From Ammonifex degensii KC4 (GTDB taxonomy: Bacteria; Bacillota; Desulfotomaculia; Desulfotomaculales; Ammonificaceae), in NCBI RefSeq assembly GCF_000024605.1, contig NC_013385.1:1111501-1175500 (forward strand): a stretch of 64,000 nt of DNA. Direction: 5' to 3'. Shown piece by piece: positions 1 through 64,000 of the stretch. Under the pieces are notes generated by a model that saw only the letters and a list, made by a program, of their open reading frames with translations, was not told where the DNA came from and searched no databases. Position numbers and translations under genes: made by a program. Position 1 is the stretch's first letter, and each line of letters opens with the position of its first letter.

Positions 1-1098
1 CGGGTGGGGATCGTCCGGCTGCATCTAGAGGAGGACGCCGGCAAGCTGGTGCATGTGCAGTACGGAGACAGCTCCTACGCACTGGTAGATTACAACCGGG
101 CAGGAGTGCCGCTTATAGAGATCGTCTCTGCGCCCGATCTTCGCTCTCCTGAGGAGGCACGGGCTTACGCCGAGAAGCTGAGGCAGATAATGCTTTATCT
201 AGGCATTTCCGACTGTAAGATGGAGGAAGGCTCGCTTAGAGTAGACGCCAACGTCTCGGTGCGCCCCGCCGGCAGCGACATCTTGGGGGTAAAGACGGAG
301 ATCAAGAACGTGAACTCTTTCCGCTCTCTGGCCCGGGCTTTGACCTACGAGATCGAGCGGCACATAGCCTGCCTTGAGCGGGGAGAGGAGATAGTGCAGG
401 AGACCCGGGCCTGGGACGAAGAGAGGGGCATAACCTTTTCCATGCGCAGCAAGGAGGAGGCGCACGACTACCGCTACTTCCCCGAGCCCGACCTTCCTCC
501 CCTGGTGATCGATGCAGAGTGGGTGGAGTCCTTGCGGAAGGCGCTGCCGGAGCTGCCGGACGCCAAGCGCCGCCGTTTCATCGAAGAGTACGGCCTGCCG
601 GAGAACGCCGCCACCGTCCTCACGGCCACTCCGGAAGTAGCCGATTACTTCGAGGAAACCTTGAAGTTTTATCCCCAGCCGCGCCAGGTAGCGAACTGGG
701 TAATGGGAGAGTTGGCCCGCTGTCTTAACGCCGCCGGTATTCCCATAACCGCCTCGCCGGTAAAGCCCCAGGCTTTAGCCCAGCTCCTCAAGCTTATAGA
801 TGCGGGGACCATAAGCGGCAAGATAGCCAAGGATGTCTTCGAGGAAATGTTTGCTACCGGCAAGGATGCGGAGAGCATCGTTAAAGAGAAGGGACTTACG
901 CAGATTACCGACGAGGAAGTCATCCGCCAGGTGGTGCGGGAAGTGATCGCGGCCAACCCCAAGGTGGTAGCGGACTATAAGGGAGGAAAGGAAAAGGCTC
1001 TTTCCTTCCTGGTGGGCCAGGTGATGAAAGCCACGCGGGGCAGGGCCAACCCGGGTCTGGTGAATCAGCTGCTCAAAGAGGAGCTCAGCCGGGAGTGA
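1..1098 (+). CDS. gatB: Asp/Glu-tRNA amidotransferase subunit B, 5'-partial
   Basis: Carboxy-terminal part (about 365 residues) of GatB, the subunit of GatCAB that holds mischarged Glu-tRNA(Gln) or Asp-tRNA(Asn) while the amide is made. The frame is open to the first base, so the gene begins outside the window; the family is usually about 475 residues, so roughly 110 are missing. Visible are the cradle-domain stretch with [15 protein letters not shown], the [13 protein letters not shown] motif and the helical plus YqeY-like tail ending in [13 protein letters not shown]. It is followed 12 bases later by a small Cys-rich protein. Identification is secure. Confidence 0.95.
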
Positions 1099-1110
1099 GG
1101 TGAGCTGAAG

Positions 1111-1305
1111 TTGGAGTGCCGCAAAGAGCGCAACCTTAAAATGTGCATCTGTTCCTATCCCTATTGCGAGAAGAAGGGGCTTTGCTGCGAATGTGTGGCC
1201 TACCACCGGGCGCGGGGAGAGATTCCGGGCTGCTTCTTCCCGCCCGAAGTGGAAAAGACTTATGATCGTTCCATCGAGGCTTTCATAAAGGCCTATAAGC
1301 GATAG
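1111..1305 (+). CDS. Small cysteine-rich protein, DUF6485-like
   Basis: 64 residues, TTG start placed behind the GAGGTGAG site at 1096-1103. Eight cysteines lie in the first 41 residues (C3, C12, C14, C19, C25, C26, C28, C41), which looks like a compact metal-binding or disulfide-rich fold; the remainder is a short amphipathic tail. It resembles the DUF6485 family of small cytosolic Firmicute proteins of unknown role. It sits between gatB and the synthase gene in the same direction. No function can be assigned. Confidence 0.75.
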
Positions 1306-1333
1306 ACGAGTAAGGGTTGGGGGTGGCATTGAT

Positions 1334-2479
1334 TTGCGGGAAGAGCTCAAAGGACGGAACATAAGGATAGTGGACACCACCTTGCGGGATGGGGAGCAGA
1401 CGGCGGGCGTGGTCTTCTCCAACTTGGAGAAGCTACGCATCGCCAAGATGCTGGACGAGATAGGGGTGCACCAGATAGAAGCGGGCATCCCGGTCATGGG
1501 AGGGGACGAGGCCGAAGCCATCAAACAGATCTGCCGGGCGGGGCTTAAGGCCAGCATCATGGGCTGGAACCGGCCGGTCATCAAGGACCTGGAAGCTTCT
1601 TTAGCTTGCGGCGTGGACGCAGTAGCAATTTCTATTTCCACCTCGGATATCCACATCGAGCACAAGCTGCGGGCTACGCGAGAGTGGGTTGTCGAGAAAA
1701 TGGTAGAGGCGGTGCACTTCGCCAAAAAGCATGGACTTTACGTTTCGGTAAACGCCGAGGACGCTTCCCGCAGCGACATGGAGTTTCTCATCGCTTTTGC
1801 CCGAGCGGCCAAAGAGGCAGGGGCCGACCGGCTGCGCTACTGCGACACCGTGGGGGTGCTCGATCCCTTCACCACTTACGAGAACATTAAGAGACTCGTA
1901 AGCGAAGTAGGGCTTCCCATCGAGATGCACACTCACAACGACTTCGGCATGGCCACCGCCAACGCCCTGGCTGGAGTGCTGGCCGGCGCCGACTGGATAG
2001 GGGTGACGGTCTGCGGCCTGGGGGAGCGGGCAGGCAACGCCGCCTTGGAAGAAGTGGTGATGGCCCTCAAGCACATCTTCGGCGTGGATCTGGGCTTTAA
2101 GACCGAGCTTTTCCGGGAAATAGCCGAATACGTCTCCCATGCTGCCCACCGCGAGCTGCCTGCCTGGAAGCCCATCGTGGGTTCCAATATGTTCGCCCAC
2201 GAGTCGGGTATCCACGCCGACGGGGCTCTGAAAAACCCCAAGACCTACGAGGCCTTCCAGCCGGAGGAGGTGGGGCTTACCCGCCAGATAGTGATAGGGA
2301 AGCACTCCGGAACCGCTGCTTTGCGGGCCAAATTCGCTGAATACGGTATCTCCTTGAGCAAACACGAGGCGGAGCTTCTGCTGCCGGAGGTGCGCAAGGC
2401 GGCTGTATCCCTTAAGCGCCCTCTTTTCGACAAAGAACTGGTTAGCATATATGAGGAATTGTTTGGCAGAAGGAGGTAA
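1334..2479 (+). CDS. Homocitrate synthase-like (NifV/AksA type) acyl-CoA:2-oxoacid condensing enzyme
   Basis: 381 residues, TTG start behind GGGTTGGGGGTGG. It is a DRE-TIM metallolyase: TTLRDGEQ near residues 15-22 supplies the metal ligand and catalytic acid, and MHTHNDFGMA near residue 200 supplies the HxH metal pair. The length and motifs match NifV-type homocitrate synthase rather than 2-isopropylmalate synthase, which has a long regulatory tail. It leads a tight group with two aconitase-family subunits and an isocitrate dehydrogenase. The product may therefore be homocitrate or, by context, citrate (compare Re-citrate synthases, a related group in anaerobes). Substrate cannot be fixed from sequence alone. 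Confidence 0.8.
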   Translation: MREELKGRNIRIVDTTLRDGEQTAGVVFSNLEKLRIAKMLDEIGVHQIEAGIPVMGGDEAEAIKQICRAGLKASIMGWNRPVIKDLEASLACGVDAVAISISTSDIHIEHKLRATREWVVEKMVEAVHFAKKHGLYVSVNAEDASRSDMEFLIAFARAAKEAGADRLRYCDTVGVLDPFTTYENIKRLVSEVGLPIEMHTHNDFGMATANALAGVLAGADWIGVTVCGLGERAGNAALEEVVMALKHIFGVDLGFKTELFREIAEYVSHAAHRELPAWKPIVGSNMFAHESGIHADGALKNPKTYEAFQPEEVGLTRQIVIGKHSGTAALRAKFAEYGISLSKHEAELLLPEVRKAAVSLKRPLFDKELVSIYEELFGRRR

Positions 2480-2488
2480 GTAAAAGCT

Positions 2489-3745
2489 TTGGGCCAGACC
2501 ATAGCCGAAAAAATCCTCTCGCGAGCGGCGGGACGGCAGGTTCAGGCTGGAGAGATCGTGGTGGCTCGGGTCGACCAGGTGATGGCCCAGGACGGCACGG
2601 CACCTTTAGCCATCCAGGTCTTCCGGCAAATGGGAGGGAAAAAGCCTTTTGATCCGGAAAGGGTTAACCTGGTCATCGACCACAGTGCTCCCAGCCCTAC
2701 CGAAAGCATCTCCAACCTGCACAAAATGATGCGGGAATTCGCCTGGGAGCACGGCTGCCGCCTCTACGACATAGGGGACGGCGTTTGCCACCAGGTCATG
2801 GTGGAGAGTGGCCGGGTAGGTCCTGGGTGTGTGGTGGTAGGAGCGGACTCGCACACCTGCACCTATGGCGCTCTGGGAGCCTTCGCCACCGGCGTGGGCT
2901 CTACTGACCTGGCGGCGGCTCTTATTTCTGGCCACCTCTGGTTCAAAGTACCCGAGACCATAAAGGTCGTCTGCCACGGTCCCTTGCCTCCCGGGGTCTT
3001 TGCCAAGGACCTCATCCTCTACCTCATAGGGAGGTTCACCGCCGACGGAGCCACCTACAAAGCGGTGGAGTACACGGGAAGCGCTATTAAGGAGCTTTCT
3101 ATGGAAGGGCGCTTCACGGTGGCCAATATGGCGGTAGAGATGGGAGCCAAAGTAGGGCTCATGGAGGTGGACGAAAAGACCTGGGAGTGGTTAAAAGAGC
3201 ACGGGGGCGGGGAGTTTACCGCCTTTTCTCCCGATCCCGATGCTGCTTACGCTAAAGTGGTCGAGTTCGACCTCACCTCTATATCTCCCCAGGTGGCCTG
3301 CCCTCACAGGGTGGACAACGTCTCCCCCATCGAGAAGGTGGCGGGAACCAAAATCGACCAGGCCTTCATCGGGACCTGTACCAATGGTCGCTTGGAGGAT
3401 TTGCGCGTAGCAGCGCGGATACTGGCGGGTAGGAAAATACATCCTAGGGTGCGCCTGGTGGTAGCACCGGCCTCACGCAAGGTCTACCTACAGGCCATGC
3501 GGGAGGGCATCTTGGCTACCCTGGTGGAAGCGGGTGCGGCGGTGGTTACGCCCGGTTGCGGCCCCTGCGTGGGAACCCACAACGGCGTGCCGGCGGACGG
3601 CGAGGTAGTCGTTTCCACCGCCAACCGCAACTTTAAAGGGCGCATGGGGAACGCCAAGGCGGAAATCTACCTGGCCTCTCCGGCCACCGTGGCGGCCTCG
3701 GCCATCGCGGGAGAGATCACCGATCCCCGACTATTCTTAAAGTAG
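2489..3745 (+). CDS. Aconitase/homoaconitase/isopropylmalate dehydratase-family large subunit
   Basis: 418 residues, TTG start behind AGGAGG at 2472-2477. The protein is the catalytic [4Fe-4S] subunit of a two-subunit hydrolyase. Cluster cysteines are visible in GADSHTCTYG, IGTCTNGR (about residue 295) and GCGPCVG (about residue 358). It is shorter than the enterobacterial LeuC (about 466 residues) and resembles the archaeal/thermophile type shared by homoaconitase and isopropylmalate isomerase. The small subunit follows immediately. Together with the flanking synthase and isocitrate dehydrogenase, dehydration/hydration of citrate or homocitrate is more likely than a leucine role. Confidence 0.85.
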   Translation: MGQTIAEKILSRAAGRQVQAGEIVVARVDQVMAQDGTAPLAIQVFRQMGGKKPFDPERVNLVIDHSAPSPTESISNLHKMMREFAWEHGCRLYDIGDGVCHQVMVESGRVGPGCVVVGADSHTCTYGALGAFATGVGSTDLAAALISGHLWFKVPETIKVVCHGPLPPGVFAKDLILYLIGRFTADGATYKAVEYTGSAIKELSMEGRFTVANMAVEMGAKVGLMEVDEKTWEWLKEHGGGEFTAFSPDPDAAYAKVVEFDLTSISPQVACPHRVDNVSPIEKVAGTKIDQAFIGTCTNGRLEDLRVAARILAGRKIHPRVRLVVAPASRKVYLQAMREGILATLVEAGAAVVTPGCGPCVGTHNGVPADGEVVVSTANRNFKGRMGNAKAEIYLASPATVAASAIAGEITDPRLFLK

Positions 3746-4264
3746 GTGAGAAGGGTGCGAGTTTTGCGCGGAAGAGCCCACAAGTTCGGCGACGACATCA
3801 ACACCGACTACATAATCTCAGGGAAGTATAAATTCAAAACTCTGGACATGGAAGAACTGGCCCGGCACGTAATGGAGGACTTGGACCCCGAATTTTACCA
3901 CAAGATCCGGCCGGGGGACTTCATCGTGGCCGGCTGGAACTTCGGTTGCGGCTCCTCCAGAGAGCAGGCGCCGCTAGTCATAAAGCACGCGCGCATAGGC
4001 GCGGTTTTGGCCAAGTCTTTTGCCCGCATCTTCTTCCGCAACGCCATCAACACCGGGCTTCCGGTGGTGGAGTGCGACACCGACCAGATAGAAGCAGGGG
4101 ACGAATTAGAGGTCGATTTAGCCCGGGGAGTGGTGGAGAACCTGACCAAAGGGATCTCCATACCAATAAAGCCTCTTCCCCCGGTCATGCTCAAGATCCT
4201 GGAAGACGGGGGCTTGATAGCCCACTTCCAGAAGTACGGCGGATTCAAGCTGGAAGGAGTGTGA
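3746..4264 (+). CDS. Aconitase/homoaconitase/isopropylmalate dehydratase-family small subunit
   Basis: 172 residues; GTG directly follows the stop of the large subunit, with a second possible GTG at 3755. This is the swivel subunit that closes over the substrate: [13 protein letters not shown] near the start and [14 protein letters not shown] (about residues 65-78) are family marks. In the archaeal relatives a short loop after this point separates homoaconitase (YLRT) from isopropylmalate isomerase (YLVY); here the equivalent reads YKFK, which is neither. It is translated with the large subunit and followed 7 bases later by icd. Confidence 0.85.
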
Positions 4265-4271
4265 GGCTAGC

Positions 4272-5276
4272 TTGGCGCACCGGGTAACCCTCATTCCGGG
4301 TGACGGCATAGGTCCGGAGATCACGGCGGCAGCTCGGCAGGTCCTGGACGCTTCCGGGGCAGAGATCGAGTGGGAAGTAGTCGAGGCGGGAGAGAAGGTC
4401 ATACCGGAGTACGGTACTCCTTTGCCGGAGCACGTGCTAGACTCCATAAGGCGCAACCGGGTAGCTCTCAAGGGCCCCCTTACCACCCCCATAGGTCACG
4501 GCTTTCGCAGCGTCAACGTGACCTTGCGGCAGGAGCTCGACCTTTATGCCTGCGTCCGCCCGGCCAAGACTCTTCCGGGGATAAAGACCCGCTTTGATCA
4601 CGTGGATTTAATCGTGGTGCGGGAGAACACCGAGGATCTTTACGCCGGAATTGAGCACCGGGTGGGTAAGAATGCTGCTGAGAGCATAAAGATCGTAACC
4701 CGCGAGGCTTCCACCCGCATTGTGCGCTTCGCGTTTGAGTTGGCCCGCCGGGAGGGAAGAAGGAAGGTAACGGCGGTTCACAAGGCCAACATCATGAAGC
4801 TTACCGACGGGCTTTTCCTGGAATGCGCCCGGGAGGTGGCGGCCGAATACCCTGATATTGCTTTTGAAGAGATGATCGTGGACGCCATGTGCATGAAGCT
4901 CGTCCAGTCGCCGGAGAACTACGACGTGATAGTAACCCTCAACCTCTACGGTGACATAATCTCTGACCTGGCGGCGGGCCTGGTAGGGGGGCTGGGAGTG
5001 GCACCGGGGGCCAATATCGGCGACGAAGCGGCGGTCTTCGAGCCGGTGCACGGCAGCGCCCCCAAGCACGCCGGTCAGGATAAGGTTAATCCCTTGGCCA
5101 CCATCCTATCCGGCGTGATGATGCTCAAGCACCTGGGAGAAATGGAAGCAGCGGAAAGGGTAATGCGCGGGATTATCGGGGTGCTGCAGGAAGGGAAAGC
5201 CTTAACTTACGACTTGGGAGGCAGTGCCCGCACCAGCGAGATGGCGGCTGCCATCGTGGCGCACATGCAGAAGTAA
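4272..5276 (+). CDS. icd: Isocitrate dehydrogenase (isocitrate/isopropylmalate dehydrogenase family)
   Basis: 334 residues, TTG start after GTGAGG. Oxidative decarboxylation of isocitrate to 2-oxoglutarate is indicated by [17 protein letters not shown]: the Ser and Asn of RSVN (about residues 80 and 82) correspond to the isocitrate-binding S113/N115 of E. coli Icd, which leucine- and homoisocitrate-type enzymes lack. [14 protein letters not shown] and [15 protein letters not shown] are further family marks. The Lys in [10 protein letters not shown] matches the K344 position of NADP enzymes, while the Tyr345 position is His, so coenzyme choice is open. Last gene of the four-gene module; a bidirectional terminator follows. 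Confidence 0.88.
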
Positions 5277-5288
5277 AAAGAACGGGAC

Positions 5289-5335
5289 AAGGGGGAATCC
5301 TTCTTAGACCGGAAGGGTTCCCCCTTGACTTTTAG
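5289..5335. terminator. Bidirectional intrinsic terminator between icd and tatA
   Basis: A 15-base-pair stem (AAGGGGGAATCCTTC with GAAGGGTTCCCCCTT, one G-T pair, 8-base loop) is followed by GACTTTT on the plus strand. It lies between two convergent genes and can serve both. Confidence 0.8.
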
Positions 5336-5583
5336 TGCTTGGTTTCCGCAGTTTTGCTGGCCTCACAAGCCTGGGCTATGGCCTGCGCTTCCGCTTTGGG
5401 GGAAGAAATCTTTTCTTCCGTCTCGTCGAAAGTACCGGCGGAAGCATTGCGGAACTCCTTCAAAGTCCGCCCAAAAGCTCGTCCGATCTCGGGAAGCTTG
5501 CTCGGGCCGAAGATGAGCAGGACCACCACCAAAATGAGTAGCAGATGCGTGGGCTCGAGCAGACCGCGGAACACGGCCTTCAC
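5332..5583 (-). CDS. tatA: Sec-independent translocase protein TatA/TatE
   Basis: 83 residues with a single membrane helix (about residues 12-28, [20 protein letters not shown]), the [15 protein letters not shown] hinge and a short amphipathic helix followed by an acidic tail. TatA assembles the pore for export of folded proteins with TatC, which is not in this window. An AGGAGGTG site precedes the ATG. It lies 73 bases downstream of the ABC transporter ATPase gene on the same strand. Confidence 0.92.
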
Positions 5584-5656
5584 CTCCTCTCAGTGCCCCG
5601 GCTCCTCAGGTCAATTGTACTCCCAGAGGCCTGCCCTGCAAAGAAAAAAATTCTTC

Positions 5657-6937
5657 TTAGCTGGCCATTTCTCCTTCCTCCAAATAAAGGCAGCGAGAAT
5701 CTTCATCGTAGCCGAAAAGCTCGGCGTAGCGTCCCCAGTCGATAAGAATATCGAGCTGGATCCGGGCCTCTTCGGGACTGAAGTGCTGTTCCAGCACGCT
5801 CAGGAAGAACTCCCGGGGCATGCGGTGGTTGGCCTTAGAAGAAAGCACCGAGACTATCCAGCGGATGCGCCGGACGTTTTGTAAAATTTGTTCGCGGAAG
5901 ATTTCCTTTCGCTCGAGTAAAGGAGCAGCAGCGAAGCGCCTGCCGGCGGAAGTAAGCTCAATGTCACCCTCGTGCACGCTCACCAGACCCGTTATTTCCG
6001 CTGCCTCTACTATGGGCAGGAGATCTTCCAGGTCCATGGCAAACTTTTCGCCTAAGGCATAAAGGTCGGCTCTGCCCCCCACTTCTAGGAGATATTCCAC
6101 CAGACCGGTCACGGCGCCCACCCGTGCCGCGGGTAGCCTCCGGGGAGCTGGCGGAGCCGGAGGAGCAGTCGGCACTTTGCGGCGGGTGAGAATGGTATAA
6201 ATTTCGTCCACCAGGGCGGTGAAGCGGGGGTTTTTCCGTTCCCGCCAGTGGGGCAGGTTCACCGCTACCTCGGCTATAACGCGCCCTGGATCGCGCGATA
6301 GCACCAGGATGCGGTCGCAGAGATAAACTGCTTCTTCGATATTGTGGGTGATCAGAACTATAGCTTTAGTAGGTATCTTCTCTTCCAACCAGAGCTTTAA
6401 AAGGTCACGCCGTAGGTTTTCCGCTGTGAGAACGTCCAGGGCCGAAAAAGGTTCGTCCATTAAGAGCACGTCCGGCTCGGCTATCAAGGCCCGTGCCACT
6501 CCTACCCTTTGGCGCATACCGCCGGAAAGTTCTTTAGGATAAGCACTTTCGAAACCGTCAAGTCCCACCATGTCGATGATCTGAATGGCCTTCTCTCGGC
6601 AGGTCTCCCAGGAATGGCCGCGCACCAAAAGCGGCAGGGCCACGTTTTCCAGCACGGTAAGCCAGGGGTAAAGGGCGAAAGTCTGGAAGACCATAGCTAC
6701 CCCCGGATTCACTCCGTCCAATGAGCGACCTTTGTATAGCACCTCTCCTGAGGTGGGCTTGACCAGTCCGGCCATTATGCGCAAAAGGGTGGACTTGCCC
6801 GAACCAGAAGGTCCCAGGATGCCTAAAAACTCCCCCTGCCGTACGGCGAGGGAGATATCCTCCAGTACCGTTACCTCGCTGCGTTCCCCGAGGGGATATT
6901 TTTTGGTGACTCCCTTAAGCTCGATGAGTACCTCCAT
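5657..6937 (-). CDS. ABC transporter ATP-binding protein, NitT/TauT family with AAA-associated C-terminal domain
   Basis: 426 residues. The first 250 form the ATPase: Walker A GPSGSGKST, signature LSGGMRQRVGVARAL, Walker B VLLMDEPFSALD and a switch His in LITHN. Residues about 270-420 form the winged-helix-like AAA-associated C-terminal domain found on nitrate/sulfonate/bicarbonate-type ATPases. A good GGAGAGGGG site precedes the ATG. The double permease gene ends 12 bases upstream, so the two are one transcription unit. No periplasmic binding protein is encoded nearby and the substrate is unknown. Confidence 0.88.
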   Translation of the reverse strand: MEVLIELKGVTKKYPLGERSEVTVLEDISLAVRQGEFLGILGPSGSGKSTLLRIMAGLVKPTSGEVLYKGRSLDGVNPGVAMVFQTFALYPWLTVLENVALPLLVRGHSWETCREKAIQIIDMVGLDGFESAYPKELSGGMRQRVGVARALIAEPDVLLMDEPFSALDVLTAENLRRDLLKLWLEEKIPTKAIVLITHNIEEAVYLCDRILVLSRDPGRVIAEVAVNLPHWRERKNPRFTALVDEIYTILTRRKVPTAPPAPPAPRRLPAARVGAVTGLVEYLLEVGGRADLYALGEKFAMDLEDLLPIVEAAEITGLVSVHEGDIELTSAGRRFAAAPLLERKEIFREQILQNVRRIRWIVSVLSSKANHRMPREFFLSVLEQHFSPEEARIQLDILIDWGRYAELFGYDEDSRCLYLEEGEMAS

Positions 6938-6949
6938 TTTCCCCTCTCC

Positions 6950-8668
6950 TTACTCTACATGGTACTTGACTTCTGCCAGGTGATAAAGTCGGCGCCAGAA
7001 AAGGCGATTAATCGCCACCACGTAAAGAGACATAGTGATTATTCCTCCCATAATGGCCGGCCAGTTTCCTGCTTCCGTGGCGTTGGTGATGTAAGCACCT
7101 AGGCCGGTAGCCTGCAAGGTGTGGTCGCCCCAGCTCACCACTTCCGCCACGATGGTGGCGTTCCAGGCACCACCGGCGGCGGTTATCCCTCCTGTCACCA
7201 GGAAGGGGAAGATACCAGGCAGGATGAAGTAGCGCCACCGTTTCCAGCCCTTAACCCCCAGAACCGCTGCCGCCTCTTTAAGATCGTTGGGCAGGGAACT
7301 TACCCCGGCTATGACGTTAAACAAGATATACCACTGGGTTCCCAGCATCATCAAGGGAATGGCGCCCCATTCTTGGCTTATATGCAGGCGCAGGAAGAGG
7401 ATGGTAAAGAAAGGAAAGAGCATGTTAGCCGGGAAAGAAGCAACAAAAGTTATAAACGGCTGCCAGCGCCGGGCCCTTTCCGCGTTCCAGCCCAAATAAA
7501 CTCCCAGCGGGAGCATGATGAGCGTCCCCAGGGCAACTGCGGCTACCACCCGCAGGAAGGAGTAAAATCCAAGGCGGAAGAGATCTAATATACCTTCTAG
7601 GCCCAGCTGGGCGATCAACAAGACCCCCCGGTAGCCGTAGTAGGCCGTGTATCCGATCAGCAGCAAAAGAAGGAAGACTCCTAGAAGGTGTACGATACGC
7701 TTGATCCCAGCTCCTAAGCTGGACTCGGCGGTTCCGGCTACCAGCCGCCCGCCGCTTATAATAAAACGACGCTGCATTGGCTCTAGCACCCGGCTGCCAA
7801 AAGCCCGGACTAAGCTTGAGCGCTGCAACATCTTCAAGAGCCAATGGGACTCCATCTGCTCTTTGGTTTGTTCCAGTTTGAAGCGCTGGCTCCAGATAGC
7901 CACCGGCCGCCAGAAGAGCTGGTCTACCAGCACTATGGTGACGGCCATGGTGATAATGGAAAGGATGAGCGCCTTCATGTCTTTGTGCATGATAGCCGTG
8001 GCCAGATAAGAGCCCAGCCCAGGAAGATAGATCTGGCGGTTAAGCACAGTTATGGCCTCGCTGGCCGAAAGGAAGAACCAGCTCCCGGCGAAGGACATCA
8101 TAGCGTTATACACCAGAGGTATGGCGGAGAAAGGGAGTTCTAATTGCCAGAGCCTGTGCCACCAGTTGAGTCGGAAGATAGCAGCGGCATCGCGTAGCTC
8201 CCGGGGAATGGTGCGCAGCGACTGGTAAAAACCGTAAGTTATGTTCCAAGCCTGGGCGGTAAAGACGGCGAAAATGGAGGCCAGCTCTGCCCCCAGCATG
8301 CTGTTAGGAAAGAGAGCCACCAATCCGGTGATGGTAGCGGAAAGAAAGCCTAGTACGGGCACAGACTGCAGGATATCCAGGAACGGAATCAAGATTTTCT
8401 CTGCCCGCAGACTGTAAGCGGCCCAGTAACCGTAAACTATGGCAAAGATCAGGGAAGCTATGAGGGCTATGAACATACGCAGAAGAGATCTGCCCACATA
8501 GTAGGGAAGGTGTATGGGATTGAGATCAATCTTCGCTCCCATGCGGAGGGGTTCGGCCATACCGGCCCCCAGATGGATCAGGGTGTAAAGTAAGGCCAGA
8601 ACGGTCAGGATTACCGCCACGTCTATGAAACTGAACCTGCGGGCTACCAACTCCACCGGCTGGCGCAT
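6950..8668 (-). CDS. ABC transporter permease with two fused membrane domains (NitT/TauT type)
   Basis: 572 residues containing two binding-protein-dependent permease modules in tandem. The two EAA loops that contact the ATPase are visible: ELRDAAAIFRLNWWHRLWQL (about residue 155) and DLKEAAAVLGVKGWKRWRYF (about residue 465). Roughly twelve hydrophobic segments are present. The fused layout means one polypeptide replaces the usual permease dimer. ATG start behind AAAGGAGG. No solute-binding protein gene is adjacent, so substrate supply is unclear; a structured leader lies upstream. Confidence 0.88.
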   Translation of the reverse strand: MRQPVELVARRFSFIDVAVILTVLALLYTLIHLGAGMAEPLRMGAKIDLNPIHLPYYVGRSLLRMFIALIASLIFAIVYGYWAAYSLRAEKILIPFLDILQSVPVLGFLSATITGLVALFPNSMLGAELASIFAVFTAQAWNITYGFYQSLRTIPRELRDAAAIFRLNWWHRLWQLELPFSAIPLVYNAMMSFAGSWFFLSASEAITVLNRQIYLPGLGSYLATAIMHKDMKALILSIITMAVTIVLVDQLFWRPVAIWSQRFKLEQTKEQMESHWLLKMLQRSSLVRAFGSRVLEPMQRRFIISGGRLVAGTAESSLGAGIKRIVHLLGVFLLLLLIGYTAYYGYRGVLLIAQLGLEGILDLFRLGFYSFLRVVAAVALGTLIMLPLGVYLGWNAERARRWQPFITFVASFPANMLFPFFTILFLRLHISQEWGAIPLMMLGTQWYILFNVIAGVSSLPNDLKEAAAVLGVKGWKRWRYFILPGIFPFLVTGGITAAGGAWNATIVAEVVSWGDHTLQATGLGAYITNATEAGNWPAIMGGIITMSLYVVAINRLFWRRLYHLAEVKYHVE

Positions 8669-9044
8669 CGATCATAGCCTCCTTTCTTTGCTGAACTCGA
8701 TAAAGCTTCGGCCGGATGCAAAAGGTTTTAGCGGCTGGGGGTAGCCAAGAAAAATTTTCTTAGGACTACTACCTATAAGATCTGACTCGGAAGACAGCCA
8801 CATACTACCAACATCCCCTCCCCTCTACAAAAACTAAAAGGCCTGGCTTTCCAGCATTTTCCTCCTGCTTGGATTATCCAGCCCCGGAGCAAAGAGTTTG
8901 CCCGTGCCAGGCCATCCCCATTCTATGCCGAGCGCTTTGGCGCTGTCAAGCACAAGCAAAAGTATATTGATCTTTTCCTGCCGGAGTGGTATCTTGGGGG
9001 ATAGAAAGTTATTCTTTTCACAATCTTGCTGGAGGGATGCGGGC
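8669..9044. other. Divergent intergenic region with a structured leader toward the ABC permease
   Basis: 376 bases without a convincing gene. Read on the minus strand, GGCCTGGC (8913-8906) pairs perfectly with GCCAGGCC (8847-8840). About 58 bases lie between and contain smaller hairpins such as GCAAACTCTTTGC, and the closing arm is followed at once by TTTTAGTTTTT. This has the form of a leader with a terminator-like outer stem. It matches no riboswitch class that I recognise. A second AT-rich hairpin (AAGAAAATTTTTCTT) lies near 8750-8764. The panC ribosome site GGAGGG ends the region. Confidence 0.4.
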
Positions 9045-9914
9045 ATGAAGGTTATCGAAAAGGTGGCGGAAATGCAGGAATGGGCTTTGGAGCGCAAGAG
9101 GCGAGGGAGGCGCTTGGGCTTCGTTCCCACCATGGGTTACTTGCACGCGGGGCACCTGACCATCCTCTGCTGGGCCCGTGAGGACCGGGACAAGGAGTTC
9201 GATCGGCTGGTGGTCGGGGTCTTCATCGACCCCTTTCAGTTTTCCTCGGCGGAAGAGTACCGGAGCTATCCCCGGGATATCCGCTGGGACAAGGAAGTGG
9301 CGCTAGGAGCGGGGGCTGATGTCTTCTTCGTCCCTTCAGCGGAAGAACTTTACCCTGAAGGCTTTACTACCCTGATAAGCGTAGGGGGCTTCGAGCACGT
9401 CACCGAAGTCAAACGGCACCCGGAGAGGCTACGAGGAGCTCTAACCACTACTGCCAAGCTCCTCAACATAGTGCAGCCCGACTGCCTTTACCTGGGCTTG
9501 AAAAACGCCTACCAGGTGGTGGCCATCCGCCGCATGATAAGGGACCTCAACTTCCCCGTTAAAGTGAAGGTACACCCGGTGGTGCGAGACGAGGACGGCC
9601 TGGCGGTAAGCGCCCGGAACTTTCTTTTGAGCGAGGAAGAAAGAGAAGCGGCCAAGGTCCTTTACCGGAGCCTGCAAGCGGCCGAGCAGGCGATTCAGAA
9701 GGGGGAAAGAGAAGTAGCTACTCTGCAGGAACTCATGGCCAACACCATAAAAGAGGAGCCCTTGGCCCGTTTTGACTACGTGGAGATCTTGCAGTGGCCT
9801 ACCTTGCAGCCGGTAGAAAGGCTCAAGGCCGGGCGCTATCTCTTGACCGTCTCGGCCTACTTCGGCCCAGCCCATTTGACCGATCACAGCCTGGTGGAGA
9901 TTGAGGTAGAATAA
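9045..9914 (+). CDS. panC: Pantothenate synthetase-like protein, divergent
   Basis: 289 residues; ATG 9045 chosen because GGAGGG precedes it and homology begins there (an upstream in-frame ATG at 8898 lacks both). PanC joins pantoate and beta-alanine with ATP. The nucleotidyl-transferase HxGH motif is present (MGYLHAGH, H34 and H37), as are Gln65, Lys153 and Gln157. Several residues usually fixed differ: FIDPFQF has Asp62 for Asn, GLKNAYQ has Asn154 for Asp and Leu for Gln, and the RPGHFRG loop reads RHPERLRG. It may be a diverged PanC or act on another substrate. panB and panD are not nearby. Confidence 0.75.
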   Translation: MKVIEKVAEMQEWALERKRRGRRLGFVPTMGYLHAGHLTILCWAREDRDKEFDRLVVGVFIDPFQFSSAEEYRSYPRDIRWDKEVALGAGADVFFVPSAEELYPEGFTTLISVGGFEHVTEVKRHPERLRGALTTTAKLLNIVQPDCLYLGLKNAYQVVAIRRMIRDLNFPVKVKVHPVVRDEDGLAVSARNFLLSEEEREAAKVLYRSLQAAEQAIQKGEREVATLQELMANTIKEEPLARFDYVEILQWPTLQPVERLKAGRYLLTVSAYFGPAHLTDHSLVEIEVE

Positions 9915-9918
9915 AGGT

Positions 9919-11076
9919 GTGCAGGAGATACTGCTTTGCGATCTTGACGCCTTTTTTGCCGCCGTGGAGCAGAGGGATCATCCCGAGCTCCGGGGCAAGC
10001 CGGTGATTGTTGGCGGGAGCCTTACGGGCCGGGGAGTGGTGGCCACTTGTTCTTATGAAGCCCGGAGCTTTGGCGTCCGCTCTGCCATGCCCCTCAAAAA
10101 GGCGCTCAGGCTCTGTCCACAGGCCATCCTCCTGCCGGTGAACATAAGCCGCTACCGGGAAGTGGCGGCCGAGGTGTTGGCCATCTACCGGCGTTTCACC
10201 CCCTTTATCGAAGTGGTTTCCATAGACGAGGCTTACCTGGGCGTGCCTTCGGGGGAAGGGCTGGCGGTAGCCCGAGCCATCAAGGAGGCGGTAAGAAAGG
10301 AGCTCGACCTTCCCCTCTCCATAGGAGTTTCCGTGAACAAGCTTTTAGCCAAGGTAGCCTGCGACTTGGCCAAGCCGCAGGGCCTCAAAGCCCTTTGGCC
10401 GGAGGAGGTTCCGCAAGTCCTCTGGCCCTTGCCAGTTGGCGTCCTGCCTGGCATAGGCCCCAAGACCGAAAGACAACTGCAGGCCAAGGGGATAAAGACG
10501 GTGGGCGATCTGGCGGCGGCTCCTCTTTACCTGCTCAAGATGCTTCTGGGGAGCGAGGCCCTGCGCTTCAAAGAGTACAGCCACGGAGTAGACCGGCGCG
10601 GGCTTGTTCTTTCCCGTCCGCCTCTTTCCTTCTCCAAAGAGACGACCTTCCCCCAGGATGTGCAGGAGCCGGAAGTGGTGCGCGGAGCTTTGATGCGTCT
10701 GGCGGAGGATCTTGGCTACCGCCTGCGGCAAAACGGCTACTTGGCTCGCAGCGTCACCTTAAAGCTGCGCTTTGCCGACTTCCGCACGGTTACCCGCACC
10801 CGGTGCCTGGCTGAGGGTACCAACCGCGACTCCCTCATCTACCGCACGGCTTGGGAGCTCTTCCAGAAATTCGCTTCTTCTCCTCCCTGGCGGCTGGTGG
10901 GGATAAAGGTGGCGGAGCTTTCTAACTGGAAGCAGCTTTCTTGGCTAGAAGATGAGCAGGAGGAGAGGGAGCGGATGCTGGCCCTGGTTTTGGACGCGTT
11001 GCGTTCCCGCTACGGCCGGCCGGTAGTGCGCCGGGCGTCCGGGCTTAAAGGGATTTCGGCCGAGGAAGAAGAATAA
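9919..11076 (+). CDS. dinB: DNA polymerase IV (Y family)
   Basis: 385 residues, GTG start 4 bases after panC. Translesion polymerase: palm-domain metal ligands are visible in LCDLDAFFAAVEQ at the start and in SIDEAYLGV (about residue 103). The helix-hairpin-helix thumb region GVLPGIGPKTERQLQAKG follows, then the little-finger domain. The C-terminal tail is short, and no clear beta-clamp peptide could be picked out. Expressed with panC, ddl and deoC to judge by spacing, although the four have no shared pathway. Confidence 0.93.
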   Translation: MQEILLCDLDAFFAAVEQRDHPELRGKPVIVGGSLTGRGVVATCSYEARSFGVRSAMPLKKALRLCPQAILLPVNISRYREVAAEVLAIYRRFTPFIEVVSIDEAYLGVPSGEGLAVARAIKEAVRKELDLPLSIGVSVNKLLAKVACDLAKPQGLKALWPEEVPQVLWPLPVGVLPGIGPKTERQLQAKGIKTVGDLAAAPLYLLKMLLGSEALRFKEYSHGVDRRGLVLSRPPLSFSKETTFPQDVQEPEVVRGALMRLAEDLGYRLRQNGYLARSVTLKLRFADFRTVTRTRCLAEGTNRDSLIYRTAWELFQKFASSPPWRLVGIKVAELSNWKQLSWLEDEQEERERMLALVLDALRSRYGRPVVRRASGLKGISAEEEE

Positions 11077-11120
11077 GCTTTCCGGGGAAAAGTGCACAAA
11101 GAGAGGAGCGGCAAGTAAGT

Positions 11121-12047
11121 ATGCGAGTGGCGGTGCTGTGCGGCGGAAACTCGGCCGAAAGGGAAGTTTCTTTGCGCTCGGGCGAAGCCGTATACCGGGC
11201 CTTGCAGGAAAGGGGCTGGGAAGCAGTAAAAATCGATGTAGGACCAGACATTGCCCTACGGTTAAGCGAAGTCAAGCCAGACGTGGTCTTCTTGGCCCTG
11301 CACGGCAAAGGGGGGGAGGACGGCAGCATCCAGGGGCTTTTGGAGGTCATGGGCCTGCCCTACACCGGGCCGGGCATTCTTGCCAGCGCCCTAGCCATGA
11401 ACAAGATAGCCACCAAGCGTTACCTGCGTTCGGCTTCCCTTCCCACCCCCGACTTCATAACCTTAGATAAAGAAGAGACTCACGATGAATGGTTGCAAAG
11501 GGTAAAAGAGTTTCGTCCCTTCCCGGTGGTGGTCAAGGCTCCTACTCAGGGTTCCTCTCTAGGCATGAACATCGTGCGCCGGGAAGAGGAGCTACTCCCG
11601 GCCCTGGCAGAAGCTTTCCGCTACGACCCGGTGGTACTAGTAGAGGAGTTCATAGAAGGAGTGGAAGTAACAGCGGCGGTGCTGGGCAACCGGAAGCCGG
11701 TGGTGCTTCCCCTCATCGAGATCGTAGCTGACAAAGGAGTTTACGACTACGAGGCCAAGTACACCCCCGGGAAAAGCCAGCACATCATCCCTCCCCGTCT
11801 TCCCGAACCTTGGCAAGAAAAAGTGAAGGAGCTGGCTCTGGCTACCTACCGCTGGCTTGACTGCCGGGGGTTCTCGCGCATCGACTTCATGGTAGACCAT
11901 AAAGGGAACCCCTACATCCTGGAGGTCAACACCATTCCGGGGCTTACCGAGGTAAGCCTCTTTCCCGATGCCGCCCGTGCGGCCGGTATAAGCTTCGGCG
12001 AACTGGTAGAAAGGCTTATCTACCTGGCCCTGGGACGGGAGGAGTAA
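11121..12047 (+). CDS. ddl: D-alanine--D-alanine ligase
   Basis: 308 residues, ATG start behind GAGAGGAG. ATP-grasp ligase that makes D-Ala-D-Ala for peptidoglycan in the cytoplasm. Family marks: CGGNSAEREVSL at the N-terminus, ALHGKGGEDGSIQGLLE (about residues 57-73), TQGSSLGMN in the central loop, and FMVDHKGNPYILEVNTIPG with the Mg-binding Glu and Asn near the C-terminus. Full length for a Ddl of the B type. Three bases separate it from deoC. Confidence 0.95.
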   Translation: MRVAVLCGGNSAEREVSLRSGEAVYRALQERGWEAVKIDVGPDIALRLSEVKPDVVFLALHGKGGEDGSIQGLLEVMGLPYTGPGILASALAMNKIATKRYLRSASLPTPDFITLDKEETHDEWLQRVKEFRPFPVVVKAPTQGSSLGMNIVRREEELLPALAEAFRYDPVVLVEEFIEGVEVTAAVLGNRKPVVLPLIEIVADKGVYDYEAKYTPGKSQHIIPPRLPEPWQEKVKELALATYRWLDCRGFSRIDFMVDHKGNPYILEVNTIPGLTEVSLFPDAARAAGISFGELVERLIYLALGREE

Positions 12048-12050
12048 GAA

Positions 12051-12737
12051 ATGGACTTAAAGGAGCTGGCCCGATACATAGACCACACCTTGCTGCGCCC
12101 GGAAGCCAGGGAGGAGGACATAAGGCGCCTTTGCGCAGAAGCCCTGCACTACGGCTTTTTTGCTGTCTGCGTCAACCCGGCCTACGTTCCCTTGGCGGTG
12201 GAGACTCTCAAGGGCTCTTCGGTCAAGGTCTGCACCGTGGTGGGGTTCCCACTGGGGGCCAACAGCACGGTAACCAAGGTGATTGAAGCCCGGCAGGCAG
12301 CTCGGGAGGGGGCGGAAGAGTTTGACCTGGTGCTTAATCTAGGAGCGCTCAAGGACCGGCGGCTTTCTTACCTCCGGGAGGAGCTAAGAGCGGTAAGGGA
12401 GGCGGTGAAGGAGATCTGCCCTCAAGGGGTGCTAAAGATAATCTTGGAGACCTCTCTTCTGACGCGGGAAGAAAAGCTTATAGGGTGCGAGCTTGCGCTG
12501 GAGGTGGGGGTGGAGTTCGTCAAGACCTCCACTGGTTTCGGCCCGGGGGGAGCCACGGTGGAGGACGTGAAGCTTTTGTGCCAAGCGGTGGGTGACCGGG
12601 CTGGCGTGAAGGCAGCGGGCGGGATAAGAACATTTAAAGATCTCATATCCATGCTGGAGGCAGGAGCGGACCGCATCGGCTCAAGTTGCGCCGTAAAGAT
12701 CATGGAAGAAGCCGGAAGTTGCATATCGACGCTTTAA
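12051..12737 (+). CDS. deoC: Deoxyribose-phosphate aldolase
   Basis: 228 residues. Class I aldolase that splits 2-deoxyribose 5-phosphate to glyceraldehyde 3-phosphate and acetaldehyde. The Schiff-base Lys lies in EFVKTSTGFGPGGAT (about residue 160) and the second active-site Lys in GVKAAGGIRT (about residue 188). DHTLLRPEA at the N-terminus is typical. Starts 3 bases after ddl. The remnant after it resembles the end of a nucleoside-binding lipoprotein, which would fit a former nucleoside-salvage cluster. Confidence 0.95.
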   Translation: MDLKELARYIDHTLLRPEAREEDIRRLCAEALHYGFFAVCVNPAYVPLAVETLKGSSVKVCTVVGFPLGANSTVTKVIEARQAAREGAEEFDLVLNLGALKDRRLSYLREELRAVREAVKEICPQGVLKIILETSLLTREEKLIGCELALEVGVEFVKTSTGFGPGGATVEDVKLLCQAVGDRAGVKAAGGIRTFKDLISMLEAGADRIGSSCAVKIMEEAGSCISTL

Positions 12738-12743
12738 AAGAAC

Positions 12744-12887
12744 TTGTGTCGGAAATCTATTTTAGTAGGTATTCAGTCTGCGGTAGTTGGTTTTGGTTTG
12801 CCGGTGTCTCCTGAAGTAAAGCAAGCTGTAGAGACTGTGTATCAAAAGCTACAAGCCGGGAAGCTTGATTTCCCCCGCCTTGGGTGA
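12744..12887 (+). pseudogene. Possible remnant of a BMP-type nucleoside-binding protein (C-terminal end)
   Basis: A 47-codon stretch from TTG with no clear ribosome site. Its end, PVSPEVKQAVETVYQKLQAG, resembles the last helix of BMP-family ABC substrate-binding lipoproteins (P-x-E-V-K-x-x-V-E pattern). There is no signal peptide or core domain upstream, only the end of deoC. The assignment rests on a short pattern and is weak; it could also be a small hypothetical gene. Confidence 0.3.
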
Positions 12888-12941
12888 TTAGGATGGTTTA
12901 CAAAACGTGGCGACGCTCCCGCGCTCTTGGAGGTAGGATAG

Positions 12942-13136
12942 AATGTCCAAGCGTGTGGACCTAGCCCGGTCAATGCTTTAAGGGAAGACCGGCCCTACAG
13001 AGTCGGCCTTTCCTGGGAGGAAGCGGTGCGCATCATAGCTGGCCAGGTGGAGGAGGGTATGCTAGACCGCCGGGTGGTAGAAGCTTTGCTGGACAGCCGG
13101 CGGGAACTAGAGGAGTTCTGGCAGGAGACAAATTAA
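12942..13136 (+). pseudogene. Remnant of an HD-GYP-type phosphodiesterase (C-terminal end)
   Basis: A 65-codon open stretch without a start signal. From about 12973 it reads NALREDRPYRVGLSWEEAV and then ends in a helical tail with VVEALLDSRRELEEFW. This is the characteristic carboxy end of HD-GYP domains (D-A-L-R-S-D-R-P-Y-R-x-G-L-S-x-E-E-A). The catalytic HD and GYP motifs are absent, so this is a broken gene whose 5' part has been lost. Confidence 0.55.
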
Positions 13137-13138
13137 GG

Positions 13139-13200
13139 TTGCCTCCAGTAGGAAAGAATGGTTAAAATGACTTTAGGAAATGCTACCGACGGACGGTAGC
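13139..13200 (+). promoter_or_regulatory. Promoter and leader hairpin of the histidine-rich protein gene
   Basis: TTGCCT (13139-13144), a 17-18 base spacer and TTAAAAT (13162-13168) form a plausible sigma-A promoter. Shortly downstream GCTACCG (13182-13188) and CGGTAGC (13194-13200) form a perfect 7-base-pair hairpin with a 5-base loop, placed where an operator or leader structure would be. No regulator can be named. Confidence 0.45.
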
Positions 13201-13228
13201 GCCACTTCCACGGAGGAGGTGAAGAGCG

Positions 13229-13471
13229 ATGCCCCACTGTCACAAGCAGGAGGAAAAAGAAGAAAAGACTGTAATTCACTCGCACGAGCACACCCATCCG
13301 GCTTACCGTCACTCCCACCCGCACCGGCACGGCGATCTGGTGCACGAGCATGAGCATGAGCACCCGGCAGTAACCCACGTCCACGAGCACGTGCACCTCG
13401 GCGGAGGGGAGCACGGCGAAATTCACCTGGATCACTCCCACCACGATGAAGAGCACGACCACCAGCATTAA
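13229..13471 (+). CDS. Histidine-rich putative metal-binding protein
   Basis: 80 residues of which 26 are His, spread as HEH, HSH, HxHxH and HHDEEHDHQH clusters with acidic residues between. One Cys only (C4). No signal peptide or membrane helix, so cytoplasmic. The composition suggests binding of Ni, Zn, Co or Cu for storage or buffering, as in Hpn-like proteins, but it is not a recognisable homologue of any. Strong GGAGGAGGTG ribosome site, own promoter with a leader hairpin, and a tight terminator after it, so a single-gene unit. The neighbouring exporter-type genes also carry His clusters. Confidence 0.8.
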   Translation: MPHCHKQEEKEEKTVIHSHEHTHPAYRHSHPHRHGDLVHEHEHEHPAVTHVHEHVHLGGGEHGEIHLDHSHHDEEHDHQH

Positions 13472-13496
13472 ATAGAGCTCTTCTTTTTGGAGATAA

Positions 13497-13526
13497 GAGG
13501 CCGTCACAAGACGGCCTCTTTTTATT
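13497..13526 (+). terminator. Intrinsic terminator after the histidine-rich gene
   Basis: GAGGCCGTC and GACGGCCTC form a perfect 9-base-pair stem with loop ACAA, followed by TTTTTATTT. Confidence 0.9.
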
Positions 13527-13724
13527 TGGCCTATGCGAAAGAGAGCTTACTCACAATTTTTGCCCTCTGACTGTCTGTCCAAAGACTTTTTGGGGCAAGA
13601 TAAATTAACCTTCACTATTACCCGACGCGACAGACGGCGAATTAAAAGCTTGCTAAAATCGACACGAGTAACAAAGTCGATATTTTCTATTTCCTGCCAG
13701 AAAGGAGGGGAAAGAAAGAGCTGG

Positions 13725-13841
13725 TTGTGCAGCCTGTTTAGAAGGAATGTCGACATCTGCAAGAATTGCCCCTTGATTGTATTCCGGAAGGCAAAGGAGG
13801 GTAAAGAAGCGTGCTGCGGTACCGGAAGAGAACAGGTTTGA
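13725..13841 (+). CDS. Possible very small Cys-rich protein
   Basis: 38 residues from TTG 13725, about 14 bases after an AGGAGGGG site. Cysteines occur as C2, C12, C15 (ICKNCP) and a CC pair near residue 30. It overlaps the start of the next gene by about 30 bases, which would couple the two. The open frame continues upstream to 13533, but that part is poor in coding character. Reported only because of the spaced cysteines and the ribosome site; it may not be translated. The rest of 13527-13724 holds nothing I recognise. Confidence 0.25.
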   Translation: MCSLFRRNVDICKNCPLIVFRKAKEGKEACCGTGREQV

Positions 13842-14308
13842 CCGTTTTGTGCCTAGTCTTCTTGCTTTTGCTTTCTTCTCTGCCGGCTTATGCTAGCGAT
13901 TTCGCGATCAAGATAGACCGAGCGGAGCTCGATAACGGTGGTACTTTCACCGTTTCGGGTAAAGCACCGGTAGGGAGTAAGGTCTTCCTGGAGATCTGGA
14001 GCGAAAAGCAGGTGCGTGCGTCCTACTTCGACAGCAAAAAGGATCCTCAGACGGGGAAGATTCCGTACATTCTCTACCTTTCTAAAGAAGTGCCGGCTTA
14101 TTACCAGATAGTCTTGCCAGTGGACGAAAAGAGCGAGCTAGAAGCCATCAAGGCCGAGGGGAATAAGTGGTCCTTAAGCAAGGCCCTGAAAGATCTGGGA
14201 GCGGACGTAGCCTATCAGGCTCCCGCCAAAATCAAGATCGATGCTTACAAGGCGGGATTCTTGGCCAGCGTTATCGGATCGCGCGGTGAGCTCCTGCCTG
14301 GTTTTAAA
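13811..14308 (+). pseudogene. TauE/SafE-like exporter, N-terminal fragment (interrupted gene)
   Basis: GTG start behind AAAGGAGGG. The first 28 residues are a signal peptide or membrane anchor (LTVLCLVFLLLLSSLPAYAS), followed by an extracytoplasmic beta-rich domain that includes TFTVSGKAPVGSKVFLEIW. The native sequence stops near GELLPGFKN at about 14308, where a TnpB element begins; the frame then runs into the element to 14455. The rest of the extracytoplasmic domain resumes at about 16110. The fragment alone cannot form the transporter. Confidence 0.75.
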
Positions 14309-14344
14309 AACTGTACAAAAGTGTTTCAGCTGTACTCTTGCACA
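14309..14344 (-). ncRNA. Terminal hairpin of TnpB element 1 (probable end of guide-type RNA)
   Basis: On the minus strand CTGTGCAAGAGT pairs with ACTTTTGTACAG (12 base pairs, two G-U) around an 11-base loop. It lies at the very end of the element, overlapping the last codons of tnpB. In IS607/IS605 systems the guide RNA scaffold ends here and the guide is read from the flanking host DNA, which would be the TauE-like gene itself. Confidence 0.45.
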
Positions 14345-15921
14345 GCCGCCCCTGCACCAGGAACAGGAACTGGCCTTCTCACCGCCCGTTCCCAATCCCC
14401 CAAGACCAGGATCGGTCTCAAGGGAGAAAAGTCCCTCACGGTGCCTTTCACGTGAAAAAACTTTTCGAGGACCGGGACGGTGAGGGCTGCGGAGAGGACT
14501 CGCCAAGCTTTTATTCGCCACCCCGAAAGGTGACCCCTCACCGGCTCCTTCCACCGGTCGGCCGGCTGTCGGGAAGCAGGCTCACCCTCTCCGCTTTGAA
14601 GGATACGCAGGTGCTTCTGGAGGATCTTCAGGTCACTGCGTGTGACCGACAACCGCTTTTTGATGGCCTTCTTCCGCCACTCGTTCGTTTCTCCCTTCAG
14701 TTCCTGTTTGAACTTCTTTACCTTCTCTTCGAGCTGAGCTACGGAGTAGAGCAGAAACTCTTCATCCCAGAGCAAAAGCCGGTAAGCTTCCGGCAGCTCC
14801 TCCTCAAAACCTAAAGCCCGGCGGCCTATCACCAGGGCCCCAGCCACGTCCTTGTCTATCAGGTACTGGGGCGCGTACTTGAACTTCCCTATCACCGAAG
14901 TGAAGGCGGGGTTTACTTTGATTACTTCCACCCCGTGCCTCCTGGCCAGGATCTCTATCTTCTCCAGGATGCTCTTGTAAGCCCAGCGCTGAAGTGTCTT
15001 TCTCAACTTTGGGAAGCCGTCTCCCCTCCTGCCCTTCGGGAGCTTCTCCAGGTCTTCCATGGCGATGGCCTTACCCTTCTCCAGGGCCAGGCTGACTACC
15101 TGATAGGCCACCTGCCAGGCAAGGTACTCCCTCTTGTCGCGATCGGCAGAAAGGAGCTCGTGGAGACTTATCCTCTCGTAGCCCAGGAGGTTGCCATCAG
15201 GGGAGACTTCCGCCAGCGCCAGGTGAAAGGGGTAGGCGTTGACGTCTATCCCTATGACCCCGTTTTCGAGAGTGATGGCAGCGGGAGGGAACTTTTCGCT
15301 TATGCTCACGTGGGCGTAGACTTCACCGTTTTTGAGCTTAAGCTCCACGTTGTAGGGGAACCACTTACCTGTCCTCTCCGCCTTGTGGAGGTCCCAGACG
15401 AAACCTATCCACTTGTCCTTTTCCCTTTTGGCCGGTCTCACAACTCTGGCGTAGACCCACCGTCTTTCCCCCACGCATATCCGGAGGTAAAGCTCTCCTT
15501 TTATCCAGACGAACCGGAGGTTGGGGTTGCCCTTCTTTTCCTTGTCTCCCCTGGTGTAGAGGTTCCCCTGCCTCCTCTCCTTCCACTCCCTTTTCAGCTC
15601 TTCTCTCTTCTCACCGCTCAGGTGCTTCTTTTTCAGCTTCTCGAAGAGGCACCTTCCCCCGAAGATGACTTTGGCAGGGTTCTGTCCCCTTTTCCGGCAG
15701 GAAGACAGGACGCTTGAGGCCTTGAGGACGGCGTCGTCGGCATAGCGGGTGTTGATCTGAAAGACCTGGGCTAAGTGCTTCTTGAGTTCTTCCCTCGGCC
15801 AGCCCTCTAAAAGCCTCTGGTAACCATACCTTTCGGCAGAGGAAAACCTGCGCATAAGGTCGAGGACCTTCTGCCTGTCTTCTTCACTTTGAAACTCCAG
15901 GAGACACTGGAGGGTTATCAC
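14326..15921 (-). CDS. tnpB: TnpB-related RNA-guided nuclease-like protein, zinc-ribbon-less type
   Basis: 531 residues. RuvC motifs are visible: I in NGVIGIDVNAYP (about residue 220), II in AIAMEDLEKL (about 290) and III in LIDKDVAGALVIGRRALGF (about 362), with the third Asp present. The CxxC zinc ribbon of ordinary TnpB is absent, and about 170 residues of basic helical sequence follow motif III. It belongs with the proteins at 25038, 47534 and 56692. The N-terminal half (ERYGYQRLLEG, NTRYADDA, KVIFGGRCLFEKL) matches them. It is preceded by a broken TnpA head and ends in the terminal hairpin. Confidence 0.85.
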   Translation of the reverse strand: MITLQCLLEFQSEEDRQKVLDLMRRFSSAERYGYQRLLEGWPREELKKHLAQVFQINTRYADDAVLKASSVLSSCRKRGQNPAKVIFGGRCLFEKLKKKHLSGEKREELKREWKERRQGNLYTRGDKEKKGNPNLRFVWIKGELYLRICVGERRWVYARVVRPAKREKDKWIGFVWDLHKAERTGKWFPYNVELKLKNGEVYAHVSISEKFPPAAITLENGVIGIDVNAYPFHLALAEVSPDGNLLGYERISLHELLSADRDKREYLAWQVAYQVVSLALEKGKAIAMEDLEKLPKGRRGDGFPKLRKTLQRWAYKSILEKIEILARRHGVEVIKVNPAFTSVIGKFKYAPQYLIDKDVAGALVIGRRALGFEEELPEAYRLLLWDEEFLLYSVAQLEEKVKKFKQELKGETNEWRKKAIKKRLSVTRSDLKILQKHLRILQSGEGEPASRQPADRWKEPVRGHLSGWRIKAWRVLSAALTVPVLEKFFHVKGTVRDFSPLRPILVLGDWERAVRRPVPVPGAGAAVQEYS

Positions 15922-15944
15922 TTCTTCTTCCCGCCCCTTTTACC

Positions 15945-16064
15945 GGACACCGCCAGGGGTCCTGAGCGGGGTTATCAGTCCTCGCTTCTCGTAGTTCAGG
16001 AGGGAACCCCAGCTGAGCCCGCAAATTTTTTGCACTCTTTGAGGGTCAGTAACTTCCGCTTCAT
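15945..16064 (-). pseudogene. IS607 TnpA remnant: MerR-like head only, frameshifted
   Basis: From the ATG at 16064 the minus strand reads MKRKLLTLKEC. After a one-base frame change it continues QKICGLSWGSLLNYEKRGL and then ITPLRTPGGVR, followed by a stop. This is the winged-helix head of IS607 TnpA, comparable to LGVSVSTLRLWDKKG of the intact copy at 19534. The serine recombinase domain that should follow is missing; tnpB begins about 20 bases later. Confidence 0.7.
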
Positions 16065-16076
16065 GGCTTGGGTATC

Positions 16077-16105
16077 AATATACACATTTTATGGGAATAT
16101 GTCAA
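16077..16105 (-). promoter_or_regulatory. Promoter of TnpB element 1
   Basis: On the minus strand TTGACA (16105-16100), exactly 17 bases, then TATATT (16082-16077). It sits just inside the inferred element end and drives the TnpA remnant and tnpB. Confidence 0.75.
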
Positions 16106-16110
16106 CTGTT

Positions 16111-16844
16111 GTGAACCTCCTCTCGATCCCAAGGAGACACGGAAGCGCTCTATGCAGCTCATCAAGGCCCGTTTCCGGGACCCGGCCAAGATCTTCTGCC
16201 CGACGCTGGAGCTTTCCCCTGATGGTTCCTTTAAGGCCACCGTCTCCATCCCCAAGGATTCTGCCCCTGGCCGCTACTACGTAGTGGCGGTGACCGATAA
16301 GGGGGAGCGTAGCGCGCCGGTATACCTGGAAAACCACCTGAGGTTTCCCTCCGTCTACCTCAGTAACGCGGGGACGGGAATCAACATCTTCGGGCCTTTC
16401 CTGCTGGCCCTAGCCGTTACCACCTTTGGCGTTCTCATGGGAGCAGGGGGAGGCTTTATCCTTAATCCGCTGCTGGTTTCCTTCTGGCCCCTTCCTCACG
16501 CGGTGGTGGCGGGTACGGTCATGCCCACCGTGCTCTTCTCCCAGGTTTCCGGTATCTATAACTACGCCCGGATAAAATTCATCAACTGGAAGTTGGGGCT
16601 CGCGCTGGGCGCGGCCATGGTGCTGGGTGGCTTTATCGGTCCCAAGCTTACCGAGCTTATCACCCTGGAGCAGTTCAAGTTTATCTTCGGCTGGGTTTTG
16701 CTGGCTCTGGCCGCCATCATGGTATGGCAGACTACACCCGGCTATCTCGAGCGTCACAAGAAGGAGCAAGCCATTCTCAAAGAGTTTCGGCGCCGGGCCG
16801 AGGAGGCAGCAAAGGCGCGTCTGGCAGAGGAGGGTAGCAGGTAA
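16111..16844 (+). pseudogene. TauE/SafE-like exporter, middle fragment (first membrane half)
   Basis: Resumes the interrupted gene: the end of the extracytoplasmic domain (PPLDPKETRKRS, then ELSPDGSFKATVSIPKDSAP) followed by about four membrane helices with GVLMGAGGGFILNPLLV, the glycine-rich motif of the first TauE/SafE repeat. A basic cytoplasmic tail ends at TAA 16842-16844. The frame is open from TTG 16068 inside the element, so a shortened product might be made, but it would lack the signal peptide. The next gene starts in the stop codon (TAATG). Confidence 0.75.
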
Positions 16845-17233
16845 TGAAGATGAAGATCGAGTTCTGGGGGCAGGAGTTCGAGGTAAATGTGCTCCTGGGC
16901 TGCCTGGGGAGCTTTCTCATAGCGGTTGTCTCTTCCATGTTCGGCTTTGGTGGCGGTCCTTTCATGGTTCCCCTCCTCACGGTGGGGTTGCCCATGTACG
17001 TGGTAGTGGGGAGTTCGCTTCTGGCGATCTTCTTCAACACTCTCATGGGCTCGCTCCGGCACTACCAGTTCGGCAACTTCGACCCCCTGCTCTTCCTCAT
17101 CATGTTCCCGGCCGCCATCTTGGGCGGGTATATCGGCCCCCAGATAGCCAAAAGGGTAAGTCCGGTGGCGGTAAAGCGCATCGCCGCGGCCGGTCTTGTC
17201 CTTCTGGCCCTCAACCTCCTGGGGGTTTACTAG
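16844..17233 (+). CDS. TauE/SafE-like exporter, second membrane half as a separate protein
   Basis: 129 residues with about four hydrophobic helices and SSMFGFGGGPFMVPLLTVG, the motif of the second TauE/SafE repeat. The ATG overlaps the stop of the preceding half by one base (TAATG), so translation is coupled. In most relatives both halves are one chain; here they are two genes. The encoded half is intact, but its partner is broken by element 1, so the exporter is probably lost unless the shortened half works. The exported anion is unknown (TauE relatives move sulfite or sulfoacetate). Confidence 0.75.
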   Translation: MKMKIEFWGQEFEVNVLLGCLGSFLIAVVSSMFGFGGGPFMVPLLTVGLPMYVVVGSSLLAIFFNTLMGSLRHYQFGNFDPLLFLIMFPAAILGGYIGPQIAKRVSPVAVKRIAAAGLVLLALNLLGVY

Positions 17234-17263
17234 GCCAAACCCTTTCATCCCCTTAATGCTTTG

Positions 17264-17299
17264 GCCCCCGTGGCCTTAATCGGCCGGGGGGCAATTTTA
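17264..17299 (+). terminator. Intrinsic terminator after the TauE-like genes
   Basis: GCCCCC-GT-GGCC, loop TTAATC, GGCC-GGGGGGC, then AATTTTAT. A similar sequence (ACGGGGGCCTGTGGTCTTGATCGGCCCTGGGGCATTTT) follows the PadR gene at about 21762-21801. Confidence 0.65.
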
Positions 17300-17384
17300 T
17301 ATATGTGCACGGGTTAGAGTTTCGTTCATGGGGAATTGACAAGAAGATCCTTAGTGAAGATAATGCATATAGATGCGTAAATTC

Positions 17385-17426
17385 ACATATAAGGAGGTAA
17401 TAAAACACCTATAAGGAGGTAATCTA
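17385..17426 (+). repeat. Tandemly duplicated ribosome-binding segment
   Basis: ATATAAGGAGGTAAT (17386-17400) and CTATAAGGAGGTAAT (17410-17424) give two perfect AGGAGG sites 24 bases apart before one ATG at 17428. No start codon follows the first site, so it is an accidental duplication or a second landing site. Confidence 0.8.
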
Positions 17427-17427
17427 T

Positions 17428-17643
17428 ATGTGCTGGCACGGCTGGATGCACGCCCACGTCGACCACCACGGCTACGGTCACTGCTGCTGCCACGGCGGCA
17501 GGATGCGGTGGACGCTGTCCTGCAAGGAGGAGCTGGTCCGCCTGGAGGGCTACCTTAAGGATCTCAAGGAAGAGATGAGGGCCGTGGAGGAGAGGATAAA
17601 GGAGATAAAGGAGCTAAAGGGCAGGGATAACCAGGGCGCGTAA
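17428..17643 (+). CDS. Small His/Cys-headed coiled-coil protein (DUF5320-like)
   Basis: 71 residues. The first 25 hold nine His and four Cys (CWHGWMHAHVDHHG, then GHCCCHGG), which looks like a metal-binding head. The rest is a charged coiled coil (EELVRLEGYLKDLKEEMRAV) like the tail of DUF5320 proteins. No signal peptide. Two perfect AGGAGG sites precede the ATG. It begins an apparent transcription unit with the two-part permease and the PadR regulator, whose N-terminus carries a similar His/Cys cluster. Function unknown; metal or metalloid handling is an inference from composition. Confidence 0.75.
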   Translation: MCWHGWMHAHVDHHGYGHCCCHGGRMRWTLSCKEELVRLEGYLKDLKEEMRAVEERIKEIKELKGRDNQGA

Positions 17644-17665
17644 AAAAAGAGGAGGGACGCTTTAA

Positions 17666-17700
17666 ATGGCCTTTAACGCTGTCCTTTACCTGTTTCAATT
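17666..17700 (+). pseudogene. N-terminal stub of the first permease gene, cut by IS607
   Basis: After GAGGAGGG (17650-17657) an ATG begins MAFNAVLYLFQ, then runs into the end hairpin of the IS607 element at 17701. Permeases of this two-gene family typically open with a short run such as this before the SFLKDRKKTKKAL-type segment. That segment is found across the element at about 20312 (LLALTLLLLSYLKD). The pairing of the two pieces is inferred from order, direction and fit. Confidence 0.45.
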
Positions 17701-18176
17701 TTGCTACCAAGTGCTATCAAGGAGTAGCATCCTGGTAGCAAAGCGGGCCTAGGAGTTCACGCTCTCCGAGAGGCCGGACACCTGCCCTCCCGGCCGGGAG
17801 GAAAGGGCAGGGCCTGTGCGTCTGGAGTCCCGCCCGAAACAGTCACCGTCAGGCCGGCGCGTCATCCGGCGGGCTCCGAGGAACCCACCGTCTTCGTCCG
17901 ATCTTCGGGCTTCCAAACGGCGGGGTGGTCAAAACGCCCGACCCGCAGGGCTCCCACCCGGAAGGCAGGAGGTTGCTTACCGCCACCCGGGACGCCGTTT
18001 CCCGCACGCCCCAGGGAAGACACCCGGCGGTGCGGGGGCTCATTCCCGTAAAAGCCCGCCCTCGCGCACTCCCTTTCCCGGCCGGAGCGCGTTTTAGACG
18101 GCGCTTTCTCCCGCCGGGCCGGCCTCCCGCCCACATGCCCCGGGACACCCGGGGCAAAACGACCGCGGCCAGAAGA
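17701..18176 (-). ncRNA. GC-rich 3' region of the IS607 element, probable guide-RNA scaffold
   Basis: About 475 bases after tnpB without a convincing gene on the minus strand, very GC-rich and full of short inverted repeats. It ends in a nested hairpin: outer TTGCTACCA/TGGTAGCAA and inner TGCTA/TAGCA. Position and structure fit the omega RNA that loads TnpB. No covariance model could be run. Confidence 0.5.
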
Positions 18177-19607
18177 CTAGACCGCGCCGTTCCCGGAATA
18201 CCGACGCAACAAAATCTCCTTTACCTTGCTCCTGGGCGTATACCGCGTTATCTCCTCGTCGTGCAGCCTGGCCTTCAGGTTCATCGCTGCCACCTGGTCG
18301 GCGTCGGCGGTGAAACCGCACTTCCTGCATCTGAAAGTGTCCCCACTGCGGTTCTGCGGGTCTGGCCACCCGCACACGGGGCAGGTCTGGCTGGAATAGG
18401 CCGCGTTCACCGGCCCCGGGTCCTCTACCGAGTACACAAACCACTTGAACCCCATGCGCTCCCTGATGATGCTCCTCTGCCACATGGAGACCCTCCGGGA
18501 AAGTCCTCTGCTCTTTGCCTTGCCCCGCAGACGCGACAGGTCCTCGTAGGCCACTACCCTGGGCCTGCGCGCCTTCAGGAACTCGTTGAAAGCGCGGTTG
18601 ACTTCGTTTTCGCACCTCCGCCGGAACCTCCGGCACCGCTCCCGCTGCTTAAGGACGCCCAGGTTGTGCTTCCTTATGCGCCGCGCTTTGGCGGGGTCCC
18701 TTTCCAGGTTCTCGCGGTACAGCGCCCAGAGCTTCTGGCGCTTCCTGCTCTTGTCCAGGAGGTAGTCCGAGATCTCTTTGAGGGCTTCACCGTACTCCGG
18801 CCGGTACTTCCTGCCCGTGTCGTCGGTGAACACCTCCGTCACGCCAAGGTCTATGCCCGCCTCTCCGTCCCCGGGGAGAAAGACTGCCGGCTCACAGCTT
18901 ATGTGGACTTCCACCGCCCGCTCGTCGGGCAGGAGCACCAGCCGCAGGTTGCCCTTCACCGCGTGCACCCCCGCCAGGGGGACGACCACCCTCTCCCCGG
19001 GAGTCAGAGTAGACACCGCTATGTACTGCCTCTTCTCCGTGGAAAACACCCGGTACATCTGTGGGTCCACCACGAAGCTGCGGGCCTTCTTTACTCTCGG
19101 CCTTTTGCCGAGGACGCGGCGGAGCGCGCGCCTCAGGTAGTTCCTCACCCTCAGCCTGTCGGCTTCGTCCGGCTTCACCTGCCCGCCGGTGACGTCTTCG
19201 CCGGTGAAGATGGCCTGGACGCGTTCCCACGGGCGGCTGCCCTTCTCCGGCTTGTACAGCAGCCAGAAGGCGTAGCGCTTTTCTTCGTCGGTGAGTCCTC
19301 CGTGGCGGGCGACCAGGCCCCTTACGGTCTCTATGGCCGCTTCCCACTGCCTCTCCAGGGTGAAGAGGGCGTCTTCCAGGCAGAGCTTCCACATGCGGGC
19401 ACTAAGCCCGAAGGGACTGGTAAAACCCCGGGAGACCAGCTCGTCACGCAGGGCGCGCTTGTCGCCCAGGTAGTGCAGGTACTTGATGCGGGCGTACTCC
19501 ACCAGGAAGGCGTCCTTCTGACGGGCGTAAGCCTCAGCGGTCTCGACCAGCCTGGCCCACTTTCCGCTGTTCAGCGGCAGGCTCTTCTGCCTCACCGTCC
19601 GCCGCAT
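18177..19607 (-). CDS. tnpB: TnpB, RNA-guided endonuclease of the IS607 element (canonical)
   Basis: 476 residues. Complete catalytic set: RuvC-I in EAGIDLGVTEVF (about residue 248), RuvC-II in VVAYEDLSRL (about 358), zinc ribbon CPVCGWPDPQ...FRCRKCG (about 410-435) and RuvC-III in ADADQVAAMNL. The N-terminal helical and OB-like regions precede. It overlaps the end of tnpA, so the two are translated together. Expected to cut DNA matching the guide carried by the element's 3' RNA. Looks intact and functional. Confidence 0.92.
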   Translation of the reverse strand: MRRTVRQKSLPLNSGKWARLVETAEAYARQKDAFLVEYARIKYLHYLGDKRALRDELVSRGFTSPFGLSARMWKLCLEDALFTLERQWEAAIETVRGLVARHGGLTDEEKRYAFWLLYKPEKGSRPWERVQAIFTGEDVTGGQVKPDEADRLRVRNYLRRALRRVLGKRPRVKKARSFVVDPQMYRVFSTEKRQYIAVSTLTPGERVVVPLAGVHAVKGNLRLVLLPDERAVEVHISCEPAVFLPGDGEAGIDLGVTEVFTDDTGRKYRPEYGEALKEISDYLLDKSRKRQKLWALYRENLERDPAKARRIRKHNLGVLKQRERCRRFRRRCENEVNRAFNEFLKARRPRVVAYEDLSRLRGKAKSRGLSRRVSMWQRSIIRERMGFKWFVYSVEDPGPVNAAYSSQTCPVCGWPDPQNRSGDTFRCRKCGFTADADQVAAMNLKARLHDEEITRYTPRSKVKEILLRRYSGNGAV

Positions 19608-20223
19608 CCGCCAGCGCCTCCTTCACCTTTTTTACCAGCTTCCGGGCCCTGTACGTCCGCTGGCCGTAAAGCCTGGCGGCGAAGTGCTGCACGATGCTCA
19701 CCAGGTCTTCGGCCAGCTCCTGCGCGGGAGAGGCGTCCTCCGCCCGGTTGACCACCACCAGCTCGCACCCGAAGCGGGCGAAGAGCTCTTCCAGGAACTC
19801 GAAGCCGAAGCGCGCCAACCGGTCCTTATAAGCCACGACGACCGTCTTGACCTCCCCCCGGAGCACCAGGTCGCAGAGCCTCATGAGGCCCTTGCGGTGC
19901 CAGTTTAAGGCCGAACCCACGTCGGTGATTATCTCGTCGACGCAGAGTCCCCTCCCGGCGGCGAACTCCTTGAGGTAAGCCACCTGGTTTTCCAGGTCGG
20001 GTTCTTGCGCCTTTGAGGACACGCGGGCGTAAAGCACCACCTTCCGGGGCTCAGACCTCAGCTTTTTGAGGCCCAGCGCCCGCTGGATCATCTCTTCTGT
20101 GTAGCGCCGCTTGCCTGTGGGTGTCCTCAGGGGTACGAGGATGCCCTTCTTATCCCACAAGCGCAGGGTGGAAACGCTGACCCCCAGCGCTTCTGCCGCT
20201 TCCCTGATCGTGTAGAGCTTCAC
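19534..20223 (-). CDS. tnpA: IS607-family serine recombinase TnpA
   Basis: 229 residues from GTG 20223, chosen for the AGGTGGTG site just upstream; GTG 20235 is an alternative. MerR-like winged helix at residues about 1-50 (TIREAAEALGVSVSTLRLW), then the serine recombinase: VVLYARVSSKAQEPDLENQ with the nucleophile Ser in RVSS, and VVVAYKDRLARFGFEFLE with the Arg of the active site. The C-terminal tail has ARKLVKKVKEAL. It catalyses excision and insertion with little target choice. This is the intact reference for the decayed TnpA heads in elements 1, 3 and 6. Confidence 0.93.
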   Translation of the reverse strand: MKLYTIREAAEALGVSVSTLRLWDKKGILVPLRTPTGKRRYTEEMIQRALGLKKLRSEPRKVVLYARVSSKAQEPDLENQVAYLKEFAAGRGLCVDEIITDVGSALNWHRKGLMRLCDLVLRGEVKTVVVAYKDRLARFGFEFLEELFARFGCELVVVNRAEDASPAQELAEDLVSIVQHFAARLYGQRTYRARKLVKKVKEALADAADGEAEEPAAEQRKVGQAGRDR

Positions 20224-20231
20224 AGCAATCA

Positions 20232-20262
20232 CCACCTGTTGTTAAGGTATCACAATAGGTGG
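20232..20262 (-). repeat. Right-end inverted repeat of the IS607 element
   Basis: CCACCTGTTGT and ACAATAGGTGG form an 11-base-pair stem (one G-T) around TAAGGTATC. One arm overlaps the tnpA ribosome site, so binding of TnpA here could also repress its own translation or transcription. Confidence 0.6.
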
Positions 20263-20278
20263 CAAAACGCAAGTCTTC

Positions 20279-20772
20279 TTGAGAAGGAAAGTGAAGAAAT
20301 CAGAAACTGCTTCTGACCTCCTGGCTTTAACCCTGCTGCTGCTTTCCTACCTGAAGGACAAGAGGAAAACGAAAAAGGCTCTCATCGTGGCCTGGAGATC
20401 CTTCAGCAATCTCCTCCCCACCATGCTGGGGATTATCGGTCTCCTCGGCCTCATGCTGGCGTTGGTGCCGCGGGAAGCTATTAGCGGTCTTTTCGGCCGT
20501 GACAACCCTGCAAGCATTCTCCTGATCTCCCTGGTGGGGGCGGTGACCCTCATGCCCGCCTTCATTGCTTCCCCCTAGCGGGGTCGCTCCTGGCAGCCGG
20601 CGCCGGGGTGACGGCGGTGGCCTGCTTTGTGACCACTCTTTTAATGGTGGGGGTCCTTACGGCTCCCGCGGAGGCTGCTTACTTTGGCCGCAGGTTTACC
20701 TTCTGGCGCAACGCCCTGAGCTTTGCCTTTGCCCTAGTCATCGGCTACCTCATGGGGGTGGTTTTGCCGTGA
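20279..20772 (+). pseudogene. Permease, first half (COG0701-like), frameshifted and cut by IS607
   Basis: Membrane protein with four to five helices. The frame from 20279 gives LLALTLLLLSYLKDKRKTKK, WRSFSNLLPTMLGIIGLLGL and then LMPAFIASP followed by a stop at 20578. Adding one C in the run TTCCCCC (20568-20574) restores PLAGSLLAAGAGVTAVACF and a native end YLMGVVLP at 20772. The start has been separated by the IS607 element (stub at 17666). It is therefore damaged twice. The second permease gene begins in its stop codon (GTGA). Confidence 0.7.
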
Positions 20773-21320
20773 GGACGTACTGGACTCTCCTGCGGAGGTA
20801 CGCCCTCTTTGGGGCAGTAGTGGTAGTGGACCTCCTTTTGTGCTGGCAGAACCCGGGGATAAGCGCGCTGGCCGTAAAGAACTCCCTCTCTTACCTGGCA
20901 GAAATGCTTTTGTTTTTTCCTCCCATCATGGTGCTGGTGGGCCTGCTGGATACATGGGTGCCCCGGGAGGTGGTGGAGAAGAACGTGGGGCCGCGCTCCG
21001 GGGCGCGCGGCGTGGCCATCTCCATCCTCGCAGCTACGGCGGCTGCCGGCCCGCTTTACGCCGGCTTTCCGGTAGCCGATGCCCTCTTAAAGAAGGGCTG
21101 CCGCCTGGCCAATGCAGTGATCTTCCTGGGAGCCTGGGCGACCATTAAAATCCCCATGCTACTGGCGGAAGCAAAGTTCGTGGGGCTGGCCTTTGCCCTC
21201 TGGCGCCTGGCGCTGACCCTGCTGGCTATCATTATCACCGGCTACCTAGTGGAAAGGATCTTGCAAGCGGGTGGCCAGGAAGGTACTTTTTGCGCTTCGG
21301 AGAATACTTGGAGAAGGTGA
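20769..21320 (+). CDS. Permease, second half (COG0701-like)
   Basis: 183 residues from GTG 20769, which overlaps the stop of the first half; the open frame upstream to 20565 is out of register with the permease and is not used. About five membrane helices, with ILAATAAAGPLYAGFPVADA as the conserved loop of this two-gene permease family, whose members are often linked to metalloid or metal export. Intact itself, but its partner is broken. The PadR gene overlaps or follows closely. Confidence 0.75.
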   Translation: MRTYWTLLRRYALFGAVVVVDLLLCWQNPGISALAVKNSLSYLAEMLLFFPPIMVLVGLLDTWVPREVVEKNVGPRSGARGVAISILAATAAAGPLYAGFPVADALLKKGCRLANAVIFLGAWATIKIPMLLAEAKFVGLAFALWRLALTLLAIIITGYLVERILQAGGQEGTFCASENTWRR

Positions 21321-21327
21321 TGTTGCT

Positions 21328-21717
21328 ATGTGCCAGAGCCACGGTCACGGCCACCGCCACGGGAGTTGCCGGTGCGCCGCTTCCATAGAGCGCTTTATGC
21401 AGCCATGCCTCTTGCTGCTCCTGCGCCGGCGGCCTACTCACGGCTACGAGCTCATGCGCTACTTAGAGGAGTTTGGCTTCAGCGGCGAGGACCTCGACCC
21501 AGGAACCGTCTACCGCAACCTGCGCCGCCTGGAGGAAGAGGGTCTGGTTTCCTCCCGCTGGGACACCAGCGGCGGGGGCCCGGCCCGGCGCCTCTACCGC
21601 CTCACTCCCGAGGGGGAAGAGATGCTGGCGGCCTGGGTGGAGGTCATAAAACGCCAGAAGAGCCGCCTGGAGCTTTTCCTGCAGAAATATCAGGAGGAGT
21701 TCGGTAGGCTAGAATGA
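21328..21717 (+). CDS. PadR-family transcriptional regulator with His/Cys-rich N-terminus
   Basis: 129 residues from ATG 21328 behind GAGAAGGTGATG; the longer frame from 21271 overlaps the permease and lacks a ribosome site. The head reads MCQSHGHGHRHGSCRCAAS, four His and three Cys in 16 residues, a likely metal-binding site. The winged helix follows (LLLLLRRRPTHGYELMRYLE, then GTVYRNLRRLEEEGLV and ARRLYRLTPEGEE) and a short dimerisation helix. The position after the permease genes suggests that it controls them in response to a metal ion or metalloid. That is inference; known PadR proteins mostly sense phenolics or drugs. Confidence 0.8.
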   Translation: MCQSHGHGHRHGSCRCAASIERFMQPCLLLLLRRRPTHGYELMRYLEEFGFSGEDLDPGTVYRNLRRLEEEGLVSSRWDTSGGGPARRLYRLTPEGEEMLAAWVEVIKRQKSRLELFLQKYQEEFGRLE

Positions 21718-21924
21718 CCAAAAATGGTCGAGACTAAAGCCTAGGAAGGGGCTTCCCCGGGCTACGGGGGCCTGTGGTCTTGATCGGCCCTGGGGCATTT
21801 TCTCTTTACCGTCGCGTCTTGCCGGTGCTAAAATCTTTTCAAGGCCGCGAAGGCCTTGGTTTGAGGCTTCGCCCGCGAACGAGCGAGGTAGAAGCCTTAT
21901 GTATTTCCTAGGGGGTGGGATAAT
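21718..21924 (+). other. Leader region upstream of metE
   Basis: 207 bases with a terminator-like segment for the PadR unit (about 21762-21801). Two hairpins lie nearer metE: AAGGCC-GCGA-GGCCTT near 21840-21857, and AGGCTTC with GAAGCCT near 21863-21898. It shows no SAM riboswitch or T-box hallmark that I recognise. GGGGGTGG ends the region before the TTG of metE. Confidence 0.4.
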
Positions 21925-24192
21925 TTGCGGATCAGTAACCTGGGCTATCCCCGCATAGGAGAGAACCGGGAGCTGAAGTGGCTCCTGGAAGCTTATTGGG
22001 AAGGAAAGCTGGAAGAAGAAGATTTCAGAAAACGGGTCTTTCAGCTAGAGGAGAACCACTGGCGCAGGCAGCTGGCCTTAGGGGTAGAGATTCTGCCGGT
22101 AGGCGACTTTTCCCTCTACGATCACGTGTTGGATATGGCCTTCGCCTTAGGGCTTATTCCTCAGCGCTTCGAGCCCCTGGAAAAGGAAGGTTCGCTCAAG
22201 CTTTACTTCGCCTTAGCCCGGGGGGCGGAAGGAATAAGGGCCTGTGCCTTGAAGAAGTGGTTCGACACCAACTACCACTACCTGGTGCCCGAGTGGGAAA
22301 AAGAACCACGCCTGGCGTCTAACCCCTATTTGGAGGCTTTCCGGCGGGCCAAACAAGCCTTGGGAGTTAGCGGCAAGCCGGTTCTGCTCGGCCCCTTCAC
22401 CCTGATGAAGCTTTCCCGCGGTTATAAGGACTGGCGGGAGGCCCTGGAAAGCCTGCTTTCGCCTTACGCTGCCCTGCTTGAGCAGCTGGTCGAGGCCGGG
22501 GCCGAATGGGTGCAGATAGACGAGCCGGCCCTGGTTCTGGATCTCGAACGCCCGGAGATAGAAGCGGTGGAAAAAGTATATAATTACCTGGTAGAAAATA
22601 CAAAGGTTCGCATCATGCTTCAGACCTACTTCGGCAGCTTGAGCTGCTATCCCGAGGTCATGCGTCTGCCCGTGGCCGGCGTGGGTCTGGATCTGGTAAG
22701 CGGCAGGAAGCACAACCTGGCCAACTTAGAACACTACGGTTTCCCCAAAGATAAGGTGCTGGGAGCTGGACTGGTTAACGGGCGCAACGTCTGGCGGACG
22801 GACATCAAAGCAGCTTTGGAACTAGTCAAGTACCTTACCAGTTTCGTTTCCCCAGACCGCCTGTGGCTCCAGCCTTCCTGCAGTCTCCTCCACCTGCCGG
22901 TATCGGTGGCGGGGGAGAAGGGGCTCCCGCCGGAACTCAAGAACGCCCTGAGCTTCGCCGACGAGCGTTTGAAAGAACTGAGGATATTGAAAGAAGCTTT
23001 GACCAGGGGAGAAGAGACGGTCCGGGAAGAGATAGAGGAGGCCAGCCGGGCCAGACAGGCCCTGGACGCCATGCCGGGGCGGGTGGTTCCCGCCGTGCGC
23101 CGCCGGGTAAGCGCGCTTGGCGAAGAAGAGTTCGTCCGCAGCGTGCCCTTCGAAGAACGCCAGCAGCTGCAGGCAGAGAAGCTCAACCTCTCCCCGCTTC
23201 CCACCACTACTATAGGAAGCTTTCCTCAGACGCCAACTTTGCGCTCCATCAGAGCTCGCTTCCGGCGGGGAGAGATAAGCAAGCAGGAATACCGCGAATT
23301 CATCCGGCAGGAGATAGCCCGGTGGATCAGGATCCAGGAAGAGATCGGCCTGGACGTGCTGGTGCACGGCGAATTTGAGCGCAGCGACATGGTGGAGTTC
23401 TTCGCTGCCAAGCTTTCCGGCTTCGCCTTAACTGCTAACGGCTGGGTGCAGTCCTACGGTTCACGCTGTGTGAAGCCCCCTATCCTTTACGGCGATGTCT
23501 GGCGCCGGGAAAGCCTGACGGTGGCGGAGACGAGCTACGCCCAGTCGCTCACCTCCAAGCCGGTGAAGGGCATTCTCACGGGGCCGGTAACCATGATCAA
23601 GTGGTCCTTCGTGCGCGAGGACCTGGAAGAAGAGCAGATAGCCTACCAGATAGCGCTGGCCCTGCGGGATGAGATAGCGGAGCTGGAGAAGGAAGGGATC
23701 AGGATAATCCAGGTGGACGAGCCGGCCTTTCGTGAGGCCTTACCTCTTAAGAAGCGGGAGCGCCCTCAATATCTGCTCTGGTCGGCGCAGGCCTTCCGCC
23801 TGGCCACCGCCGGGGTCAAGCCCGAGACTCAGATCCACACCCACATGTGCTACGCCGATCTGGAAGAAGTCCTGCCGGCTCTGGAGGGCATGGATCCCGA
23901 CGTAGTATCGGTAGAGGCTGCGCGAGGCGGGGCGGAGCTCGTGGAACAGCTCGGGCGCCATGGTTTTCGCCGGGGAATAGGCCTGGGGGTCTTCGACGTC
24001 CACAGCCCTTACCTTCCCCAGGAGGAAGAGATGGAGCGCTTCTTGAGCCGGGTGCTGGAGGTCTTCCCGCCGGATAGGTTATGGGTCAATCCCGACTGCG
24101 GTCTCAAGACACGCAAAGAGGAGGAAGCTGTGGAAGCCTTAAGGCGCATGGTCGCCGCGGCCAGGCGTCTGCGGGCAAGGCTGGGGAGGTAG
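21925..24192 (+). CDS. metE: Cobalamin-independent methionine synthase
   Basis: 755 residues, the normal length, TTG start behind GGGGGTGG. MetE moves a methyl group from methyl-tetrahydrofolate-triglutamate to homocysteine with zinc and no B12. Both barrels are present. The C-terminal one shows TTTIGSFPQTP (about residue 430), DVLVHGEFERSDMVEFF, the zinc ligands in QIHTHMCYAD (about residue 638) and the last Cys in VNPDCGLKTR (about residue 722). The N-terminal barrel begins NLGYPRIGENRELK. The Crp/Fnr gene follows after 6 bases and may be co-transcribed. Confidence 0.96.
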   Translation: MRISNLGYPRIGENRELKWLLEAYWEGKLEEEDFRKRVFQLEENHWRRQLALGVEILPVGDFSLYDHVLDMAFALGLIPQRFEPLEKEGSLKLYFALARGAEGIRACALKKWFDTNYHYLVPEWEKEPRLASNPYLEAFRRAKQALGVSGKPVLLGPFTLMKLSRGYKDWREALESLLSPYAALLEQLVEAGAEWVQIDEPALVLDLERPEIEAVEKVYNYLVENTKVRIMLQTYFGSLSCYPEVMRLPVAGVGLDLVSGRKHNLANLEHYGFPKDKVLGAGLVNGRNVWRTDIKAALELVKYLTSFVSPDRLWLQPSCSLLHLPVSVAGEKGLPPELKNALSFADERLKELRILKEALTRGEETVREEIEEASRARQALDAMPGRVVPAVRRRVSALGEEEFVRSVPFEERQQLQAEKLNLSPLPTTTIGSFPQTPTLRSIRARFRRGEISKQEYREFIRQEIARWIRIQEEIGLDVLVHGEFERSDMVEFFAAKLSGFALTANGWVQSYGSRCVKPPILYGDVWRRESLTVAETSYAQSLTSKPVKGILTGPVTMIKWSFVREDLEEEQIAYQIALALRDEIAELEKEGIRIIQVDEPAFREALPLKKRERPQYLLWSAQAFRLATAGVKPETQIHTHMCYADLEEVLPALEGMDPDVVSVEAARGGAELVEQLGRHGFRRGIGLGVFDVHSPYLPQEEEMERFLSRVLEVFPPDRLWVNPDCGLKTRKEEEAVEALRRMVAAARRLRARLGR

Positions 24193-24198
24193 ACTTTA

Positions 24199-24861
24199 AT
24201 GGCTCGCTGCCACGAGTGTGCCGTGCGGCCGGTAACCGTGGTGAAGTATCTTTCGCCCCCACATCTGGAGGAGTTCGCCGCCCATTTAGTGGTTCGCTTC
24301 TATGCTCCCGGAGAAGAGATCTTTTCTCCGGAGCGAAAGAGCCAGCGGGTGGCCATCGTGCGGCAGGGGTGGGTGAAGATCTTTTCCCTGGGAGAGTCCG
24401 GGAAAGAGCAGATCCTGGAGTTGGTAGGCCCGGGGGGCTTTTTGGGGGAAGAAGCCGTTTTGCCCCACGCCTCCGGGGCTTTTACCTTCGCCTCTGCTCT
24501 CACGCCGGTAGAAATATGCGAGATGCCTGCCAAACTCTTTCGTCGCCTGCTCGGCGACTTCCCCCTTTTAGCCCAGGCCTTCGAGGAGTGCCTGATAAAG
24601 CGGCTACACTGGGCTAGAGAACTGGCTTCTCTACTGGCGCTGGAGCCGGCCTGCAAGCGCCTGGAAAGGTTGCTCGTACATCTCATGGCGGAAAAAGATT
24701 TCCCCCTTTCTCCGAGTGTTTCCCTGCTGGCCTCCTTAGCCGGCCTTACTCCGGAGACCGTTTCCCGCTGCCTTTCCCGCTGGCGGCGCGAGGGAGTAAT
24801 CAAGCGCCAGGGTCGCCGGATCATTTTCTGCTACACCAGAACCCAGGAGAAAGATTCTTGA
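24199..24861 (+). CDS. Crp/Fnr-family transcriptional regulator
   Basis: 220 residues. Cyclic-nucleotide-binding-like beta roll at about residues 25-125 (FYAPGEEIFSPERKSQ, FLGEEAVLPHA) and a helix-turn-helix at about 170-210 (LASLAGLTPETVSRCLSRW). The N-terminus has CHEC (C4, C7), and further Cys residues lie at about 115 and 138. An Fe-S or redox-sensing role as in Fnr is possible but not shown. ATG start behind GGGGAGG. It directly follows metE. Confidence 0.88.
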   Translation: MARCHECAVRPVTVVKYLSPPHLEEFAAHLVVRFYAPGEEIFSPERKSQRVAIVRQGWVKIFSLGESGKEQILELVGPGGFLGEEAVLPHASGAFTFASALTPVEICEMPAKLFRRLLGDFPLLAQAFEECLIKRLHWARELASLLALEPACKRLERLLVHLMAEKDFPLSPSVSLLASLAGLTPETVSRCLSRWRREGVIKRQGRRIIFCYTRTQEKDS

Positions 24862-24921
24862 GGGTTGCCAGCAGTTAATTGATTAAGTAGACCTAAGGTT
24901 AGATGGTATAATGTAGTCACC

Positions 24922-25041
24922 ATGGGAAAGCTTTACCCGCTCCACGAAGCGTGCAGAATCTTAGGGGTGTCTCTAAAGACACTCCAGCGGTGGGAGAAAG
25001 AGGAAGGAGAAAGTTGTAAGGTAGGTAAAGGAGGTGTTTGA
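24922..25041 (+). pseudogene. IS607 TnpA remnant: MerR-like head only
   Basis: 39 residues: MGKLYPLHEACRILGVSLKT, then LQRWEKEEG and a short unrelated tail. It carries the winged-helix start of IS607 TnpA but stops before the wing and the whole recombinase domain. It has an extended -10 promoter (TGGTATAAT) just upstream and overlaps the tnpB start (TTG 25038), so the small head could still be made and couple translation into tnpB. Confidence 0.65.
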
Positions 25042-26595
25042 GGCTGCTGGCCACGTACCAGACGCGGATTGACGACCGGGAAAGCTACCCCTTCCTCGAA
25101 GCTTGTGGCGAATACTTCGGCCGCCTGGAAAGAAAGCTCTACGTGGACTACCACATCAAAGGTCTGCAGGTGAAGGAGCTGAAGCGCAAATACATCGCGG
25201 AACACGGCATCACGGCCCGACAGTTCAACTCCCTGATGAGGGAGTTAACTGCATGGCTTAACTCCGTTCGCGAGAGCCTCAGCTTCCGTGAACAGGACCT
25301 CCTGGGCCGGATCAGGCGGCTTGAGCGGTTCATCGAGAAGAAGGAGAGAGCGGGAGAGGCTTAAGAAGTCCCTGTCCAGGCTGACACCCCGCTCGGAAGA
25401 GTGGCAGAAGAAGGTCGAGCGCCTGAAGAAGGTAAAGTTCGTCCTTCACCAGAAGAAGCGGCGTTTGAGGAACCTGAGGCACAAGCTGGAGGCGGTGCGG
25501 AGGAACCTGGAGTCAGGCCGGTACCCCATCTGTTTCGGCGGCCGGAAGCTCTTCAAGGCCCAGCACAATCTGGAGGCAAACGGTTTCCAGGACCACGCGG
25601 AGTGGCTGCTTGCTTGGCGGAAAGCGCGTTCGGGCAATTTCCTGGTACTCGGCTCTAAAGACGAAATGTGCGGCAACCAGACCTGCACTTACACTAAGGA
25701 CAACACGCTGCGGGTCAGGGTTCCGGACCGGCTGCGGGCCAGGTTTGGGCACTGGGTCTTGATCAAGTCTGTCCGCTTCCCGTACGGCCAGGAGCACCTG
25801 GACCGGGTAAGACGACCGGTATGTGTTGTGAAGGGCCGGAAAGTCTACCGTGCGGTCACGTACCGCTTCGTGCGGCGCAAAGGGGCCTGGTACCTTTTTG
25901 CCACGGTGGAGCGGGACGACCCGGCACCTTCGACGAGCAGGCAAAACGGCGCGGTGGGCATCGACCTGAACGACGGCTTTTTACGGGTGGGTGAAGTGGA
26001 CCGGTCCGGCAACCCGGTAAACGAGTTTAAGGTCCCCGTAGCCATGAGGGACAGGACGAGGGGGCAAGTGACTGCGGCCCTGGGTGAAGCGGTCAAAAAG
26101 GTCGTCCTGTACGCGAAGGAAAAGGGAAAGCCGGTGGTCATAGAGGACCTGGACTTTACCGGGAAGAAGCAGGGCTTGAGGGAGTCCAACTCCCGGTATG
26201 CCCGCATGCTCTCGGGCTTCGCCTACAGGAAGTTCCGCGTGATGGTCGAGTCCTGCTGCTCGCGTGAGGGCGTGGAGCTCTTGCGGGCCAACCCGTTTGC
26301 GACGTCGCTTATAGGGCAGCTGAAGTTCATGGCCAGGTACGGTTTAAGCCCGCATGGTGCGGCGGCGTGTGTGATAGCCCGGCGCGGCCTGGGCTTTGGC
26401 CTGGAGCGGGCACCGGAAGTTTTAGCCCCGGGAATCCCGCCGCGGGGGAGGGCCTCACGGCGGGGCTACTGGCGGCAGGTGTGTAAGTCTCTCAAGCGCG
26501 GTCCCGGCCCCGGCCTCCGCGTGGACGTGCTCTACGCCGACAGGTTCTTATCCCCGGCCTTTGAGCTTCTTCCGTGCCGGTGTGGCAGGCTTTGA
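25038..26595 (+). pseudogene. tnpB: TnpB-related protein, zinc-ribbon-less, frameshifted; His in third RuvC motif
   Basis: TTG start behind AAAGGAGGTG. The first part (RKLYVDYHIKGLQVKELKRK, then RRLERFIEKKER) runs to a stop at 25364. The remainder continues in another frame from about 25345 (RERLKKSLSRLTP, ICFGGRKLFKAQ). RuvC-I is in GIDLNDGFLRVGEV and RuvC-II in VVIEDLDF. RuvC-III reads GLSPHGAAACVIARRGLGF, with His where Asp is expected. No zinc ribbon. About 515 residues if joined. The single frameshift lies in a purine-rich run near 25345-25355 and could also be a sequencing error. Confidence 0.75.
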
Positions 26596-26647
26596 GGGCG
26601 GCGGCAACGCTTCCCGGGGACCCGCGAGGATGCCCGGGACCACGTAC
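26574..26647 (+). repeat. Repeat A: tnpB 3' end plus start of its non-coding region
   Basis: This 74-base segment, including GAGGGCGGCGGCAACGCTTC and the arms CCCGGG/CCCGGG, recurs at 33547-33618 with only a few changes. It spans the last codons of the tnpB-related gene (PCRCGRL) and the first part of the downstream RNA region. Confidence 0.85.
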
Positions 26648-27042
26648 CACCCCCCGATGAAGCAGGCCGCACCGGCACGAGACCGCGAGCGGCCCCTGAC
26701 AGGGGCAGGGGGGCGGGAGGGGACAGCCCCTCCCATCCTTCCGGGCACCGGCCGTCAGACGGCACGGGCCGGGTACCGGCCGTGAGGCGGCACGGCCCCG
26801 GTTGTGACCGGAGCGGGATGAAGCCTCGACCGGCGTGGTCTGGTTGTGAGCCGATGCTCCGGCTCCCCTTCCGGGGTGAGAGTCCCCGGCGCGAACCGCG
26901 GGGAAGGCCGTTCGCCCCGCGTCGGTCGGAGGGAGTAAGGTCTGGCGTGAAGGAGAGCCAGGTATCCCGGCAAGACTCCGGCCGGAGGCGAGCCGATCGC
27001 CTCAGGTACTGTAGACACGCATACCCTTGGGTATGTATGTCT
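26596..27042 (+). ncRNA. GC-rich structured 3' region of element 3, probable guide-RNA scaffold
   Basis: About 450 bases with no credible gene, very rich in GC and in short complementary arms. Examples are GGGCACCGGCCGTCAGACGG with GGGTACCGGCCGTGAGGCGG (a near tandem repeat at 26741-26790) and CCCCTTCCGGGG near 26869-26880. It ends in the hairpin at 27013-27042. The location downstream of tnpB, up to the element end, is that of omega RNA in TnpB systems. The piece 26574-26647 is also found alone at 33.5 kb. Confidence 0.5.
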
Positions 27043-27356
27043 GCGTGCGTAGGAACGGTCTGTCGCCAAAGGCCTATTAGTCAAACTGATTTGCGGCTTT
27101 TTGTGCGGGGTGCGACTGGGAGCAAGTCTGCGTGCCCAGGAAGAAGGAATTGAGGCCGCTGTGAGTCAAGAAGTTTTCAATTTTTGGGGAAAGCGCATAA
27201 GATGATTCTGGGCTGGGCAGAAGGTTGAGCGCTTTGGGTAAATGGTATTGCGGTTAGGATGGATGGCGGAGGCGGCTAGCATCGAAGCGGTGGCCGCCTT
27301 TTGCTTGTTGTGGGATGTCTTGGGTTTGCCGTTCTTTTGCTGAGGGGGTGATAATC
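27043..27356 (+). other. Intergenic region before the methyltransferase
   Basis: About 310 bases. Contains TGGGAGCAAGTCTGCGTGCCCA, possibly still element DNA. A terminator-like hairpin follows (AGGCGGC at 27270-27276 with GCCGCCT at 27293-27299, then TTTTGCTTGTT). No gene is supported. What transcript that hairpin ends is not clear. Confidence 0.3.
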
Positions 27357-28046
27357 TTGTGCGGGGAACTGAAGTATGACTTCCAGATCGATTTAAGCGA
27401 CACCCATTCCGCCCACGGGAAGGTCCTCCGCTTGGTTGGTTGGGGGAAGAAGGTGCTCGAGGTCGGGTGCGCTACCGGGTACCTCACGCGGGCGCTCAAG
27501 GAGCGCTTCTGGTGCACCGTTGATGCTGTAGAGATTGACCCGGAAGCGGCGGCGCGGGCACGCCCTTTCTGCGCGCAACTCTTAGTAGGCGATGTCGAGG
27601 AACTTCCCCTCGAGGTGTACTTTGCGCCGGAGAGCTACGATGTAATCCTCCTCGCCGACGTTCTTGAGCATCTCCGTGAGCCCTGGATGGTACTGCGGCG
27701 GCTGCGCCCCTTGCTAAGGGAAAAGGGCTACGTAGTTGCTTCTATTCCCAATATCGCGCACGCGGCAGTGATCTTGGAACTCTTCGAGGGGCGGTTTCGG
27801 TACCGGCCGCGCGGTTTGCTCGACGAAACCCACCTCCGATTTTTCACGCGGGAGGGGGTGGAGGAGCTCTTTGCGGGGAACGGCTACCTGATTACCTACT
27901 GGGACCGAGTGGCGCTTCCGCCCGCCTTGACGGAGTTTGGCACAGATCTTTCCCGCTTTCCGGAGGAAGTTATCCGTTTTCTCTACAAGAAAAACAGGGA
28001 TGCGGATACCTACCAGTTCATTGTGAAGGCGGTGCGGGCAGAATAG
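27357..28046 (+). CDS. Class I SAM-dependent methyltransferase
   Basis: 230 residues from TTG 27357, placed behind GAGGGGGTG; an upstream ATG at 27315 lacks a ribosome site. The SAM-binding motif I is VLEVGCATGYLTRALKE, followed by the acidic residue in VEIDPEAA and motif post-I DVILLADVLEHL. This layout is typical of methyltransferases of cell-surface glycan clusters. The acceptor is unknown. It opens the cluster with glycosyltransferases and DUF6385/DNRLRE proteins and is closed by a strong terminator. Confidence 0.85.
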   Translation: MCGELKYDFQIDLSDTHSAHGKVLRLVGWGKKVLEVGCATGYLTRALKERFWCTVDAVEIDPEAAARARPFCAQLLVGDVEELPLEVYFAPESYDVILLADVLEHLREPWMVLRRLRPLLREKGYVVASIPNIAHAAVILELFEGRFRYRPRGLLDETHLRFFTREGVEELFAGNGYLITYWDRVALPPALTEFGTDLSRFPEEVIRFLYKKNRDADTYQFIVKAVRAE

Positions 28047-28089
28047 TTCAGCATTCCCCAGGTCACAGTTCGCAGTTCCTCTAAAATAC

Positions 28090-28119
28090 AAAACTCGGCG
28101 GAACCGCCGAGTTTTGTTG
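28090..28119. terminator. Bidirectional terminator between the methyltransferase and the DUF6385 repeat protein
   Basis: AAAACTCGGCGG and CCGCCGAGTTTT are perfectly complementary (12 base pairs, loop AA), with A- and T-rich flanks on both sides. Confidence 0.92.
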
Positions 28120-28139
28120 TCGGTACCAGTTTTGTGCCG

Positions 28140-28892
28140 TTACTTCTGCCCTTGGATAAAGGCGGTAAGGGTAGCGCTGGTGGTAGTGGCGATAGCGGCC
28201 AGCCGCACGTACTTGAGAAAAATCGAGGGCACTAAGGTGACGAGGGCTCCCGCATCAACGGTAACTGCGGTGCCATCGTCGATCCAGTCTGTGTTGTTCG
28301 GGCTGATCTGGATCTTCACCTGGGCGGCAGTGGTGCCGGTGTTGACCACGGCCAGGGTGTAGGTGATGTACTCGAGGACGTTGGTTGTTACGGCCGGCGC
28401 ATAGACGGTGGTGACGGTGATATCCTCCGAGGTGTCGAGAATTGTGCGGGAGTTAATTGCGGTACCCACTATGCCGGTGCCGATGCAGACGGAGAGCGAT
28501 CCGGTGCCGGTGGTGATGGCTAAGCCGGTGGAGGTTACCGGAAGGTCTCCCGTACCGATTGAAACCGAAAGCGCTCCTGCACCGGTAGTGATGGCCAAAC
28601 CGGTTGAAGTCACCGGCACATTACCTGTCCCGATTGAGACGGCAAGTGCTCCTGTGCCAGTTGTGATGGCGAGCCCCGTCGAGGTGACGGGAAGGTCACC
28701 AGTACCGATCGAGACAGCAAGTGAGCCCGTGCCGGTGGTAATCGCCAGACCGGGGGAGGTAATGGCCAGCCGGCCGCTGGCATCGGTGTTCAGGGCTACG
28801 TCCTGGCTGCCAAAGATTTTCACCCGCATCTCGTCAGGAACATCTTGGAAAACCTTAAAGTTGGGCACGGTTATCACTCCTTGCAGGGACAT
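28140..28892 (-). CDS. Repeat-containing DUF6385-type putative surface protein
   Basis: 250 residues. Residues 49-148 are four copies of a 25-residue unit of the type LAITTGTGSLAVSIGTGDLP + VTSTG, rich in Thr, Ser and Gly and likely to form a beta-solenoid or an O-glycosylated stalk. Residues about 160-250 match the DUF6385 domain (VLEYITYTLAVVNTGTTAAQ, then SPNNTDWIDDGTAV). The same domain ends the protein at 32643. No signal peptide. The only gene of the cluster on the minus strand, with its own AAGGAGTGATA site. By context it is a structural surface or spore protein and a possible glycosylation target. Confidence 0.75.
   Translation of the reverse strand: MSLQGVITVPNFKVFQDVPDEMRVKIFGSQDVALNTDASGRLAITSPGLAITTGTGSLAVSIGTGDLPVTSTGLAITTGTGALAVSIGTGNVPVTSTGLAITTGAGALSVSIGTGDLPVTSTGLAITTGTGSLSVCIGTGIVGTAINSRTILDTSEDITVTTVYAPAVTTNVLEYITYTLAVVNTGTTAAQVKIQISPNNTDWIDDGTAVTVDAGALVTLVPSIFLKYVRLAAIATTTSATLTAFIQGQK
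28449..28748 (-). repeat. Four tandem 75-base coding repeats in the DUF6385 protein gene
   Basis: Each copy encodes one 25-residue Thr/Gly-rich unit. Copies differ at many third positions, so the array is old or selected at protein level rather than recently amplified. Confidence 0.85.
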
Positions 28893-28985
28893 TTTTCTTT
28901 ATTCTATGTTTGTTACCATAATTTGGTTACCTGCGCACCGTGGTTGACCTTTCCTCATAAACTGGAAAAAGAAGAGGTGAGAGCC

Positions 28986-30230
28986 TTGGCCGATCGCATT
29001 TCGCTCTGCTTGATTGTTAAGGACGAGGCAGCCTACTTGGCGCGGGCAATTGAAAGTTCCCGGGCAGCGGCCGACGAGATTATCGTGGTCGATACCGGCT
29101 CCCGGGACGATTCGCCGGCCATAGCCCGCCGCCTTGGCGCAAAAGTTTTTCACTTTCGCTGGCGGGGAGACTTCAGCGCCGCGCGCAACTTCGCCTTGGA
29201 GCAGGCAACGGGGGAATGGATTCTTTTTCTCGACGCGGACGAGGAGTTTGCGGAGGGAGATGCGCAAAAACTGCGGGAAATTGTGGCAGCTACGGATGTG
29301 GAGGGGTATTTTTTCAAGATTATCAACTTTTACAATACGGAAAACCGAGTTGAGCAAGCGCCGGACGTAGTTTTTCGCTTTTTCCGGAACCATCCGGATC
29401 ACCGCTACGAGGGAAGGGTTCACGAACAAATTATCCCGGCGATCATGCGCCGCAACCCAGAGGCCCGCTTTGCCATCCGGGAGGACATAACGCTTTTTCA
29501 CTACGGTTATCTTGAGGCCAACCTTACCGCGAAGCGAAAGCGGGAGCGAAACCTGCAGCTTATGGAGCAAGAAGCAGCGCGGTCTCCGGACGACCCCGTG
29601 GTAAATTTCCACCTGGGCGTGGAGTACTTCCGGCAGGGCAACTATTCTCGTGCTACCCAAGCTTTCCTGCGGGCGGCAGCGGGGTCGAGCCCCGCAGTGG
29701 TTTATGGCCCGAAGCTCCTCAAGTACCTGGTTCAGAGCCTTTACCTTGCCGGGGAGAAGGATGAGGCGCTCCGCGCGGCAACGAACGGTCTTGCGGTTTA
29801 CCCCGACCACCCTTACCTCCATTTTGCGCGCGGTGTCTTGCTTTTCGAAAAAGGAGATTACGCGGCGGCGCAGGAGGCGTTTTTGCAGGCGCGCGCCCAC
29901 CGGCAGTGCCCCGCCTATTACGCGGTGGAGGAGGCGGTGACTGGTTACCAGACACTTTACTACCTGGGGCGGTGCGCCGAGGAACGCGGTGATTTAGAGG
30001 AAGCGCTGGCCCACTACCTGGCGGCGGTCCGCGAAAACACGGAGTTCGTGCCAGCGGTAGCTCGGATTGTTCACATCCTCAACCCGCGGGAGTACCCGGA
30101 AGATACGGTTGAATCTTTGAACCGGGTCTTCGATCTTTCCGCGCCGCGCGCACGCCGCATCCTGGCGGAAATTTTTCTGGCAGAGGGCGCGGCAGAGCTT
30201 GCCCGGCGCTTCCTGCAGGCCGAGAGGTAA
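28986..30230 (+). CDS. Family 2 glycosyltransferase with C-terminal TPR repeats
   Basis: 414 residues from TTG 28986 behind AGAGGTGAGAG. GT-A fold: LCLIVKDEAAYLARAIES, IIVVDTGSRDDSPAIARRLG and the metal-binding LFLDADEEF (DxD, about residue 84). From about residue 210 on, TPR helices follow (VNFHLGVEYFRQGNYSRATQ; LHFARGVLLFEKGDYAAAQE; YYLGRCAEERGDLEEALAHY). This GT2-TPR type occurs in surface-polymer and glycoprotein clusters of Firmicutes. Cytoplasmic; sugar and acceptor unknown. The TPR part may hold the protein acceptor. Confidence 0.88.
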   Translation: MADRISLCLIVKDEAAYLARAIESSRAAADEIIVVDTGSRDDSPAIARRLGAKVFHFRWRGDFSAARNFALEQATGEWILFLDADEEFAEGDAQKLREIVAATDVEGYFFKIINFYNTENRVEQAPDVVFRFFRNHPDHRYEGRVHEQIIPAIMRRNPEARFAIREDITLFHYGYLEANLTAKRKRERNLQLMEQEAARSPDDPVVNFHLGVEYFRQGNYSRATQAFLRAAAGSSPAVVYGPKLLKYLVQSLYLAGEKDEALRAATNGLAVYPDHPYLHFARGVLLFEKGDYAAAQEAFLQARAHRQCPAYYAVEEAVTGYQTLYYLGRCAEERGDLEEALAHYLAAVRENTEFVPAVARIVHILNPREYPEDTVESLNRVFDLSAPRARRILAEIFLAEGAAELARRFLQAER

Positions 30231-30292
30231 GAGGCTGTGGGGGCAAGGGACCGGCGACGTATCAGGTAGAAAAGAAGAGAGGAGGAATTGTG

Positions 30293-32650
30293 GTGCGCAT
30301 TGTGGGGATGCTCCGAGTAAAAAACGAAGCTACCTGGCTTAAAGCTGTGCTGGATGCTGCCGGGCGCGTATGCGACGCGCTGGTGGTCTTGGATGATGGC
30401 TCGACCGACGCAACGCCGGAGATATGCCGTCGCCACCCGAAGGTGGCCGAGTACCTCTACCAGGAGGAAAGCGTGCTTGACGAAGCGCGGGACAAAAACC
30501 GGCTCCTTAAGATGGCCCTGCAGCTCGAGCCCGATTGGATTCTGGCGCTGGACGGGGACGAGGTTCTTGAGGACGCGGCTCCGGAAATCATCCGCCGCGA
30601 AATAGCGCTCATCGATCCCGTGGAGCCCCAGTTTGTTGCCTTTGCGCTTCAGATTCTCTACTTTTGGGATGATCCGCTCACGTTTCGGTGTGAGCCTTCG
30701 CTTTACGGAGACTTTTGGCAGGTACGCCTCTTCACCACGTGGGGTCAAGATGTGACGCGGCTCACTTTTCTGCCCACGTCTCACGGTGGGAATCTCCACT
30801 GCGGTAGCGTCCCCGCGAACCTTACGGGCCGCGCGCGCTTCATCGACGTGAAGGTAAAACACTACGGTTACCTCTCGGCCGAAACCCGGCAGCGTAAAAA
30901 GGAGTGGTATGCTACCCGCGACCCGGAAGCTTTTGCCCGGGGCTACTACGACCATCTCACCTCGAGCGAGGGGATGCGTCTGGCTATCTGGCAGGAGCGC
31001 AGGGAGCGGGATGCGGTGAGCAGCACGTTTATCAAGCCCACCGCCTACTTCACTGGCTACCCGATTGAGCTTATCTCTCTCCTACCGCCCGGCACAAGGC
31101 GGGTACTCGAGGTGGGGTGTGGTTACGGGGATGGCGGCCGGGCAATAAAGGAGGGGTTGCCGGAAGTTTGGGTGGCCGGGGCAGAGTGGCGATGGACGGC
31201 ATACCTTGCGGCACGGGCCGGGCTTGACGCTGCGGTTTACTGGCGGCCTGGGGAGCCCCTTCCTTTCCCGGATGGTTTTTTCGATGTGGTACTGCTTAAC
31301 CACTGCCTTGAAAAGTTCGCCGACCCTTGGACGGTACTTTCTGGCTTGAAGCGCTATGTGGCCCCGGGAGGAAAAGTGATAGCTACAGTGGCTAATGCGC
31401 GGAACCTGGTCAACCTTGTGCGACTTGCGGGTGGAGACTGGGATTATACCGCCACTGGTGTGGCGGATATTGCCAACCTCCGTTTTTTCACTCCGCGCAC
31501 CGCTGCGGCTCTTTTCGCTTACTGCGGCTTTAAAGTAAAAGAGATCTCATTTGTTCCCGACCCGCAGATTGCTATTTCCGGGGCTTCCTCCGCGGAGAGC
31601 ACTCCTTTTTCTCTACAAGCGGGGAACCTTCACCTGGTGGGGCTCAGCGGAGAAGACCTGGCTGAGCTCACCGCACGGGACATCCTGGTGGTGGCAGAAA
31701 AAAGTGCAGGGAAGACGAGCCTTTCGCAAAGTGAACAAAGCGCAACGAGCCCGGTCGCGGCTGGAAGAACTGGACCCGGGTCGGCGGGAAGAGATGAGCC
31801 GACTATGGGGAAGTCGCCGGAGCTTATTTCGATTATCATACCCGTTTTTAACCAATTATCCTTCACCAAGCGTTGCTTGGAGAGTATTCGGAATTTCACT
31901 TCACTTCCTTACGAGCTGATCATCATCGATAACGGGTCAACCGATGAAACAAGTGCTTTCCTGAAAAGCCAAAAAGACCTCAAGGTTATTACCAACGAGA
32001 GCAACCGCGGTTTTGGCCCGGCGGTAAACCAGGGTCTTGCCCTAGCGCGGGGCGAGTACTTGGTGGTACTTAACAACGATACGTTGGTAACACCAGGCTG
32101 GCTCGAGGAGCTTCTCTACGCTCTCAAGACAGGGCCGGCGGCGGGACTTGCCGGTCCGGTAACCAACTACGCGAGCGGGCCGCAGTGCATCCCGGTGCCT
32201 TACCAGCCAGATAATGAAGAAAGTATCGTAACCTTCGCGCGAGAGCGCGCCGTGGCCTACAAGGGGAAAATTCGGGAGGTGTTCCGTCTCGTTGGTTTCT
32301 GCTTGGCGATTAGGCGAGCGGTTGTCGAGAAAATCGGCGGTTTTGACCCCCGGTTTGCTACCGGAAACTTCGAAGATGATGACTTTTGCTTGCGGGCTCG
32401 CTTAGCGGGGTTTCGCCTCTATATTGCAGAAGGTGCCTTCATCCACCACTACGGGCACCAAACCTTTGTTGGCGCGGGACTCGACTTTGCGGCTAGGATG
32501 GCGGAAAACTGGCGCCGGTTCAAGGAAAAATGGGGGCTTGACCCGGCGCGGCCGGTTGAAATGGGATACCCCGCTGACCTGCCGGCGCGGTTGAAATTTG
32601 ACCGGGCACTTCACTACGAGCCTCTCCACGAGGTGGCAGGGAATGGCTGA
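30293..32650 (+). CDS. GT2 glycosyltransferase - methyltransferase - GT2 glycosyltransferase, three-domain protein
   Basis: 785 residues from GTG 30293 behind AGAGGAGG. Domain 1 (about 1-240): GMLRVKNEATWLKAVLDAAG, VVLDDGSTD and ILALDGDEVLED (DxD). Domain 2 (about 265-420): type 11 methyltransferase with VLEVGCGYGDGGRAIKE and DVVLLNHCLEKFADPW. A low-complexity Ser/Gly linker follows at about 470-505. Domain 3 (about 510-740): SIIIPVFNQLSFTKRCLESI, VVLNNDTLVTPGWLEE and the acidic FEDDDFCLRARLAG. Three active sites on one chain could add a sugar, methylate it and add another. It overlaps the next gene by 8 bases. Confidence 0.88.
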   Translation: MRIVGMLRVKNEATWLKAVLDAAGRVCDALVVLDDGSTDATPEICRRHPKVAEYLYQEESVLDEARDKNRLLKMALQLEPDWILALDGDEVLEDAAPEIIRREIALIDPVEPQFVAFALQILYFWDDPLTFRCEPSLYGDFWQVRLFTTWGQDVTRLTFLPTSHGGNLHCGSVPANLTGRARFIDVKVKHYGYLSAETRQRKKEWYATRDPEAFARGYYDHLTSSEGMRLAIWQERRERDAVSSTFIKPTAYFTGYPIELISLLPPGTRRVLEVGCGYGDGGRAIKEGLPEVWVAGAEWRWTAYLAARAGLDAAVYWRPGEPLPFPDGFFDVVLLNHCLEKFADPWTVLSGLKRYVAPGGKVIATVANARNLVNLVRLAGGDWDYTATGVADIANLRFFTPRTAAALFAYCGFKVKEISFVPDPQIAISGASSAESTPFSLQAGNLHLVGLSGEDLAELTARDILVVAEKSAGKTSLSQSEQSATSPVAAGRTGPGSAGRDEPTMGKSPELISIIIPVFNQLSFTKRCLESIRNFTSLPYELIIIDNGSTDETSAFLKSQKDLKVITNESNRGFGPAVNQGLALARGEYLVVLNNDTLVTPGWLEELLYALKTGPAAGLAGPVTNYASGPQCIPVPYQPDNEESIVTFARERAVAYKGKIREVFRLVGFCLAIRRAVVEKIGGFDPRFATGNFEDDDFCLRARLAGFRLYIAEGAFIHHYGHQTFVGAGLDFAARMAENWRRFKEKWGLDPARPVEMGYPADLPARLKFDRALHYEPLHEVAGNG

Positions 32651-33500
32651 AATCATTGTGACGCCACCGCTTAAAGATGCCACGGTGAAAAGTGCTCGGC
32701 CGGAGGAAAATTTCGGAGTGGTTTTTTATCTGGGGGTAGGTAGAGCTGGTAGCAACGTTGAGCGGGCGCTTATCCAGTTTCCATTAGCGGGAATTCCAGC
32801 GGGAGCCGTGCTCCTGGCGGCTTACCTTAATCTTCGCCTTTACGAGAACGTGTACTGCGGGCAAACAAAAGAGGTGGCTCTTTACCGGGTTCTTGAACCC
32901 TGGGAAGAATATAGAGTTAACTTTTGCAACCAGCCTTCTTACGATCCCGCGCCTCTATCGACTGTTCCCCTTACCAGGCAGATTGGTGGATGGATTTCCT
33001 GGGACGTCAGCGGCGTGGTCCGTGACTGGCTTACCGGTACCTATCCGAACTACGGCTTCCTGGTGAAAGTAGAAGATGAAAACCGGCTAAGTTTGGTCCG
33101 GTTTTACAGCCGCGAGTGTAGCTGCTCGGCCTGCTGGCCGCAGCTGTTAGTGAGCTATACATATACAGAAAGGGTCTGTTGCGAGCCGCTCTTTAGGGAA
33201 GAAACCGAAACTGTTACTACCGGGGACACCGACCAGGGGAGCACACCGCGCGACCTTTCCACCTGGCGTACGGTAACCGTGTTGATAACGAACCGCGGTT
33301 CCAACCCGGCGGTGGTTCAGGGTGAGATCAGTGCGGATGGCATAACATGGCTCTCTCAAGGCCGGACCGTGATGTTGGCTGGGGGGGAATCTTATCTTTT
33401 TGTGCCGCAGGTTTTTTTGCGGTATGCGCGGGTCCGCTATCGTTCTGCCTTTTCGGGTTCCCCCACTACCCTGGTTATCACGTCTCAGTTCCAAAGTTAG
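32643..33500 (+). CDS. DNRLRE-domain plus DUF6385-domain putative surface structural protein
   Basis: 285 residues from ATG 32643, overlapping the end of the three-domain enzyme gene, so translation is coupled. Residues about 5-175 form a DNRLRE-type beta domain (DATVKSARPEENFG, ALIQFPLAGIPAGAVLLAAY, WISWDVSGVVRDWLTG) and residues about 200-285 a DUF6385 domain (DLSTWRTVTVLITNRGSNPA, VPQVFLRYARVRYR). No signal peptide is visible. Such proteins occur in spore-coat and cell-surface filaments. The coupling suggests that it is the substrate of the upstream glycosyltransferases. Confidence 0.8.
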   Translation: MAEIIVTPPLKDATVKSARPEENFGVVFYLGVGRAGSNVERALIQFPLAGIPAGAVLLAAYLNLRLYENVYCGQTKEVALYRVLEPWEEYRVNFCNQPSYDPAPLSTVPLTRQIGGWISWDVSGVVRDWLTGTYPNYGFLVKVEDENRLSLVRFYSRECSCSACWPQLLVSYTYTERVCCEPLFREETETVTTGDTDQGSTPRDLSTWRTVTVLITNRGSNPAVVQGEISADGITWLSQGRTVMLAGGESYLFVPQVFLRYARVRYRSAFSGSPTTLVITSQFQS

Positions 33501-33646
33501 TCCTTCTGGATAGCTGGAGCTTTCAAGGGTTTTTACGTTTTCCCCTGTGCCGGTGCGGTTGCTTGAGGGCGGCGGCAACGCTTCCCGGGGACCCGTGAGG
33601 ATGCCCGGGACCACGTACTGCCCACCTGATGTCCCTGGGACAAGAA
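33501..33646 (+). mobile_element. Relic of a TnpB element: tnpB 3' end and start of its RNA region
   Basis: 33547-33618 repeats 26574-26647 almost base for base. The preceding bases can be read GFLRFPLCRCGCL, comparable to the tail FELLPCRCGRL of the tnpB-related gene of element 3. Nothing else of the element remains. It lies directly after the surface-protein gene and before the sulfite reductase. Confidence 0.7.
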
Positions 33647-33728
33647 ATTGATTAAGATCAATGATCTGTCTCTCCCCTTCCGTTTAAACTATCGACAAAA
33701 AACTTGTACCGGAAAGGGGAGAGGAAAG

Positions 33729-34382
33729 GTGTCTGCTCCACGCGGTGCTGTTTTGCAGCGGGACGGCCAGACTTATGCGGTGGTGCCCTGGATCAAAGGG
33801 GGCTTGATCACCCCTGAAATCCTGGAGAAGCTGGCTCAGGTAGCCCGGAAGTATCAGATACCGGTGATGAAACTCACCTTTGCGGGGCGCATAGCGCTGG
33901 TAGGGCTTAAAGCGGAGGATGTGGAGGCCGTCTGGGCTGACCTGGGGCTTCCCCCTGCTCCGGCTGTGGGTCCCTGCCTGCGCAGCGTGCAGTCTTGTCC
34001 GGGTACGGCAGCCTGTCGGCTGGCCCTTCAGGACTCCCTGGGTCTAGGGATGCGCCTCGAGGAGAAGTTCGGCGGGGTGGAACTGCCGGGTAAGATGAAA
34101 GTAGGAATCTCCGGCTGCCCCATCTGTTGCGCCGAAAGTTGGGTCCGGGATTTTGGCGCTTTCGGCAAGAAGAGCGGCTTCACCGTGGTGGTGGGAGGAA
34201 ACGCTGCCCAGTTCCCCCGCATAGGGGAAGTACTGGCCGAGGGGCTTGCGGCCGAAGAAGTAGAGCGGGTTTTTGAGAAGCTTTTGGACCTTTACCGGCG
34301 GGAAGGGCAGAAAGGGGAACGCTTTGGCAATTTTGCCCACCGGGTCGGCATTGAGCGCTTAAAGGCGGAAGCCGGAGTTTAA
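33729..34382 (+). CDS. Small siroheme [4Fe-4S] sulfite/nitrite reductase-like protein
   Basis: 217 residues from GTG 33729 behind GGGGAGAGGAAAG. The frame is open upstream, but without homology. The siroheme/cluster cysteines follow the CX5C...CX3C plan: SCPGTAACRLA and GISGCPICCAESW. The FAGRIALVGLKAEDVEA segment is the ferredoxin-like half repeat. The size matches the low-molecular-weight assimilatory-type sulfite reductases known from Desulfovibrio (about 220 residues) rather than DsrAB. Electron donor unknown. Stands alone, downstream of a TnpB relic. Confidence 0.8.
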   Translation: MSAPRGAVLQRDGQTYAVVPWIKGGLITPEILEKLAQVARKYQIPVMKLTFAGRIALVGLKAEDVEAVWADLGLPPAPAVGPCLRSVQSCPGTAACRLALQDSLGLGMRLEEKFGGVELPGKMKVGISGCPICCAESWVRDFGAFGKKSGFTVVVGGNAAQFPRIGEVLAEGLAAEEVERVFEKLLDLYRREGQKGERFGNFAHRVGIERLKAEAGV

Positions 34383-34411
34383 AAAGCCAAGCTCTTCCCG
34401 AATCTAAAGTC

Positions 34412-34466
34412 CTTTAAAGGGTGCGCAAAACTAGGGCAGGGGAAGCCCGCGGCGCACCCTTTAAAG
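34412..34466. repeat. Perfect 15-base inverted repeat
   Basis: CTTTAAAGGGTGCGC (34412-34426) and GCGCACCCTTTAAAG (34452-34466) pair perfectly; the 25-base loop holds a second small stem (GGGC/GCCC). A short T run follows (TTTCGC). It could terminate the sulfite reductase transcript or be a protein-binding cruciform. Confidence 0.65.
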
Positions 34467-34538
34467 TTTCGCTTGCCTCCAGACTCTGCTATCATGGAAG
34501 AGAAATTTCGCTTGCCACCGCTTGAGCAGGAGGTTGTT

Positions 34539-35781
34539 AGTGTAAAGTTACTGTAGGAGTTTTGCAGGAGCTGAGGAGGAAAAAACGAAGAGAGACCTCA
34601 CCGTCCTTCGAAGGGACGAGCAGTTGACAATCCAACCACTCAAGAGGGTGAGGTCTCTATGCAGATTATAAAGCAGATTTGGGAGAAGTTCCAGAGGGTA
34701 GCGGAGCTAACGTTAAAGGTTCTGGAGGAAGGGATCGACCTTTTAAGCTTCGAGGAGAAGCTCTGGCAGGAGCTTAAAAGCTTAGGAAAGGAGATCCTGA
34801 GGGAAGTTCTGGAGGCAAAAGACGCTACCACCCAAAGAGAAGCGCCGGGTGAAGGTCCTTTACGTAGAAGCGGACGAAGACCACGTAGCTGGCCAGGACA
34901 AGAAGAGCCACCTACCTCGTCTTGTTTACATACACGAAGGGAAAGAAGAGGTGGGGAAAGGGCGGTATAAGCTTAAGCGGCCTTACTACCTGGGAGGGCT
35001 TTATCCGGACACGGATGAACTGAGGCTGGACGTTCTAACTTACATTGAGGAGCATTATGAGCTACATGATATTGAGCGGATCTATCTTTGTGGAGACGGG
35101 GACAGGTGGATAAAGAGGGGTCTGGAGTTTTTACCGAAGAGCGTATTTGTTCTGGACCTTTTCCACCTGGATAAATACCTTGTGGCCGCTTTAGGAAAGG
35201 ACAAAGAAGCATATGGAGAGATTTGGGCAGCCTTGAGGCGTGGTGATCGGGTGGGGGTAGAGAAGGTACTGAAGGGAGCGGCGAGGCAGGCGGAGACACC
35301 TGGCCGGAGGAAGGCGGTGCGTGATTGTCGGCGCTACATAAATCAGAACTGGGAGGGGATAACGGCATACCGGCTTTACCCGGAGGCGCGGTTAGGGGTG
35401 AGCGCGGAGGCTCACGTAAGTCACCTGTACTCGGCGCGGTTGTCATCCCGACCGATGGCTCAGGACTTTGCTTGTGGGGAAGCCCTTATGGCCCGGTTGC
35501 GGGTGGCGAAGGCGAATGGTGTTTCCTTGCGGGAGCAATATGTAGCCCGATGGCGGGAGGGCTTAAAGGCTTTAGAGATCGATAAGGCAGCTGTTGAGGA
35601 AGAGAGGCAGAGGCTAAGGAAAGTATCGGGTGAGGTGTTCGATAATCTTCCCGCATTACGGGGTCCGGTAACGTCATTAACCAGAGCCCTCAAAGCTTTG
35701 AGCCGGAACATCGATCTTCTCTGGTAGTTCGTCCTGGCTCAGGGACGGTGGAGATCGAGACTCCTACAGTAGGTTGACACG
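34539..35781 (+). mobile_element. ISLre2-family insertion sequence, internally deleted
   Basis: Imperfect terminal inverted repeats share TACTGTAGGAGT: GTGTAAAGTTACTGTAGGAG at 34539-34558 against the complement of CTCCTACAGTAGGTTGACAC at 35761-35780. It encodes two pieces of one transposase. Total length about 1.24 kb against roughly 1.6 kb or more for intact relatives. No target duplication was found. Confidence 0.75.
34659..35727 (+). pseudogene. ISLre2 transposase with internal deletion and frameshift
   Basis: The N-terminal piece (QIIKQIWEKFQRVAELTLKV, EEKLWQELKSLGKEILREVL) is in frame from ATG 34659 to about 34830. The rest is in another frame from about 34835 (KRRVKVLYVEADEDHVAGQ, then LCGDGDRWIKRGLEFLP and FVLDLFHLDKYL) to 35727. 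Roughly 110-130 residues expected between them are absent. The remaining C-terminal catalytic part looks well preserved, so the deletion is recent. Confidence 0.8.
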
Positions 35782-35835
35782 ATCGCTTTTAAGTCTGGGG
35801 ATGAAAGCGGCGGCTAGGTGTGCTAAAATAAAGGC

Positions 35836-37131
35836 ATGAAGCGCACCAACGTCGTCCGGGTCCTCCCAGACAAACAGCAGAAGCAGATCCTGGAAATCAT
35901 CGGGGATCGCTGCGCCGCCCTCTACAACGCCGTCCAGTACAGGTGCAGGCAGGCATTCTTCAAGGGTGAACCAGTGCCTTCCTACGCTGCCTTATGCTCC
36001 GAGTTCAAGGAGCACCCGGCATACAAAGCCCTGCCCGCCCACATAGGGCAGGAGATCATCAAGAAAGCGAGGAAGGCGTGGGACTCCTACTTCGCCTGCC
36101 TGAGACTGTACCGTAAGGGCGACATGTCAAGGCCGCCGCGTGTACCCGGATACTGGAAAGACCGCCGGACGGGAAAGCGTATATTCCGCGTCATCCCCAT
36201 CAAAGCGCCCACCTCCTACTCCCTGGACGCTCGTTGTCTCTCCCTCACACTGCCGCAGGATCTCCGGAAGGGGCAGGGAGATCGCCTGGTTCTGCGCACG
36301 AAGGGTGTCCTGCGCTTCCGCGGCCAACCTAAGACCCTGGAGCTCAAGTACGACCCTGTGAGGAAGCGCTGGTACGCCCACCAGGTGGTGGAGGTGCCGG
36401 AACCGGTAAGAAAAGTCCGGCCCGAAAAACACGCCGCCATCGACCTGGGCGCGAGGGTCCTGGTCGCCTTAGCCATAGAGGGACTCAACCGCCAGCTCCT
36501 CTTCTCCGCCCGGGAAGTCGTCAAGGACTTCCTCTACTGGACCAACCAGATTGCGAAGGAACAGTCAAGGCTCAACCGGGCGGGAAGGAAGACCTCCAGG
36601 AAGCTGAGGAGGTTTTATCAGCTCCGCGCCCGCAGGTTCAGGCACGCCTTTGTCGCTTTGGCCGCGGAAGTTGCCCGCATTCTCAAGCAGCACCGGGTGA
36701 CCACGCTTTTTCTTGAGGACCTGACGGGCATCCGGGAGGACATGGACTTCGGGCCGAAAAACATCCTGGTGCACAACTTCTGGGCCTTCCGCATGTTAAG
36801 GAACCTTATCGAGGCTGCTTGTGCCCGGGCCGGGATAAAGGTCGATCCCGTCGAACCATGCGGTACCTCTTCCCGGTGCGCCGTCTGCGGGCATCCTGTC
36901 AGGCGGCCTGTGCGGCATAAAGCGGTGTGCGAGAAGTGCGGTAGGCTTTGGCACGCAGACGCCAACGCGGCTTTGAACATACTTCTTCAGGGCTCCTCGA
37001 AGGAGCACGGGGCGGAGGCCACGCCCCAGAAGCCGCTTGCCTACCGGTGGGACAGGCACCGGTGGGTGAGCCGCTTCAAACCTGCCGCCGGTACGCTTAG
37101 AGCGGCGAGCGGCAACCGGATGGCGGCTTAA
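35836..37131 (+). CDS. tnpB: TnpB, RNA-guided endonuclease of an IS605/IS1341-type element
   Basis: 431 residues, intact. RuvC-I in HAAIDLGARVLVALA (about residue 203), RuvC-II in TLFLEDLTGI (about 292), zinc ribbon CAVCGHP...AVCEKCG (about 353-376) and RuvC-III in WHADANAALNILL. Length and order are standard for TnpB, unlike the long zinc-less proteins elsewhere in the window. Expected to nick or cut DNA at sites chosen by the RNA from the element's right end. No transposase gene accompanies it. Confidence 0.93.
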   Translation: MKRTNVVRVLPDKQQKQILEIIGDRCAALYNAVQYRCRQAFFKGEPVPSYAALCSEFKEHPAYKALPAHIGQEIIKKARKAWDSYFACLRLYRKGDMSRPPRVPGYWKDRRTGKRIFRVIPIKAPTSYSLDARCLSLTLPQDLRKGQGDRLVLRTKGVLRFRGQPKTLELKYDPVRKRWYAHQVVEVPEPVRKVRPEKHAAIDLGARVLVALAIEGLNRQLLFSAREVVKDFLYWTNQIAKEQSRLNRAGRKTSRKLRRFYQLRARRFRHAFVALAAEVARILKQHRVTTLFLEDLTGIREDMDFGPKNILVHNFWAFRMLRNLIEAACARAGIKVDPVEPCGTSSRCAVCGHPVRRPVRHKAVCEKCGRLWHADANAALNILLQGSSKEHGAEATPQKPLAYRWDRHRWVSRFKPAAGTLRAASGNRMAA

Positions 37132-37144
37132 AGCCGCCTGAAGG

Positions 37145-37176
37145 AATCCCCGGGTTTTAACCCTGGGGAGGGAGTC
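37145..37176 (+). ncRNA. Right-end hairpin of element 4 (3' part of guide RNA)
   Basis: TCCCC-GGGTT, TT, AACCC-T-GGGGA: a 10-base-pair stem with one bulge, then GGGAGTCAAT. This is the usual right-end structure of IS605-type tnpB elements. The guide would then read into the 3' end of the cyclophilin-like gene. Confidence 0.65.
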
Positions 37177-37549
37177 AATCTTCAACCCTGGTGAGCCTCA
37201 CCTTCTCGCCGTCGCGTATGCTCTTGAGGGCTCCGAGCTTCCCCTCTACCACTTTTCCTATCACCGTGACGGGGCTGTAGGGCCTGATTTCTCCCGGGCC
37301 CGATATAGGGGTAGGGCCGAAAAAGACACATAAAGCCCGGCCCGGAGGCCAGTAGGCCACATCCCCGATTTCGACCGTTTCCTGGGGTCTTTCCTGCTCG
37401 AGCTCCACGGGGATATCGAAGTAGATCTCATCTCCCCAGGTGTTGACTTTGGACTCGATGGGCAGAGCCTCCCACACCTTCCGAGCGGTGAGAGTATTGT
37501 TAAGGGCGATTTTAAGCTTGAGCGTTCCTATTTCCAGCCACATTTGCAT
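37175..37549 (-). CDS. Cyclophilin-like fold protein (PF04126 type)
   Basis: 124 residues, all beta in character: [57 protein letters not shown] and [16 protein letters not shown]. This is the small cyclophilin-like family known from thermophiles (TM1367 type), whose function is not established; a peptidyl-prolyl isomerase role is doubtful. The stop codon touches the right end of TnpB element 4, so the last residues (RVED) may have been altered by that insertion. Confidence 0.8.
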
Positions 37550-37688
37550 TGCCGACCGAAACCTCCTCGTTAAAGGAAACTGGTCTAAGCTTGCGGACTG
37601 AGTCCAATATAGGCAAGAAAAGGGTGCACGTCAAGAGCTCCTCTCGTGCTACGATAATAGCGTAGCCCTGGATAAGGAAGGGAAAGAG

Positions 37689-38384
37689 ATGATCGCTGAG
37701 GAAAAGGTTCGCGACCTTCCGGAGCTCCGGGGGAAGGAGAGGGTCTTTGCCGATCGGGAAGAGGCGGGGCGGGTGCTGGCCGGTATGCTGGAGAAGTACC
37801 GGAACTCCAACGCCTTGGTCCTGGCCATCCCGGCGGGCGGAGTACCGGTGGCCGCAGTTCTGGCCGAGGAGCTGGGGCTGGAGCTTGACGTGGCGGTGGT
37901 GAGCAAGATCACCCTGCCCTGGACCACCGAGGCCGGCTACGGGGCGGTGGCCTTCGATGGCACGGTGCTTTTAAACCAGGAGCTCATCTCCTACTACGGG
38001 CTGACCGAGGAGGAAATAGAGGAAGGCCGGCAGAAGACGGCGGCTAAAGTGGCCAGGCGGTTGAAGGAACTCCGGGGAGATCGCCCCTTCCCCCAACTTA
38101 AGGGAAGGCCAGTGATCCTGGTGGACGACGGTCTGGCCTCCGGCTTCACCATGCTCACCGCCATCCAGGCTCTGAAGAAGATGGGGGTCGATCATATAAT
38201 CGTGGCCGTGCCCACAGCCCACTGGGGAGCCTTAGAGAGAGTAGCTCCTCACGTGGAGGCCATCTACTGCCCCAATATCAGGAGCGGCTGGCGCTTCGCC
38301 GTGGCCGACGCCTACGAACTCTGGTACGACGTAAGCGAAGAGGAAGTCAAGGAGCTCCTGGGCGGGTGCGATGGGTCCCGCTAG
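37689..38384 (+). CDS. Phosphoribosyltransferase-like protein
   Basis: 231 residues. The PRPP-binding loop VILVDDGLASGFTMLTAIQA (about residues 143-162) is clear, with a hood LAIPAGGVPVAAVLAEELGL near residue 52. Proteins of this type (COG1926) are common in anaerobes and the base they use is unknown. ATG start behind AAGGGAAAGAG. Its neighbours, a metallo-beta-lactamase protein and guaB, hint weakly at nucleotide metabolism. 38385-38567 holds nothing I recognise. Confidence 0.85.
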   Translation: MIAEEKVRDLPELRGKERVFADREEAGRVLAGMLEKYRNSNALVLAIPAGGVPVAAVLAEELGLELDVAVVSKITLPWTTEAGYGAVAFDGTVLLNQELISYYGLTEEEIEEGRQKTAAKVARRLKELRGDRPFPQLKGRPVILVDDGLASGFTMLTAIQALKKMGVDHIIVAVPTAHWGALERVAPHVEAIYCPNIRSGWRFAVADAYELWYDVSEEEVKELLGGCDGSR

Positions 38385-38576
38385 ATCCAAGCAACTCGCG
38401 GCTGGAGCAAAAGCCACCGCCGCCTCTTTCGCCCTGCCGCCGGCCCCTGTGCGACATTCCATGCCGGCTGCGGCTATGGCCTGAGCTGACTCTCCATTCT
38501 TCTGCGCGGGGGAGGGGATCAAAGGTAGGGCGACGAATAGTGCTCTTCAACAAGTCTTAACCAGGGGGTGAAGCCG

Positions 38577-40139
38577 GTGCCGGTATCGTTGACCTTCTAC
38601 GACGGTACCGGTTGCATCGGGGGAAATAAGATCTTGCTGGAAGACGAAGGGATCGGCCTTTTTCTGGACTTCGGTACCAATTTCGGGGCAGAAGGCCTTT
38701 TCTTTGACGAGTTTTTACGCCCCAGGGCAACCTTCGGCCTTGCCGACCTCTTGGTGCTTAACATTCTACCTCCGTTGAAGGGCCTTTACCGCTCCGACCT
38801 GGAGTATCCGGGTCTGTGGGAAAAGTACTCTGCTCATCCCTGGTTCCGTGAAGTGGAGATTCGGGGGATTCTTCTTTCGCACGCCCACTTTGACCACTGC
38901 GGCTACCTCACCTACCTCCGGCCGGACGTGCCGGTGCTCACCAGCCTCACCACGGCCCTGGCCACCAAAGCCTTACAGGACACCTCCTCAAGCCAAGTGG
39001 AACTCTGCTACATCACCCCTCGTGAGCTTAAAGACGGTCTTCTCCGCGCCACCGACTACCGCAGCGTTCCGCACCAGCAGCGCCCCTTCTGGGTTCCGGG
39101 GGAGTCTATCCCCGAAGAGGCGCACGGTTTCTGGGAAAAGGCGGTCACTTCTCGAAGGCTTTGCTCCCAACCCCTTAAAGCCTGCAGCTCGGAGGCGGAA
39201 CTCGGTCCTTTTCGCGTGCGGCTTTTCCCGGTGGACCACTCCATACCCGGAGCCGGAGCTTTTGCTGTCAAGACCTCGGCAGGCTGGGTAGTCTACACCG
39301 GTGATCTGCGGCTACACGGGAAACAAGCTCACTTGACCAGGCAGTTCATGCAAGAGGCAGCGCGGCTGAAGCCCAAAGTTTTAATTTGCGAGGGCACCCA
39401 TCCCGAAGTAGAAAGGCCCGTGCACGAGCAGGAAGTGGCCGCCAATTGTTTTGAAGTGGTGAAGAAGGCGGAAGGCTTGGTGATAGCCGACTTTGGCCCC
39501 AGGAACGTAGAAAGGCTCCTTTCTTTTCTGGAGATAGCGGGGGAGACCGAACGGCTCTTGACCCTTACCCCCAAAGATATTTACCTACTGGAGGCGCTGC
39601 GGGCGGCGGGGGAGCCGGGCATACCCGACCCTATGACCGACCAGAGGGTGGCCCTCTACGTCCGGCCCAAGGCTCTGCGTAAGCCCTGGGAGGAGGAGTT
39701 GATTGCCAGATTCGGCGAGCGCGCGCCGGAAAGGCTTATAGACGCGGCCCGGGTCAAGTTCGCTCCGCAAGACTTTATTCTCTGCTTTTCCTACTATGAC
39801 TTTCACGCTCTGTTGGACATAGAGCCGGAGGGCGGAACCTACATCTACTCCTCCAGCGAGGCCTACGACGAGGAGATGCTCATGGATCACGAGAGGGTGC
39901 GGAACTGGATAAACTTTTTCGGGTTTAGGCTTTACGGTACTCTGGGGCGAGACCGGGAAAGGTCGGGCTTTCACGCCAGCGGGCACATCCACGGCCCGGG
40001 AATAGAGGAGCTGGTGGAGACGGTGAAGCCTGAGGTGCTGATTCCGGTGCACACGGAAAACCGCGAATTTTTCCGACGGTTTGAAGGGATCTGCCGGGTG
40101 GTGTGGCCGGAGAGGGGGAGGGCTTTGGCAGTGGAGTAG
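38577..40139 (+). CDS. Metallo-beta-lactamase-fold hydrolase (RNase J/CPSF-like)
   Basis: 520 residues from GTG 38577, which has AGGGGGTG at a good distance; GTG 38568 is the alternative. The metal motif SHAHFDHCGYLTYL (HxHxDH, about residue 103), then the later ligands in FPVDHSIPGAGAF (about 223), VYTGDLRLHG (about 243) and the C-terminal SGHIHGPGIEEL and PVHTENREFF match the RNase J/beta-CASP architecture. The likely activity is on RNA or nucleotides; the substrate is not known. A guaB promoter overlaps its end. Confidence 0.82.
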   Translation: MPVSLTFYDGTGCIGGNKILLEDEGIGLFLDFGTNFGAEGLFFDEFLRPRATFGLADLLVLNILPPLKGLYRSDLEYPGLWEKYSAHPWFREVEIRGILLSHAHFDHCGYLTYLRPDVPVLTSLTTALATKALQDTSSSQVELCYITPRELKDGLLRATDYRSVPHQQRPFWVPGESIPEEAHGFWEKAVTSRRLCSQPLKACSSEAELGPFRVRLFPVDHSIPGAGAFAVKTSAGWVVYTGDLRLHGKQAHLTRQFMQEAARLKPKVLICEGTHPEVERPVHEQEVAANCFEVVKKAEGLVIADFGPRNVERLLSFLEIAGETERLLTLTPKDIYLLEALRAAGEPGIPDPMTDQRVALYVRPKALRKPWEEELIARFGERAPERLIDAARVKFAPQDFILCFSYYDFHALLDIEPEGGTYIYSSSEAYDEEMLMDHERVRNWINFFGFRLYGTLGRDRERSGFHASGHIHGPGIEELVETVKPEVLIPVHTENREFFRRFEGICRVVWPERGRALAVE

Positions 40140-40153
40140 GGGTGTGCTATAAT
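40125..40153 (+). promoter_or_regulatory. Sigma-A promoter of guaB
   Basis: TTGGCA (40125-40130), exactly 17 bases, TATAAT (40148-40153). The start codon of guaB lies 33 bases further on behind GGAGGGGAGG. Confidence 0.9.
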
Positions 40154-40156
40154 TAA

Positions 40157-41656
<1,500 letters not shown>

Positions 41657-41678
41657 TGCTTTCCGATGGGCTTTTAAA

Positions 41679-41711
41679 AATTCCTCCTGACGCCAGGAGG
41701 AATTTTTTTTG
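41679..41711 (+). terminator. Intrinsic terminator of guaB
   Basis: AATTCCTCCTG, loop ACGC, CAGGAGGAATT, then TTTTTTT: an 11-base-pair perfect stem and strong T tail. Confidence 0.95.
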
Positions 41712-41764
41712 CCAGAGCGAATGTTAAATGTAGTCTGACAAAGAAATCAAAGGGAGGGAAGTAA

Positions 41765-43066
41765 ATGTCAGGCAATTTGGCTTCCCTCACCGACTTGCTG
41801 AAATGCACCCTTTACTTCCTGGACGGGGTGTTCCTAGAGGAGCTCTTACCCTACGTTCGCCAGCGGATGCTGCGGGACCTTCCGCCTGCGGAACTGGAAA
41901 ACCTGGTGCGCAAATGCCTGGAGCAGCATGCCTGCTTTTTCCAGGACAGGGAAAAGCGCTGGTGTCTTGACCGCCGAGGTCTGCCGGAGAACGATCCCGT
42001 GTACGATCTGCTTGCTTCCCGAGGTGAGCCCATGAGCCGCTGGAGCCTCATGCGGGAGAAAAACGGAAAAGAAGGAAAGCTTAACGACGACGGACGCTTC
42101 GTCCGGGTAGGGGAGGAGAAGTGGGGACTGACCTCCTGGCTGGTAGACCCTTCCTCTTACTCGCTGCGCCACCTGGTGGTAAAGGTTCTGCGGCAGAACC
42201 CTTCGGGCTTACCTCTTTCCCGCCTGGCGGCACTGGTGGGCGAGTACCGTCCCGTTCACCCCTCTTCCATCGAGCGGCTGCTGCGCCGCCATTCCTACTT
42301 TTACTGTCGGCGCGGCATATGGCAGTACGACCCCCGCGCTCATCTAGCCTGGGTGGAGGCCGTCGGCCACTTCACCGGCGCTTTACGCCGGCAAAAGGGG
42401 CGCCTGGAGGAAAGAATAGCCCTCTGGCAGCACCGCTGTGCTCGGCTGGAAGCGGAGCTTAAAGAGATCCAAGCCACCTGGAAGGAGGCAGCGGCCACTC
42501 TCAGCCGCCAGCAGGAAGAAAACGCCCTTTACCAGGAAAAGATGAAAGAGAAAGACCTTCTGCTGGACCTGCGCAAAAGGGAAATAATTCACTACCGGCA
42601 GGAGCTGGAGCGGAGTGAGAGGAAGGCCCAGAGCATCCTTCACCAGTGTCGGCTGTGGGTAAAGCGGGCAGAGGAGGCGGAAAAAGCACTTTCGCTTCTG
42701 GAAGAGGAGTTACGGCAAAAAGAGGAGGAATTGAAGCAGGTAAGGGAGCGCCTGGAGGAGACGCGTGAGTACTACGGGAATGAGGTGGCCAAGCTGCAGC
42801 GGGAGGTGATAGAACTCAAGCAGCGGCTAGCCCAGCAGAAGTCCCGGGCGGAAGAAATTGAGCAGTACCTGGCGGGAGAGAACCACCGGCTGGAGCACGA
42901 AGTCCGGCGCCTGCAGGCGGACAAAGAAGACCTTCTGCGCGAGCACCGTTTCCTTCAGTGGGAGCTCAACCGCCTGCGGGAGGAGAACCGCCGGCTGGAA
43001 AGGGAGCTTAGACACCCGCTAGTTAGATTTGTGAGACGCTTGAGTTTCTTCTTTGCCCGCGGCTAG
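41765..43066 (+). CDS. Winged-helix (RNA polymerase delta/HARE-like) protein with a long coiled coil
   Basis: 433 residues. Residues about 5-120 resemble the HARE/RpoE-type winged helix, ending in RFVRVGEEKWGLTSW, and a second similar module covers about 130-195 (LSRLAALVGEYRPVHPSSIE, ending in RRGIWQYD). From about 205 to 425 there is an almost unbroken coiled coil with heptad-rich Glu/Arg/Leu sequence. No membrane segment. The layout suggests a nucleic-acid or polymerase contact at one end and oligomerisation at the other. I cannot name a function. ATG behind AGGGAGGG; its end overlaps feoB by 48 bases on the other strand. Confidence 0.7.
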   Translation: MSGNLASLTDLLKCTLYFLDGVFLEELLPYVRQRMLRDLPPAELENLVRKCLEQHACFFQDREKRWCLDRRGLPENDPVYDLLASRGEPMSRWSLMREKNGKEGKLNDDGRFVRVGEEKWGLTSWLVDPSSYSLRHLVVKVLRQNPSGLPLSRLAALVGEYRPVHPSSIERLLRRHSYFYCRRGIWQYDPRAHLAWVEAVGHFTGALRRQKGRLEERIALWQHRCARLEAELKEIQATWKEAAATLSRQQEENALYQEKMKEKDLLLDLRKREIIHYRQELERSERKAQSILHQCRLWVKRAEEAEKALSLLEEELRQKEEELKQVRERLEETREYYGNEVAKLQREVIELKQRLAQQKSRAEEIEQYLAGENHRLEHEVRRLQADKEDLLREHRFLQWELNRLREENRRLERELRHPLVRFVRRLSFFFARG

Positions 43067-44851
43067 CTTCTCGCGGAGGGAAGCCTCGAACAAGAGAAGC
43101 AGAACGAGCAGACCCACGCCGGCCCAGGCCCAGAGCCCCAGGTAGACCAGGGTAAGGTGGGAGAAGATTCCCACAATCAGGGCCGTCACCAGCATTATGC
43201 CGGTGACGCGCAGCATATCAACCCAGCCCAGCTCCCGCAGGAGCACCAAGAAGGTGGCGATACAAGGGAAGTAGACGGCCAGGATGGTGCTGGCCACCGT
43301 GAGCTGGGCGGGGGAAAGATTGAGAGGTGCCAGGATGCCCAGGGCCACGTCTTTGCGAAGGAAGCCCAGGAAAAGGGTGATTACCGCGTTGCCGGGAAGG
43401 CCAAAAAGGGGGCCGAACACGGGACTGAAGATCCGGGCCAGCCAGTAGGATAACCCTGAAGTGTGGATGAGGTTCACCAGCAAAATACCCAGAATGACCA
43501 GGGGCACGGCTTCCCGCAGGAAGTGGCTCAGGCGCAAATTGAGCTTCTTCAGAAAAGCCTTCAGGTTGGGGAGCCGGTAGGGAGGAATTTCCATGAGAAG
43601 CGCGGGCGTGTACCCGGTCATGAAGCGGTTGAGCAGGAGCCCTAAGACGAGCCACACGGCGAAGAGGGTGAGGAAGACCTGTGCCAGGTAGAAGCCCCCG
43701 TGTGCCCCCACCAGGGCGAAAATCATGGCCGTCTGGGAAAAGCAGGGTACCGCTATGACCGTGAGGGTGCTGGCAATGAACTTTTGCCGGCGGCTTTCTA
43801 GGTTGCGGATGGCCAAAGCCGCGGGCACGTTACACCCCAGGCCCAGCACCATGGGGACTATGGCGTAGCCGTGCAGGCCCAGGCTGTGCATCAGCCCGTC
43901 CAGCAGCACGGCTAGGCGGGGCAGGTAGCCCAGGTCCTCCAGGAACCCGAGAACGGCGTAAAAGGCAATTATATAAGGAAGGACCATGACCAGGGGTACG
44001 TAAAGCCCGGTGCTTAAAAGTCCTAAAGAGGTGACAAAGTCCACTTTTCCGTTAACCAACTGACCTATCAGGAGATCGTGTACGAATCCCTGCCCGCCTA
44101 AGAAGTTGCTGAGCTTGGTCAGCAGGGGAGCATAAAGATGGGTGAAGAAGGGGTCAAAGATCCAGTTGATGAGCCCTTCGCCTACGAAGCGTACGAGCTT
44201 GAAGGTGAGGTGGAGGACGATCAGGGCCAGGAAAAGTCCCCCTACCGGATGGACACTCAGATCCTCCAATCTCTCTAGTAAAGTGTGGTGCCGGTGGCTC
44301 AGACGCTGGACCTCTCGCACGATTCGGCCCACCGTGGCGTAGCGCTCGTCGACGGTCTGCCAGCCTACCTTGCCCAGGCGGGCTTCCGGCAGGCGCCGCA
44401 CCAACTCTTTCAGCCCCCTGCCGCTGGTGGCGGCGGTAGGGACCACCGGGACCCCCAGTATTTCCTCCAGCCGTCTGACATCAATCTCAATCCCTTTATG
44501 CTGTGCTTCGTCCCAGAGGTTGAGGGCTATAATCACCGGCACGGGGCGCTCCAGGAGCTCCAGGGTGAGGTAGAGGTTGCGCTCGAGATTGGTGGCGTCC
44601 ACCACGTTGACGATGATGTCTCCTTCGGAGAGCATGGAAACTGCCACTTCTTCGGCCTTGCAGGATGGGTCCAGTGAATAAGTACCGGGCACGTCGATGA
44701 TTTCAACTTTTTCCCCGTTTAGGTCCAGATATCCCTTGGTGTACTCCACCGTCGTGCCCGGGTAGTTGGAAGAAATTACGCGCGTGCCGGTCAGCTGCGC
44801 GAAGATTACGCTTTTCCCCACGTTAGGGTTACCGACCAGTAGTACCTTCAT
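43019..44851 (-). CDS. feoB: Ferrous iron transporter FeoB
   Basis: 610 residues. N-terminal G domain: G1 LLVGNPNVGKS, G2 around YPGTTVE, G3 IDVPGTYSLD and G4 ALNLWDEAQ. The G domain is followed by the helical GDI domain and eight or more membrane helices with the GCNVPAALAIRNLESRRQKF Gate-type motif. Shorter than E. coli FeoB (773) because the C-terminal cytoplasmic part is reduced. Takes up Fe(II) under anoxic conditions. It overlaps feoA by 23 bases, so the two are co-translated. Confidence 0.95.
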   Translation of the reverse strand: MKVLLVGNPNVGKSVIFAQLTGTRVISSNYPGTTVEYTKGYLDLNGEKVEIIDVPGTYSLDPSCKAEEVAVSMLSEGDIIVNVVDATNLERNLYLTLELLERPVPVIIALNLWDEAQHKGIEIDVRRLEEILGVPVVPTAATSGRGLKELVRRLPEARLGKVGWQTVDERYATVGRIVREVQRLSHRHHTLLERLEDLSVHPVGGLFLALIVLHLTFKLVRFVGEGLINWIFDPFFTHLYAPLLTKLSNFLGGQGFVHDLLIGQLVNGKVDFVTSLGLLSTGLYVPLVMVLPYIIAFYAVLGFLEDLGYLPRLAVLLDGLMHSLGLHGYAIVPMVLGLGCNVPAALAIRNLESRRQKFIASTLTVIAVPCFSQTAMIFALVGAHGGFYLAQVFLTLFAVWLVLGLLLNRFMTGYTPALLMEIPPYRLPNLKAFLKKLNLRLSHFLREAVPLVILGILLVNLIHTSGLSYWLARIFSPVFGPLFGLPGNAVITLFLGFLRKDVALGILAPLNLSPAQLTVASTILAVYFPCIATFLVLLRELGWVDMLRVTGIMLVTALIVGIFSHLTLVYLGLWAWAGVGLLVLLLLFEASLREKLAAGKEETQASHKSN

Positions 44852-45095
44852 CCAGTACCTCCACCATTACCCTCTGCGCTAGCCCGTAACCCAAGGCTAC
44901 CTGGGAGTGATTGACATTTACCACCACCGGCCCGTGAAAGGGGAGGCCGCTTATCTTTACAATCTCCTTCCCCGGAGCCAATCCCAGGGCTTTAAGTCTC
45001 TTTTCCGCCTGGGCTCCGGCGGTAAAATAAGCGATGCGAGCTTTACTCCCGTTTTTCAACAAGGTTAGAGGGCACAAATTTGGTCGCTTGTCCAA
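44829..45095 (-). CDS. feoA: FeoA, SH3-like partner of FeoB
   Basis: 88 residues from TTG behind GGGAGG. The SH3-like barrel is seen in ARIAYFTAGAQAEKRLKALG (the L-x-x-L-G-L-x-P-G pattern continues with LAPGKEIVKI) and GYGLAQRVMVEVL. It binds and supports FeoB at the inner face of the membrane. Driven by the promoter at 45119-45148. Confidence 0.93.
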   Translation of the reverse strand: MDKRPNLCPLTLLKNGSKARIAYFTAGAQAEKRLKALGLAPGKEIVKISGLPFHGPVVVNVNHSQVALGYGLAQRVMVEVLDEGTTGR

Positions 45096-45118
45096 ATGTG
45101 GCTCGCCTCCCTCGCTGC

Positions 45119-45148
45119 ATTATATTTAGGGCGCCGGCAGGCAGTCAA
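45119..45148 (-). promoter_or_regulatory. Promoter of feoAB
   Basis: On the minus strand TTGACT (45148-45143), 18 bases, TATAAT (45124-45119). No Fur-like palindrome was recognised. Confidence 0.8.
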
Positions 45149-45193
45149 CCGGGAACTTTCGGCTGCCGCCGGTTCATGTGGTACAATAAAACC

Positions 45194-46714
45194 ATGCTTA
45201 GCCGGAAGGTAAGCTTGGTTTTGCCGCCGCCCCGCTTGGGAGACAACCGTGCCGATGCCGAGCGCTGCCTTGCCGCTCTGCCTTTCCGGGAGGTAGAGGT
45301 ACCCCTTTCTGTCCTCCAGTACCTACCAAGAGTATTGCGGGAGGGGGATTGGAAGGTAACAGTCACTCTGGGGGTAAGGACAGGAGGGGAGTGGCGCCTC
45401 CTGGCGGTAGAGCCGGGTGACACCACCGCGCGCCACTGGGGCGTGGCCCTGGACGGCGGCACCACTACCCTGGTGGCCTCCCTGGTGGACCTCAACACAG
45501 GAGAGGTCAAGGTCACGGCTTCCTGCCTCAACGCCCAGGTAGAGGTGGCCGAGGACCTGCTCACCCGCCTGCAGTTGTCTGAAGAACCAGAAGGTAGGGA
45601 ACAGCTCACCCGCCTTTTAAGGGAGAGTGTGAACCGGCTCGTACAAGAGCTTGCTTCCCGGGCCGGGATTTCTCCAGAGGAGATTACCGCGCTGGTCTTC
45701 AGCGGCAATACCGCCATGACTCACTTCTTCCTGGGGCTCGACCCCTCCCGCCTCTGCCGCGAGCCTTACCTGCCGGTGGTAAATAACCCCGGTTTTTACC
45801 GGAACCGGGAGGGGCTGAATCTGGTCATCCACCCGGAGGCGGTGATTTACTGCCTGCCTAATGTAGGAAGTTATGTAGGAGGGGACGCGCTGGCGGGGAT
45901 ACTGGTGAGCGGTCTTCACCGAAGGGAAGCAATAAGCCTGCTGGTGGACATAGGGACCAACGCCGAGCTCGTCCTGGGTAACCGGGAGTGGCTGGTGGCC
46001 GCCGCCGGGGCTGCCGGTCCTGCCCTGGAAGGGGGAGTGGTGGAGGCAGGCATGCGGGCGGAGCCGGGAGCGGTGGACCGCATATGGGTAGATCCCTCCA
46101 CCGGGAAGATACGCTATAGGGTGATAGGGGGAGGGAAGGTTAGGGGTCTCTGCGGCTCGGCGGTGGTCGACCTCTTGGCCGGGCTGGTCTTAGCCGGCAT
46201 TATCGACCGGGCAGGAAGATTTACCGACGGCCGGGAGGCGATGGAGGTGGTACCGGCGGAGGAGACGGAGCAGGGCCGGCCTCTAATACTCACCCAGAAA
46301 GACGTGAAGAACTTCCTGCGGACTAAAGGAGCGGTAACCGCCGCTATAGAAACGCTGCAGGCAGCGGTAGGAATAGGCTTCAAGGATATCGAATACTTTT
46401 TTGTGGCTGGAACCTTTGGGGAGCACCTGGACGTAGAAGCGGCCGTCACCTTGGGCCTTTATCCCGACCTCCCCCGTGAGCGCATAATCTTGCTGGGAAA
46501 CGCTTCTTTGGAGGGAGCCCGGCGGGCCCTGCTGGACGAGAAGGGGCGGGAGGAACTGGCTTTGATCGGTCAAAAACTCACCTACATCGAGCTTAACGCC
46601 GACCAGAAGTTTATGGACCGCTTCGTCGGCGGTCAGTTTTTCCCGCATACCGATCTCGAGCTTTATCCCACCGTACGCGAGCGCCTGCGGGCCGCTGGCA
46701 GGCTGAAGGAGTAG
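45194..46714 (+). CDS. ASKHA-domain protein (DUF4445/RACo-like corrinoid activator core)
   Basis: 506 residues from ATG 45194. ASKHA-fold ATPase motifs: GVALDGGTTTLVASLVDLNT (phosphate 1, about residue 90), NVGSYVGGDALAGIL, LVDIGTNAELVLGNREWLVA (phosphate 2) and AAVGIGFKDIEYFFVAGTFG. Proteins of this family reactivate corrinoid proteins by reducing cobalt from Co(II) to Co(I). They normally start with a [2Fe-2S] ferredoxin domain, which is missing here. TACAAT at 45182-45187 lies only 7 bases before the ATG, so the message may be leaderless or start elsewhere. The DUF2225 gene follows. Confidence 0.82.
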   Translation: MLSRKVSLVLPPPRLGDNRADAERCLAALPFREVEVPLSVLQYLPRVLREGDWKVTVTLGVRTGGEWRLLAVEPGDTTARHWGVALDGGTTTLVASLVDLNTGEVKVTASCLNAQVEVAEDLLTRLQLSEEPEGREQLTRLLRESVNRLVQELASRAGISPEEITALVFSGNTAMTHFFLGLDPSRLCREPYLPVVNNPGFYRNREGLNLVIHPEAVIYCLPNVGSYVGGDALAGILVSGLHRREAISLLVDIGTNAELVLGNREWLVAAAGAAGPALEGGVVEAGMRAEPGAVDRIWVDPSTGKIRYRVIGGGKVRGLCGSAVVDLLAGLVLAGIIDRAGRFTDGREAMEVVPAEETEQGRPLILTQKDVKNFLRTKGAVTAAIETLQAAVGIGFKDIEYFFVAGTFGEHLDVEAAVTLGLYPDLPRERIILLGNASLEGARRALLDEKGREELALIGQKLTYIELNADQKFMDRFVGGQFFPHTDLELYPTVRERLRAAGRLKE

Positions 46715-46720
46715 AGGAAA

Positions 46721-47389
46721 ATGGCGCAAACCGTTTTCTGCCGTCTACGCTGCCCCCGTTGCTTTACTTCCTTTCCGGCGGAGATTGCTTTGAGCACGGG
46801 GGCTAAAGGTCGGCTTTCCAGCGACCTCTGCTACCGTGGCGAGGGGAGTTTCGTTTACCCTTACCTCGTGGTGGTCTGCCCGGGTTGCGGCTTCACCTCC
46901 TACCACCAGGAGTTCGATTACCTTGCCGAGCTCCCCCGGTACTCTCCTTATCATCCTGTGGGCCGGGCTTTGAAGAACTTCTTGCAAGAGAGACGCCACC
47001 TTTACCCGGGGAGTGAGAAGTACCGGCTAGCGGCGGAGGACGCCAAGCGGCGGGGGAGTTCGCACTTAGATATAGCCCATCTCCACCTGAAAGGATCCTG
47101 GTGCGCGCGGGAAGAGGGGAATCTTGAAGCTGAGAGGTACCACCAAGAGGAGGCCCTTCATCATTTCCGGTTGGCTTTGAAGGAGGTAGTAGAGGCTCGC
47201 GACGTAGCGGTGATAAGGTACCTGGAAGGGGAGCTCTGCCGACGTCTGGGCCGTTTCGAGGAGGCAGAAAAGGCTTTTGCTGCCATCGCTCCTACTGATC
47301 TTCCTTACTGGCTGCGCGCCGCCTTTGAGCGCATGCGGGAACTGGCGACCCGTCACGACGCTTCTCCTCAGGAACTTCCCAGAACCTAG
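46721..47389 (+). CDS. DUF2225-family zinc-ribbon/TPR-like protein
   Basis: 222 residues. The N-terminus has two CxxC pairs (CRLRCPRCFTSF at residues 6-17 and VVCPGCGFTSYHQEF at about 50), a zinc ribbon. The rest is helical with TPR-like helices (DIAHLHLKGSWCAREEGNLE, YLEGELCRRLGRFEEAEKAF). This is the DUF2225 family common in Clostridia, function unknown. Starts 6 bases after the ASKHA gene behind GAGGAAA, so probably co-expressed. 47390-47533 separates it from TnpB element 5. Confidence 0.85.
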   Translation: MAQTVFCRLRCPRCFTSFPAEIALSTGAKGRLSSDLCYRGEGSFVYPYLVVVCPGCGFTSYHQEFDYLAELPRYSPYHPVGRALKNFLQERRHLYPGSEKYRLAAEDAKRRGSSHLDIAHLHLKGSWCAREEGNLEAERYHQEEALHHFRLALKEVVEARDVAVIRYLEGELCRRLGRFEEAEKAFAAIAPTDLPYWLRAAFERMRELATRHDASPQELPRT

Positions 47390-47533
47390 CGAGACAATGA
47401 AGGTCCTTTCAACAGCTATCGTTTTCCCTAAACAATTCTGAGCATCCTTTATCTTCTTCAACAGTTGCGCTCCCTAGCATGTCCTGGTAGAATCGACCTC
47501 ATCAGGGGAAACTCTGGCCTTCAGGTGAGAGTC

Positions 47534-49039
47534 TTGAAGTTCAAGACCAGGAAGCCCGCCGACACGATAACCGTGCCCGCCAGGATGTACCCGGATGAGG
47601 CGGCAGAAAAGAAGCTCGTGTCTTTCATGCGCCGGTTCCAGGCGGCAAAGCGCACCGCCTACCAGGCGCTGAGACGGGGAAAGAAACCGGAAGAAATCGT
47701 CAAAGACCTCTACCGGAAGTTCTTCCCCAACGCCCGCTGGTGCCAGTGGGCTTTGGAGGACGCCAAAGCCACCTGTGATGCCCAGAAAGAGCAGCTCAAG
47801 ATGCACGTCTCAGACTTAGAGGGCAAGATAGAGAAGTCCGAGGAGAAGCTTAAGCGCACCAAAAACAAGCTTCACCGCCAGGGGATACTGGCCCGCATCG
47901 CGAAGCTGCGCGCGAAGCTGGAGTACTGGAAGGGTTTCCTGGAGCGGGACGAAGTCCCTCCTGCCGTCTTCGGTGGCAAGAAAAACCTGCTGCTTCTTCA
48001 GGAAGGGAAGCTCTCCAAGGAGGAGTGGCGGGAGTTGAGGTCGAACGCCTTCTACTCCGTGGGCCAGGCCAACCAGAAGGGGCTGGAGGGCCAGCACGGC
48101 AACGCCAACACGGAAATCGTATACGATGAGGCAACAGACTCCTTCCGGCTCAACGTATACATACCGCCGGAGCCGGAAGACAAGCGTGCGGAAGGAAAGG
48201 AAAACCGGGCGAAGCAGCGCGCGAGGCGGGATAAAGACTGGGTCTCCGTGCCCCTGGAGATTCCTGCCCGCTACCGGAACCTTCTCCTCTGTTGCCTGGC
48301 CGGGGGCGGGCCGTACTCAGTGCGGGTGGTGCGCAGAGACGGTAGGTTCGACTGCTTCATTTCCTTCTCGCTAGGCGACACCGCGGAAGTGGACAGGACC
48401 TCCCCCATGGCCGGGATGGACTTAAACCCTGACGTGGTGGCGGTGACCGTCGTCCTGCCGGACGGGAACTTCAAGGTCTCCCGTTGTTTCTGGTGCCACG
48501 ACCTGGTCCACGCTTCACATGAGAAGCGGGAGTGGATTGCAGGCAACCTGGCCAAAGGGGTGGCCGACTGGCTGGAGTCCCTGGGCGTAAAGCAGGTTGC
48601 CCTGGAGGAGCTTTCCTTTGCCCAGGACCACGACACCAACAGAGCGTTCAACCGGATCACGCACAACTTCTGCGTGAGGCTCCTCTTCAACCGCATCGTC
48701 GTGGCCCTGAGGAAGCGCGGCATAGCGGTGTTCACCGTCCCCGCGCATTTTACTTCGCTCATAGGCTTCTTCAAGTACTCTGAGACTTACGGGCTTAACA
48801 CCCACCAGGCGGCGGCACTGGTCATAGCCCGTCGGGCGCTGGGCTTTAAAGAAAAAGTGCCAAAGACCCTGCTTCGGCTCCTCGGGCGCCCGCCCGGGGA
48901 AGGATGGGCGCACGGGAGGCTTTGGGGCAGGCTCTTTGGCATGTTTAAGGCAGCCCGGAAGAAGGTCTCCCGCTACTTCAGCGTGAAGGCCTTTACCCCT
49001 TCCGCCTGGCTGGAACACATTTTTGCCGGAGCGGGCTAA
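47534..49039 (+). CDS. tnpB: TnpB-related protein, zinc-ribbon-less; His in third RuvC motif
   Basis: 501 residues from TTG 47534 behind AGGTGAG; the frame is open further upstream to 47465 without a ribosome site. A long N-terminal helical part (FMRRFQAAKRTAYQALRRGK, then a coiled coil near 95-130) and AVFGGKKNLLLLQEG precede the RuvC core. Motif I is in AGMDLNPDVVAVTVV (about residue 295), II in VALEELSFAQDHD, and III reads GLNTHQAAALVIARRALGF with His for Asp. No CxxC ribbon. The frame is intact, so the protein is probably made. Confidence 0.85.
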   Translation: MKFKTRKPADTITVPARMYPDEAAEKKLVSFMRRFQAAKRTAYQALRRGKKPEEIVKDLYRKFFPNARWCQWALEDAKATCDAQKEQLKMHVSDLEGKIEKSEEKLKRTKNKLHRQGILARIAKLRAKLEYWKGFLERDEVPPAVFGGKKNLLLLQEGKLSKEEWRELRSNAFYSVGQANQKGLEGQHGNANTEIVYDEATDSFRLNVYIPPEPEDKRAEGKENRAKQRARRDKDWVSVPLEIPARYRNLLLCCLAGGGPYSVRVVRRDGRFDCFISFSLGDTAEVDRTSPMAGMDLNPDVVAVTVVLPDGNFKVSRCFWCHDLVHASHEKREWIAGNLAKGVADWLESLGVKQVALEELSFAQDHDTNRAFNRITHNFCVRLLFNRIVVALRKRGIAVFTVPAHFTSLIGFFKYSETYGLNTHQAAALVIARRALGFKEKVPKTLLRLLGRPPGEGWAHGRLWGRLFGMFKAARKKVSRYFSVKAFTPSAWLEHIFAGAG

Positions 49040-49411
49040 AGTCCATTTTCTTTAAGCCTGCCGTCCTTCCCTGCCGGGGCCGCCCGGGATCCCGGCAACA
49101 CCGTGCGGTGGGGGTAAAAGGGGCGGCGGGTAGGCGGGGTAACTCCCCCTCCCGGTATGTGCCCGGAGGCGGGTACCGCCTGCGGGGATTTCCCCGTAGC
49201 CTACAAATGTGGGACCCGCCTGAGGGACGGAAAACGCCGGGATGCGGCCCGGCAGCCGTGGGCCCGAGACCGGGAAGATGTGGGCCTTCCCCGTTAGGGG
49301 GGTGCCGGGCCGGCCAGACGGTGACGGAGGTAGCCGTCGGCAGGAGCCAAAAGCTTCTGTCTGCACAATGAGTACCTGGGCGGGCTAAGCAAAACACATG
49401 TTTGCTTAGCT
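49040..49411 (+). ncRNA. GC-rich 3' region and terminal hairpin of element 5, probable guide-RNA scaffold
   Basis: About 340 GC-rich bases with no convincing gene and many short complementary arms, for example GGCGGGTACCGCC (49168-49180) and CGGGGATTTCCCCG (49183-49196). It closes with the perfect 10-base-pair hairpin 49384-49410. Same position and style as in elements 2, 3 and 6. Confidence 0.5.
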
Positions 49412-49445
49412 TTGCTTAGGGAAAATTGACCTCCGGGAAAAAGAA

Positions 49446-49476
49446 GGGTGGCCGTAACCGGCCGCCCGGATTTTTT
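49446..49476. terminator. Terminator between element 5 and the zinc-ribbon protein gene
   Basis: GGGTGGCCG, loop TAAC, CGGCCGCCC (one G-T pair), then GGATTTTTT on the plus strand. The complement also has a T-rich flank (TTCTTTTT), so it can end the minus-strand gene as well. Confidence 0.8.
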
Positions 49477-49753
49477 AATCAAACAGGTCTTCGAACAACT
49501 CGAAGATACTTTTTCTCTTATGCTTCTTGTGGTAGCTGGAGTGTGTGTAGTGGTCGTGATGGTGATGGCGGTAGTGGTCGTCGTAGTCTTTGTGGTACTC
49601 AGTTTCTTGGAATTCCCGGGCCAGGGCAATCACCTTTTCCAGTTCTCCGCCATCGAGCCATACCCCACGGCAGCGGGAGCAAACATCTAGCAAAACCCCG
49701 TAACGGGGCACTTCTTTCAAAGGTACATGACATACCGGGCACTCTTTTACCAA
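49475..49753 (-). CDS. Zinc-ribbon (TFIIB-type) protein with a His-rich tail
   Basis: 92 residues from TTG 49753, chosen because CAGGAGGGG sits at the right distance and the zinc domain starts here; the frame is open further upstream past the promoter. The zf-TFIIB domain is KECPVCHVPLKEV...DVCSRCRGVWLDGGELEKV (two CxxC pairs). The tail is rich in His and Tyr (YDDHYRHHHHDHYTHSSYHK) and ends in an acidic helix (IFELFEDLF). Single-gene unit. Function unknown; a metal-linked role is suggested only by composition. Confidence 0.8.
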   Translation of the reverse strand: MVKECPVCHVPLKEVPRYGVLLDVCSRCRGVWLDGGELEKVIALAREFQETEYHKDYDDHYRHHHHDHYTHSSYHKKHKRKSIFELFEDLFD

Positions 49754-49790
49754 GCCAAACCCCTCCTGAGCATACTCTACTCCATTATAA

Positions 49791-49819
49791 AATATAACCG
49801 GAGCAGGGCGTGGTGTCAA
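49791..49819 (-). promoter_or_regulatory. Promoter of the zinc-ribbon protein gene
   Basis: On the minus strand TTGACA (49819-49814), 17 bases, TATATT (49796-49791). A second TATAAT (49789-49784) lies just downstream. Confidence 0.75.
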
Positions 49820-49878
49820 GAAGGACAGTTCAGGGCGACCCGTTTTCGCATAAACCATCGTGCTGAGTTCCAGGAGGG

Positions 49879-49950
49879 AATATGGTCTTAAAGAAAGAAG
49901 TAAGTTGGAAGGGAACGGTTTGCCGGATAAAGCCTGTCCGGCGGCCAAAC
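49879..49950 (+). CDS. Possible 23-residue leader peptide
   Basis: ATG 49879 follows CCAGGAGGGAAT, a good ribosome site, and encodes MVLKKEVSWKGTVCRIKPVR plus three residues before a stop 25 bases upstream of the flavin reductase. It is basic with one Cys. It may be a leader peptide or chance; no family was recognised. Confidence 0.3.
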
Positions 49951-49974
49951 TAAGAAATAGGGGAGGGGAAGAAA

Positions 49975-50568
49975 GTGGTAAAGAGGGAAGTAGCCTTGGA
50001 GGAAGCTTACCGGCTGCTGACGCCGGGAATGGTAGTGCTGATAGCTAGCCAGCGCGACGGGCGGAACAACGTGATGACCGCTTCTTGGCAAATGCCGGTA
50101 AGCAAAGAGCCACCCTTGGTGGCGGTGGCTATAGCCAAGAAGCATCTGACGGCGGAGTATATCCAGGCTACCGGCGCCTTTACCGTGAACGTGCCTGGTT
50201 TCAGCCTCCTGCCCAAGGTTCATTTCTGCGGCACCATTTCCGGCCGCAAGGTAAAGGATAAATTGGAAGAAGCTGGATTGACGCCGGTTCCGGGTAAAAA
50301 GGTGCCGGTACCGCTTATAAAGGAATGCCTGGCCGGGCTTGAGTGTCGGGTGTGGAACACTTATGACGGCGGCGATCACTATATTTTCGTGGGCGAAGTC
50401 GTCCGGGCGGAAGCTTCAGAAGCTTTTGATGGGTTCTGGCGGCTGAAAGACAACCAGGACGAGTATCCGGTGCATCATCTAGGCGGGCCACATTATTATT
50501 TACCTGGGCCGTCTGTATCAGTTCTACCCAAGGATGGTGGCTTTGAAGTTACGCCTCTCAAACCCTAA
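49975..50568 (+). CDS. Flavin reductase-like (FMN-binding split-barrel) protein
   Basis: 197 residues from GTG behind GGGGAGGGGAAGAAA. Split-barrel flavoprotein: RLLTPGMVVLIASQRDGRNN, VMTASWQMPVSKEPPLVAVA, TGAFTVNVPG and HYIFVGEVVRAEAS are typical of the flavin reductase/flavoredoxin family, with FMN held by the TASWQMPVS loop. Likely electron transfer in anaerobic redox metabolism; the partner is unknown. A terminator follows. Confidence 0.88.
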   Translation: MVKREVALEEAYRLLTPGMVVLIASQRDGRNNVMTASWQMPVSKEPPLVAVAIAKKHLTAEYIQATGAFTVNVPGFSLLPKVHFCGTISGRKVKDKLEEAGLTPVPGKKVPVPLIKECLAGLECRVWNTYDGGDHYIFVGEVVRAEASEAFDGFWRLKDNQDEYPVHHLGGPHYYLPGPSVSVLPKDGGFEVTPLKP

Positions 50569-50576
50569 AGTAATTA

Positions 50577-50618
50577 AGCCCCGGGTGGCTCTAAATTCCG
50601 GCTTCCGGGGCTTTTATT
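50577..50618 (+). terminator. Intrinsic terminator after the flavin reductase gene
   Basis: AAGCCCCGG pairs with CCGGGGCTT across a 20-base loop that holds a smaller stem, followed by TTATTTT. Confidence 0.75.
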
Positions 50619-50694
50619 TTGCTTCCTTAGTTGACATAAGGTTTATTAGCGGAAGTTCTTTTTACTTCGCCGACGCCTCTCTTCCCTCTACGGA

Positions 50695-52659
50695 TCAGGA
50701 CTTCAAAAGGTCGCCGAAAACGTCGCCTAAGGTCACGGTGTCTTCTTTCTTCTCTTTGGGCTGGGGCTCTTCTGTGCGCACGGCTTCCCGCAGAGAAAGG
50801 CGCAGCCTCTTCTCCTGAGGATCAAAGCTTATGACCCGCACCGTGACCACATCCCCTTCTTTCAAGACGTCCTCTGGCTTCTCTACGTGCCAGTCGGCAA
50901 AATGAGAAATATGAATGAGTCCTTCTACCCCCGGCTCCAGCTCTACAAAGGCCCCGAAGGGAGCGAGCCTGACCACCTTTACCTCTACCAAGCTTCCTAC
51001 CGGGTACTTCTCGGGCACCTTCTCCCAGGGATCGGGCAGCAGCGCTTTGCGCGAGAGACTCACCTTCTCGTTCTCTCGGTCCACCTTGATTACTTTAACC
51101 TCGATCTCTTGCCCTTCCTTCAGCACCTCATCCGGGGAGTTGACCCGGTGCCAGGCTATCTCGGAGACGTGCAGTAGCCCGTCCACCCCGCCCAGGTCGA
51201 TGAAGGCGCCGAAGGGAACGATGCGCCGCACCACTCCCTTGACCACGGCCCCTTCCTGAAGCTTCTCCCAAGTCTCCCGACGGCGCCTCTCGGCTTCTTC
51301 CTCCAGGACGGCCTTGCGCGACAGGACGACCTTCTTGCGGCTCCGGTCAAGTTCGATGACCTTGGCCCTTACCTTCTGCCCTAGATAAGTGCTGAGGTTT
51401 TCCACGTAGCTGATGTCCACCAGTGAGGCAGGCAGGAAGGCCCGCACGCCCACGTCCACGATGAGCCCGCCCTTGACCACTTCGCGTACTATACCTTCTA
51501 CCGGGGTTCCGTTGGCGAAGGCTTCTGCCAACTTCTTCCAGGCAGCTATGGCGTCGGCCCGCGCTTTGGACAGGATGATTCGGCCCTCAGCGTCTTCCGC
51601 TTTCACCACGAAGACATCGATCTCATCCCCCACCTTAACTACCTCGTGGGGAGAGGAAACCTCGCAGCAACAGAGCTCCCTTAAGGGGATGACCCCCTCC
51701 GTCTTGGCTCCGATGTCCACTAGGACCTCCCCCTGGTTTATCTCTACCACCGTGCCCCTAACGATCTCCCCGCCGCGGAAGGTCTTGACGCCTACCGCTT
51801 CCATTTGCTCCGCGGCGCTCATTTCCCCAATTTCCCGCATGCGTTTTTCTACCTCCTCGATGATCCAGTCAGGAGTAGAGGCTCCGGCCGTGAGCCCGGC
51901 CCGGCTTACCCCCATGAACCATTCCGGCCGGAGCTCCGCCGCCGTCTCCACATGATAGGTAGGGACTCCGGACAGCTTTAGACGCTCGACCAGATGCCTA
52001 GTGTTGGCGCTGGATCGGCCCCCTACTACCACCATGACCTCTACTTCCCGGGCGAGTTCCAAAGCTGACTCTATCCGGGAAGCCACGGCCGAGCAGATAG
52101 TGTTATAAACTCTCACCTCCTTGGTCCGGGGAAGTAGGGCCTGCACCACTTCCTGAAGGCGGTTTACCGGCTGGGTGGTCTGAGCTACTACGCCGTAAGC
52201 CGAAGCTTCCGGAAGGCCGGCCACCTCCTCAGCACTTCCCACTACCGTTGCCTGTGGGCCAGCCCAGCCCAGAATACCCTTCACCTCGGGATGATCCCGG
52301 TCACCAACTACAACTACCTGGTAGCCTTGTTTGGCCAGCTCACAGGCCAGCTCCTGAGCTCGCCGCACGTAGGGGCAGGTGGCATCGATCACTTCCAGGC
52401 CTCGAGCCTCAGCTTCCTGGATGACGGCGGGATCTACCCCGTGCGAACGAATTATTACGGTTCCCTCCGGTATCTCCTCCAGGCTTTCGGCGAGCTTTAT
52501 GCCTTTGGCGGCCAGAAACTCTACCACTTGGGGGTTATGAATGAGAGGGCCCAGGGTGTATAGAGGCCCTTCTTTTTCTTCCCGAGCTTTGAGGGTGATC
52601 TCCAGCGCCCGCCGTACACCGAAGCAGAATCCAGCGTTTTTTGCCCGCTTGACCTCCAT
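50695..52659 (-). CDS. ispH: Fusion of HMB-PP reductase (IspH) and ribosomal protein S1-like domains
   Basis: 654 residues. Residues about 1-280 are IspH, which makes IPP and DMAPP at the end of the MEP pathway. The [4Fe-4S] cysteines are in NAGFCFGVRRALEI (C12), VIDATCPYVRRAQ (about 96) and VYNTICSAVASR (about 190). Residues about 300-640 contain four S1 RNA-binding domains (GTVVEINQGEVLVDIGAKTE; GVVRRIVPFGAFIDLGGVDG; VKVVRLAPFGAFVELEPGVE). The fusion is characteristic of Clostridia. Last gene of the long minus-strand operon; 2 bases lie between it and plsC. Confidence 0.95.
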   Translation of the reverse strand: MEVKRAKNAGFCFGVRRALEITLKAREEKEGPLYTLGPLIHNPQVVEFLAAKGIKLAESLEEIPEGTVIIRSHGVDPAVIQEAEARGLEVIDATCPYVRRAQELACELAKQGYQVVVVGDRDHPEVKGILGWAGPQATVVGSAEEVAGLPEASAYGVVAQTTQPVNRLQEVVQALLPRTKEVRVYNTICSAVASRIESALELAREVEVMVVVGGRSSANTRHLVERLKLSGVPTYHVETAAELRPEWFMGVSRAGLTAGASTPDWIIEEVEKRMREIGEMSAAEQMEAVGVKTFRGGEIVRGTVVEINQGEVLVDIGAKTEGVIPLRELCCCEVSSPHEVVKVGDEIDVFVVKAEDAEGRIILSKARADAIAAWKKLAEAFANGTPVEGIVREVVKGGLIVDVGVRAFLPASLVDISYVENLSTYLGQKVRAKVIELDRSRKKVVLSRKAVLEEEAERRRRETWEKLQEGAVVKGVVRRIVPFGAFIDLGGVDGLLHVSEIAWHRVNSPDEVLKEGQEIEVKVIKVDRENEKVSLSRKALLPDPWEKVPEKYPVGSLVEVKVVRLAPFGAFVELEPGVEGLIHISHFADWHVEKPEDVLKEGDVVTVRVISFDPQEKRLRLSLREAVRTEEPQPKEKKEDTVTLGDVFGDLLKS

Positions 52660-52660
52660 C

Positions 52661-53239
52661 TTAACTCCCCACTCCCAAAAGCTCCTTCAAGGCAACCTCT
52701 ATTTTTCTGGAACCTTCGGTGAGTTGCGACCGGGAAGGGCCGTCGGCCGTAAGGTAGAAGGGACGCCCTATTTTAACCCGGACCCTTCCCCACCAGCCGC
52801 GCGTGCCGGTCAAGGCGACCGGGACCACCGGCGCTCCCGATTTTAAGGCCAGCAGGGCTGCTCCCGGCTGCAGGGGCAAGAGTTTTCCCTCCCGGCTGCG
52901 CGTCCCTTCGGGAAAGATACCCACTACCTGCCCCCGCGCCAATAGGTTAAGCGCGGTTCGCAGAGCCCGGCGATCCATCTCTTCCCGCTTTACCGGAAAG
53001 GCGCCTAACCACCTGATAAGTGTCCGCAGCACCGGGATATGAAAGAGCTCTTCCTTGGCCATGTAGTATACGCGGCGCGGAAGGGCGCAGCCTAAGGCCA
53101 CGGGATCGAGATAGCTTTGGTGGTTAGCCGCTACGATGACCGGCCCCTCGCGGGGGAAGTGCTCCAGCCCTTCTACCCGGAAGCTCCGAAAGATATGGAG
53201 GTACAGGCGGCAAACCAGCCAGGCAAACCAGTAAAACAC
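52661..53239 (-). CDS. plsC: 1-acylglycerol-3-phosphate acyltransferase
   Basis: 192 residues. The HX4D motif is in AANHQSYLDPVAL (about residue 38) and the lysophosphatidate-binding motif in GIFPEGTRSREGKLLPLQPG (about 110). A hydrophobic N-terminus anchors it to the inner membrane. It acylates lysophosphatidic acid. Its start codon touches the stop of cmk; the cmk-plsC-ispH/S1 order is common in Firmicutes. Confidence 0.92.
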   Translation of the reverse strand: MFYWFAWLVCRLYLHIFRSFRVEGLEHFPREGPVIVAANHQSYLDPVALGCALPRRVYYMAKEELFHIPVLRTLIRWLGAFPVKREEMDRRALRTALNLLARGQVVGIFPEGTRSREGKLLPLQPGAALLALKSGAPVVPVALTGTRGWWGRVRVKIGRPFYLTADGPSRSQLTEGSRKIEVALKELLGVGS

Positions 53240-53895
53240 TAAGAACTACCCTCCAGGTGGCGTAACATAATTTCTACCACTTCGTCCGGCGTTTTGTCGG
53301 TGGTATCGATAATTACGGCATCCGGTGCCGGTTTCAGGGGAGCCACCTCGCGTGAAGAATCCTGCTGATCCCGGGCTTCGATCTGCCGGAGTTGTTCCTC
53401 CCAAGAAAGGGTAAAGCCCCTTTTCTGGGCCTCGCGGAGGTGCCGCCGCGCCCTTTCTTTCAGGCTGGCAGTCAGGAAAAACTTTCTTTCCGCGTCGGGC
53501 AGGACCACCGTACCTATGTCTCGCCCCTCGACCACTATCCTCCCTCCCCGCGCCAGCTCCCTTATTTTGGCCGTGACCAGTTCCCTTATCTCCGGTATGC
53601 GGGCTACTAAGGAGGTGGCGCAGGACACTTCGGGAGTGCGGATGGCTTCAGTGACGTCTTCGCCGTTGAGGAGAACGCGCTGGCAGTTGGAAGTAGAAGT
53701 GATGGTTATTTCTTGGCTGGAAGCCAACTGCACCAAGCCGGTTTGGTCGTTAAGGAGACCGCGCTTTAGAGCAGCCAGGGTAAGGGCACGGTACAGCGCC
53801 CCCGTATCTAAATAGGTGTAGCCTAAACGTGAGGCTAAAAGCTTAGCTACGGTGCTTTTTCCTGCTCCTGCCGGTCCGTCAATGGCGATCCGCAT
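53239..53895 (-). CDS. cmk: Cytidylate kinase
   Basis: 218 residues from ATG 53895; the frame continues nine codons upstream, but the P-loop normally begins at once after the Met. P-loop IDGPAGAGKSTVAKLLASRL, GYTYLDTGALYRALTLAALK, GEDVTEAIRTPEVSCATSLV and VEGRDIGTVVLPDAERKFFL are all in place. It phosphorylates CMP and dCMP. Its end overlaps the plsC start by one base. Confidence 0.95.
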   Translation of the reverse strand: MRIAIDGPAGAGKSTVAKLLASRLGYTYLDTGALYRALTLAALKRGLLNDQTGLVQLASSQEITITSTSNCQRVLLNGEDVTEAIRTPEVSCATSLVARIPEIRELVTAKIRELARGGRIVVEGRDIGTVVLPDAERKFFLTASLKERARRHLREAQKRGFTLSWEEQLRQIEARDQQDSSREVAPLKPAPDAVIIDTTDKTPDEVVEIMLRHLEGSS

Positions 53896-53949
53896 AACCC
53901 CTTCCGCACCACTCCTCCGCATCCCATTGAAAAATTCGATACCTTGGTG

Positions 53950-55254
53950 TCATTTCCCTCTCGCCTCCTCGGTTAAAGTGGCGAGAAGAGTGGGAAAGTT
54001 GGGGAAAGATACGTCTATGGCCTCCGCTCCTTCTATTATGGTCTCCCCTTCAGCCACCAATCCCGCCACTGCCATGGCCATGGCCACCCGGTGATCACCG
54101 TGACTTTGGACCCGGCTACCCTGCAAGGGATACCCCCCGTGTATGATCAGTCCGTCAGGTAGCACTTCCACCTTGGCTCCCAGACGTCCCAGTTCCTGGG
54201 CCATGGTGGCCAGGCGGTCTGACTCCTTGTAGCGGAGCTCTTCCGCTCCCCGGATGACCGTCTTGCCGGCGGCGCAAGCGGCGACCACGGTCAGGACGGG
54301 GATCTCATCGATAAGTCGGGGGATAATCTCTCCTCCTATCTCCACACCTCGCAGCGCGGAAGATTCCACGGTGACGTTTCCTACCGGCTCCCCTGCCCAT
54401 TCCCCCGTCACTTCTACCGAAAGGCGGGCCCCCATCGCCTCCAGCACCTCTAAAAACCCCGTGCGGGTGGGGTTGAGCCCCACTTCCCTTACGGTGACCC
54501 GTCCCTCGGGCAGGATGGCAGCGGCGGCCAGGAAGAAGGCGGCGGCCGAAAAATCGCCGGGGACGCGCACCGGCCGTCCCTGGAGTAGAGCCCTTCCTTT
54601 AAGGCGCACGGTCAAGCCTTCCCGTTTTACCGGCACGCCGAAGTAACCGAGCATCCGTTCGGTGTGGTCGCGGGAAAGAGCGGGCTCGGTAACGCTGGTC
54701 TCCCCTTCCGCGTAAAGACCGGCCAGGAGCACGGCCGACTTCACCTGGGCGCTGGCCACCGGCGAGGTATACTCCAGGGGACGAAGCTTCCTTTGCCCCC
54801 TTATGGCCAGAGGGGCCAGCTTCCCTTCTTGCCGCCCCCATATCTCCGCTCCCATAAGTTTCAAGGGCAGGGTAACCCTATCCATGGGGCGGCGCCGCAA
54901 AGAAGCGTCTCCCGTCAAGACGGCAAAGATGGGGTTGCCGGCCAGCACCCCCAGGAGCAGGCGCATGGTGGTCCCGGAGTTACCAGCATCCAGCACTTCC
55001 TCCGGCTCCTGAAGGTTGCCTAAACCCCGGCCTTCTACCCGCAGCCTACCTTCTCCTTCTTCCTCGATCTTCACTCCCAGCTGCCTAAGACAACGTAAAG
55101 TGGCCAGACAGTCCTTGCCCTGCAAAAAGTTTTCTATCACCGTCTCCCCGTGGGCCAGTGAGCCCAGGAGTAAGGCCCGGTGGGAAATGGACTTGTCACC
55201 AGGAACGGTAATAGTTCCTTCCAGCCGCTTGGCTTGGCCAACCTTCAGCTCCAT
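53950..55254 (-). CDS. aroA: 3-phosphoshikimate 1-carboxyvinyltransferase (EPSP synthase)
   Basis: 434 residues. PEP and shikimate-3-phosphate site: VPGDKSISHRALLLGSLAHG (Lys20-type and Arg) at the N-terminus, DAGNSGTTMRLLLGVLAG (about residue 89), PVASAQVKSAVLLAGLYAEG, the catalytic Asp in IDEIPVLTVVAACAAG (about 315) and the C-terminal SHGDHRVAMAMAVAGL. Sixth step of the shikimate pathway. Three bases separate it from tyrA. Confidence 0.96.
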   Translation of the reverse strand: MELKVGQAKRLEGTITVPGDKSISHRALLLGSLAHGETVIENFLQGKDCLATLRCLRQLGVKIEEEGEGRLRVEGRGLGNLQEPEEVLDAGNSGTTMRLLLGVLAGNPIFAVLTGDASLRRRPMDRVTLPLKLMGAEIWGRQEGKLAPLAIRGQRKLRPLEYTSPVASAQVKSAVLLAGLYAEGETSVTEPALSRDHTERMLGYFGVPVKREGLTVRLKGRALLQGRPVRVPGDFSAAAFFLAAAAILPEGRVTVREVGLNPTRTGFLEVLEAMGARLSVEVTGEWAGEPVGNVTVESSALRGVEIGGEIIPRLIDEIPVLTVVAACAAGKTVIRGAEELRYKESDRLATMAQELGRLGAKVEVLPDGLIIHGGYPLQGSRVQSHGDHRVAMAMAVAGLVAEGETIIEGAEAIDVSFPNFPTLLATLTEEARGK

Positions 55255-55257
55255 GTT

Positions 55258-56361
55258 TCAGCCTCCTCGCTTGCGCACCTCGATTCCCGCAGCCGCCAAG
55301 GTTTCATAAGCCTTTTCCTGGGCCTCCGGCCGGGTAAAGGCCAGTCTTATGGTTCCTCCCTCCCCTTCCCTGGCCCGCAGGATCTCGATGTCGGCGATGT
55401 TGATCTCCTTTTCTGCCAGAAGGGAGGCCAGGTGGGCTATAACCCCGGGGCGGTCGGGCACGGTCACCACAATCTCGTGTAGTTCGGGTAAATAGCCTTT
55501 GCTCTTGGTCGGCACTTCCTTGCGCAGGATCTGAGCCCGGCGCAACCATTCCTCCAGTCCCCGGGCATCCTTCTTCGCCAGCAGCTCTTCCAGTTCCTGC
55601 AGCACCCGCAGGAGTAAAGCCAAGAGTTCCCTTAGAGGTGCGGTATTAGTAAGAAGGATATCCCGCCACAAAACGGGGTCGCCGGCAGCCACCCGGGTGG
55701 TGTCCCGGAAACCGCCCGCGGCCAGAGGCAGGATGGCTTCTTTTTCGGGGAGGGAGGCGATGAGGTTGCAGAGGGCGGAGGCCAGACAGTGGGGCAGGTG
55801 GCTTACCGCCGCCACATAGTAGTCGTGTAGGTCGGGCGGAATCTCTACCTTTCTAGCCCCTACGGCTTCCACGAGTTCCGCCACGCGGGAGATAGCCTCC
55901 GGCGGCGTCTTAGGGGTGGGGGTGAGAATGTAATAAGCGTTTTCAAAGAGGTAGGGATCGGCATTTTCCACCCCCGTCCTCTCCGATCCGGCCATAGGAT
56001 GACCGCCGACAAAGGCAAAGGAATGTTTTGCGGCCAGCCTCTCGGCCGCCTCCACTATCTCCCGCTTGGTGCTACCTACATCGGTGACTACCGTCCCCGG
56101 CTCCAGGTGGGGAGCTAAGGCATGCATGGTGGGCACGATAATCCCTATAGGGGTAGCCACCACTACCAGATCGGCTCCCCTTACCCCTTCGGCCAGATCG
56201 GTGGTGAAGGAGTCCACCGCCCCCAGCGCCTGCGCCTGCCGGAGCCGCTCTGCACTTCTCCCTATTCCCACTACTTCCCGCGCCTTGCCTCGGCGCCGCA
56301 AGGCCAGGCCCAAACTTCCGCCGATGAGTCCCACGCCTACGATGACAACTTTCCCTAACAA
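55258..56361 (-). CDS. tyrA: Prephenate dehydrogenase with ACT domain
   Basis: 367 residues, TTG start. NAD-binding IVGVGLIGGSLGLALRRRG, then the catalytic His of GGHPMAGSERTGVENADPYL (about residue 120) and RVAAGDPVLWRDILLTNTAP. The ACT domain at about 290-365 (EIVVTVPDRPGVIAHLASLL) suggests feedback control by tyrosine. The gene has lost contact with pheA: TnpB element 6 lies between about 56386 and 58602, so transcription of tyrA and the genes below it must cross or start from that element. Confidence 0.93.
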   Translation of the reverse strand: MLGKVVIVGVGLIGGSLGLALRRRGKAREVVGIGRSAERLRQAQALGAVDSFTTDLAEGVRGADLVVVATPIGIIVPTMHALAPHLEPGTVVTDVGSTKREIVEAAERLAAKHSFAFVGGHPMAGSERTGVENADPYLFENAYYILTPTPKTPPEAISRVAELVEAVGARKVEIPPDLHDYYVAAVSHLPHCLASALCNLIASLPEKEAILPLAAGGFRDTTRVAAGDPVLWRDILLTNTAPLRELLALLLRVLQELEELLAKKDARGLEEWLRRAQILRKEVPTKSKGYLPELHEIVVTVPDRPGVIAHLASLLAEKEINIADIEILRAREGEGGTIRLAFTRPEAQEKAYETLAAAGIEVRKRGG

Positions 56362-56385
56362 AGCTTTCTAGCCTGGTTCAGAAAA

Positions 56386-56691
56386 CTTGACTGTTTCCAG
56401 TCAAGCCGGCCCCCAGACCAGGTGTTCGCCTCCTTTCCGGATACTTGATTTGCTGCCCCCTGGGGAGGACAGCAGGGCGACAGGGGGCCTCGGCCCGGGA
56501 GTCCCACCCGGAGTGCCCGCGGAAGAGTTCTCTCCTCCCGTACCCCGGACTCGCCTGCGCGGACTTCACGGGGTGCTTTTTTGCACCCGCAGGTCGGAGT
56601 TCGCCGGGATAGGGGTGGCGTCAGTCCGCCACCGCGGGCACCGTCCTGTTAGGACGCCTACCGGGTTTGTCCGACACCCGGCTAAACGGGG
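56386..56691 (-). ncRNA. GC-rich 3' region and terminal hairpin of element 6, probable guide-RNA scaffold
   Basis: About 300 bases after tnpB with no credible gene on the minus strand, GC-rich, with several complementary arms. It ends in the perfect 8-base-pair hairpin at 56405-56386. If transcribed, the guide would be read from the DNA just before tyrA. Confidence 0.5.
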
Positions 56692-58380
56692 TCACCGGAA
56701 AGCCAAAGCCAGCATTTTAAGCTCGCGCCAGCAGGAACTGAAGCTTTCCTGCCGCCGGCGGGCAAGCCCGTTGTGCAGGGGGAGCTTCTTTTCCAGCCGG
56801 GCAAGCAGGGCCCTGACCTTCCGGGTCATCCCTCTTCCTTCCCCAGGCAAGGAATCACCGGAAGCGAGCTCCTCTTTGACCCGGAGTACGAACTCCTTAA
56901 TTTCCCGCGTGATCCTCTCCTTGAAGCCCATGGCCCGGCGGCCGATCACCAGTGCCGCCGCGCAGTGCACCGGGACCGCGTACCGCCCCGCGTACTTCCA
57001 GTACCCGATGGTGGAGGTGTGCCGCGGCGGTACCAGCTTAAAGGGCACACCTTCCTTGGCCGCCCTCCGGCACACCGCCTCCACCATCTTCGCGTAGGGG
57101 AAGTTGGAAGCCATGCGGTTAAACTCTTTGCTGGTACCCAGCCGGTCCTTGCCGAAGTCTAAGTCCTCCAGGACCACGGGTTTGCCCAGAAAGAGGGCTA
57201 TGTCTACCACCACTTTAGCCAGCACGCCTATCAGGTAGTCCCGCCGGAAGCCGGAAGCGTAGGTCAGGTCGGGCGCCTTAATGTAGAGAAAACCGTTGGG
57301 GTAGGTGATGACCTGGAACTCCCCTTCGTACTTGCCCAGGTTGCCCGGGTAGGGGACGCTGAAGCCTTCCGGCCACGGCTCCGGCTGGCCGTTGGGACCG
57401 ACGCTGCATAAAGCTACGCCGTCGGGGTTTGTGTCCAGGGCAAGGCAGCCCCTCACGAAGTCAGGCTCCTTGAGCTCGCCCAGGTCAAACGTCAGGTGGA
57501 CCAGGTACCGTCCGTCCGGAGTGCGTATCAGTTCCGCCGTGTAGGGCAGCTTCATGGCCAGCCATATCCTGACCAAGTCCCGGTGCTTCTCTGGCAGCCA
57601 GAGCCTGCCCTCCACCCTCGGGGCGCGGCTCACCTTCGGGCGGCCAAGCCTGTCCTCACCCACCTTCTCCGAGAGGTGGGAGATGGTCGCCGACAGGTAG
57701 AACCCCCCGTACCGGTGGAAGACTTTGATGTTCGGGTTGCCGCCTTTCTCTTCGTCCCCACGGGAGTAGAGGCGGTTTTTGCGGGCGTGCCACCACTCCT
57801 CCCGCGTGGCCCGGCCTTTGCAAACCCTCTTCCAGAGCTTCCTACCCCCGAAGACCATTCTGGGTACGGTGCCGTTTTCCAAGTGGGAGTTGAGTTCGGC
57901 CAGTCTCTCCTCCAGGGAGGCTACACGTGAAGCGCGGCCTTTAACTGCCAGGCGCAGCTTTTCCAGCGCGGCAGGGGCGGCGCCCTTCTTTTCGGCCCTG
58001 GCCAGTTTCTTCATGGCTAAGCCCAGCTTCTTCCTGGCCCGGTTCAGCTTCTTTTCCGTCTCCTCTACTTCCTGTGCCAGGAGCTCTTTCTGGGAGTCCA
58101 GCAGGGCCTGGGCTCTAAGCCTGGCGTCGTCCACGTACCGGGAGTTGAGCCCGAAAAGCTCCTGGCCGCGCTTCTTGATCTCGTCCCGGGAGACACCTTC
58201 TAAGAGCCGGTTGTAGGCCCACCGTTCGCAGGCGCAGAAGAGCCGCATCTCCGTCTCCAGTGGGTCTTCCTCGCCCCGGGCCCACCTCGCCGACCTGAAG
58301 GCGGGGTAGACTTCGGGGAAGAACTCCCCGCAGACTGTAATACTAAACTTCTTCCTTTTGTGCTTTCTCCGCATCCTCAA
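56692..58380 (-). CDS. tnpB: TnpB-related protein, zinc-ribbon-less; His in third RuvC motif
   Basis: 562 residues from TTG 58380 (ATG 58374 is an alternative). A long helical N-terminal half (ERWAYNRLLEGVSRDEIKKR, NSRYVDDARLRAQALLDSQK, a coiled coil near 105-175) and MVFGGRKLWKRV precede the RuvC core. Motif I is in CLALDTNPDGVALCSV (about residue 320), II in VVLEDLDFGKDRLG, and III reads AVPVHCAAALVIGRRAMGF with His for Asp. No CxxC ribbon. Frame intact. Its start overlaps the TnpA remnant in another frame. Confidence 0.85.
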   Translation of the reverse strand: MRMRRKHKRKKFSITVCGEFFPEVYPAFRSARWARGEEDPLETEMRLFCACERWAYNRLLEGVSRDEIKKRGQELFGLNSRYVDDARLRAQALLDSQKELLAQEVEETEKKLNRARKKLGLAMKKLARAEKKGAAPAALEKLRLAVKGRASRVASLEERLAELNSHLENGTVPRMVFGGRKLWKRVCKGRATREEWWHARKNRLYSRGDEEKGGNPNIKVFHRYGGFYLSATISHLSEKVGEDRLGRPKVSRAPRVEGRLWLPEKHRDLVRIWLAMKLPYTAELIRTPDGRYLVHLTFDLGELKEPDFVRGCLALDTNPDGVALCSVGPNGQPEPWPEGFSVPYPGNLGKYEGEFQVITYPNGFLYIKAPDLTYASGFRRDYLIGVLAKVVVDIALFLGKPVVLEDLDFGKDRLGTSKEFNRMASNFPYAKMVEAVCRRAAKEGVPFKLVPPRHTSTIGYWKYAGRYAVPVHCAAALVIGRRAMGFKERITREIKEFVLRVKEELASGDSLPGEGRGMTRKVRALLARLEKKLPLHNGLARRRQESFSSCWRELKMLALAFR

Positions 58381-58611
58381 TCAGCTCCCGGAAACCTTGC
58401 CGGACTTTTTTGCCGCCTCTGGTGCCGTACAGCCGAACTGAAAAACCGGGTACCTCCGCCAGCCACTGGGAAGCCGTGTAGGTTTGATCAAACCCTGCTT
58501 TTCCCACGCGCGGAGGCGGTTCGGGTGTACGCCTAACCTCTTCGCCGCTTCCCCAATGGGTAAGATACGGCCACAAGTATTTGTCTTCGTAGCTGCTACG
58601 AACCTCCCCAC
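58361..58611 (-). pseudogene. IS607 TnpA remnant: head joined to C-terminal tail, recombinase domain deleted
   Basis: The first part (ILPIGEAAKRLGVHPNRLRA, then WEKQGLIKPTRLPSGWRRYP) is the MerR-like head. Then, in a different frame, comes VRLYGTRGGKKVRQGFRELI followed by EDAEKAQKEEV, the usual extreme C-terminus of IS607 TnpA. The whole serine recombinase domain between them (about 140 residues) is gone. The frame opens at GTG 58611 inside pheA, so the small head protein could be made by translation coupled to pheA. Confidence 0.75.
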
Positions 58612-59426
58612 CGGGGGTAGGAACCCAAAATTTTAAAAAACGAGCTCTGGGCCTTGAGAGCTTCGAGGGCAGCCCGGACTTCCGGATCTTCCATATGCCC
58701 CTCGCAGTCCAGAAAGAAGATATACTGGCCCAGCTGGCGCTTGGCCGGGCGCGACTCTATCTTGGTTAAGTTTATCTCCCGCCGGGCGAATTCCTCCAGG
58801 GCCTTGTAAAGCACGCCAGGCCGGTCTTCGGTCAAGGCAAAGGCCACGGAAGTTTTGTCCCGGCCCGTGCGCGGCGCCCTTTCCTTGCCTAGCACCGCGA
58901 AGCGAGTTTCGTTCTCTTTACTGTCTTGAATAGCCTTCTTAACCACTACCAGTCCCCAGTTCTTGGCCGCCGTCTCCGGCCCCACGGCCGCCCAAGGCTC
59001 GGAACTCTCGGCTACCAGGCGGGCAGCCTCGGCCGTGCTCCCGGTAGGGAAGAGAGGAACGTCAGGGAAGTGGATGCGCAGAAACTCCCGGCACTGGGCC
59101 AGGGCGTGGGGGTGGGAGAGGATGCGTGTAAAAGAGCTTACCCCGGGGCGTGCCAGTAGGTGATGGACGATGGGGAGCACTACCTCCCCCACCACGTATA
59201 TCCCTGCTGTCTTGACCAGGAGGTCAAGAAAAAGGGTGACGCTTCCCTCCAGGGAGTTCTCCCAGGGGACCACTCCCGCCGCTATCTCTTCCTGGGCCAG
59301 AGCTTCTAAAACTGCCGGGAGGTCGGGATAGGCCAGAGGGATAATTTCCTCGCCGGCGAAAAAGGCCAGCATGGCTTGCTCGGTGAAGGTGCCGGCCGGA
59401 CCCAGAAAACCTACCCTTTTAGGCAA
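58596..59426 (-). CDS. pheA: Prephenate dehydratase
   Basis: 276 residues from TTG 59426 behind AGGGAGGAAA; the frame continues upstream into aroF without homology. Catalytic part: GFLGPAGTFTEQAMLAFFAG, GVVPWENSLEGSVTLFLDLL and the TR motif in ENETRFAVLG. An ACT domain at about 190-270 has the phenylalanine-binding ESRP (KIESRPAKRQLGQYIFFLDC). The last residues (YPRWGGS) run into the palindrome of TnpB element 6, so the C-terminus may have been changed by the insertion. Confidence 0.93.
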   Translation of the reverse strand: MPKRVGFLGPAGTFTEQAMLAFFAGEEIIPLAYPDLPAVLEALAQEEIAAGVVPWENSLEGSVTLFLDLLVKTAGIYVVGEVVLPIVHHLLARPGVSSFTRILSHPHALAQCREFLRIHFPDVPLFPTGSTAEAARLVAESSEPWAAVGPETAAKNWGLVVVKKAIQDSKENETRFAVLGKERAPRTGRDKTSVAFALTEDRPGVLYKALEEFARREINLTKIESRPAKRQLGQYIFFLDCEGHMEDPEVRAALEALKAQSSFFKILGSYPRWGGS

Positions 59427-59428
59427 GA

Positions 59429-60445
59429 TTAAAGTTTCCTCCCTACTGCGGCGGCAATGCGCCTTAATTCTTCCATGGTCTCGGCGAAGGTCTTGGGGGT
59501 AAGCGACTGGGCCCCGTCGCACAAAGCCTCCGGCGGGTTGGGATGTACCTCCACCAGCAGCCCGTCGGCGCCGGCGGCTATAGCGGCCCGACACATGGCC
59601 GGTATGAACTGCCAGCGCCCTACCCCGTGGCTGGGGTCCACGATAACCGGAAGGTGCGACAGGTGCTTCACTATGGGCACGGCCGAAAGATCTAAGGTGT
59701 TGCGGGTGTAAGTTTCAAAAGTCCTAATACCCCGCTCGCAGAGTATCACCTTGAAGTTTCCTCCGGAAAGGATGTACTCGGCAGCCATGAGCCATTCCTC
59801 GATGGTGGCCGAGAGTCCCCGCTTCAGCAAAACCGGTTTATCGATCTTTCCTAGCTCTTTCAGAAGGTCGAAGTTCTGCATGTTGCGGGCCCCTACCTGG
59901 ATGATGTCGGCATACTCGGCCACTACGGGAAGGGAGCGCACGTCCATCACTTCGGTCACTATTTTGAGCCCGTACTTTTCCCTGGCCTCTGCCAAGATTT
60001 CCAGTCCCTTTACTCCCAATCCCTGGAAGGAGTAAGGAGAGGTACGAGGCTTGAAGGCTCCTCCCCGCAGTATGGTGGCTCCGGCTGCCTTTACCTGGGC
60101 GGCAGCTTCTAAGAGCTGCTCCCGGCTTTCCACGGCACAGGGGCCAGCCATCACGTGAATGCGCTCCCCACCGATGGCTATGTCTTCGCTCACCTGCACT
60201 ATGGTGCGCTCGGCCCGGAAGGCCCTGCTGGCCATTTTATAAGGTTGCAGGATGGGAATGACCTCTTCCACTCCAGGCAGTGCCTCTAGGGACGCCCCAG
60301 CCAGCTGTCTTTCGTCACCAATGATCCCGATGATCGTCCGCTCTACGCCGCGTGAAAGGTGAGCACGAAATCCAAGATCTTCCACCTTCTTGATTACTGC
60401 TTTTATATCATCCTCGGTAGCGTTATGGGCCATTACGATGATCAC
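59429..60445 (-). CDS. aroF: 3-deoxy-7-phosphoheptulonate (DAHP) synthase, AroF type I-beta
   Basis: 338 residues. N-terminal ferredoxin-like regulatory domain ([20 protein letters not shown]), then the barrel with [59 protein letters not shown] and [16 protein letters not shown] (metal His). First step of aromatic synthesis. The Met start also lies behind AAGGGGGGTTTAA. Two bases from pheA and three from hisC: tightly coupled. Confidence 0.95.
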
Positions 60446-60448
60446 GGT

Positions 60449-61540
60449 TTAAACCCCCCTAAGCTCTAGAGCCTTATCCAAAGCTTCCAGGAAGCGCTGG
60501 TTCTGTTCCAAGGTGCCGATGGTCACCCTTAAGTGGGTGGGATAACCCACCCCGCCCCGGATGATCACTCCCTGGCGCAGCATCCGGCGAAATACTTCCT
60601 GCTCGTCCCGACCGGCATCGAAGAGTAGGAAGTTGGCCTCGGTGGGCACGTAGGCGATCCCCCGCCTCTCCAGTTCTCGGTAGAGAAAAACCTTCCCTTC
60701 TTCGTTGACCTGGCGCGAAAGCGCCACGAACTCTTCGTCTTCCAGGGCGGCCAGGGCGGCTATCTGAGCAGCGGAACTGACATTGAAAGGCTCCCGCACC
60801 CGGTGCAGTTCCGCCACCAGCTCCCTGTCCGCCACACCGTACCCTATGCGCAGCCCGGCCAGCCCGTAGATCTTGGAGAAGGTGCGCAGCACCACCACAT
60901 TGTAGCCCCGGCGCAGGAAATCGAGCCCATCAGGGTAGGCGGGGCTGGTCACGTACTCGCAGTAGGCCTCGTCCAGCACGGTGAGAACCCCCTCCCCCGC
61001 CTTTTCCAAGAACCACTCCACCTCCTCCCGGGTGACGATGGTCCCGGTGGGGTTGTTGGGGTTGCATAGGTAGACCAGCTTGGTACGGGGGGAAAGGGCT
61101 CGGGCCACTGCCTCCACATCGATGCGGTAGTCCTTCAAGGGAACTTTTACGGGATTAGCCCCCATGAGCCGTGCCAGGGGCTCATAGCGGGGAAAGGTAG
61201 GCACAGGGATGACCACCTCGTCGCCGGGCGCCAGCAGGGCCAAAGAGAGCATCTGGATGACTTCGCTTGAGCCGCAACCCACGATGATGCTGTCCGGGTC
61301 TATCTCCAGTTTCTTACCCAGCGCCTGCCGTAGCTCATAGCTTGAGCCTTCTGGGTAAAGGTGCCAGTGGTCCAGTCCCTCCAGCGCCGCCACGGCCTTG
61401 GGAGAAGGTCCCAGAGGGTTCTCGTTGGAGGCCAGCTTGACTACCTCCTCCAGCCCCAGCTCCTTCTTTACCTCTTCGATGGGTTTGCCGGGACGGTAGA
61501 TCTCCACCTGGCTGAGCTCAGGCCGCACTTTGACTGCCAT
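60449..61540 (-). CDS. hisC: Histidinol-phosphate/aromatic aminotransferase
   Basis: 363 residues from ATG 61540, chosen because GGAGGAGAAG precedes it; a GTG six codons upstream lies in that site. Class I/II PLP aminotransferase: KLASNENPLGPSPKAVAALE, the PLP Lys in VVLRTFSKIYGLAGLRIGYG (about residue 220), and the Arg in THLRVTIGTLEQNQRFLEAL. HisC enzymes in such operons commonly also transaminate prephenate, phenylpyruvate and hydroxyphenylpyruvate, which fits the location between trpA and aroF. Confidence 0.92.
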   Translation of the reverse strand: MAVKVRPELSQVEIYRPGKPIEEVKKELGLEEVVKLASNENPLGPSPKAVAALEGLDHWHLYPEGSSYELRQALGKKLEIDPDSIIVGCGSSEVIQMLSLALLAPGDEVVIPVPTFPRYEPLARLMGANPVKVPLKDYRIDVEAVARALSPRTKLVYLCNPNNPTGTIVTREEVEWFLEKAGEGVLTVLDEAYCEYVTSPAYPDGLDFLRRGYNVVVLRTFSKIYGLAGLRIGYGVADRELVAELHRVREPFNVSSAAQIAALAALEDEEFVALSRQVNEEGKVFLYRELERRGIAYVPTEANFLLFDAGRDEQEVFRRMLRQGVIIRGGVGYPTHLRVTIGTLEQNQRFLEALDKALELRGV

Positions 61541-61604
61541 TTTTGCTTCTCCTCCCACGAAGTGTTTACCTTAACTAAGATAAGAGTATCTTAGCATAGC
61601 TTAG
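61541..61604 (-). promoter_or_regulatory. AT-rich palindromes between trpA and hisC
   Basis: CTAAGATA-AGAG-TATCTTAG (61575-61594) is a perfect 8-base-pair hairpin, followed by CTTAGCTAAG, a perfect 10-base palindrome (61600-61609). No T run follows on the minus strand, so an operator or message-processing site is more likely than a terminator. It is the only AT-rich gap in this operon. Confidence 0.45.
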
Positions 61605-62402
61605 CTAAGTTGAACAACGAGCGTGCAGGACTTGCGCCAGGGACCTCACCAGGGCTAGGGCCTCCTCCACGGCTCCCTCACCCAAAAGCTTCACTACCGC
61701 ACTTCCTACCACCACGCCATCAGCCAGCTGGGCTACCTCGGCAGCAGTTTTGGGGCAGGCGATGCCGAAACCTACCACCACTGGCAAGGAGGTGTGCTTC
61801 TTTACCGTCTGGACGAGCCGGCCGAGCTCCTGGTCGAGCTTTTCCCTCATCCCGGTAACGCCGGTCACCGAGACGCAGTATACGAATCCCTGAGCCGACG
61901 AGCAGATGGCTTCCACGCGTTTTTCGGTGCTGGTAGGCGCCACCAGAGGGATGAGGGCTAAACCCTGGGCCGAAGCCTCCCTTAGAAGCGGCCCGCTTTC
62001 CTCGTAGGGTAGATCGGGAACGATCAACCCGTCCACCCCGGCCTCTTTGGCCTGGCGGCAGAACCTTGTCAGACCCCGCTGGAGCACGGGGTTGTAGTAG
62101 GTCATGAAGACAAGCGGCAAGTCCGGCAAGCGCTCCCTTAAAGCTTTTGTCATCTCCAGGATGCCGTCAAGCCTTGCTCCTTTGGCCAGGGCCCGGGAGG
62201 AGGCGGCCTGAATCACTGGTCCGTCGGCCAGCGGGTCGGAAAAAGGGATCCCTATCTCGACAAGATCAGCACCGGCCTCTACCAGGGCGGGGATGATGGC
62301 AGCGGTGGCTTCCAGGCTGGGGTCGCCGGCCGTGACGTACACGATGAGCGCCTTTTGCCCTTTCTCGCGCAAAGAGGAAAAAGTTCGGGCGATGCGGTTC
62401 AT
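61605..62402 (-). CDS. trpA: Tryptophan synthase alpha chain
   Basis: 265 residues. Cleaves indole-3-glycerol phosphate. The catalytic Glu and Asp lie in [20 protein letters not shown] (about residues 47-66) and [13 protein letters not shown]; the phosphate loop [20 protein letters not shown] is complete. It overlaps trpB by four bases (ATGA). The C-terminal residues continue to the palindromic gap before hisC. Confidence 0.96.
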
Positions 62403-63586
62403 TCCCCCACCCCCTTAGCTTGGGCCACCGTCTCCACGTCCTTGTCACCCCGTCCCGAGAGGTTTACCACCACTACCGCCTCGCGCGGGAGGGAAGGGGC
62501 TATCTTTCTGGCCACCGCCAAGGCGTGGGCGCTCTCCAGGGCAGGAAGAATGCCCTCGGTGCGGGAAAGGAGCTCAAAGGCCTCCAAAGCCTCCTCGTCG
62601 CTGGCGGTGAGGTAGGTGACCCTTCCCGTTTCCTTAAGATAAGCGTGCTCCGGTCCTACTCCGGGGTAATCTAACCCGGCGGCTATGGAGTGCACCGGAC
62701 TTATCTGCCCTTCTTCATCCTGGAGGAGGTAGCTGTAGGAGCCGTGTAGCACCCCGGGTCGACCCCGGCACAAGGTAGCCGCGTGCTCCCCCGGCCCCTC
62801 TCCTCTTCCCCCGGCCTCTACCCCGATGAGCTTCACCCCTGGTTCGGCGAGGAAGGGGTAGAAGATCCCCATGGCATTGGAGCCCCCTCCTACACAGGCG
62901 ATTATGACGTCGGGGAGCTTGCCGGCCGCCTGCAGGACCTGGCGCCGCGTCTCTTGGCCGATTACGGACTGGAAGTCGCGCACCATCATGGGGTAGGGGT
63001 GAGGGCCGGCCACCGAGCCGATGAGGTAGTAGGTGGTGCGGACGTTGGTCACCCAGTCCCTTATGGCCTCGTTCATAGCGTCCTTGAGGGTACCGCTGCC
63101 TGCGGCGACGGGCACAACTTCGGCACCCAGAAGCTTCATGCGTATCACGTTCAACCGCTGGCGCTCTATGTCCACCGCCCCCATATAGATAACACACTCG
63201 CAGCCCAGCAAAGCTGCTGCCGTGGCAGTGGCCACGCCGTGCTGTCCCGCCCCCGTCTCCGCGATGATGCGCTTCTTCCCCATCCGGCGGGCCAGCAGCG
63301 CCTGCCCTATGGTGTTATTGATCTTGTGCGCCCCAGTGTGATTAAGATCTTCCCGCTTGAGATAGATCCGTGCCCCGCCCAGAGCCTCCGTGAGGCGGGA
63401 GGCATAGTAAAGCGGGGTGGGGCGTCCCACATAGTGGCGCAGGTACCAGGCCAGCTCCCGCCGGAAAGAAGGATCGTCGCACCAGGAGAGATAAGCTTTT
63501 TCCAGCTCCTCCAGGGCCGGCATCAGGGTCTCCGGCACGAAGCGGCCGCCGTAAGGACCGAAGTAACCGCGCTTATCGGGCAACAT
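62399..63586 (-). CDS. trpB: Tryptophan synthase beta chain
   Basis: 395 residues. PLP enzyme joining indole and serine. The PLP Lys is in [20 protein letters not shown] (about residue 87), the catalytic Glu in [20 protein letters not shown], and the PLP phosphate loop in [36 protein letters not shown] at the N-terminus is standard. This is the ordinary TrpB1 length and partner of trpA. Confidence 0.97.
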
Positions 63587-63587
63587 C

Positions 63588-64000
63588 TTAAAGGCAAGCC
63601 TCCTTTACCCGGGCGATAAAGGCCCGGATCTTGGCCGGGTCCTTTCGCCCTTTGGTCTCTACGCCGCTGGAAACGTCCACCGCGTAGGGACGGACGATTC
63701 TTATGGCCGGTTCTACGTTCTCCGGGCTAAGTCCCCCCGCCAGGATGACCGGCGCCCGGAAGCTTCTCCCCCGCAGTATCTCCCAGTCGAAGCTTTTTCC
63801 CGTTCCCCCCATCTGCCCTTCCACCTTGGTGTCGAAAAGGTAGGCATCGGCAGGGTATTCTTCTACCCCTGAAAGGTCGTCCGGGGTGGCCACCCGGAAG
63901 GCCTTGATAACGGCCACTCGGGTGAGGGCTTTGAGCTTTTGCAAGTATTCCGGGGTTTCCCGGCCGTGAAGCTGCACTGCCGAAAGCCTCAACTCTTCCA
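63588..64000 (-). CDS. trpF: Phosphoribosylanthranilate isomerase, 5'-partial
   Basis: C-terminal part, about 137 residues of the usual 200-210; the frame is open to the window edge. [38 protein letters not shown] (with the catalytic-region Asp), [20 protein letters not shown] and [19 protein letters not shown] are typical. Third step of tryptophan synthesis. One base from trpB. The upstream trp genes are presumably outside the window. Confidence 0.93.

Follow-up and report, generated by a model that had tools for sequence, protein, structure and literature searches.

The closest described counterparts of the cluster analysed here are proteins of the endospore surface. F-ENA subunits, which stack as C3 trimers into fibres on spores, consist of an N-terminal hook, a variable beta neck and a C-terminal head, and the F-Anchor shares this head on another base; the hook follows the pattern M-P-psi-psi-(K/Q)-P-(F/Y), and the clostridial F-ENA-4 carries likely O-glycans on Ser/Thr (PMC11952670). 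BclA has an anchor-stalk-head plan with a Thr-rich stalk of variable length; in C. difficile the gene for the O-glycosyltransferase SgtA adjoins BclA3 (PMC7157674), and the bclA genes are under sigma-K control (PMC3789822). The S/L-Ena spore appendages are made of small jelly-roll subunits of the DUF3992 family (PF13157).

The window, i.e., the whole stretch of 64,000 nucleotides of Ammonifex degensii KC4, contains a cluster that is best read as working like BclA or F-ENA and as belonging to neither. It is probably a system of the late mother cell for a spore-surface glycoprotein, in which an O-glycosylated repeat protein with head, neck and hook (REP) would be combined with an anchor that shares its head (DNR).

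Gene content and modular composition of the cluster

The original prediction placed a methyltransferase, a GT2-TPR protein, a GT2-MT-GT2 protein (GMG) and two DUF6385 proteins together, and the Pfam and NCBIfam domain matches bear this out (Table 1). The genes are all present and adjacent, as was claimed, but the REP gene lies on the minus strand, head to head with the GT2-TPR gene and convergent with the free methyltransferase gene; the cluster is therefore not a single operon. The predicted 8-base overlap of the GMG and DNR genes is real (32643-32650). Both DUF6385 copies of the 2.16-Mb genome are located here and the layout is kept across many genomes, so the arrangement is not due to chance. 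With DUF6385 (PF19912; Pfam gathering cut-off 26.8 bits), the two proteins score 86.5 and 84.2 bits.

Table 1. Features of the cluster, in window coordinates
Feature	Position	Strand	Basis or remark
64-bp direct repeat, left copy	26592-26655		Adjoins TnpB gene
SAM-dependent methyltransferase, 229 aa	27357-28046	+	Methyltransf_23 (Pfam), E 7e-19
REP, 242 aa, C-terminal DUF6385	28140-28868	-	DUF6385, E 1e-24
REP head (DUF6385), residues 163-242	28143-28382	-	
REP repeat neck, residues 38-137	28458-28757	-	Tandem repeat, 75 nt x 3.5
REP N-terminal peptide, residues 1-20	28809-28868	-	
REP sigma-K-type promoter	28900-28927	-	AC-N17-CATAGAATA; recurs at other loci with equal spacing
GT2-TPR divergent promoter, candidate	28937-28964	+	AC-N17-CATAAACTG; one mismatch to sigma-K -10
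GT2-TPR protein, ~414 aa	28986-30230	+	PF00535, E 6e-25, plus TPRs
GMG (GT2-MT-GT2 protein)	30290-32650	+	Two PF00535 stretches, Methyltransf_23
GMG, first GT2 domain	~30290-31084	+	
GMG, methyltransferase domain	~31085-31540	+	
GMG, second GT2 domain	~31829-32464	+	
DNR (DNRLRE/CBM96 + DUF6385 head), 285 aa, 7 Cys	32643-33500	+	ATG start
64-bp direct repeat, right copy	33563-33626		94% identical to left copy

The start codon of REP, a GTG, was set by its homologues. Start and architecture are conserved in 48 proteins, most of which share the N-terminal peptide MPN[FYN]K[IV]F, and the neck ranges in length from 57 to 1045 residues. The neck of the present REP is 33% Ser/Thr and is built of GLAITTGTG-type repeats; four 25-residue Thr/Gly repeats had been described, and we likewise count approximately four 25-residue Thr/Ser/Gly units (at the DNA level 75 nt x 3.5 copies, with 72% matches). 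Apart from DUF6385, REP has no match in Pfam or NCBIfam, and no signal peptide was found on either REP or DNR. Sequence-based PDB relatives of REP were rejected as weak chance matches, and a likeness of the head to F5/8-type-C domains (E 0.03-0.04) was too weak to use.

As in F-ENA, REP combines a short N-terminal peptide (a putative hook), a variable neck and a C-terminal head, DNR is a second protein with the same head on another base, and neither system needs a secretion signal. The M, P, K and aromatic residues of the REP peptide agree with the F-ENA hook, whereas N in position 3 and I/V in position 6 differ; the MPNFK[IV]F form thus lacks the proline which the hook has in position 6. Unlike F-ENA, the head is DUF6385 rather than DUF4183 (PF13799, unmatched in REP and DNR), and DUF6385 loci contain several dedicated GT2-TPR genes. 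REP differs from BclA in having no collagen GXY repeats, no BclA-C/C1q head and no exosporium-leader match.

The resemblance to S/L-Ena concerns a predicted jelly-roll fold of the head, and REP differs from the small Ena subunits in its long repeat neck. The AlphaFold models are of low confidence (pLDDT 50 and 53, from alignments 2-3 rows deep of window and related-locus proteins); in them the DUF6385 head is modelled as a jelly roll, with Ena1B, Ena3A, Ena2A and Ena1C among its best PDB matches (Z 8.9-10.2), but the jelly rolls of XepA, PirA and GOLD match it as well as Ena does. Homology of DUF6385 to Ena was rejected, as hhalign against a single Ena sequence gave a probability of 1.2% and no profile similarity.

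In DNR, the N-terminal 170 residues exceed both curated cut-offs (CBM96, 75.6 versus 26 bits; NF033679, 119.2 versus 34 bits), in agreement with the DNRLRE domain claimed for one of the two DUF6385 proteins (E 2e-34 for NF033679, 5e-21 for CBM96 and 7e-24 for DUF6385). The first CBM96 member binds alginate (PMC9971899). DNR departs from CBM96/DNRLRE proteins in that it has neither a catalytic partner nor a signal peptide and is joined to DUF6385. Among homologues the N-termini of the partner proteins are swapped (DNRLRE/CBM96, a transmembrane helix, SPOCS-like or collagen-like modules) and the DUF6385 head is kept; collagen-like repeats occur in a single partner protein elsewhere (L156). DNR would more aptly be seen as a head-sharing anchor or cap than as another decorated protein.

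Glycosyltransferases and methyltransferases

The GT2 enzymes of the cluster match PF00535 (E 6e-25 and 3e-40) and show the acidic motifs LDADE, LDGDE and LNNDT. The GT2-TPR protein, which likely starts at TTG 28986, has GmaR (E 6e-29) and SunS (E 3e-18) as its nearest solved relatives and contains a DAD metal-binding motif; it is a candidate initiating protein O-glycosyltransferase. It resembles GmaR and SunS in its cytosolic GT2 fold, which would likewise act on protein Ser/Thr or Cys, and is unlike them in its C-terminal TPR array. Against the SunS family TIGR04195 it reaches 72.2 of 350 bits, below the equivalog cut-off.

GMG is a candidate enzyme of glycan extension and methylation. Its third domain is modular, since it is missing from the sister protein G006 (482 aa) and forms a separate gene adjoining the partner in L043 (48% identity). 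The free methyltransferase is a possible glycan methylase. In L063 its relative (35% identity, E 4e-23) follows a GT2 domain within a single fused protein, which adjoins a DUF6385 gene; as no counterpart was seen in the sister cluster L034, its membership in the cluster is probable, not certain. A methylated glycan, as originally proposed, we infer only from the SAM-methyltransferase domains.

Distribution, promoters and association with sporulation

The analysis established the gene content, the pairing, the domain swapping, the GT2-TPR linkage, the promoter pattern and the association with sporulation genes. Scores of spore formers from distantly related groups carry the cluster. Within the class Desulfotomaculia, 26 of 85 genomes contain DUF6385, nearly always as a close pair (0.3-8.5 kb apart in almost all positive genomes) formed by REP and a partner with the same head, beside GT2-TPR enzymes. 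Outside the class, 54 GT2-TPR genes occur in 571 kb near DUF6385 versus none in 263 kb of control loci, and the linkage is conserved across many families; in 8 of 32 stretches the gene is absent within the DNA covered. Of the 398 genomes sampled, 57 contain DUF6385, which is far commoner than DUF3992 Ena (1/149), and 56 of these 57 have SpoIVA, compared to 341 of 398 overall (p=9e-4). DUF4183 gave no match over the cut-off in the class and none in this genome, which likewise has no PF13157. DUF6385 is absent from a genome of the same genus with intact sigK and SpoIVA, a point against the spore reading.

The pattern AC-N17-[CA]ATANNNT precedes REP in 19 of 20 loci of the class. The exact sigma-K consensus precedes 9 of 25 independent REP genes outside the class, as opposed to 8 of 185 control intergenic regions (p=1.5e-5), and it also precedes sigK in this genome. 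Genome-wide, the exact pattern is mildly enriched (38 occurrences versus 28 for the reversed control); single occurrences therefore prove nothing, and the argument depends on how well the pattern is conserved at REP genes. The candidate promoter of GT2-TPR is weaker than that of REP; at its position CATAWWTTA occurs in 11 of 20 homologous loci (shuffle mean 1.2). As a promoter control, dpaA was uninformative (consensus near the gene in 1/30), since it probably lies inside an operon. In this genome sigK is frameshifted and the species has been reported as a non-spore-former (PMC3533761), so the present copy may be silent.

The location originally given as "surface or spore" can be narrowed to the spore for the DUF6385 family, in view of the sigma-K-type promoters, the sporulating genomes and the lack of signal peptides; some of the partner proteins contain modules of spore-coat or collagen type, which also favor a spore surface.

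Proposed function and alternative explanations

The scheme that we infer covers the substrate, its glycosylation and glycan, its location on the spore, its oligomeric state or polymerisation and the anchor role. REP would be made without a signal peptide in the mother-cell cytosol under sigma-K, as a short conserved N-terminal peptide, a beta-rich Thr/Ser repeat neck of variable length and a jelly-roll-like DUF6385 head. GT2-TPR would add the first sugar to Thr/Ser of the neck, and GMG, perhaps with the free methyltransferase, would extend and methylate the glycan. The finished REP might then be laid on the spore as a nap or stacked fibre, the hook of one REP gripping the head of its neighbour, and DNR, which offers the same head and whose base would bind carbohydrate, would anchor or cap it. 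Of the original proposal, a dedicated system decorating a repetitive surface or spore protein, the core is well supported by the pairing, the GT2-TPR linkage and the promoters; the part of DNR has changed.

The spore location and glycosylation would be the same if REP were a non-polymerising, BclA-like nap protein (a trimer anchored by its N-terminus, with its stalk glycosylated and its head exposed) and DNR a separate coat protein. The parallels with BclA, together with the repeat number, which differs between close relatives (REP of 290 aa in L043, 222 aa in L044), lend this reading some weight. However, a second protein with the same head is almost always present, as would be expected under the F-ENA/F-Anchor plan but not for a simple nap, and the REP peptide, in a protein devoid of NCBIfam matches, is nearer to the F-ENA hook (PMC11952670) than to an exosporium leader; we regard the simple nap as a credible but less probable option. 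That the glycoproteins belong to the vegetative cell surface or to a flagellum-related system, unconnected with the spore, is unlikely: GmaR modifies flagellin in the cytosol and the cluster is intact despite the frameshifted sigK and the reported lack of sporulation, but REP and DNR have no signal peptide, and the sigma-K-type promoters, the co-occurrence with SpoIVA and the SPOCS-like and collagen-like partners all point to the spore.

Mobility leaves traces at the locus. The 64-bp repeats adjoining TnpB flank the cluster, and dS between the cluster and its counterpart in another genus is much lower than for a core gene, implying transfer; the REP repeats also give weak tail-spike fold matches. 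These would suit a phage or mobile-element structural module, a tail-fibre-like repeat protein with glycosylation genes. Yet searches of 50,697 phage records, 72,556 plasmid records and the viral contigs were all negative, and a phage or plasmid origin was rejected; the ORFs examined around the cluster include no virion genes, and the GT2-TPR linkage is kept across many families. Such a module is thus very improbable.

Under the preferred reading of a spore-surface glycoprotein system, the cluster may represent an undescribed kind of spore "hair". We propose more tentatively, at somewhat less than an even chance, that DUF6385 marks an additional class of endospore appendages, besides those of DUF3992 (S/L-Ena) and DUF4183 (F-ENA), with an interchangeable head-sharing anchor and its own O-glycosylation genes, which would coat the fibre with methylated glycan, and that this class is widespread in anaerobic and thermophilic Bacillota. 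The literature searched contained no mention of DUF6385. Since the cluster brings together a substrate, a candidate anchor and the enzymes, it opens both the assembly of spore fibres and the O-glycosylation of proteins in the cytosol to direct tests, for which thermophiles and Lucifera butyrica (L062) are among the possible hosts. Given that DUF6385 is commoner than Ena and that DUF4183 is unmatched in the class, many sporulating anaerobes may owe their surface decoration to a family of proteins as yet undescribed.

Composition of the cluster

All five genes described in the original prediction as a glycosyltransferase/methyltransferase cluster with two DUF6385 proteins were confirmed by profile and ORF reading (see table), and the predicted 8-base overlap of the last enzyme with the DNRLRE protein is exact (32643-32650, from the ATG of DNR to the end of the GMG stop codon). 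The start of the repeat-neck protein REP, a GTG at 28868, was fixed by its homologues, nearly all of which begin MPN..[IV]F. Since REP and the GT2-TPR gene are divergent, the cluster comprises at least two transcription units, rather than a single operon. The REP neck consists of 3.5 copies of a 75-nt repeat and is composed of 33% Ser/Thr and 2% charged residues. Hydropathy analysis revealed no signal-peptide-like or clear transmembrane stretch in any of the five proteins. Directly downstream of the cluster is a 244-aa protein of NIR_SIR domains only, similar to the C-terminal part of NirB. Beyond it, an ORF that begins at position 100 of the ISLre2-family transposase profile (NF033529) encodes the C-terminal portion of such an enzyme; the gene seems to be truncated at the 5' end or frameshifted there.

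Features of the cluster, its surroundings and related loci
Feature	Sequence	Position	Strand	Remarks
Cluster	window	27357-33500		SAM methyltransferase, REP, GT2-TPR, GMG, DNR
REP (repeat-neck DUF6385 protein)	window	28140-28868	-	
GT2-TPR protein	window	28986-30230	+	
GMG (GT2-methyltransferase-GT2 protein)	window	30290-32650	+	
DNR (DNRLRE/CBM96-DUF6385 protein)	window	32643-33500	+	
64-bp direct repeat, left copy	window	26592-26655		after TnpB gene
64-bp direct repeat, right copy	window	33563-33626		94% identical to left copy
NIR_SIR protein	window	33648-34382		
ISLre2-family transposase	window	34849-35727		
Own sigK	G000:C1	about 1446480-1447190		L183 1405-2121
Sister GMG	L034	8623-10071		482 aa
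REP homologue, longest neck	L162	8371-11889		1172 aa
REP homologue, Cys in neck	L063	2-532		AVCQTEAVPISQ
REP homologue, Cys in neck	L159	1607-2344		VLPICTTSDVPV

The DUF6385 pair and its glycosyltransferases

The DUF6385 proteins form a conserved two-protein system. Both copies in the A. degensii genome (2,157,067 bases, including the window) lie in the cluster; the domain occurs in 26 of the 85 genomes sampled from the same class, nearly always as two copies 0.3-8.5 kb apart, and in 57 of 398 genomes of a phylum-wide sample, again mostly as two copies. One member of the pair is typically REP-like, with a conserved N-terminal peptide, a variable neck and a C-terminal DUF6385 head. Neck length ranges from 57 to 1045 residues (48 proteins), and close relatives differ by whole repeats (290 aa in L043, 222 aa in L044). 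Between lineages the neck sequence type switches entirely (GLAITSTGLAITAPAN; TATDLDIRDLNN...YGNDG; GTITSVLGATITAGTL; NSTAASFLATVS), while the N-terminal peptide and head are kept. The neck of the L162 homologue, at >1000 residues, is by far the longest seen. Two other homologues bear regularly spaced neck Cys residues, and such necks could be disulphide-linked, as in S-Ena.

The other member retains the head, and its N-terminal base is swapped between homologues: DNRLRE/CBM96 in the window and many loci, a transmembrane helix (L043, L044, L059, L060), a collagen-like stretch (L156, E 6e-6), a SipL/SPOCS domain (L157, 21.4 bits, just below the 23.6-bit cut-off) or a base of no assigned family starting NGDF..PDGW. 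SPOCS takes its name from spore-coat proteins, and BclA and F-Anchor are examples of collagen-like proteins on the spores of Bacillota.

The usual arrangement within the class is a REP gene divergent from a long GT2-TPR gene, behind which there are often 1-3 more. Linkage to GT2-TPR genes is also evident elsewhere: 24 of 32 stretches outside the class carry GT2-TPR genes (54 in 571 kb), versus none in 263 kb of unrelated control loci. The closest solved relatives of the window GT2-TPR protein are the polypeptide-modifying enzymes GmaR and SunS, and its TPR part is similar to human O-GlcNAc transferase. The third (GT2) domain of GMG is absent from its sister, which stops after the methyltransferase domain, and is a separate gene beside the partner protein in L043. 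In C. difficile, Thr in the stalk of BclA3 receives GlcNAc from SgtA, which is encoded next to BclA3 (PMC7157674).

Sigma-K-type promoters and the state of the A. degensii copy

Of 20 non-redundant class loci, 19 have the pattern AC-N17-[CA]ATANNNT upstream of REP (0 to 2 at neighbouring spacings) and 13 have AC-N17-[CA]ATANNNTA (shuffled sequences average 0.18, with a maximum of 2). These loci are mostly homologous footprints and not independent, and the [CA] form was picked after inspection of the data. The exact consensus AC-N17-CATANNNTA, present upstream of REP in the window, L034, L037 and L038, was therefore tested on loci outside the class. There, 9 of 25 REP genes have it within 110 nt. 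Among control genes, the frequency is 8 of 185 when only those preceded by an intergenic region are counted (Fisher p=1.5e-5) and 9 of 318 when all are (p=4e-7). It is also found at 7 of 36 other DUF6385 genes; three of these seven appear to be REP genes that the start pattern used had not caught. The sigma-K pattern occurs 38 times in the A. degensii genome (reversed control, 28), once just upstream of sigK. In C. difficile that gene is preceded by a sigma-K promoter, and in B. subtilis it is autoregulated; bclA1-3 are likewise controlled by sigma-K (PMC3789822). Of the 57 DUF6385 genomes, 56 have SpoIVA, the one lacking it being 80% complete; the frequency in the whole sample is 341 of 398 (p=9e-4). 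The REP/GT2-TPR intergenic region of about 15 class loci also has a putative shared divergent promoter, made up of a conserved GTAACNTTCCAC element and, directed towards the GT gene, a CATAWWTTA box.

A. degensii has been described as a non-spore-former despite the presence of most sporulation genes (PMC3533761). A frameshift in a poly-A run disrupts its sigK (...SEEEEKST*, continued in another frame as ...GDEVARNILIEHNL); in the same-genus genome G001 the gene is intact. The frameshift could be real or else a sequencing error; if real, it could explain the reported absence of spores. In G006, a genome of another genus bearing the sister cluster L034, sigK is in two pieces on different contigs (L191, L192), with a break around residues 111-118 that would be consistent with an inserted skin-like element. 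G001 has SpoIVA yet lacks DUF6385, and the system is therefore not needed for sporulation.

Compared with G006, REP and GT2-TPR show dS of 0.30-0.31, versus 2.1 for SpoIVA, with omega of 0.08-0.24 for the cluster; from these substitution rates, the cluster has probably moved horizontally and has been under purifying selection. The low dS and the direct repeat bracketing the whole cluster together suggest its mobilisation. The cluster in the window may be silent, or may have become stranded recently; the functional reading is based on the DUF6385 family.

A likely role on the spore surface

The model of the head takes the form of a jelly roll, although its confidence is low (overall pLDDT 53, with blocks in the head averaging up to 85). 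Of about 1000 chains aligned to it, the 18 best include four from Ena endospore appendages (Z 10.2, 9.8, 9.4 and 8.9), but XepA, PirA and GOLD domains match about as well, and the structural match therefore supports a fold class, not kinship; hhalign found no sequence relationship of the head to an Ena protein. A mother-cell protein requires no signal peptide, which fits both REP and DNR. In F-ENA, the subunit is composed of a hook, a variable beta neck and a head, the anchor bears the same head domain, and a clostridial member likely carries O-glycans (PMC11952670). REP and DNR resemble this design, with a different head family. On this basis we favour a reading in which REP would lie on the spore surface as a fibre or nap, with DNR as an anchor that shares its head; what we infer here is polymerisation, the anchoring by DNR and the glycan. 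The DUF6385 family probably works like BclA and F-ENA, yet falls outside both by their defining domains. The proposal that a dedicated system decorates a repetitive protein of the spore or surface is largely borne out, and the comparative evidence narrows "spore or surface" to spore.
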